A DNA stretch of 33,034 nt from Planctomycetota bacterium (GTDB lineage: Bacteria > Planctomycetota > UBA1135): positions 1-33,034 of the forward strand of contig JAPKEZ010000005.1 of the NCBI GenBank assembly GCA_028821845.1. Direction: 5' to 3'. Under the pieces are notes generated by a model that was given only the letters and a program-made list of their open reading frames with translations, was not told the origin of the DNA and ran no database searches. This document shows, piece by piece, positions 1 through 33,034 of the stretch. The translations under genes and the position numbers were made by a program. How positions within the stretch are numbered: the stretch's first letter is position 1; every line of letters starts with the position of its first letter.

Positions 1-1119
1 AATGCTGCGTTAGCCATGGGCCTGGTGGCTGGCGTAAAGTTGGCCGGCTTAAAGTTGTTTTACGGCTCTTACCCAATTACTCCGGCATCAGATGTGTTGC
101 ATGCTTTGGCCGGTTATAAAAATTACGGTGTAACTACCTTCCAAGCCGAAGATGAAATTGCTGCTGTGTGTTCTGCAATTGGTGCGAGTTGGGCCGGTAC
201 TCTTGGCGCAACTGGTACTTCCGGTCCGGGGCTTGCATTGAAAAGTGAGGCGCTTGGACTTTCTGTAATGATTGAGCAGCCACTTATCGTGGTCGACGTA
301 CAACGAGCTGGCCCGTCCACGGGTATGCCAACCAAAACTGAACAGGCTGACTTGAACCAAGCCATTTTCGGCCGTAACGGTGAAACGCCATTACCGGTTG
401 TGTCTTGCTCTTCGCCAGGAGATTGTTTTGAGGCAGCGATTGAAGCAGTACGTATTGCAGTGACCTATATGACCCCAGTAATCTTGTTGTCCGATGGCTA
501 TATCGGTAACGGTGCCGAACCGTTCTTGGTGCCTGAGGCTGCCAGCTTACCGAAAATACCTCACAAGTTTTCTCAAGAGGGTGACACGCGTCAACCATTC
601 GAGCGTGATGCTGAGACATTGGCCCGCCCATGGATTAAACCAGGCACGCCTGGTCTTGAACATCGTGTTGGTGGTCTTGAGAAAGAAGAGAATTCCGGCA
701 ATGTTTCGTACGATGCTGAAAACCACGAGCACATGACTTTGTTGCGCGAGCAAAAAGTAAATGGTGTCGCAAAAAGTTACGCGCCGCTTGAAATATTCGG
801 AGAAGATCACGGCGATGTTTTGGTGCTTGGGTGGGGGTCTACTTACGGCGCTATTCGCGGTGCCGTTGAGCGTTGCCATGCCAAAGGTCAAAGCGTTTCG
901 CAGGTGCACTTACGCAATATGTGGCCGCTGCCTCTCGACCTTCAAGATATTATGAAGAACTTCGACAAGGTCGTAATCCCAGAACTAAATCGCGGGCAAC
1001 TTAACCGCATTATCCGTGCCGAATACTTGGTCGACATCATCTCGCTACCAAAAATTCAAGGCAAGCCATATGGCGGAGCTGAATTATTTGGTCTCTTCCA
1101 AGATATCCTCAACGATTAA
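1..1119 (+). CDS. korA: 2-oxoacid:ferredoxin oxidoreductase (2-oxoglutarate type) alpha subunit, 5'-truncated by window edge
   Basis: Frame is open from base 1 (N-A-A-L-A-M...). Motifs FYGSYPITPASDVLHAL, FQAEDEIAAVCSAIGASWAG and GTSGPGLALKSEALGL are typical of the KorA/PorA family. A beta-subunit gene follows directly. Confidence 0.9.
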   Translation, partial: NAALAMGLVAGVKLAGLKLFYGSYPITPASDVLHALAGYKNYGVTTFQAEDEIAAVCSAIGASWAGTLGATGTSGPGLALKSEALGLSVMIEQPLIVVDVQRAGPSTGMPTKTEQADLNQAIFGRNGETPLPVVSCSSPGDCFEAAIEAVRIAVTYMTPVILLSDGYIGNGAEPFLVPEAASLPKIPHKFSQEGDTRQPFERDAETLARPWIKPGTPGLEHRVGGLEKEENSGNVSYDAENHEHMTLLREQKVNGVAKSYAPLEIFGEDHGDVLVLGWGSTYGAIRGAVERCHAKGQSVSQVHLRNMWPLPLDLQDIMKNFDKVVIPELNRGQLNRIIRAEYLVDIISLPKIQGKPYGGAELFGLFQDILND

Positions 1120-1125
1120 TTAATC

Positions 1126-2124
1126 ATGTCCACAGTAACTGAATACAAGAAAAAAGACTTCGTCTCGGATCAAGAAGTGCGCTGGTGCCCCGGATGTGGT
1201 GACTATGCCATTCTTGCCTGTGTGCAACAAGTATTTGCTGGACTTGGTGTCGCGAGAGAAAATTTCGCGGTAATTTCTGGCATCGGTTGTTCAAGTCGGT
1301 TCCCGTACTATATGAATACCTATGGTTTCCATACCATTCATGGTCGTGCTCCCGCTGTTGCCTCAGGAGTAAAAATCGCTAATCCCGAACTCGATGTCTG
1401 GGTGATAACTGGCGACGGAGATGCTTTGTCGATTGGTGGTAATCATTTGATTCACGCCATGCGCCGTAACTTAAACATCAAGGTTCTGTTATTTAATAAC
1501 CGCATTTACGGTTTAACCAAAGGGCAGTATTCGCCTACTACCTCACCTGGGAAGGTCACGGGATCATCGCCATACGGTTCGCTTGACCAGCCATTCAATC
1601 CGATTGCCGTTGCGCTCGGCGCCAACGCATCTTTTGTAGCGCGCACCGCCGACACTCAGCCCAAGCACATGAAAGAAATCTTTGCTGCGGCTCATGCACA
1701 TAAGGGTTTCGCCTTCGTTGAAATTTTACAGAACTGTGTTATTTTTAATGACAAGGTGTTTGATCACATCGTCGAGCGTTCTATCCGGGACGACCGTCAA
1801 GTTGATTTACGTGACGGCCAGCCGATGATTTATGGCAAAGAGTTAGATAAGGGCGTGCGCTTTACTGGCAATAGCCTCGAATTATGTAAAGCCCCTGAAG
1901 CATCCACCTGGAATGCTAGCGAAGCGACAAGCGCAGACGCCATGCGTATTTGCCAAGGAAGCGAGACCGGCGACATTCCTGTGCCGATGGGTGTTTTTAA
2001 GGCCATCGAGCGCCCAGTTTTAGAAGAGGACATTCATCGACAAGTTGCGGCAGCCATTGAAAATCTTGGTGAGGGTACTCTCGAATCTCTGTTAGATTCC
2101 GGCGAGACGTGGGACATCGACTAG
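1126..2124 (+). CDS. korB: 2-oxoacid:ferredoxin oxidoreductase beta subunit (TPP-binding)
   Basis: WCPGCGDYAIL, SGIGCSSRFPYYMNTYGFHTIHGRAPAVASG and GDGDALSIGGNHLIHAMRRN are typical of the KorB TPP-binding subunit. Starts 6 nt after korA. Confidence 0.93.
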   Translation: MSTVTEYKKKDFVSDQEVRWCPGCGDYAILACVQQVFAGLGVARENFAVISGIGCSSRFPYYMNTYGFHTIHGRAPAVASGVKIANPELDVWVITGDGDALSIGGNHLIHAMRRNLNIKVLLFNNRIYGLTKGQYSPTTSPGKVTGSSPYGSLDQPFNPIAVALGANASFVARTADTQPKHMKEIFAAAHAHKGFAFVEILQNCVIFNDKVFDHIVERSIRDDRQVDLRDGQPMIYGKELDKGVRFTGNSLELCKAPEASTWNASEATSADAMRICQGSETGDIPVPMGVFKAIERPVLEEDIHRQVAAAIENLGEGTLESLLDSGETWDID

Positions 2125-3189
2125 TCGCTGCGGCAGCAAATCATTAGCGCTTGGGTGTGTGCATTTTTTATCACACATCCAAGCGCTTAGCATTTGTCCG
2201 ACTGCGTAAGCGGTAGTCATGCCGTGGCCGGCTAAGCCGGTTGCCCAGAACAGATTGTCTTTATGCGGATCTGGCCCAATTATAAATGCATGGTCGGGGC
2301 TGAAAGTGCGTAACCCAGACCAAAGGTGCTTGGGTTGAATGTTGCTCAGCCCAGGTAGCCAGTGGTCAGTTTTAGACGCTATATATTCGATAATGTTAGG
2401 GTCGATATTCTCACCGTAACGCGGATCAACTAATTCGTGATCGCAAGCCGAGATTAGCAAGCCACCGCTTTCGGGGCGGAAGTAAAACTCGTTATCGCCA
2501 GTGCACCACACGACGGGTAGGTCGTGGCTAATTTGCCCGAGAGGGCTACTAACCATCAAGTGTCTGCGGCGTGGACTAAATGGCTGGTTAAGTCCAGTGT
2601 TACTACAAAGGTGGTTCGCCCAGCCGCCATTAGCAACTACGACTTGTTGTGCGTTAATTATTTCATCGCCGCAGCGCACACCACACGCGCTGTCGTTGCT
2701 GTAAATTATTTCATCTACTTTGCAATTAGTACGTACCGTTTGCTCTTTTAGGAATGCCTGCAATAAGCCATGAATGTCAAGAGTGCCTTCATCGGCGAAA
2801 TGCCAGACATCAATATCGGCATCGACAAAGTTGGGGTAGTGTGCGCGAATTTCAGCTACACAACTATTGGCTGCGGACGGCATCCAGTTTTGTGAATTGC
2901 TGTGCTTGTCGGCGGTGACAAATAAACCGACGGCGTCGATGATTGGTTGCTCGGCAAATGAGGCGGATGCGCTGCGGTAAAACTCGGCAGATTCTAGAGC
3001 CATGCGCTGCAGGGCAGGTTGTTCGATGGCGGTACGCAAAATGGCGGCGTTGCGAGAAGTTGAGTGCATGCCTGCTTGTGCACCTTGCTCGAGAATCAAG
3101 ATATCGCTAACTCCGGCCTGACGTAATGCCCAGGCGGTAGATGCGCCTGCGATACCGGCGCCGATGATAATTACTTGAGGTGCACTCAT
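2092..3189 (-). CDS. FAD-dependent oxidoreductase, DAO / glycine oxidase-like
   Basis: N-terminal dinucleotide-binding motif IIIGAGIAGASTAWALRQAG. C-terminal GLRTFSPDHAFIIGPDP...GLAGHGMTTAYAVGQ is typical of the DAO family. Overlaps korB by 33 nt (convergent). Confidence 0.85.
   Translation of the reverse strand: MSAPQVIIIGAGIAGASTAWALRQAGVSDILILEQGAQAGMHSTSRNAAILRTAIEQPALQRMALESAEFYRSASASFAEQPIIDAVGLFVTADKHSNSQNWMPSAANSCVAEIRAHYPNFVDADIDVWHFADEGTLDIHGLLQAFLKEQTVRTNCKVDEIIYSNDSACGVRCGDEIINAQQVVVANGGWANHLCSNTGLNQPFSPRRRHLMVSSPLGQISHDLPVVWCTGDNEFYFRPESGGLLISACDHELVDPRYGENIDPNIIEYIASKTDHWLPGLSNIQPKHLWSGLRTFSPDHAFIIGPDPHKDNLFWATGLAGHGMTTAYAVGQMLSAWMCDKKCTHPSANDLLPQRLVDVPRLAGI
2146..2187. repeat. 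16-bp inverted repeat / hairpin after korB, inside the convergent oxidoreductase CDS
   Basis: AGCGCTTGGGTGTGTG - cattttttat - CACACATCCAAGCGCT, only one G-T wobble. Confidence 0.9.
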
Positions 3190-3240
3190 TTCTGTGAATG
3201 GCGTATATTTTATCGTCGCGCTGTTAGAATTGCCGTCAAC

Positions 3241-4095
3241 ATGGAAGCAACAGACCGTAGATTACTTCAACTTGGGCATAGTCCAGATCCAGATGACGCC
3301 TTTATGCATTATGCCTTGGCCGCTGACAAGCTAGACGTGGGCGACCTTGACTTTGAGCACAAACTTGAAGACATCGAAACGCTCAACAAGCGCGCGGTGC
3401 ACGGTGAATATGAAATCACTGCGGTTTCAATTCACGGATACGCTTTTGTCGCTGATAAGTACTGTTTGCTTAACCACGGTGCATCGATGGGCGAAGGGTA
3501 TGGTCCACGTATTGTTGCCCGAGAAGAAATGAAAATCGAAGACTTGCAAAAGGGCAAGGGTAAGCGCATTGCAATACCCGGAGAATGGACATCAGCGCAC
3601 TTGGCTACGCAAATGTACATCGGAGAATACGATTACGGTTTGGTAGAATTTGATCAAATACCTGATGCTGTTGAAAGGGGAGACTACGATGCCGGCGTGT
3701 TGATTCACGAAGGGCAACTTACTTTTCAAGATCAAGGCTTGGTGTTGCTACGCGACTTAGGAGAATGGTGGCAAACCGAAAACGATGGCTTGCCGTTACC
3801 CCTTGGTGGTAACACAGTGCGCCGCGACTTGGGCGACTTAATTCCTCGCGTTTCGCAGTTGCTTCAAGACAGCATTCGTTATGGTCTCGAACACCGCGTT
3901 GAAGCCGTTGAATATGCACTGCAGTGGGGTCGTGACTTGAGCGTTGAACAAGCCGATGAATTTATCGGCATGTACGTTAACGAACGCACTTTAGATTATG
4001 GCGACGACGGTCGCCTAGCAGTAAAACTGTTTTTAGAGAAAGCGCACAAGATGGGAATTATCCCAGAAATGCCGCCGCTTGACTTTCAGCGCTAA
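3241..4095 (+). CDS. MqnA/MqnD-like periplasmic-binding-fold protein (menaquinone futalosine-pathway family)
   Basis: LGHSPDPDDAFMHYALAADKLD, IAIPGEWTSAHLATQMY and DAGVLIHEGQLTF resemble MqnD (1,4-dihydroxy-6-naphthoate synthase). Start taken at ATG 3241 rather than 3175, because the upstream extension lacks family features. Confidence 0.7.
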   Translation: MEATDRRLLQLGHSPDPDDAFMHYALAADKLDVGDLDFEHKLEDIETLNKRAVHGEYEITAVSIHGYAFVADKYCLLNHGASMGEGYGPRIVAREEMKIEDLQKGKGKRIAIPGEWTSAHLATQMYIGEYDYGLVEFDQIPDAVERGDYDAGVLIHEGQLTFQDQGLVLLRDLGEWWQTENDGLPLPLGGNTVRRDLGDLIPRVSQLLQDSIRYGLEHRVEAVEYALQWGRDLSVEQADEFIGMYVNERTLDYGDDGRLAVKLFLEKAHKMGIIPEMPPLDFQR

Positions 4096-7000
4096 TCCGT
4101 AAGCGCAGCTTTTGCCGCTATTAAATTCGCCTTGACGGCTTTATCGTCAGGGCGCAACGCAAGCGCTGTAGTGTAGTCAGCAATGGCGCCGCTGATGTCA
4201 CCGCTAAGTTGCTTGACGTAGCCACGTCCTGAATAAGCCTCAAAGAAATAGGGGCCTTCTTTGGCAGCAAGATCGAAAGACTCTAAAGCTAGATCAAGTC
4301 GCTGCGTGTTGACGTAGCCGCGCGCCATTTGCACGTATATATATCCAACCTGGAACTCGCGAGCGGTTTCATGCATTTCGTTCTTGGTGAATGCGTATTC
4401 AAGGGACAATAAACTCGGAGAAGGTGCTTGAGTTAGCCAGCGTCCACCAAACGGAACAGATGCTTCGAGACGTTGGGCGTCATTCATGTTTAGCAACTCA
4501 AAGTCATTGATAATTACTTCAATGTCAACAGCTCCTAAGTAAAACGCCACTAGATTACCACGCCTATCAACCAAGAATGAGGAAGGAGTAGGCATAGCAA
4601 TGTCGCGTTTTGTTAAAGTTCTCTGCATAATGTCGAGTACATTAATGCACTGTGCAGAAGCTTGCGCGTGAGGAGCTGACCAGTTTGCGGGTTCTTGGTT
4701 TGAGGTGACATTTAAAGCAACCGGAATGACATTAGCTTCTAGAAAGCTCTCTTTGTTCTCGGTAATTGCCGATAATTCGACTATGCAAGGCGCGCAGGTT
4801 TCTGACCATAGGTTGACAAACAAGGCCTTCGAATTATCGCTGGCCTTGGCCGCAGTCGTGCCAGTGCCGAACAGCGTCGCTTTCTCATTGTCAGGGGCAT
4901 CAATCTTAAGCTGCGGCATCGGTATCGGGTTAGGTAACACGATGCGCGAGAAAGATGTTACTGCGGACAGACTGCCTTCTGCGATTGAGTTCTCAATCTC
5001 CGTAGCTGTTGATTGATGTACCACAACACCAGCGCCTTGGGTGATGACATAGCGCTGACCATTGCGGATGTCATCGTAATGGTCAGCTTTGCCGTTTGGC
5101 CATTTAACAATTATCTGTGATACCTTATTGTCGCTCAATCCGAAATGCAGCCATGACGATGATTGCGCTTGGTAACCACTGCCAGCGCGCCGCGTTTGCG
5201 ACAACACTGTTTGCTGTTTGTCATCGAGATGAACTTCAACGCGTGCACCTATAGCGTCAGGATTTATCGAACCTACAAGTTTTAGTTGAACGAAGCTGTT
5301 ACTAGTTTGAACTTGGTTACGCATCACGCGCAGTCTTGGAGCGGTGCGATTAGTAATTAGTAAATCTAGATTACCATCAAGGTCTAAGTCGTGAGCAACA
5401 GCACTGCGCCCGTCATCTTCGAAGTTTAGTCCACTGACTGCTGAGCCATCGGCGAATTCCCCATTACCTAAATTGATGAACATACAATTGGCCTCGTTGC
5501 CGCTCCAGGATTTACCTTGGCTGATTAACTTGTTGATTGCGCGCCAACCATTTTTGTAGTCGGCGTCATCGATTTCAGTTTCTGGTGAGAGCGACACGAC
5601 CTGCCGCCAGAAAAAACTTCACAAGTCGCCATCGTCGTCATCGTCGTTGGTGGTAAAACCATTTGGCACGAAAATGTCAAGTCGGGAATCGTTGTTGTAA
5701 TCAAAGAAAATAGAACCCCATGCCCAGCGACCCATATTGGTATTGCTGGCTTGCGACACATCCTTAAAGGTTCCGTCCCCCATGTTTTTGAAGAGAGTGT
5801 TGCCGTCGGCATGCTGTTGCATTTGCCTGCGAGTATCTTCGCTAGCCTCAGTCATGAAATGTCGCTGATAAGTAATGCGTTGACCGGCGCTTGAATACAT
5901 ATTGCTAACGTAGAGGTCTATATGCCCGTCGTTATCGTAATCTCCCCAACTTACTGCCATGCCCGCAGAAATGTCCTCAACACCAGCGCTCGCGGCTACA
6001 TCAGCGAATGTACCGTTGTCGTTACGGAACAGATTGTTGCGTCCGTAGTCGTTAGCGACATATAAATCTTGATCACCATCGTTGTCGTAATCTTCGAATG
6101 AAGCGGCGAAACTGAATCGTTTATTGTTCTGGTCGAGACCAACGTCGCTGGTAACGTCTTCGAATTGCAATTCGCCGCTGTTGCGTAGCATTATATTAGC
6201 AAGGCCATTGTTAGCATCGTTGTAAGGCTGGGGCACGGCTTGATTTTCATATGGGTTTAGGTAGCGACAAGCATATAAATCTACCAAACCGTCGTTATCG
6301 TAATCAGAAGCTGCAAGCGACGTTACTTCTGGCGCATTAATCATGCCGACAACATCGAATACACCGTGCCCGTCATTTTCGAATATTGCGACTAATCCGG
6401 GGAATGTACTCGCTAAATCTAAATCGCCGTCGTTGTCGAAATCAACGAATAAAGCGCTACGCGAGGACTCGAGGAAGTCTAGTTGGGATTTGGCAGAGTG
6501 GTCTTCGAACACCTCTGGAGCAACTTGCATTAGTAAAGTGTTGGGCAGCCCAGCTGGCTGCGGCAAATAAATATCGTCAAGTCCATCATTGTTGACGTCA
6601 GCTAGTGAGATGCCCTGATGAGATTTTGTGGATAGACCTAAGGCCGAAGAGATATGCTTTTGCCAGTAGTTTAAACTTGGAGCGAGCATGCCATCGTAAT
6701 TGACAAGCTTCAAACTGTCCTGCGAAACATCTTTAAAGAGAGCATCGGGACTAGTGAGTTGTTCGCAGTCAATCACAGCCACAGTGTGAATAGTTAATGA
6801 TGGAGAAGCAGTGAAAGTAACCAGCAAGTTTGCGTTTTGTTGCAAATGGCGCATGTCATTTTCAATGTGGCTAAGCATGATTACTTTAGTCGTATAACCC
6901 GTTTCGGTTTTTGCCACACCAACTATTTTATATTTAGTATGCCACGAGCTATCGCTAAAGGAAAACTTTGCCGTCGCAGAATCGGCGCGCTCAATGATTA

Positions 7001-7172
7001 CATGGCCATCACTAAAAGCGATTTCAAACTTAGCGTCGATAGTGCCGCTGCCACAGTCTTTTAAAATAGTACCTGCCTGTCTGGAGATGTCCTCGAATTG
7101 CTCAATACCTAATTGCTGCTGGCTAGTAGCGCAACCAATAATCGCAATTAGGCATGAAGCAATTATCATCAA
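4092..7172 (-). CDS. Candidate selenoprotein: exported lipoprotein with FG-GAP/VCBS repeats, ASPIC/UnbV domain, thioredoxin-like domain and TPRs; in-frame UGA (Sec) at 5621-5619
   Basis: ORFs 5619-7172 and 4092-5597 lie in the same frame, separated by one TGA: ...GFTTNDDDDDGDL-U-SFFWRQVVSLSPETE.... The N-terminal part has a signal peptide with lipobox IIGC and repeats such as DYDNDGDQDLYVAND. The C-terminal part has ASPIC/UnbV (GARVEVHLDD...VKWPNGKADHYDDI), thioredoxin NLWSETCAPCIVEL and TPRs. The likely start is ATG 7169, overlapping the aldehyde dehydrogenase TGA, which gives about 1025 aa with Sec at residue 517. Confidence 0.85.
5579..5621 (-). promoter_or_regulatory. Putative bacterial SECIS element immediately downstream of the in-frame UGA
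   Basis: RNA (minus strand): UGA-AGUUU-UUUCUGG-CGGCA-GGUCG-UGUCG-CUCUCA-CCAGAAA. Outer 7-bp stem UUUCUGG/CCAGAAA, inner 5-bp stem CGGCA/UGUCG (one G-U), 6-nt 3' bulge, apical loop GGUCG starting 17 nt after the UGA. The loop context GCAGGUC is the same as in the E. coli fdhF SECIS as I recall it. Confidence 0.8.
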
Positions 7173-8638
7173 TCGAGGTTAAGCCAAATTGACTTGCTCT
7201 CAGTATAAGTATCTAAGGCATGCGTGCCAAGCTCGCGCCCGTAGCCCGAGTCACCGAAGCCACCGAATGACATACTTGGATCGTACATGTTGTAAGTGTT
7301 TACCCAAACTGTGCCAGCGCGTAATTGCTTGGCGAAATTCAGGGCACGTGCAATGTCTCGAGTGAAAACTCCCGCTGCCAAGCCATAGCGCGAGTTATGC
7401 GCAATTTCTAAAGCATGTGCTTCATCGTCGAACGGAATAACCGCAACCACTGGGCCAAATACCTCTTCTTGTGCCAAAGCAGAATCAGGGTCGACATCGG
7501 CAAACACAGTCGCCTCAATGTAATAACCTTTGCCGCCACCAACTTCATCACGTAATGAATTGCCACCCGTCACTAAACGCGCCCCATCAGATTTCGCTTG
7601 TTCAATGGCCGCCAAAACTTTTTCGTATTGTGCTGCGTTACATACTGGCCCCATTCGCGTGCCTTCAGCCGTTGGATGCCCGACAGTTGTCTTGCCAGCC
7701 ATCGCCGCCAGCCCTTCAACGAATTCGTCGTAAATTTCGCGCTGCACCAATACTCGTGAGCCAGCTGCACACACTTCGCCTTTGTTGTAAAAAATACCTG
7801 ATGCCGCGCCGCGCACCGCAGCTTTGAGGTTAGCGTCGGCGAAAATTATGTTTTGTGACTTGCCACCAAGCTCGAGCGTGACGCGCTTAAGGCTATCGGC
7901 ACATTCGTGCTGAATTAGTTTTCCCACTCGCGTGCTGCCCGTGAACGAAACCTTATCAACGTTAGGGTGCTTAACTAATGCCATGCCAACATCAGGGCCA
8001 GTACCGGTAACTACATTTAAAACCCCATCAGGCAAACCAGCTTCACTGCCAAGTTTCGCCAGCCACAAAGAAGTGTGCGAGGTAAACTCGCTCGGCTTCA
8101 GTACTACAGTATTGCCACAAGCCAGAGCAGGGGCAATCTTCCAGGCAGCCATTAGTAGTGGGAAATTCCATGGAGTAATGAAAGCGCACACACCAACTGG
8201 AACGCGCATATTCAGGCCCATATTATTGCCCGGCAAGTCAATAACATCGCCATTCATCTTTGTTGCCCAACCCGCGTAATAACGGAAAATCTCGGACACA
8301 ATTGGGATTTCTATCTTGCTGGCATCGAATGTGGTTTTGCCAGAGTCTAAAATCTCGCAATCTGCCAATTTGGCACTATTCTCGTCAATCAGCTCGGCGA
8401 AGCGCCAAAGTATCTTTGCACGTTTAGCCGGCACAGTATTTGCCCATTTCGGATTAGAAAATGCGTCGGTCGCTGCCGAAACGGCAGAATTTACATCATT
8501 TTCGTCGCCCGCAGGTATTTGCGCAAAAACCTCTTCGTTTGCAGGGTTTACGCAGTCTATTAGGCTCTCAGAGAAAGATGGCGTCCATTTCCCATTTATG
8601 AAATGCTGGACAGGAGGTAATGAATCGGTTGGGGTCAA
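7169..8638 (-). CDS. Aldehyde dehydrogenase (betaine-aldehyde-dehydrogenase-like)
   Basis: FINGKW, ITPWNFPLLMAAWKIAPALACGNTVVLKPSE, TLELGGKSQNIIF, NKGEVCAAGSR (catalytic Cys) and PFGG-like SFGGFGDSGYGRELG. Start codon appears to be TTG. Confidence 0.92.
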   Translation of the reverse strand: MTPTDSLPPVQHFINGKWTPSFSESLIDCVNPANEEVFAQIPAGDENDVNSAVSAATDAFSNPKWANTVPAKRAKILWRFAELIDENSAKLADCEILDSGKTTFDASKIEIPIVSEIFRYYAGWATKMNGDVIDLPGNNMGLNMRVPVGVCAFITPWNFPLLMAAWKIAPALACGNTVVLKPSEFTSHTSLWLAKLGSEAGLPDGVLNVVTGTGPDVGMALVKHPNVDKVSFTGSTRVGKLIQHECADSLKRVTLELGGKSQNIIFADANLKAAVRGAASGIFYNKGEVCAAGSRVLVQREIYDEFVEGLAAMAGKTTVGHPTAEGTRMGPVCNAAQYEKVLAAIEQAKSDGARLVTGGNSLRDEVGGGKGYYIEATVFADVDPDSALAQEEVFGPVVAVIPFDDEAHALEIAHNSRYGLAAGVFTRDIARALNFAKQLRAGTVWVNTYNMYDPSMSFGGFGDSGYGRELGTHALDTYTESKSIWLNLD

Positions 8639-8711
8639 AATTATTAGGAGAAAGAGGGCTAGTTGGCCTACATGATAGCCGATTGTATGGTGTGATAGAC
8701 AAATTGTTCAG

Positions 8712-9122
8712 ATGACTGACGATTCTAGTGAAAATACGAAGTTGAATGTAGCGATATTGATCGGAGAAGATTTTTTCCGTAAACGCACATTCGACGCAAT
8801 TAGCGCATTGGCCATAACCCCAATGGCGTTTGAGTTTTCAGATACGCTCCTCGACGAGCTGGTTGCCGCACAACCTATTGGCATTGTGGTGGACCTCGAA
8901 GATGAGAGATTTAGTGGCTTATCGGTACTGGCAGCAATTCGTGCTACTCCTGAATTAGCAGATGTCCCATACATCGCTTATGCAGCTTTTGATCGCGAGG
9001 ATATTATTGTAAGCGCCGCGGCACTTGGCATAAACCACGTCATACGCTCGGTTTACGCTGCCGACCTCGTCAAAATGATTAGGGATTTCTTGCCTGATCT
9101 TGACGAAGAGCTAGTTGAATAA
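8712..9122 (+). CDS. CheY-like receiver-domain protein (degenerate)
   Basis: Receiver-like fold pattern with IVVDLEDERFSGLSVLAAIRATPELADVPYIAYAAF, but the usual Thr and Lys positions look substituted. Confidence 0.65.
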   Translation: MTDDSSENTKLNVAILIGEDFFRKRTFDAISALAITPMAFEFSDTLLDELVAAQPIGIVVDLEDERFSGLSVLAAIRATPELADVPYIAYAAFDREDIIVSAAALGINHVIRSVYAADLVKMIRDFLPDLDEELVE

Positions 9123-9214
9123 ACTGCCACTTGCGCAAATCAGGTTTTTTTGTTAAAATTAATGACCGAAAAGGCATTCTTCGTGCTTTTTTGACTCAAA
9201 ACAAGAAATAACTG

Positions 9215-9559
9215 ATGGTTAAACTATACATTAAACCAAGCTGCAAAGTTTGTCAGAAAGCTACCAAGTACCTCAAGAAGAAGAAAATAGACTTCGAAGA
9301 GCTCGATATTTTGGTTAGCCCCCCAGCAAAAAAACTGCTCGAAAAAGCGGTTGATGCTAACAATCCAAAGTCTGCATTCAACACCAAGTCTACAGGCTAT
9401 AAAGAGCATGGCATTGCCGAGGCCACCTTCAATACTAAGAAAGAGGTCGTAGATTTACTGCGCTCAAACCCAGATATGATTCGTCGCCCACTTTTGGCGC
9501 GTAACGAAAAAGCAATCTTAGGTTTCGATGAGGCTGATTACGCAACATTCTTGCGTTAG
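9215..9559 (+). CDS. ArsC/Spx-family thioredoxin-fold protein
   Basis: KLYIKPSCKVCQKATKYLKKKKIDFEELDI (CxxC), ...NPDMIRRPLLARNEKAILGFDEADYATFL. Confidence 0.83.
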   Translation: MVKLYIKPSCKVCQKATKYLKKKKIDFEELDILVSPPAKKLLEKAVDANNPKSAFNTKSTGYKEHGIAEATFNTKKEVVDLLRSNPDMIRRPLLARNEKAILGFDEADYATFLR

Positions 9560-9577
9560 GTCTAAAAACTTAATTAA

Positions 9578-9608
9578 CCGACCGCGTTCTGCGCGGTCGG
9601 TTTTTTTT
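9578..9608 (+). terminator. Rho-independent terminator
   Basis: Perfect 9-bp stem CCGACCGCG/CGCGGTCGG (loop TTCTG) followed by eight T. Confidence 0.92.
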
Positions 9609-9619
9609 ACACTATCGAT

Positions 9620-10399
9620 ATGTCATCAGATAGACTAACCTCGAAGATACGTATGCAGTCTGGGCATCCGCAGCGGCGTGTTGATGACAGTGTCGCTGTC
9701 GAAGAACCGTTAGCCATCAAGGTAAACGGTATTCACTTCGCGACATTAATGCGAACTCCTGGCCGCGAGCATGACTTGGCAGCTGGTTTCTTGGCCGCTG
9801 AAGCTGTGATTGATGGTGTAGATGAAATCGCCGCTTTTAAAGAGTGCGACACTGATAACACGGTTAATCTTGCACTGGCCGATGGTTGCGATTTTGATTT
9901 ATCAAAGCGCCGTACAACAGTCACGAGTTCATCTTGCGGAGTATGCGGCTCGCGCTCAATTGACGAACTGCAAAAGGAGCTAAATTCAAAGTCGGTGCCG
10001 GCAATTAATGAAATGGAGGTCGATGAATTGTTAGCTGCCATGCAACAAATGCGTCAACAGCAGCAACTGTTCGCCGCAACGGCAGCTACCCATGCCGTCG
10101 CTTTGTACGACATTAGCACCAAGCAAATAATTGATGTCGCCGAGGATGTTGGCCGACACAATGCCGCCGACAAAGTTATAGGTCAACAACTGCTTTTGGG
10201 TAATTACCCCATAAGCCAATCACTGGTTTTGCTACTTAGCGGCAGGGTTTCCTTCGATATGGTTCAGAAAACAGCTCGCGCAAACATAAGCGCTATTTGC
10301 GCTGTTGGCATGCCAACTAGCCTAGCAATAGAAAGCGCCCAAGCAGTAGGCATTAAGCTTTATGCTTGGGCGCGTGAAGACAGCGTATGTCTTTATTAG
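9620..10399 (+). CDS. fdhD: Formate dehydrogenase accessory sulfurtransferase FdhD
   Basis: TPGREHDLAAGFLAAE, TSSSCGVCGSRSID (conserved CxxC), AEDVGRHNAADKVIG and VLLLSGRVSFDMVQKTARA are FdhD motifs. Confidence 0.95.
   Translation: MSSDRLTSKIRMQSGHPQRRVDDSVAVEEPLAIKVNGIHFATLMRTPGREHDLAAGFLAAEAVIDGVDEIAAFKECDTDNTVNLALADGCDFDLSKRRTTVTSSSCGVCGSRSIDELQKELNSKSVPAINEMEVDELLAAMQQMRQQQQLFAATAATHAVALYDISTKQIIDVAEDVGRHNAADKVIGQQLLLGNYPISQSLVLLLSGRVSFDMVQKTARANISAICAVGMPTSLAIESAQAVGIKLYAWAREDSVCLY
10335..10373. repeat. 11-bp perfect inverted repeat near the 3' end of fdhD
   Basis: GCGCCCAAGCA - 17 nt - TGCTTGGGCGC. Confidence 0.9.
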
Positions 10400-10629
10400 G
10401 CGACTATTTCGACACCCGCTATTTCTTCGAGGCGCCAGTCGATGCGAATTTCTTCGGCTAGATTGTAAAGTAGGCCAGTGCGCTGGATTGGATTGACCAA
10501 TAAACCGCCAGTAAGTGCTCGGCCATCGACGAATGATAAAATCACTTTATCGCACTTTGATGCCGTTACAAGGTTAGCAAGGATGGAGCCCTCTTTGGGG
10601 AGATTTTCGTTAGGTACGCGTTGAACCAT
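10396..10629 (-). CDS. Small conserved hypothetical protein (paralog of adjacent gene)
   Basis: 77 aa. Shares the MV..V..LP...V.L.F.DGR..G pattern with the 10631-10858 product; starts 1 nt after that gene's stop. Confidence 0.6.
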   Translation of the reverse strand: MVQRVPNENLPKEGSILANLVTASKCDKVILSFVDGRALTGGLLVNPIQRTGLLYNLAEEIRIDWRLEEIAGVEIVA

Positions 10630-10630
10630 A

Positions 10631-10858
10631 CTAGTATTCGATTGTTTCCAGTTCTGAGAGCTTGAAGTCTAGAGCGTATTCGCGATCGACGTCAATTAGT
10701 CGACCTTTTTCTTGTCTCTCGAAGAAAGTAATGGCGCCGAGCTCGCGGCGTCCGTCTTTAAAAACTAGGCGTACTTGAGGTAGGGTAGTACCAGATTTGA
10801 TTCGACTTACCAACTCTTCGCGGGTTGGCAAATCATTGAGATTTACGGGTTTGACCAT
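10631..10858 (-). CDS. Small conserved hypothetical protein (paralog of adjacent gene)
   Basis: 75 aa. Tandem and partly similar to the 10396-10629 product (VRLVFKDGRRELG vs VILSFVDGRALTG; ALDFKLSELETIE vs RIDWRLEEIAGVE). Confidence 0.6.
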   Translation of the reverse strand: MVKPVNLNDLPTREELVSRIKSGTTLPQVRLVFKDGRRELGAITFFERQEKGRLIDVDREYALDFKLSELETIEY

Positions 10859-10882
10859 AGGGGAATTATATTATGCGGACTC

Positions 10883-11506
10883 TTAGGAAGTTTGGAGTTC
10901 GAGAACACCAGACGTTAACAAAAAAGAAGACCAAGTCTCAAAGGGAGACTCGGGCGAAGACGCGAGGGAACGTAAATCGGGCAGCGCTTGAAATTCGCCA
11001 GCCATAGCCTCAGTTTCGCGAATCGAAACATCAAGCTGTGAAGCATCGAGGCTATATACCAGTCCTAGATGGACCGCGCCGACAGCAGAGGTGTCGTCGT
11101 TAATAATGCCTACTGGGGTGAGGGGAAGAGTGGCATCACTAGGAAGGATTAGTTCTTCGTGCAATTCGCGGTGACAGGCATTTGCAAAAATGTCGCCATC
11201 GCTTTGATCGCATGGATTGATGTGGCCACCAACACCGATACTTTTTTTGCCGTGCAGACGTTTTTCGCCTTGAGTCGACAAACGAGTCAAACACAAAACT
11301 TTGTCTTCTTGGCAGATCGCAACATAAGGTATAGGTTGCTTGAATTCTGGATGAGTTTCGGCATATCTGCGCTCGATGAAGAAACCCTCATCGCGTGCAG
11401 GACCGAGGAACCTCGACTCGAGCTGACTAGCTTCGAGAGCGAGAAAACCACTTGGGGTAGCCTCTGGAAAAAGAGAACTACGCGGAACGACCCAGACAAA
11501 CTCCAT
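10883..11506 (-). CDS. Nudix hydrolase-like protein
   Basis: GVGGHINPCD...ANACHRELHEELIL resembles a Nudix box. Confidence 0.7.
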   Translation of the reverse strand: MEFVWVVPRSSLFPEATPSGFLALEASQLESRFLGPARDEGFFIERRYAETHPEFKQPIPYVAICQEDKVLCLTRLSTQGEKRLHGKKSIGVGGHINPCDQSDGDIFANACHRELHEELILPSDATLPLTPVGIINDDTSAVGAVHLGLVYSLDASQLDVSIRETEAMAGEFQALPDLRSLASSPESPFETWSSFLLTSGVLELQTS

Positions 11507-11591
11507 GGCGACGATTATGAACGATTCCTGCCATTTGGCAATACTAAATACTAGATATTGTGTGTTTGTTGATAAGTTTGTCTATATAGAC

Positions 11592-11612
11592 ACCACCACA
11601 TATTGTGGTGGT
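11592..11612 (-). terminator. Perfect hairpin just downstream of rnpB (possible terminator or processing signal)
   Basis: 9-bp stem ACCACCACA/TGTGGTGGT with 3-nt loop; no T-run follows on the minus strand. Confidence 0.45.
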
Positions 11613-11984
11613 AGGTGAGCACTGCCTTGTAAGCCGGATTTTGTACCTCGAAAGGCGACAACCATTTATCTAGGACCTACGTTGCCGCAGGACTCAAACG
11701 TTCTACCCGAAGGTTCAACAGCGCGGGTCACGCCTACCCTTCCTATGCGAACTTTCTCCTGATGGGGTTTACACTGCCACGACTGTCGCCAGCCGCGCGG
11801 TGAGCTCTTACCTCACCATTTCAACCTTACCGGTCTTGCGACTTAGGCGGTTTATTTTCTGTTGCACTTTCCCTAAAGTTTCCTTTGGTGGCTGTTAGCC
11901 ACCATCACACCCTATGGAGCCCGGACTTTCCTCATTTGACTTACCGAAGTAAATCACCCGCGGTCATCCCAGCAGCACTCGGGC
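11613..11984 (-). ncRNA. rnpB: RNase P RNA, bacterial type A
   Basis: Minus strand contains GAGGAAAGTCCGGGCTCCATAGGG, GGCTAACAGCCACC, ACAGAAAATAAACCGCC, AGGTAAGAGCTCACCGC, TAGATAAATGGTTGTC and ACAAAATCCGGCTTAC. P1 closes as GAGTGCTG (11980-11973) with CAGTGCTC (11624-11617). Ends approximate. Confidence 0.95.
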
Positions 11985-11986
11985 TT

Positions 11987-12016
11987 ATTTTACACCAACT
12001 AGCAATGTGTAGCCAA
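11987..12016 (-). promoter_or_regulatory. Putative rnpB promoter within the ruvX 3' end
   Basis: -35 TTGGCT (12016-12011), 18-nt spacer, -10 TAAAAT (11992-11987); predicted start matches the RNase P P1 helix 5' end. Confidence 0.5.
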
Positions 12017-12421
12017 GAATTCTCTCAAGATAACCACAGCCGCAGTCGAATCGAGGACGGCCTGCTTTTTCTTGCCTTTTAATCCTGTCTCTTTTAAGAG
12101 CGTGTGCGCTTCTTTGGTGGTGTGCCGTTCGTCTTGGTGCTGGATGTCAAACCCTTCTGGCAAAGCTTTGCGGCAAGCGTCAATTAACAAGCGCACACTC
12201 TTCGCTTGCTCACCTTCACGCCCATCTGGCAAGTAGGGCATTCCAATTAACAAGCGCACAATTTGCCGTTCTTTTACATGCTCAAGAATGCCTGCAATAG
12301 TTGTCTCTAAACTTGAACTAACAATTGCTGGCAATGGCTGCGCAGTAATGCCCATCGGATCACATGACGCCAAACCAGTGCGTTTAAGTCCGTAGTCAAT
12401 GGCAAGTGTGCGTCCAATCAC
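11999..12421 (-). CDS. ruvX: Putative Holliday junction resolvase / pre-16S rRNA nuclease YqgF
   Basis: RTLAIDYGLKRTGLASCDPMGITAQPL, LIGMPYLPDGREG and QDERHTTKEAHTLL; YqgF/RuvX family, GTG start. Confidence 0.9.
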   Translation of the reverse strand: MIGRTLAIDYGLKRTGLASCDPMGITAQPLPAIVSSSLETTIAGILEHVKERQIVRLLIGMPYLPDGREGEQAKSVRLLIDACRKALPEGFDIQHQDERHTTKEAHTLLKETGLKGKKKQAVLDSTAAVVILREFLATHC

Positions 12422-12427
12422 TTTTTA

Positions 12428-13516
12428 TTACAGTAAGTCGTTCCGCTCTTCATCTTTAAGTTGTTCAACAAACTTTTTGACTTCCTCACTTCGATCGCGC
12501 GGCGTAATCAAAATGGCGTCTTTAGTGTGAACAACAACGATATCGTTGAGGCCTAAAACAGCAATACACTGTTTTGATGAAGAGTACGCTAAAACGCCTT
12601 TTGCATCGTGTGTAAGTAATTTACCGCCTTCGGCGAATACCAAAGCATTGCCATTGTCATCGTGCTCGATTTCGTCATACAGGGCCTTCCATGAACCAAC
12701 GTCACTCCAGTTGTACGGAGCAGATAAAACTTGAACGCTGTCTACTTTTTCCATGATGCCGATGTCAACTGGCTCGGCTGGCAATGATGGATAAATCGTA
12801 TCGACTGTGCTCTGGTATGCAGAGCTACCGACAGTCGCCGCTATTTTTTGCAGCCCTGAATCAAGGTCGGGCATGTGTTCGGCAATAGCATTTAGAATAG
12901 TCGATGACGTCCATACGAAGATGCCGGAATTCCATAGGTACTCGCCGCTTTCTAAAAACTTTTCGGCAGTCGCTTTATCTGGTTTTTCTTTGAAGGAGTC
13001 GACGTTGAAACACTCGACGCCGTGCGGATCGGAGTGCTTGTCGGCGCGTTGTATGTAACCATAACCAGTGGCCGGGTAGTCGGGCACGATGCCGTAAGTT
13101 ACAAAGTTTCCTCCAGCTTCAGCGACTTCAGCTCCGGCTTGTAGGCTGCGTTGAAATTCATCGTGCGGTCCGATGACGTGGTCGGCTGGCAACACTGCCA
13201 TCGTTGCATTTTCATCAGCAGTGTGGATTACTGCGGCAGCCAAACCAACACACGCCGAGGTGTTGCGTGCGCAAGGCTCAACCAAGATATTACTATCGGG
13301 TAATTCTGGGCAGCAAGCGCGAATGCCGTCTACTTGAGCGGCATTGGTAACCACCCAAATGCGTTCAGCAGGAATGAGCGGGTCAAGGCGCGCGACTGTT
13401 TCTGCGAGCATTGCTTTGCCGCCCATGATGGGCAACAACTGTTTTGGTCGTGCAGTGCGACTTTCTGGCCAGAAACGAGTGCCAGAACCGCCTGCCATGA
13501 TTACGGCGTGAAGCAT
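12428..13516 (-). CDS. manC: Mannose-1-phosphate guanylyltransferase
   Basis: HAVIMAGGSGTRFWPESRTARPKQLLPI, LPADHVIG, SFKEKPDKATAEKFLESGEYLWNSGIFVW and YNWSDVGSWKALYDE. Confidence 0.93.
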   Translation of the reverse strand: MLHAVIMAGGSGTRFWPESRTARPKQLLPIMGGKAMLAETVARLDPLIPAERIWVVTNAAQVDGIRACCPELPDSNILVEPCARNTSACVGLAAAVIHTADENATMAVLPADHVIGPHDEFQRSLQAGAEVAEAGGNFVTYGIVPDYPATGYGYIQRADKHSDPHGVECFNVDSFKEKPDKATAEKFLESGEYLWNSGIFVWTSSTILNAIAEHMPDLDSGLQKIAATVGSSAYQSTVDTIYPSLPAEPVDIGIMEKVDSVQVLSAPYNWSDVGSWKALYDEIEHDDNGNALVFAEGGKLLTHDAKGVLAYSSSKQCIAVLGLNDIVVVHTKDAILITPRDRSEEVKKFVEQLKDEERNDLL

Positions 13517-13520
13517 GAGC

Positions 13521-16500
13521 TTATTGTACAGGAATTATTGGCGAAGTGTTCCATTCAGGTGGGGCAGGAGTCGGTACCCAAAGTGGAAATGCCGGAGGAA
13601 CAAAAAGTTCACCATCAGTTATCCACGCAATTATTTTCGACCATCTGCGATGGCGAATTTTCAAATCTTCAATTGGACCATAAACCTGTTGTTCAATGAA
13701 GAGGTCGAGTATGTCCTTAACCAGAGGCAGACGAGTAATAAAACTTAAAGTGCGCATAGTGATTTTTAGATTGACCATAGCGTCCATAGTTGCCGAGCCA
13801 TCGCCAATGAATTCAAAAGCAGGGCCGTCTAGCGAGATGCCTGTAACTGTTATTTTCCCATTTCCGTTGAGCTTCAAGTCTATCTTTCCATTCTCAATAA
13901 CAGGTGCCGGAAAACCAGAAACTTGCCAGATGCTTTTCAAAACAGGAACCGAGCCAAGCATCGCATCTTTTAGATGCAGGTTGACATCACCAGTGCAATC
14001 AATCGGTGAGGTGCTTGTGCTATTGAGGTCTATTTTGCCTCCCAATCTGCCGGAAAGTTCACCGCTAATGTATAGTTCATTACGCATCTGAGCAAGGTCG
14101 ATGTCTCCAAGCGCTATCTCGATAGCGTAAGGTGGACTGTTCTCGGAGAAAAAGGAAAACCCGCCAGCTATTTCACCTCCTAGCAAACTCGCCTTAAGCT
14201 TATCAACGCGGATTCCTTCGTCGGTGATGACTAGGATTCCTTCGTCTGTCGTTTGAATGCCGTTCACAGTCAGTTGCCCCAGTCGGACGGTGCCACCAGT
14301 AATTGACATCGACGCCGCGAAGTCAGTAGCTGAACTCCATGAGGCCTCTTTGATATTGAACGTCGCAGAGCCGTCATTCAGCGGAATGCCCTCGCTAACC
14401 TGCAAATCAGATATTTCAAAGTCTCCTGTGAATTCAGAACTTATGCGGCCGTCGGCATGCAGGTCCGCGATAGCGTGAATGCTTTCGGCTTTGAGCTTGC
14501 CCTCGACACCGAGCTCTTGCAAAGTAGTAGCAAGCTTCGAACCGGCAAGTGCTGTGAGGTCAGAGGTTAATTCGATGCCACGTTGTGACTCAAGGTCGGC
14601 TTCGACATGCAGGCGATCGCTAAGTATTTTGCCGTCGAGGTTGTAAACCCTTAGCGCAGAATTCTTTGACGACAGTTGGAGCTTATCCGATTGTATTTTA
14701 TTTGGCTCTAAATTTACCGTGCCATTAATTTTGTAGGAATCTTCGCGATTGCCTTTTACACTGACGGCAAGCGGGCTCATGATGATCTCACTCACAAACA
14801 GTTGAGGTTGCAATGGGTTGAAACTCACAAAGCCATCAATGGCACCATCCCAATCTAGGTGTTCTCCCCAGGTTTGCTGCTTAGCAAATTGCTGGCTACC
14901 AAGGATTAAGTCATTGCTTAGCGGTAATTGTTTCAGGTTCGCCGTGGCATAGTTAAGCGCGGAATCGTTGGATAGGTTCCCGCATCCACGAATTGTTCCA
15001 TCATCAACCTTAGTCTCGATTCCACCAAAGTGGAAGTTGAATCTCTCACCCGCGGCGTACATTTGCGCATTATTCGTAGTCATGTTGTCAAGTGAAATGC
15101 CAAGCTGTGGCCAATTGACAGTTGCTCCATTGGCATACAACTGGGCGTTAATCTGGGGATCTGAAGTCATGTCTGGCCACAACAACTCCAGACGATATTT
15201 GAAGTCGCCGTCGATAGGGAAGCTTACCAAACCAGCAGGAATCGGTAAATTACTCGACATAATCTCAGCCTCAGCAGAATCAGGATGCCATCCACTGCCG
15301 TTAGCACCAACACTTAATTGCAAGTTTTCACCGTTAGTGTAGTTATGCGTTTTGCCGCTAATTTGTAGTTTTGACTTTGCAGCAATCGCCGTCGCCTCGA
15401 AACTAGTGGTGTTCTCGGTGATAGCGATATGAGCTTTTTCAATTTGTACGCTCATTGGCAAAAGTTTCGGTTGCGCAACACAATCGAAGAGATCTATAGA
15501 CACAAAGTAATCGAAGTTATCGTCGTTGTCGGTGAACAATCGCACATGTGCGTTAGCACGACCACCGTGGGGACTACCGAGATAGCTGATTAGGTCGGTT
15601 ATTTCTGGGTTGCCACTTAGATTGTCGAAGACAGTCTGCTCGAGAGAGATATCGTTTATTGCGATTGAGATATCGATAGTAGTTGTCCGCGGTCGGAAGT
15701 CGACTTCACCGTTTATCTTTACCTCACCATTGGCATGTTCACCTAAAGTGTGAAAAACCAGCGCCTCTTCGGTGATTGCTATATAACCACTATTCAGTTG
15801 TGAAGCGTACGGAAATGGGAACGCCGCTTCGCTTGTAGTAACGAATCCTTGATAAGCCAGATCTAGTTCGTTTGGCTTAATCGCAATAGCCCAATCAAAT
15901 CTGTCTCCATGAATGCTTGTTAGCGCTTGCGCATCCACAGTGCCCGCTGCCTGAGTGGCGTCTAGAAACGAAGGTATCTCTGGTTCTATTCTGCCCAACC
16001 ACTGCCGTAATTCTTGGTTCACGACAACAGCTTTAATCGAATGCTCAATTTGCAAATCGAGACCTTCGTGGTCGTCAAAGCTTAAAACCCCAGTGCTCTG
16101 AACGGCGCTGTCAAAAAGGTCAGTAGTAGCGTTTATGTTCAGCCCGGTCGCGGAGGATCCAGAAACATTAATGTACGACTGGTCAAAGCTAAGTGACGGC
16201 GATGCCAGTAGGGGTTTATCCAAATAGATATTGCTTGCAAGGCGCCAACTATATTCACCTTGCCAATCACCAGCGGCATTAAAGTCTGCTTCAATTGTTC
16301 CATTGTCAAATGTTAAATGGGCTGTTTCGAAAACTGACCAATCATTAACTAGTTTCCCACTTACATTCACTGAGACTTCCCAGTCGCTGTTTGCGTTGTT
16401 GGTATGCAACCTTGCCTGCAAATCGCCAACAGTAGGTTTTAAACATTTACTGCTAATCTCGAAACTACCTACATCTCCATCGAGGGCGCCAACAACCGTT

Positions 16501-16967
16501 AATCCCTTCAATTCTATGAGCTCACTTTGCGTGTCAATGTATCGTACATCAACATTTTGAATGTCAAGTTTTAGTGTGGACAAGCCACGATTATCCATTC
16601 GTAGTGCTTCAAGCGCTTCTTGCAGTTTAGGCGTAATAACGGCCTGCGCTGAATGTGCTTTAATATAAGTCGGTAGCAGGTGAGTATCGCGATGTGGGCT
16701 TACGCCAATGGAGACCTGCACGTTTTTGGCACTTAGTGCTTGGTTGTCATTGAAGTTGACAATAATTCCACTTGCGTCTAGTTGCCCGTTACTCCAGCAG
16801 TAGCTAACATCGCCAGAAATCATCTCAAGTTCAGGAGAAATTCCGCTCAGCACCGAGTTGATTACGGCATGCGGGATTCTGATGCTAAAGAAAGCGCTTG
16901 TCGCCACCAACACACTCGCAACTAGCGAAATACGGGAAAAGCGACTAAGACTTATAAGCATGTTCAA
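13521..16967 (-). CDS. Large AsmA/YdbH-like (intermembrane lipid transport-type) envelope protein
   Basis: 1148 aa, N-terminal TM segment, long beta-rich repeats, C-terminal LGGEIAGGFSFFSENSPPYAIEIALGDIDLAQM...GRLGGKIDL resembling YdbH. Confidence 0.65.
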   Translation of the reverse strand: MNMLISLSRFSRISLVASVLVATSAFFSIRIPHAVINSVLSGISPELEMISGDVSYCWSNGQLDASGIIVNFNDNQALSAKNVQVSIGVSPHRDTHLLPTYIKAHSAQAVITPKLQEALEALRMDNRGLSTLKLDIQNVDVRYIDTQSELIELKGLTVVGALDGDVGSFEISSKCLKPTVGDLQARLHTNNANSDWEVSVNVSGKLVNDWSVFETAHLTFDNGTIEADFNAAGDWQGEYSWRLASNIYLDKPLLASPSLSFDQSYINVSGSSATGLNINATTDLFDSAVQSTGVLSFDDHEGLDLQIEHSIKAVVVNQELRQWLGRIEPEIPSFLDATQAAGTVDAQALTSIHGDRFDWAIAIKPNELDLAYQGFVTTSEAAFPFPYASQLNSGYIAITEEALVFHTLGEHANGEVKINGEVDFRPRTTTIDISIAINDISLEQTVFDNLSGNPEITDLISYLGSPHGGRANAHVRLFTDNDDNFDYFVSIDLFDCVAQPKLLPMSVQIEKAHIAITENTTSFEATAIAAKSKLQISGKTHNYTNGENLQLSVGANGSGWHPDSAEAEIMSSNLPIPAGLVSFPIDGDFKYRLELLWPDMTSDPQINAQLYANGATVNWPQLGISLDNMTTNNAQMYAAGERFNFHFGGIETKVDDGTIRGCGNLSNDSALNYATANLKQLPLSNDLILGSQQFAKQQTWGEHLDWDGAIDGFVSFNPLQPQLFVSEIIMSPLAVSVKGNREDSYKINGTVNLEPNKIQSDKLQLSSKNSALRVYNLDGKILSDRLHVEADLESQRGIELTSDLTALAGSKLATTLQELGVEGKLKAESIHAIADLHADGRISSEFTGDFEISDLQVSEGIPLNDGSATFNIKEASWSSATDFAASMSITGGTVRLGQLTVNGIQTTDEGILVITDEGIRVDKLKASLLGGEIAGGFSFFSENSPPYAIEIALGDIDLAQMRNELYISGELSGRLGGKIDLNSTSTSPIDCTGDVNLHLKDAMLGSVPVLKSIWQVSGFPAPVIENGKIDLKLNGNGKITVTGISLDGPAFEFIGDGSATMDAMVNLKITMRTLSFITRLPLVKDILDLFIEQQVYGPIEDLKIRHRRWSKIIAWITDGELFVPPAFPLWVPTPAPPEWNTSPIIPVQ

Positions 16968-18108
16968 GTGGTTTCTGCGTGACGCTGCTGTCTACATAGC
17001 GTCGAGAAACGCGTGACCCAATACGGCAACAGATCTCATAGGCGATGGTGTCGGCCTGGTCGGCTACATCTTGAGCAGTGATATGCTCGTTACCATCGGT
17101 GCCAATAATTGTAACCATATCGCCAATTCCAGCATCTTTAACGTGACTAACGTCAATAGTGCAGTAGTCCATTGAAACATGGCCAATAATTGGACAGCGT
17201 TTACCACGCACCAACACCTGCGAATTGCCGCTCAAGCCAAGACGGAAGGGTACGCCATCGTTGTATCCAATGGGGATAGTTGCAATACGGCAAGCTGTGT
17301 GAGAAACCCAAGTTGAATCATATCCAACGGGTGTATTGGCGGGCACGTCTTTAAAGAAAGCAATCTGGGTGCGCAACGATAACACCGGCCGCAATTGATG
17401 TTGTGCCAGGTTAGACGGCAGCATACCGAACATTGCGATTCCGGTGCGCACTGCGTCACCAAGTGGCGTGACGTTAGTGAACAGGGCAGCAGAGTTGGCG
17501 ATGTGACAAGTGAACTTGGCGTCTGGCAGCGAACATCTAATTTCATCAATGGCTTGCAAGAACAACATGTTTTGTTCTTCAGTGAACGAAGCATTGCTGC
17601 CAGAACTGCTCGCAAAGTGACTCATCACACCGAGCAATTCAAGCAGCGGATTGTTGCGCAAGGCTTTGATGATTCGTGAAATTGCTTCTGGGCGAATACC
17701 AAGGCGCCCCATGCCGGTGTCAATTTTCAAGTGCACCCCAAGCTTTTTATTACGCGCTTTGGCGATGGCCCCAAGTTCTTGGATGCGCACTTCAGAATGC
17801 ACCCCAACCTCAATATCGTATTCTAGAATGGACGCCATTTCTGAATCAATCGCGGTGCCTAAAATCAGTAGTCGCGTATGAATGCCCGCATTACGCAATT
17901 GCAACGCCTCGCTGCTGTCACCTACGCCAATCAGAGGCACATTTAGCTCTTGGCAAATTCGCGCACATTCAATCGCACCATGGCCATACGCATTTGCTTT
18001 GAGCACCGGCCACAGCGCCGCTACATCTGCTTTGTTTTGACAAATTAGCAAATTTTGGCGGAGAGCGTTCAGATCAATCTCAGCCCAGGCGCGGTCTGTA
18101 GGAGACAT
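16945..18108 (-). CDS. alr: Alanine racemase
   Basis: AEIDLNALRQNL, WPVLKANAYGHGA (PLP Lys), KIDTGMGRLGI, GYDSTWVS and IGHVSMDYCTIDV. Confidence 0.95.
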   Translation of the reverse strand: MSPTDRAWAEIDLNALRQNLLICQNKADVAALWPVLKANAYGHGAIECARICQELNVPLIGVGDSSEALQLRNAGIHTRLLILGTAIDSEMASILEYDIEVGVHSEVRIQELGAIAKARNKKLGVHLKIDTGMGRLGIRPEAISRIIKALRNNPLLELLGVMSHFASSSGSNASFTEEQNMLFLQAIDEIRCSLPDAKFTCHIANSAALFTNVTPLGDAVRTGIAMFGMLPSNLAQHQLRPVLSLRTQIAFFKDVPANTPVGYDSTWVSHTACRIATIPIGYNDGVPFRLGLSGNSQVLVRGKRCPIIGHVSMDYCTIDVSHVKDAGIGDMVTIIGTDGNEHITAQDVADQADTIAYEICCRIGSRVSRRYVDSSVTQKPLEHAYKS

Positions 18109-18114
18109 ACCTAT

Positions 18115-18143
18115 AAAATAGCTTTTTTTGTATCAAAAACCAA
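18115..18143 (-). promoter_or_regulatory. Putative alr promoter, leaderless layout
   Basis: TTGGTT - 17 nt - TATTTT - 6 nt - ATG (18108). Confidence 0.45.
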
Positions 18144-18198
18144 GTAGCTCGTGGCCCCTAAGTACTTTTTCGCTGATGGATTGCAGCAACTGGTGTGC

Positions 18199-19359
18199 TT
18201 ATCGGCGAATACCGAGCAAGCCGTTGCGCCGCAACACCTGATTAGTAAGGCCTTGTAGCTCGGTTACGCAATTATCGATAGCGAATTTATTTGCCTCATA
18301 ACCGTCAGGCAGCGGAAGCTTGAGCTGCGGCTGAATAATGGCACGCAGATCTTTGGCTATAGCTGCCGTAAATTTGTCGCGGCTAGGGTGCAATTTTAAA
18401 TAATCAGCCATGCGTTGCGGATCAAATTGCAGCATGATCCAGGCATTGACTAAATTGGCGCGTATGCCTTTGTAAATAATATTAATTGTCGCGTTAGGAT
18501 TAAGTTGTAACTGAGCCAAGGTTTGTCGCAGCAGTTGGTATTCGCGCCATTTATCAAAATATTCGCTAATGCGCTGGTAGAGTTTGATGTGATATCGATC
18601 GTCGATTGGCGACTCAATACGGTGCTCGTCCAAGATATTTCTTAGAAAAGCTACCCCCTCGACATCAGAAATGCCTATTTCCGTTTCTGCATTCCAGATA
18701 TCGAATAGCCGAACACCGCTGTAGACATAGCCGTTGCGATCGCGGTAAGTATGAGCAAAATAATCAGCACTTTTCGCCATATCACCATCGCCGTCAAGTA
18801 CGCCTTCGCAGCGCGCACTGAATTCACTTATTTCGCCTAAAGACCCTTTGGACAAAGCACTTAGGGCCTTCCCCCAACTTTTTACTCCGTGGGTTACCAA
18901 GCTTTGTGTGGCATAATCGTAGCGTGTTTGCCCATCTTCATTCGGCACACCATCAGGCAGAGAGCGCGCGCCAATTTTTTTCCATTTAGAAGATGATGGC
19001 AGCAGTTCTTTGTATTTGAGCTTTAGCTTTGGAGCGTACTGCTCGTGGTCAAAAACATAAACGCGATGCACAGCTTGCCATTCAATCTCTTTGTATTCGA
19101 GCTGCATTAATTCAGCTGTCCGATGCAACACTACGTTATCCGAAAGAAGCAATTCGTTCTTGAGTTCAGTGACAATTTCTAGCTGTTCTGTTTCGCTGAG
19201 TTGTGAAAAACGGCGCTCAACCGCATCACCGCTTTGGGAGGAAATCAGAGCAAAGCATGAAAAGAGTAGTGACAGTGGCATTTGTGCAAACATCATAATA
19301 AAATATATTCGATTAAAAAGCACAAAAATCGTTGAATTATGGATACGCGTTATGCACAA
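18199..19359 (-). CDS. Secreted hypothetical protein
   Basis: Single long ORF; start perhaps at 19296 (MMFAQMPLSLLFSCFALISS, signal-like). No family recognised. Confidence 0.65.
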   Translation of the reverse strand: MCITRIHNSTIFVLFNRIYFIMMFAQMPLSLLFSCFALISSQSGDAVERRFSQLSETEQLEIVTELKNELLLSDNVVLHRTAELMQLEYKEIEWQAVHRVYVFDHEQYAPKLKLKYKELLPSSSKWKKIGARSLPDGVPNEDGQTRYDYATQSLVTHGVKSWGKALSALSKGSLGEISEFSARCEGVLDGDGDMAKSADYFAHTYRDRNGYVYSGVRLFDIWNAETEIGISDVEGVAFLRNILDEHRIESPIDDRYHIKLYQRISEYFDKWREYQLLRQTLAQLQLNPNATINIIYKGIRANLVNAWIMLQFDPQRMADYLKLHPSRDKFTAAIAKDLRAIIQPQLKLPLPDGYEANKFAIDNCVTELQGLTNQVLRRNGLLGIRR

Positions 19360-19437
19360 TCTGTTTCCTTGAAAAGGCGTTAATACCTTTCAATTACCCC
19401 GTTCCTACTCATTTGAGTAACAACCCACTTTAATACC

Positions 19438-19746
19438 ATGGCTGCTAAAAAGAAAGCAACTAAGAAAAAGGCCGCTCCTAAGAAGAAGGCCGCTCCAAAG
19501 AAGAAAGCTGCTAAGAAGCCTGCAAAGAAGGCTGCTAAGAAGAAAGCTGCTAAGAAGAAGTCTTCAAAGAAGGCTGCTCTTGACATGATCATCTCTAAGT
19601 CACGCACTAAGAATGCTGTTGTCGACTGTAACGTTTCTGGAGAGTTCTACTCTGCACTAAACAAATTCGTTTACGGTGTTATTGCACAAGCAGAAGCACG
19701 CGCCCAGTCAAACGGCCGCAAAACTGTGCGCCCACAGGATCTGTAA
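19438..19746 (+). CDS. Bacterial histone-fold protein with Lys/Ala-rich N-terminal tail
   Basis: N-terminal MAAKKKATKKKAAPKKKAAPKKKAAKKPAKKAAKKKAAKKKSSKK, then IISKSRTKNAVVDCNVSGEFYSALNKFVYGVIAQAEARAQSNGRKTVRPQDL, resembling archaeal/bacterial singlet histone folds (alpha2 plus RKTVRPxDL). Confidence 0.82.
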   Translation: MAAKKKATKKKAAPKKKAAPKKKAAKKPAKKAAKKKAAKKKSSKKAALDMIISKSRTKNAVVDCNVSGEFYSALNKFVYGVIAQAEARAQSNGRKTVRPQDL

Positions 19747-19762
19747 GTAACCTCTTAAGATT

Positions 19763-19799
19763 AAGAGCGTACCTATTTATTTAGGCGCGCTCTTTTTTT
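19763..19799 (+). terminator. Rho-independent terminator between convergent histone-like gene and tsaB
   Basis: AAGAGCGTACCTA/TAGGCGCGCTCTT stem (one wobble, one mismatch), 6-nt loop, run of seven T; overlaps the tsaB 3' end. Confidence 0.85.
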
Positions 19800-20382
19800 G
19801 TTGCCTAAATGCCGGTGGGCGCAGATAGAGAGGTTCGGCCGCAAACAGGTGATTAGACAGCGCATCAGGGTTTTTACATATAAACTCTATTGCAAAGCGA
19901 AGGACGTCTTCAGCACAGGTGTCTGGAGACGAGGATTCACGCGTGTTGTCCCAGTCAGCTTGTTCTATGATATGCGGTTGTTGGTTGCAGACTAGTTTTT
20001 GTTTTTCAATACAATACTCGGCGTGGTAATATTGTTGGCGATATGCGTCTAAAATAATTGTAAGTGGCTGCTGCTTTGCAGCTCGCCACGCCATCGCCTC
20101 GAATGAATTGATGCCATGACATTTTATTTGTAAGGAGTATGCGAACATGATTGCGGCAGAGCAAGCAATGCGCAAGCCAGTGTAAGAGCCAGGGCCAATG
20201 CCAACATAAACGGCATCAAGTTGCTTTGGCTCAAGCGACAACTCGCTAAGTATGTTTTCAATGGCGCACACAACACCGCGCCCACGTTGGTCGCTGAAGT
20301 CGTGCTGCGTAATCTCGTCGTTGCACGAGACGGCAACTGTGCAATGTGACGATGACAGCTCTAGTGCTAAAAAAATTGCCAT
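19777..20382 (-). CDS. tsaB: tRNA threonylcarbamoyladenosine biosynthesis protein TsaB
   Basis: FLALELSSSHCTVAV, VGIGPGSYTGLRIACSAA and GINSFEAMAW. Confidence 0.9.
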   Translation of the reverse strand: MAIFLALELSSSHCTVAVSCNDEITQHDFSDQRGRGVVCAIENILSELSLEPKQLDAVYVGIGPGSYTGLRIACSAAIMFAYSLQIKCHGINSFEAMAWRAAKQQPLTIILDAYRQQYYHAEYCIEKQKLVCNQQPHIIEQADWDNTRESSSPDTCAEDVLRFAIEFICKNPDALSNHLFAAEPLYLRPPAFRQQKKSAPK

Positions 20383-20384
20383 GG

Positions 20385-21752
20385 TTAGTCAGCTAGGATT
20401 TTGTCGCGCCGTGCAGCATCTTCGAGCCGTTGCAATGACTGCTCGACCAATTCAATTTCGTCGGCTTCGACCATTAAGCGCAACAGCATTTCAGTCCCTG
20501 AAAATCTGACAACTGTGCGTCCGCGGCCAGCGAGTTCACTGTCTATTTTTTGGCACTCGGCATGTAGCTGTGGCAGCTCTTCTAGTGCGCAACGCCTGGT
20601 AGACTTGAAGTTGCTTAGAATTTGTGGGAAGTCACTGTAATTCGCTGCAAAGTCGCTTAAGCAGGCTTTTTGCTCCTGCACTGCTTGTAGTACGCGCAGC
20701 AAAGTGTAGAGGCCATCTCCTCTGAAACCGTGTTCTGCGCCAAACAGAATGTGACCTGACTTCTCGCCGCCAAGATTGTTATTTCCGCTACGCATCTCTT
20801 TGGCGACGTACTTGTCGCCGACTTTAGTGCGCAGAAGGGTGACACCCGATTCTTTCAGATATGTTTCGAGAGCCAGGTTGCTCATTACAGTCGCCACGAC
20901 AGTATTGTTGGCCAAGCTTTGTTGCTGTGACATAGCTTGGCCCAATCCGGCAAGAATGACATCGCCATCGAGGATGCGTCCGTTGTTGTCGCATAAAATA
21001 CCACGATCTGCATCGCCGTCGAGACTTAGCCCAGCGTCGTATTGTTGATTTAACATTTCAGTAGCGCAGACTTGTGGATTAGTTGCCCCACAATCAAGAT
21101 TGATATTGCTGCCATTGGGAACAGCATGAATTAATATAGTTTCAGCGCCGAAGGCCTTCATGACACGCGGCGCAATTTCACTCGCCGCGCCATTAGCGCA
21201 ATCGATAAGAATCTTTTGGCCACTAAGGTCGAGGTCCGGGAATGCCTCGCCACGCAACCATAAAATGTAGTCAACGCATAAATCTTGACATCGCGCTATA
21301 TTGCCTTGACGCTGGTGCGCGGCAAATTGCTTGTCACTTAAGCATTCGCTTTCTAGTTCTCGCTCAATTGCGTTTTCTAGCTTGGAACCATTATGACCAA
21401 GAAGTTTTATGCCGTTATCAGCAGCGGGGTTATGCGATGCCGAAATCACAACGCCACCGTGGTAGTTGCCAGCGTATGTTAAGTAAGCAACGCATGGGGT
21501 AGTAGCTAAACCAACTATGTCTACATCGATGCCACCGGATGCGAGTCCAGCAGCAATGGCAGCCGCTAAAGATTCCCCGCTGGCGCGCCCATCGTGCCCG
21601 ATTAGTATTTTATGTTCAGTACTTACATTAGGGAAATCGCAATGTAGGCGTGAGGCTAGAACCTGCCCGAGGCGCGAAATCATGTCATCGACTAAAGGGT
21701 AAACTCCGGCTTTACCGCGGATACCGTCGGTACCAAATAGAGGAGTGCTCAT
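20385..21752 (-). CDS. glmM: Phosphoglucosamine mutase
   Basis: LFGTDGIRGKAG, VVISASHNPAADNGIKLLG, SLDGDADRGILCD, GGEKSGHILFG and RFSGTEMLLRLMVE. Confidence 0.95.
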   Translation of the reverse strand: MSTPLFGTDGIRGKAGVYPLVDDMISRLGQVLASRLHCDFPNVSTEHKILIGHDGRASGESLAAAIAAGLASGGIDVDIVGLATTPCVAYLTYAGNYHGGVVISASHNPAADNGIKLLGHNGSKLENAIERELESECLSDKQFAAHQRQGNIARCQDLCVDYILWLRGEAFPDLDLSGQKILIDCANGAASEIAPRVMKAFGAETILIHAVPNGSNINLDCGATNPQVCATEMLNQQYDAGLSLDGDADRGILCDNNGRILDGDVILAGLGQAMSQQQSLANNTVVATVMSNLALETYLKESGVTLLRTKVGDKYVAKEMRSGNNNLGGEKSGHILFGAEHGFRGDGLYTLLRVLQAVQEQKACLSDFAANYSDFPQILSNFKSTRRCALEELPQLHAECQKIDSELAGRGRTVVRFSGTEMLLRLMVEADEIELVEQSLQRLEDAARRDKILAD

Positions 21753-22897
21753 TGTTCGATTCGTAATACGGTGACCATGGCATCTTCAGGCTCGATGGCA
21801 CGAATCCGCATGTTCTGTTGATAAAACAGAAGGTCGTCGGAATTCTCAAAGCCAATCAGCGTGGCCTGCACCATCAGTGAAGTACCGCTGAAACTATCAC
21901 TTGATAGATTGCTAAGAGGCAATAACAAAACGACATGGTCGCTAATCCATTGCGTATTAATGACAGTCGCGCGCGCATCGGTGGCGCTAACATCTGGAAG
22001 CTCGGCAATCCATTGAGTCGGTTCCCATGGTCGTACCTGCCACTCACCAACATTATCATCAGCCTGCAAAATTTGTAAATCGGTAGCCGATGGCAGCCAA
22101 ACAAACTTTGCGCTTTGCCTTAATCGTACAGGCACACTGACATCAATTTGCCGTGGTGTCATGCGTATTCCGGCTGCTTCCCACTCGTCGGCGAGATGCA
22201 AACGTGGATGCACATCCTGCCGAGTGTTAGCTGCGAGGCGTAGTGGGCTTAGTAAACGCGACAGTTCACCATTGCTTTGAGAGCTAAGCTGCAGCTGCAA
22301 GCGGTCCATTGCGAACTTTGGCCCGGTTAGCGTAACCTGCGAGTGGTTGATGAAGCGAGATTTTTCGACATCGATGATGTGAGTGCCAGCAGTGTCGCCA
22401 ACGATAGCAATGTCACGATAACTCAATACATGCACGTTCTCGGTAACACGCTCGAAGGTGAGCTTTTGAAGCGGCTGAGAGCGGTTTACGTCTTTAAGTA
22501 GATAATGAGCGTCACCTGGGCGCAACCAATCAAGCTCGCCAGGCGACACAATAAAATCAATGCGATCTTGAGTGTTGTCGGCGTCAAAATGGACATCTAT
22601 ACTTGCTGAACACTGGCGCGCAGTGAAGTTTTGCAATTCTGAATTAGAGCCTCTAAACCAAATCGAAATAGTATCACCGCTTGATGGCGCTGTTAGTTTC
22701 CAACCAGCTGGTGGGGAAACACGCAACGTAAAATTGTTTTGCCCTAAGCCTTGTTGCGACAAAGTAGTTACACCAAACTTGACTTGGCGGTCTACCGAAA
22801 TAGAGCCCTGAACTTGATACCACAAGAAGACTGCACAGCACAGCGCAATGGCCTTGCGAATGACGTCGCTGGTGAAAAGATTGACGATACGGTTCAT
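21749..22897 (-). CDS. YbbR-domain protein, CdaA regulator CdaR-like
   Basis: N-terminal TM segment plus KAIALCCAVFLWYQVQGS; located between cdaA and glmM as in known cdaA-cdaR-glmM clusters. Confidence 0.8.
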   Translation of the reverse strand: MNRIVNLFTSDVIRKAIALCCAVFLWYQVQGSISVDRQVKFGVTTLSQQGLGQNNFTLRVSPPAGWKLTAPSSGDTISIWFRGSNSELQNFTARQCSASIDVHFDADNTQDRIDFIVSPGELDWLRPGDAHYLLKDVNRSQPLQKLTFERVTENVHVLSYRDIAIVGDTAGTHIIDVEKSRFINHSQVTLTGPKFAMDRLQLQLSSQSNGELSRLLSPLRLAANTRQDVHPRLHLADEWEAAGIRMTPRQIDVSVPVRLRQSAKFVWLPSATDLQILQADDNVGEWQVRPWEPTQWIAELPDVSATDARATVINTQWISDHVVLLLPLSNLSSDSFSGTSLMVQATLIGFENSDDLLFYQQNMRIRAIEPEDAMVTVLRIEQ

Positions 22898-23718
22898 GCT
22901 TGACCTCGCTGTTCGTCTTTAATATCGTCAATTTGCCCTGTCGCCGGCGCTGACAAAAACTTGTTCAACATTCCTTCAACATCGTTGTGCGCCAGAGGTT
23001 TGTGCATTACTCCTTCTACAGCAATACCGATTTCTCCTGTTTCTTCGCTGACAATAATAACCACAGCATCAGATTTTTCGCTGAGTCCCATAGCTGCGCG
23101 ATGACGTGTGCCATAATTACTCTGGACGTCAGTCGCTGTGGTCATCGGCAACACACACTTTGCCGCAATAATTTGCGTGCCACGAATTAACACCGCGCCA
23201 TCGTGCATAGGCGCCGACGGGAAAAAAATAGTCTCAAGCATCATCGAGCTAACTGGCAACTCGAGTTTCACGCCATGTTCACTAAATGGTTTTAATGAAT
23301 GTTGGCGCTCGATAGCAATTAGAGCACCAGTGCGTTGCAAGGACATGCGCTTACATGAAGTGCTAATCATCGCCACCGAGTTAATGGTGATGACGCCAGT
23401 GCGAAAGCGCCGGAACAGTCTTTCGCCTTGATTGAATCGCGAAATGCCAACGCGAATCTCTTCTTGGAACAAGATCACAACAATTACTGCAAGTCCTGGA
23501 GCAACTAGTGACAAAATAAAGGTGATTACGCTTAAGCCACCCGGCAACATAAACTCGAGGGCGCCAAGCACAAGTCCTGATAAGATAACGAAGGTTATTA
23601 GTCCCTGCAGCAATCGCGAGCCACGCGTATTGCGAATAAATCGCAAAATAGCGTAGATAACCACACTGAGAATTAAAATCTCAATAGCGTCCGAGAAGTG
23701 AAATGCGCTTAGCTGCAT
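22894..23718 (-). CDS. cdaA: Diadenylate cyclase (c-di-AMP synthase)
   Basis: N-terminal TM helices, FQEEIRVGISRF, GALIAIERQ, APMHDGAVLIRGTQIIAAKCVLPMT, GTRHRAAMGLSEKSDAVVIIVSEETGEI (DisA_N DGA and RHR motifs). Confidence 0.96.
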   Translation of the reverse strand: MQLSAFHFSDAIEILILSVVIYAILRFIRNTRGSRLLQGLITFVILSGLVLGALEFMLPGGLSVITFILSLVAPGLAVIVVILFQEEIRVGISRFNQGERLFRRFRTGVITINSVAMISTSCKRMSLQRTGALIAIERQHSLKPFSEHGVKLELPVSSMMLETIFFPSAPMHDGAVLIRGTQIIAAKCVLPMTTATDVQSNYGTRHRAAMGLSEKSDAVVIIVSEETGEIGIAVEGVMHKPLAHNDVEGMLNKFLSAPATGQIDDIKDEQRGQA

Positions 23719-24746
23719 GCTTGAGCTATTTTAACCGCATCCCAATTCATTCCGCCACAATGGAGTCGCAAATATTCTGCACCCTGATAGGCGCAAATAC
23801 TTGCGGCACCAGCCGTCGCGCCATCACGCTGCGCAGCAGCCCTTTCAGGAAGTACGCTGGCAAGAAAGGATTTGCGAGAAGGGCCTGCTAATACAGGGAA
23901 TCCGAGACTGCGGAATGCATTTAGGTGATGGACAATCTCGAAGTTCTGCCGTGCATCTTTAGCAAATCCAAGGCCAGGGTCGATGATGATTCTTTTTGGA
24001 TTGATACCTTCGTTTAAGCCGTGATTGATGCGCTGCGCCAATTCGTCGCAAATTTCACCAATTAAATAATCATAGTTGCAATTCTGTTGCATAGTTTTAG
24101 ATGTCGCGCGACTGTGCATTATCACCACTTGGGCATCATGCCTTGCAACTACCGCTGCCATGTCCGCGTCGCCAAAAGCCGACACATCATTAATCATTAC
24201 CGCTCCAGCATCGAGACAACGATCGGCAACTATTGCGCTGCGCGTATCAATCGAAAGCGGAATATTCAGTGGCGCTAAAACACGCATCGCATTACTGAGT
24301 GCATCAATTTGCGCGGGGGCATCTACTTCTTCGGCGCCAGGGCGGGTAGATTCTGCACCAAGATCGAGGATGTTTGCACCATCGTCGATTAATTTTAGGC
24401 AGTGCTTGATCAAATGGGCGTCGCTCGTTTGGTAAGTGCCACCATCGGAAAAAGAGTCCGCGGTCAAATTAACAATCGCCATAAATTTGGCCTTAGCGAT
24501 AGGACGGGCACTAGCTTGCTCAGCGTAAATCAATGCCTGGTATACGCCAGCGGCTGCGATGTCATTCAGATCGGCTTCGCAACAGTTGCCATGGCGCATA
24601 TACAACGAACTACCGTCATCAAGCAATCGTTGCCAATGAAAACCTTTGCTTGCTAAATCGCGGCGGGCAGCTTGACTCTCTAAAGTCTCTGCCCGCCACT
24701 CAAACTCATTCAGCTTGAGGGCTGTTGTCTTCGGCAATATTCTCAT
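23709..24746 (-). CDS. folP: Dihydropteroate synthase
   Basis: MAIVNLTADSFSDGG, GANILDLGAESTRPGAEEV, PLSIDTRSA, MINDVSAF, DPGLGFAKD and VLAGPSRKSFL. Start chosen at internal Met; ORF extends to 24827. Confidence 0.94.
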   Translation of the reverse strand: MRILPKTTALKLNEFEWRAETLESQAARRDLASKGFHWQRLLDDGSSLYMRHGNCCEADLNDIAAAGVYQALIYAEQASARPIAKAKFMAIVNLTADSFSDGGTYQTSDAHLIKHCLKLIDDGANILDLGAESTRPGAEEVDAPAQIDALSNAMRVLAPLNIPLSIDTRSAIVADRCLDAGAVMINDVSAFGDADMAAVVARHDAQVVIMHSRATSKTMQQNCNYDYLIGEICDELAQRINHGLNEGINPKRIIIDPGLGFAKDARQNFEIVHHLNAFRSLGFPVLAGPSRKSFLASVLPERAAAQRDGATAGAASICAYQGAEYLRLHCGGMNWDAVKIAQACS

Positions 24747-26952
24747 TAGCTGCATCGGCTGCAGGTACTGGAGGCGGGACGGATGGCATCTCGACAACCG
24801 TTTTTGTTTCTTCGCGCAGGTCTTCAACGCTAGTGCCTTTCATCAAAGCTCCGAACTCGTCGCTGTTGATGGTTTCGTATTTCATTAGAGCATCGGTGAC
24901 GGTTTGAATTAAATCATGCCTGTTGCGAATGATGTCGTCTGCACGGAGTTGCTGATCAGAGACTATTTTCGCCACTTCTTCATCAATAAGTTGCGCAGTC
25001 TTTTCTGAGTACATGCGCTCTCCCATGCCCCATTCGTTTTGCTGCAAGTCGAGGTTGATGGGACCCAACGAGCTCATGCCAAAGCGCCGCACCATAGTAT
25101 GTGCAAGTTTAGTCGCTCGCTCTAAGTCGTTAGAGACTCCAGCAGAGGTGTCATTTAAGAATGGTTGCTCGGCAGCATATCCGCCAAATAAAACACAGAT
25201 TTCATCGAGCAGTTGCTTCTTCGACCAGTTGTAATGATCTTTTTCTGGTAAGAAGAAAGTCGCTCCAAGAGCATTTCCGCGCGGGATGATAGTTATTTTG
25301 TGCACAGGATCAGAGTGCTCCATGAAGTGACTTACAACGGCATGGCCGGCTTCGTGAATTGCGGTTTCGCGCAAATCTTTTTCGTCCATTGCATGTGACT
25401 TCTTTTGACGACCAAAGCGCACTTTGTCGCGCGACTCTTCGAGATCGTCTTGAGATACGTGGAGGTGACCAGCCATCGCCGCAATAATTGCTGCCTCGTT
25501 AAGCAATGCAGCCAACTCAGCGCCAGAAAAGCCAGGAGTGCCTTTGGCAAGGCTCTTTAGGCAAGTGTCGGGGTGCATCTTGACCAGGCCAGCATGCACT
25601 TTCAGTATCGCTTCGCGTCCTTTAACATCAGGCAGGTCAACTGTAACCTGACGATCGAATCGACCCGGACGCAATAACGCGCGATCAAGAACATCGGCGC
25701 GGTTAGTCGCTGCGATCACGATAATGCGTTCATCCGAACTAAAGCCGTCCATTTCAACGAGGATTGCGTTTAGTGTCTGTTCGCGCTCGTCGTTGCCGCC
25801 GCCAGTACCCTGGCCACGCTTACGGCCAACGGCATCAATCTCATCTAAGAAAATGATACATGGCGATTCTTTGCGCGCTTGCTCAAACAAATCACGAACA
25901 CGGCTTGCGCCAACACCCACAAACATCTCTACAAAGTCAGAACCGCTAATACTGATGAACGGCACGTCGGCTTCACCAGCAATTGCTTTAGCCAATAAAG
26001 TTTTACCCGTTCCCGGAGGGCCCACTAGCAGCACGCCACGCGGGAGGCGCCCGCCTAGTGAGGTGAACTTACCAGGGTTGCGCAAGAATTCGGTTATTTC
26101 AGAGACCTCTTCTTTGGCTTCATCGATACCAGCGACATCGGCGAAAGTAACTCCGGTGCGATGCTCTTTGTTATATAAAGTTGCGCGTGATTTCGGGAAG
26201 CCCATCATGCCACCTTGTCCGCCACGTTGGCGCATAAACAAGAAGTAGAACAGCAACATGAACAGCAAAATTGGACCGAAGCTATAGAAGAAAGTTGTCC
26301 AGCCGCTTGCTGTTTTGGTGGTCAAACCATTCGGCATATTCAGCACAATGCCGTCGTCGATGGCTTTGCCTGCACCTTCGAAAGCGCGGTAAATCTCGAT
26401 CATGTCAAATGTAGAATTGTCAGAAGAGTTAGACTCTATTTCGGCATAGAGATATTCAGAATGCGTTAAATATTCGGCGAAGAAGCGTTGTTTTATTTCT
26501 ACGCCGCCTTTTATTTGTTGTGGATTTATTAACTGCGTAATGCGCAGTGGGTAACCACGTAGCGGCACAATTGACCCTGCATTAACTTGGTCGACAAAAT
26601 CGCTTTGACCTATAGATCCTATTTCAGCACCTTGGGCAAGTAAGCGAGTAAGCTCGACTATATCTACACGCACATCGGGCACCGCAACGCGATACTTTTG
26701 ATTGCTCTCTCCAATGCCTTCTTTAAGCTCAACTTCGTAAGTGCCGCCTTCGGCGCTAGCATTAATAAGGCTAACTTCTCCGGTATAAAGGTGACCAAGC
26801 AAAGCGTCGCGAGTCATTTCTTTCGGAGATGAGTCGCCGCCAAAAACAGCAAGTGCGATTAAGATTCCTAGGAAAATAAGGATGAGCATACCCGGGCGAT
26901 TACCTTTCGGTGATTCGTCGTTAGGGCTGTTAGGTTGTTGGTCTTGTGACAT
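24706..26952 (-). CDS. ftsH: ATP-dependent zinc metalloprotease FtsH
   Basis: [48 protein letters not shown] and [11 protein letters not shown]. Confidence 0.97.
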
Positions 26953-27446
26953 TAATTATTGTTGGTCAGGTGCTCGGCGATTTCTAGGACTATTTGTTGA
27001 ACGACATCGGCTATAGCTTCGTTGAAAGCATGGCTAGTATCTTCCCCAGTGCTTAATAGAAACTCTTGGTTACGTGAAATGCTGTTGTTTAGAACTTTTT
27101 GCTTACTACTGTCAAGCAGTTGGTAACTAATAGTAAGCGAGACCATCCCCATGTTGACGCCGCCGGTGCGCGACCATACCCGTGCTGAGCGCAACGCCTT
27201 GCTAATCGCTAGGTCGAGGCTGTAATCGCAGCGCCCTGATTTTAATTGTGCGCCGATTAAATTATGCAACTGTTGGCGCGTGCTTTGGGTTAACTGGCTC
27301 TCAAGCCCGAAGAACTCGCTGTTGTTTGATGCTGTAGGCACCGAAAAACTAATATCGCTTGCAATGTCGCTGCGAATAATCTGGTATCCGCAACCGCCTA
27401 AGGTGAGTAACACACCTAATAAAGCTAGGCGGAAGTTATTCAGCAT
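26952..27446 (-). CDS. lptE: LptE-like LPS-assembly lipoprotein
   Basis: Lipobox LGGCGYQI, FSVPTASNNSEFFGLESQLTQSTRQQL pattern typical of LptE family. Confidence 0.75.
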   Translation of the reverse strand: MLNNFRLALLGVLLTLGGCGYQIIRSDIASDISFSVPTASNNSEFFGLESQLTQSTRQQLHNLIGAQLKSGRCDYSLDLAISKALRSARVWSRTGGVNMGMVSLTISYQLLDSSKQKVLNNSISRNQEFLLSTGEDTSHAFNEAIADVVQQIVLEIAEHLTNNN

Positions 27447-28359
27447 ATTCGGCTAAACGCAGCACTGCAATTTGTGCCACTGGGTTTGAGCTAGTGATGA
27501 AGCCTACTTTAGAAGCATCGCCTTGTGATTCCTGGCCACTTGCCAATTTGAAGTGATGCTCGGCTCCGGGCTGATTATTTATAGTTACGTAATATTCGGC
27601 AATAGTTAGATGCAACTGTGCGATTTTAGTTACACAGTCGTCGGCGATGGCGAGCGCGTCGACTCTATTTGCGCCAGCAGGGAAGGCTTCGATGTATGAC
27701 AGGGCAGATTTTAAAGCAAACATAATTGATCGCTCGTCAGACTTATCAGGGATGAGCATCAAGTATCTACATTCAGCAAAGCGGTATGAAGCGCGGTCTT
27801 CCCATCCGAGTGAATAGAAGCGCTGGTTAAGCAACATCGAGTAATAAGGGATGGCCAGTTTATAGCGGCGGTCAGAAAAAAAGTATTCGGCTACACGAGC
27901 AATTGCCTGCGCTTGCAGTTCGACGTCGGAAGCTAATATTGCTAGATCTTCTAGGATGCTATAGCCATTGCCCGGTGTGGAGAATATCCAGAAAATTCTT
28001 CCGATTTCGCCGTCGATGTATTTGTTGGCATAGTCGAGAAGAATTTTTTCTACGATGCGCATTTTAGCCGGTACCGCCCCTGGTAGGGTAAGGTAGTCAC
28101 TTAGTTGCCAAACAGACTCGCCTGTTTGACCAAGATGATGCGCGCTCATACCGCGCATAAAAGCGTATTCGTGTTTCGCGCCAACGATGAAGTCATCTGC
28201 ATCTAAATCAGACAGCAAATCGTTGCACAACTCGTAATTTTGTGCGGCGTAGGCCTCGGTGGCCGGCTGCAACTGTGCGGAATTGAGCTGCAAGTATGTA
28301 ATAGCGCACGAGCTAGTTAAGCTCGCGACCAAGCACAAAGTTATTGATGCAATTTTCAT
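27436..28359 (-). CDS. Tetratricopeptide-like secreted protein
   Basis: Signal-like N-terminus (LVASLTSSCAI), helical repeat composition; between recO and lptE with overlapping ends. Confidence 0.6.
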   Translation of the reverse strand: MKIASITLCLVASLTSSCAITYLQLNSAQLQPATEAYAAQNYELCNDLLSDLDADDFIVGAKHEYAFMRGMSAHHLGQTGESVWQLSDYLTLPGAVPAKMRIVEKILLDYANKYIDGEIGRIFWIFSTPGNGYSILEDLAILASDVELQAQAIARVAEYFFSDRRYKLAIPYYSMLLNQRFYSLGWEDRASYRFAECRYLMLIPDKSDERSIMFALKSALSYIEAFPAGANRVDALAIADDCVTKIAQLHLTIAEYYVTINNQPGAEHHFKLASGQESQGDASKVGFITSSNPVAQIAVLRLAEYAE

Positions 28360-29102
28360 CGGGTATTAGCAATTTCTGATTTTAGATACATCTCCCAGGC
28401 CTTAGGCAAACGTTCGAGGTGGTAATGCAAGAAATCGCCCAATAGTGTAATACAAGCAGGCAAATTGCCCAAGTCATTAGGCAAGTTTGTGTCGTCGGCA
28501 GTCATTATTTCCTTCAAACTTGCAATTTCGTTAGCCGTTATCCTTCGCGCTGACTGATTTGGACGTGGGGCACTGGCGCTTAACTGGCACCCACCGTCGG
28601 CGGGTGAGAACCAATAACGTTCAAATTCTATTTTTTCAGGGAAGACAGGGGCGAAGCCTAGCAATTCTAGAATTTCAAGAATGGCGCGTGTCAAAATAAT
28701 GTTGTAGTCGCCCTTGCCTTCTGCCAGGCGTTGCAGCCAACGTTGCAGCCACAGAAAAACCTGGTGCGATGCTTGCTCAGCTGGAGCTCCGACTTCGGCC
28801 AATTCGGCCAAAATACCAGCCACGTTGAGCAGTTGCACGTCTTTGCTCAATCCGCCCATGCGGTCGAGAAGTTTACAGCCAACCAAATTAAACATTTCGG
28901 CTTTTGGTCGGCGGCTAATATCTAATTCAACTAGTGCCCAAGTATCGATGACGCCTATTTTGCCACTCTTAAGTTTGTGCACACCTTTAGCGAGCACCGA
29001 AACCGTGCCTAGCTGCGGAGTAAGCGCGCGGAATACTAATGATGATTCTGAATAGGGCCATCTGCGCAAAACTATTGCAATGCAAGACAGTTTATTCTGC
29101 AT
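28356..29102 (-). CDS. recO: DNA repair protein RecO
   Basis: AIVLRRWPYSESSLVFRALTPQLGTVSVLAKGVHK and ILTRAILEILELLGFAP. Confidence 0.85.
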   Translation of the reverse strand: MQNKLSCIAIVLRRWPYSESSLVFRALTPQLGTVSVLAKGVHKLKSGKIGVIDTWALVELDISRRPKAEMFNLVGCKLLDRMGGLSKDVQLLNVAGILAELAEVGAPAEQASHQVFLWLQRWLQRLAEGKGDYNIILTRAILEILELLGFAPVFPEKIEFERYWFSPADGGCQLSASAPRPNQSARRITANEIASLKEIMTADDTNLPNDLGNLPACITLLGDFLHYHLERLPKAWEMYLKSEIANTR

Positions 29103-30279
29103 TAGCAGTGCCGAACTTTATTTCTATTTTTAGTATGCGGCGCTCATCAGCCTGCAACACACGCATGTTGACGCCATCAAGCGTTAATACTTCGCCGCTC
29201 TCAGGAATGTGCCCCAGTCGATCAAAGAGCAGCCCGGCGATGGTGTCGTAATCTTCGTCATGCGGTAAATGGGATTCGAGCAATTCATTCAAATCAGACA
29301 ACGCCATTTTGCCTTCAACAATTAGCGTGTGCTCGTTGACATGAACTACTTGTGCTTGTTCTTCTTGCTCGTCGTGCTCGTCTTGAATCTCTCCAACAAT
29401 TTCTTCGAGGATGTCTTCGATACTGATAACACCAGCTGTCCCACCATATTCGTCGACAGCGACAGCGAGGTGAACACGCTTGTTGCGCATGTCTTCGAGT
29501 AGTTCGCTAACCGACTTGGTTTCGGGAATAAAGTACGAATTACGCAGATTGTCTTTAATAATACAATCTTTTAGTTCGTTGCCTTCGGCGATTAACGACA
29601 TGATGTCTTTGAGGTAGGCGATACCAAGAATGTCATCGAGGTTGTCGCCATACACAGGTATTCGCGAGTGGCCGGCGTGATTCATTATCTCGAGGCACTC
29701 AAGCAAACTGGCATCACATTGGACTGCTGTTAACTCTGTGCGCGGTGTCATTGCTTTAGCAACGTCAGCTTCGCCAAGCCCGAACACGCGACCAATCATG
29801 CGCTGTTCAGATTCAGATAAAGCTTCTTCGCTATCGATGATTTCGGCATCAAGCGCCAACAATGTTTTTTCGATTAACAAAGTTAACGGATGTAATAGCC
29901 AATCGCAAATGCGCCCTAAAGGTAAAAACAGAAGGACTAGATGGCGTCCGCGATTTCTGAGTACTAGGGACGGCACGCCTTCGAGCATAAGGCCGGCGCC
30001 TAAGGTGCCAGCGATGGCGATAATTGCCCGCGTTGTTGCGGTGGAGAAATCTTGAAGAATATAGGTACTGACGATGGCTGCGGTCGCGACCATTAATATC
30101 CGCGCCAAACCACTAGCCCGAGCAATATTAGGGCGACGTGTAAGTTCCGCAGTCAGGCGCGTATGGATGGCGCCGTCGAGTAAGTTTGTTGGATGCTTCG
30201 AGCCGGCGGCTTGTAATAAGCTACGTAGTCCGCCGAGAATAGCGCCGAGCATCAACAACAGGATGGGTATGGCTAACAC
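29092..30279 (-). CDS. CNNM/CBS-domain CorC/HlyC family protein
   Basis: DUF21-like membrane region, MTPRTELTAVQCDASLLECLEIMNHAGHSRIPVYGDNLDDILGIAYLKD, DEYGGTAGVISIEDILEEIVGEIQDEHD; GTG start. Confidence 0.93.
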   Translation of the reverse strand: MLAIPILLLMLGAILGGLRSLLQAAGSKHPTNLLDGAIHTRLTAELTRRPNIARASGLARILMVATAAIVSTYILQDFSTATTRAIIAIAGTLGAGLMLEGVPSLVLRNRGRHLVLLFLPLGRICDWLLHPLTLLIEKTLLALDAEIIDSEEALSESEQRMIGRVFGLGEADVAKAMTPRTELTAVQCDASLLECLEIMNHAGHSRIPVYGDNLDDILGIAYLKDIMSLIAEGNELKDCIIKDNLRNSYFIPETKSVSELLEDMRNKRVHLAVAVDEYGGTAGVISIEDILEEIVGEIQDEHDEQEEQAQVVHVNEHTLIVEGKMALSDLNELLESHLPHDEDYDTIAGLLFDRLGHIPESGEVLTLDGVNMRVLQADERRILKIEIKFGTANAE

Positions 30280-30305
30280 ATCTCTATCATACTACAATGT
30301 GACGA
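30279..30305. promoter_or_regulatory. Back-to-back divergent leaderless promoter for corC-like gene and hutI
   Basis: Minus: TATGAT (30291-30286) - 6 nt - GTG(30279). Plus: TACAAT (30293-30298) - 6 nt - ATG(30305). Confidence 0.55.
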
Positions 30306-31504
30306 TGAACGACAATTGCCAGATGATTGTGTACAACGCCGGGGCCATTTGGGGCCATTCGGGCGCCGAGGCACTTGCTATTAACGGCGGTAAAATTTGC
30401 GAAGTTGGCTTTGTAGATGTGCTGCGTGAAAAGTGGCAGGCCGAAACTGAGATTGATGCGCAGGGATTGTTGATCTCACCAGGATTTGTTGATGCCCACA
30501 CGCACCCAGCTTTTGCTACTGGTCGCGCCGAAGAGTTTGATTGGCGTGCCGAAGGTGCTGACTATCTTGAAATCGCCAAGCGTGGTGGCGGCATTTTATC
30601 GAGCGTAGCGCACGTGCGCGATGCAAGCCTCGACCATATGATTTCTATTTGTACACTCAACTTTAAGCGTATGTTGAAGCATGGTACTACCACTTGCGAA
30701 GCTAAGTCAGGCTATGGCTTGTCAATCGAGTCTGAACTTAAATCTCTTGAGGCCATCAAAATTGGTGGCGAACGCGCTGGTATTACGGTTGTCCCAACCT
30801 TTTTGGGAGCTCACATGATTCCGCTTGAACATCGTGATAACCCACAGGGGTATGTCGATTTGCTGTGTGATGAAATGCTGCCAGCTGTTAAAGAGCAGGG
30901 TATAGCGCAAACTGCAGATATCTTTATTGAAGATGGCGCTTTTGATATCGCTCAGGCCCGCCAATATTGTGAAGTAGCGGTAGCTTTAGGTTTCGAGTTG
31001 CGGGTGCATGCCGACCAGTTTAATAATTTGGGCGGCGTCGAGTTGGCCTGTGAGTTTGGCGCCCAATCTGTAGACCACCTCGAGGCTTTATCTGATGCTG
31101 GCCTTGAGTGCTTGGCCATGAGCGATAAAACTTTTGCAGGCTTGTTGCCAACCGTGCCGCATTTTTTACGCCAAAAGATAGATGCCCCGGCACGAAAAAT
31201 GATTAAAGCTGGGGTCAAGTATTTCATCGGCACCGATTTTAATCCCGGATCTAGTTACACCCCGTCGCTAGCTGAAGCCGCCCACTTCGCTCGCGTGCGC
31301 TTGTGCTTGTCAGCGCAAGAGGCGATGCATGGTGTTACTGCTGGCGCTGCCGATAGTTTAGGACTGGGCGAGTCTAAGGGGCGCATTAAGGTTGGGCATG
31401 ACGCCGACTTGGTCTTCTTAAACCTGCCTGACTTCTTCCACTTCGGATACGCCTTTGGTGAAAATCCGGTGGTGAAGGTGGTGTTAGGCGATAAGCTTCA
31501 GTAG
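30305..31504 (+). CDS. hutI: Imidazolonepropionase
   Basis: LLISPGFVDAHTHPAFATGRAEEFDWRAEGADYLEIAKRGGGILSSV, KSGYGLSIESELKSLEAI, FLGAHMIP, HADQFNNLGG and GTDFNPGSSYTPSL. Start at 30305; ORF-track extension to 30074 is antisense to corC. Confidence 0.94.
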   Translation: MNDNCQMIVYNAGAIWGHSGAEALAINGGKICEVGFVDVLREKWQAETEIDAQGLLISPGFVDAHTHPAFATGRAEEFDWRAEGADYLEIAKRGGGILSSVAHVRDASLDHMISICTLNFKRMLKHGTTTCEAKSGYGLSIESELKSLEAIKIGGERAGITVVPTFLGAHMIPLEHRDNPQGYVDLLCDEMLPAVKEQGIAQTADIFIEDGAFDIAQARQYCEVAVALGFELRVHADQFNNLGGVELACEFGAQSVDHLEALSDAGLECLAMSDKTFAGLLPTVPHFLRQKIDAPARKMIKAGVKYFIGTDFNPGSSYTPSLAEAAHFARVRLCLSAQEAMHGVTAGAADSLGLGESKGRIKVGHDADLVFLNLPDFFHFGYAFGENPVVKVVLGDKLQ

Positions 31505-31651
31505 TTAATAAGCTTGATAAACCGCAATAGGCGTCATGTTAGAGCGCCCAGCTGTAGCCTCGCAGGTTGTGCAGAGTATAGAGAATAGGAGTAATAAGGG
31601 GATTCCCGCGACATTATTCCGCAGCCCTTTAATAATGTAGTATTCTTAACT

Positions 31652-33034
31652 ATGCGTTTTCTGGCGACAATTGCACTTTGCGCACTTTCTACGCCTGTTT
31701 TCGCGCAGATAGTGGTGAATGAAGTGTGTCCGGCCAATGTGAAATCGGCTGTTGATGACTTTGATCAGAGTAGCGATTGGATTGAGCTTTACAACTCAGG
31801 CGCTTCTAGTGCGAATTTGGCGGGGTACATGCTCAGTGATAACCCGTTAGAGCAAGATAAATTTGTGTTTGGCGATGTTGATATTGCTGCTGGTGGCTAT
31901 TTAGTAGTGTGGGCGTCGGGACGTGATATTGGCAACGATCTGAACTGGGACACCATAGTTGATTATGGCGCGCAAGTGCATTACTACGATGCGACGGCTG
32001 CTCCAGCTGGTGATTGGCGCGAACCTGGTTATGACGCGAGCAGTTGGCAATTGGGCGCATCACCGCTAGGGCAGGGTTATTCGCATATTGCTACCAGTAT
32101 TGCAAGTCAACGCGTGGCATTACGGATCGAGTTTAGTTTGACGGCGCGAGAAATTTCTGACTTAGAGCAGTTGCGTTTTCATATTGATTACGACGATGGC
32201 TTTGCCGCACATATTAACGGTATAGAAGTTGCGCGTGACAACTTGGGTATTTATGGAGTGAATCCACAGTGGTTGTCTGATGCGCCATCGCAGCACACTG
32301 GTAGCCTGCAGTGGGGAGGTGCTCCCGATGATTTTCGGGTAGATAACCCAACGCAGCTTTTGGTTGAAGGTGTAAATGTTCTGACTGTAGAGGTTCATAG
32401 CATAGGTAACGATGGCACTTTGAGTTTGACTCCGTTCTTGTCGATAGGCAAAAAGCACTCAGCGCCTCCCGGAGCGCCAAGCGCTTATATCGATTTTGAA
32501 GAAGACAATGATTTGCATACGAGTTTTTCACTTAAAGCCTCGGGGGAGGACACCTTGCTGTCTGATGCTAGCGGTACCGTGGTAAGTGCATTAACTTCTA
32601 CTAAATTGTGGGCCGACCAAACTTGTGGCTATGACGCAGCTAACAACGTAGTGATTTTCCATGAGGCCACTCCGGGGGAAGCTAATTCAGCAATGGGCAT
32701 GGCTGACGTGGTTGAGCAGGTGGCGATATCGCCAGATGGCGCAGCATCAAATAGTGCTTCGCAAACAGTTACTTTATCTTGCCCGACCGCCGGCGCTGAT
32801 ATCTGGTACACCTTGGATAGCAGCGAGCCCCAAGAAAATGGTGCTGCTAGTAATTTGTATGTTACACCATTCACTGTGTCGCCAGGAGTGAACCCTGTAG
32901 TGGGTGTGCGCGCAACAGCATTTGTCAGTGGTTGGTGGCCATCACGAGTCAAAACGGCTTCGTTCTTGTTTGGTTTGCAACACGACATGAAGATTTGGTC
33001 AATCGTTACCGACCCTTATTACATGTGGGATCCA
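31652..33034 (+). CDS. Secreted lamin-tail-domain / CHB_HEX-like / CotH-type protein, 3'-truncated by window edge
   Basis: ORF absent from the track because no stop occurs before the edge. Signal peptide MRFLATIALCALSTPVFA; IVVNEVCPAN...DWIELYNSGASSANLAGYMLSD (LTD); galactose-binding-like insert; VTLSCPTAGADIWYTLDSSEP...YVTPFTVS (chitobiase C-terminal-like); CotH-like start MKIWSIVTDPYYMWDP. Confidence 0.85.
   Translation, partial: MRFLATIALCALSTPVFAQIVVNEVCPANVKSAVDDFDQSSDWIELYNSGASSANLAGYMLSDNPLEQDKFVFGDVDIAAGGYLVVWASGRDIGNDLNWDTIVDYGAQVHYYDATAAPAGDWREPGYDASSWQLGASPLGQGYSHIATSIASQRVALRIEFSLTAREISDLEQLRFHIDYDDGFAAHINGIEVARDNLGIYGVNPQWLSDAPSQHTGSLQWGGAPDDFRVDNPTQLLVEGVNVLTVEVHSIGNDGTLSLTPFLSIGKKHSAPPGAPSAYIDFEEDNDLHTSFSLKASGEDTLLSDASGTVVSALTSTKLWADQTCGYDAANNVVIFHEATPGEANSAMGMADVVEQVAISPDGAASNSASQTVTLSCPTAGADIWYTLDSSEPQENGAASNLYVTPFTVSPGVNPVVGVRATAFVSGWWPSRVKTASFLFGLQHDMKIWSIVTDPYYMWDP

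Follow-up and report, generated by a model that had tools for sequence, protein, structure and literature searches.

The gene at positions 19,438 to 19,746 of the window, by which we mean the whole stretch of 33,034 nucleotides analysed here, encodes a protein that we assign to the face-to-face (FtF) alpha3 histones of Planctomycetota; a homotetramer is predicted from its interface residues. It is a well-supported tailed FtF histone, combining a long lysine-rich tail with near-universal occurrence in the order, a conserved gene order and codon usage of ribosomal grade. The gene and the two parts of its product are as follows.

19438..19746, forward strand: FtF-type alpha3 histone gene with N-terminal Lys-rich tail (ATG to TAA, 102 aa)
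19438..19581, forward strand: N-terminal tail, residues 1-48, made of K/A/P repeats and predicted to be disordered (pLDDT, charge, DNA repeats)
19582..19743, forward strand: histone fold, residues 49-102 (alignment, AlphaFold, Foldseek, signature residues)

The sequence-only reading had described an open reading frame in which a lysine-rich N-terminal tail precedes a histone segment, and this description holds for the forward-strand frame 19438-19746, with the tail at residues 1-48 and the fold at about 49-102. The domain ends SNGRKTVRPQDL, its C-terminus being NGRKTVRPQDL. For the full-length protein the predicted pI is 10.7 and the net charge +26.5, vs +2.8 for the core, which places nearly all of the charge in the tail. 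Scans of the ORF against Pfam and NCBIfam returned no family above its cut-off, so annotation pipelines are likely blind to the histone nature of the gene.

The earlier expectation of a histone fold in residues ~48-102 is borne out by structure prediction. The AlphaFold2 monomer model, computed from an alignment of 37 sequences, shows the fold over residues ~50-102, with alpha1 at 54-60, alpha2 at 68-91 and a single turn of alpha3 at 99-101; pLDDT reaches 83-96 from residue 51 onward and stays at 52-61 in residues 1-50. The truncated alpha3, which in FtF alpha3 histones measures 3-4 residues, and their short alpha2 are thus both present in the predicted core. In a Foldseek search of the PDB the two best matches were HTkC, with an rmsd of 1.0 A and a TM of 0.85 by target length, and HLp, with 1.2 A and 0.88; HBb structures followed. 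A short domain and a query that is half disordered keep the E-values modest (0.01). The same ranking emerged from the family profile, with 42.6 bits (6e-10) for HTkC, 32.9 bits (6e-7) for HLp and 16.6 bits (0.08) for HBb. Membership of the core histone family PF00125 or of the archaeal nucleosomal family PF00808 was rejected, as scores lie below the curated cut-off (14.4 bits for PF00125 vs a cut-off of 26.4) and alpha3 is truncated, not full-length.

In PMC11390915, the hallmarks of FtF histones are R41, N45 and the RxTxxxxD residues R47, T49 and D54 of H. volcanii D4GZE0, and bacterial dimer histones are described there as devoid of the FtF R and N. The corresponding signature residues here are R88, N92, R94, T96 and D101, and the C-terminal pattern R...N.R.T....D was found in all 94 distinct family proteins. 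HLp of Leptospira perolatii (PDB 9QT0-9QT2), the bacterial FtF histone whose structure has been solved, builds its tetramer through R49, N53 and R55, D62 being a further FtF-defining position, and wraps ~60 bp of DNA (PMC12701072). Like the window histone, it is a bacterial, single-gene, alpha3-truncated protein whose R49/N53/R55 tetramer residues are all matched here, and both chains end just past the Asp of the RD clamp (one residue past D101 in the window protein); the folds share ~36% identity. HLp differs in being 63 aa long with a short disordered N-terminus vs the 48-aa Lys-rich tail here. Some of its DNA-contact residues are not retained: in an ungapped mapping, A60 falls at the position of K21 and V66 at T27. 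R56 lies at the position of K17. K54 and K58, possible counterparts of the DNA-binding Lys that FtF histones conserve on alpha1 (position 16 of the published HMM), are invariant in the 37-protein alignment. The archaeal HTkC of Thermococcus kodakarensis (PDB 9F2C) belongs to the same FtF class and is the best match in both sequence and fold (38% identity, rmsd 1.0 A), although it lacks a long tail and accompanies nucleosomal histones.

The first description of the gene had likened its product to Bd0055 of Bdellovibrio, which raises the question of whether the protein could act as a bacterial dimer of the Bd0055/HBb type, bending or coating DNA as a dimer. The two share a truncated alpha3, a short alpha2 and the RKT motif, and HBb structures come directly after the FtF proteins among fold matches; L2 indeed reads RKT, not the looser RxT of FtF histones, and RKT is common to nucleosomal and dimer histones. 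However, the HBb profile score is far lower than those of HTkC and HLp, and the R and N described as missing from the dimer type in PMC11390915 are present and invariant in this family. Bd0055/HBb itself is dimeric, without the R/N tetramer residues and without a long tail. Profile scores, fold and signature residues together place the protein in the FtF class rather than with the Bd0055 dimers, so that the likeness to Bd0055 has to be given up and a dimeric mode of action appears highly improbable. The distinct binding mode that had been proposed stands for FtF histones, where it was already shown experimentally with HLp (PMC12701072), and falls as something new.

A core search of the order found homologues in 38 of 41 genomes, with one match each. 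Fourteen core positions are invariant in the alignment of 37 proteins, and between this genome and the sister genome L039, the nearest named genome, core codons differ by 15 synonymous vs 4 nonsynonymous changes, which indicates that selection acts on the protein. In an even sample of the whole phylum, 132 of 295 Planctomycetota genomes gave a match. The named relatives are almost all Planctomycetota MAGs, to which the complete genomes Pla163 and Pla86 are added; further matches carry the MAG labels Krumholzibacteriota, Latescibacterota, Eisenbacteria and Deltaproteobacteria/Myxococcales. A few Planctomycetota genomes (G011:C43:4280-4447, G045, G092) contain two or three FtF-like histone genes, some of them weak matches, and these extra genes are possibly paralogues. 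The gene lies between two synteny markers.

16945..18108, reverse strand: alanine racemase gene (alr), marker on the other side of the histone gene (gene-order comparison)
19777..20382, reverse strand: tsaB-like gene, convergent neighbour (PF00814, 1.8e-21)

The order alr, hypothetical gene, histone (on the opposite strand), tsaB, glmM, ybbR is constant across the family, and the alr/tsaB/glmM arrangement is retained across much of the order. This conserved neighbourhood argues for vertical inheritance and not for mobile acquisition. A phage origin was likewise rejected: the gene order is chromosomal and conserved, and none of 50,697 phage records matched the histone. The hypothetical gene (18199-19296, reverse strand) encodes a 365-aa protein that adjoins the histone gene throughout the family (28-57% identity), belongs to no Pfam family and has an N-terminus that looks secreted. 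Beside alr, a large protein of 1148 aa (13521-16967, reverse strand) is AsmA-like by appearance and has no Pfam match.

The sequence-only reading had also proposed a monocistronic, well-expressed gene with its own strong terminator. Two further features bear on this.

19318..19437, forward strand: 5' intergenic region, well conserved with L039 (side-by-side sequences); probable, putative promoter/leader
19763..19799, forward strand: intrinsic terminator, a hairpin and T run just past the stop (RNA folding; sister hairpin)

The RNA segment that starts at the stop codon (19744-19805) has a folding energy of -20.9 kcal/mol (z -4.1) and a T run at its end, and a matching hairpin occupies the same position in the sister genome, in agreement with a monocistronic gene that carries its own terminator. 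A simple consensus terminator scan did not list this hairpin, probably because its stem has an internal mismatch. A consensus scan of the 5' region gave no convincing sigma-70 site, and the ATG is not preceded by a visible Shine-Dalgarno sequence. Codon adaptation was measured against a cluster of 12 ribosomal-protein genes of the same genome, a slightly blurred reference since one or two of the 12 are not ribosomal (e.g., the first ORF, 0.60). The histone scores 0.84, ribosomal proteins 0.73-0.80 and other genes of the window 0.60-0.74. The tail codons are the most optimised in the window (0.89), but Lys/Ala bias inflates this value; the core alone (0.80) still stands out. High expression is thus very likely, and codon usage together with the strong terminator supports a predicted high abundance.

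The tail deserves separate consideration. Residues 1-50 comprise 24 K, 16 A and 3 P. Across 93 family proteins tail length runs from 0 to 57 aa with a median of 28, the longer tails being richer in Lys, and the 48 aa of the window protein lie near the top of this range. K/A-rich tails recur in most relatives, so that the window tail is no local accident. Within the same family, however, the proteins of two genomes of genus g11 (L019/L058 and L023) begin MSDLIISK or MADLIISK and are tail-less; a hidden K-rich upstream frame was sought in these genomes and none was found, and the tail therefore appears to have been lost in this genus. It follows that the tail is dispensable in evolution and not needed for basic function. 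Its DNA is of low complexity, with repeats of 12, 15 and 18 bp, and the tail of the sister genome differs in length by repeat units, which suggests that length changes arise by slippage. We infer that composition is kept by selection while length varies.

The earlier statement that tails are usually short or missing in bacterial histones is correct for the dimer (Bd0055) type and for archaeal histones and fails for bacterial FtF histones, among which PMC11390915 describes positively charged tails as common. The tailed bacterial FtF histones of that work (Schwab et al. 2024) belong to the same class and include the same phylum among others (Planctomycetota and others); their tails are described as common, mostly positively charged and without conserved sequence, so that the combination of tail and FtF fold is not new, and the window tail stands at the long end as judged from the lengths sampled here. 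A word search of the literature for planctomycete histones with lysine-rich tails found only an unrelated chlamydial paper. The protein thus adds a good example to a known category, both the FtF type and charged tails being already known in bacteria.

We consider it very probable that the protein is a chromosomal, vertically inherited FtF alpha3 histone that would form a DNA-wrapping tetramer, with tails binding neighbouring DNA, and that would be abundant beside HU. Fold, signature, conservation, synteny, HU co-occurrence and codon bias come from the present data; tetramer and wrapping are extrapolated from HLp, and the role of the tail is drawn by analogy only. Two handshake dimers would join at both ends into a torus-shaped tetramer, in which R88 and N92 of one monomer would face the L2 loop and the C-terminus of the monomer opposite, and, as in HLp, ~60 bp of DNA would wrap around the basic rim of this torus. 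From the bead, four disordered polycationic tails of 48 residues, each of about +24, may extend and bind or neutralise neighbouring DNA, which, by comparison with H1/HupB-type tails, would raise affinity and pack the beads together. Together with HU, the histone would serve as a general nucleoid protein of high abundance. All 41 genomes sampled from the order contain HU, with two copies in this one, and the idea that the histone replaces HU was accordingly discarded: Leptospira has no HU, and in the window organism, which has it, the histone is not simply an HU substitute.

The closest functional parallels for the tail are HupB/HupS and the HC2/H1-like proteins, whose polycationic Lys/Ala-rich tails strengthen DNA binding, although their cores are non-homologous to the window histone (an HU fold with a C-terminal tail in HupB/HupS, no fold in HC2/H1-like proteins). 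HupB loses its DNA affinity when its Lys-rich tail is truncated (PMC11229371). By analogy with HupB/HupS, the most likely role of the histone tails would be to make binding stronger and to connect neighbouring DNA. It is tempting, albeit tentative, to go further and imagine a wrapping tetramer whose four long polycationic tails link neighbouring beads (bridging or condensates), with tail length tuned by evolution from none to ~57 residues on a near-unchanged core.

Other views of the tail have to be weighed against this reading. Since the charge resides mostly in the tail, since weak HC2 and H1-like matches exist and since composition recalls HupB, one may ask whether function resides in the tail, as an H1/HC2-like DNA-condensing polycation for which the histone fold merely serves as an oligomerisation module. 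We find this quite unlikely, as the core with its invariant positions is much better conserved than the variable tail and close relatives are entirely tail-less, which indicates selection mainly on the core. Identity as an H1/HC2-like protein (PF07382) was rejected in its own right: the window protein is unmatched, and HC2 is weakly matched by 3 of 37 members, in low-complexity sequence. The DNA repeats, the repeat-unit difference between sister genomes and the loss in one genus could alternatively reflect near-neutral low-complexity drift by codon-repeat slippage, tolerated because the tail is basic and disordered; against this unlikely explanation stand a K/R/A composition kept across many families despite length change and the optimised tail codons. 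Very unlikely, finally, is a tail that acts mainly as a modifiable switch, reversible lysine acetylation tuning DNA binding in a eukaryote-like manner. HupS and HupB are acetylated, with lowered DNA affinity in the case of HupS (PMC11229371), and the genome encodes a Hist_deacetyl-family protein; however, 9 of 14 ordinary control genomes also match this family, a search of the 85%-complete genome for Sir2 found none, and the tails show no position-by-position conservation, which leaves no fixed mark sites. The two enzyme searches therefore carry little information on tail modification.

Taken as a family, these FtF histones share one core to which tails of 0 to ~57 residues are attached, and one family even contains a tail loss. 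This natural series of tail lengths makes the role of bacterial histone tails testable by comparing natural variants. Tail-less histones (MADLIISKSKTK...) were also observed in L057, L066, L069, L072-L074, L076 and L087, with 67-70% identity to the window core; those of L076 and L087 are identical. Their hosts are labelled Krumholzibacteriota, Latescibacterota, Gemmatimonas or unclassified bacteria, so that FtF histones would occur in phyla absent from the main bacterial lists of the cited papers. Elsewhere in the window, on the reverse strand at 4092-7172, an FG-GAP/UnbV-like repeat protein is apparently split into the frames 5619-7172 and 4092-5597, which suggests that a frameshift, or else an error of assembly, lies near 5600.
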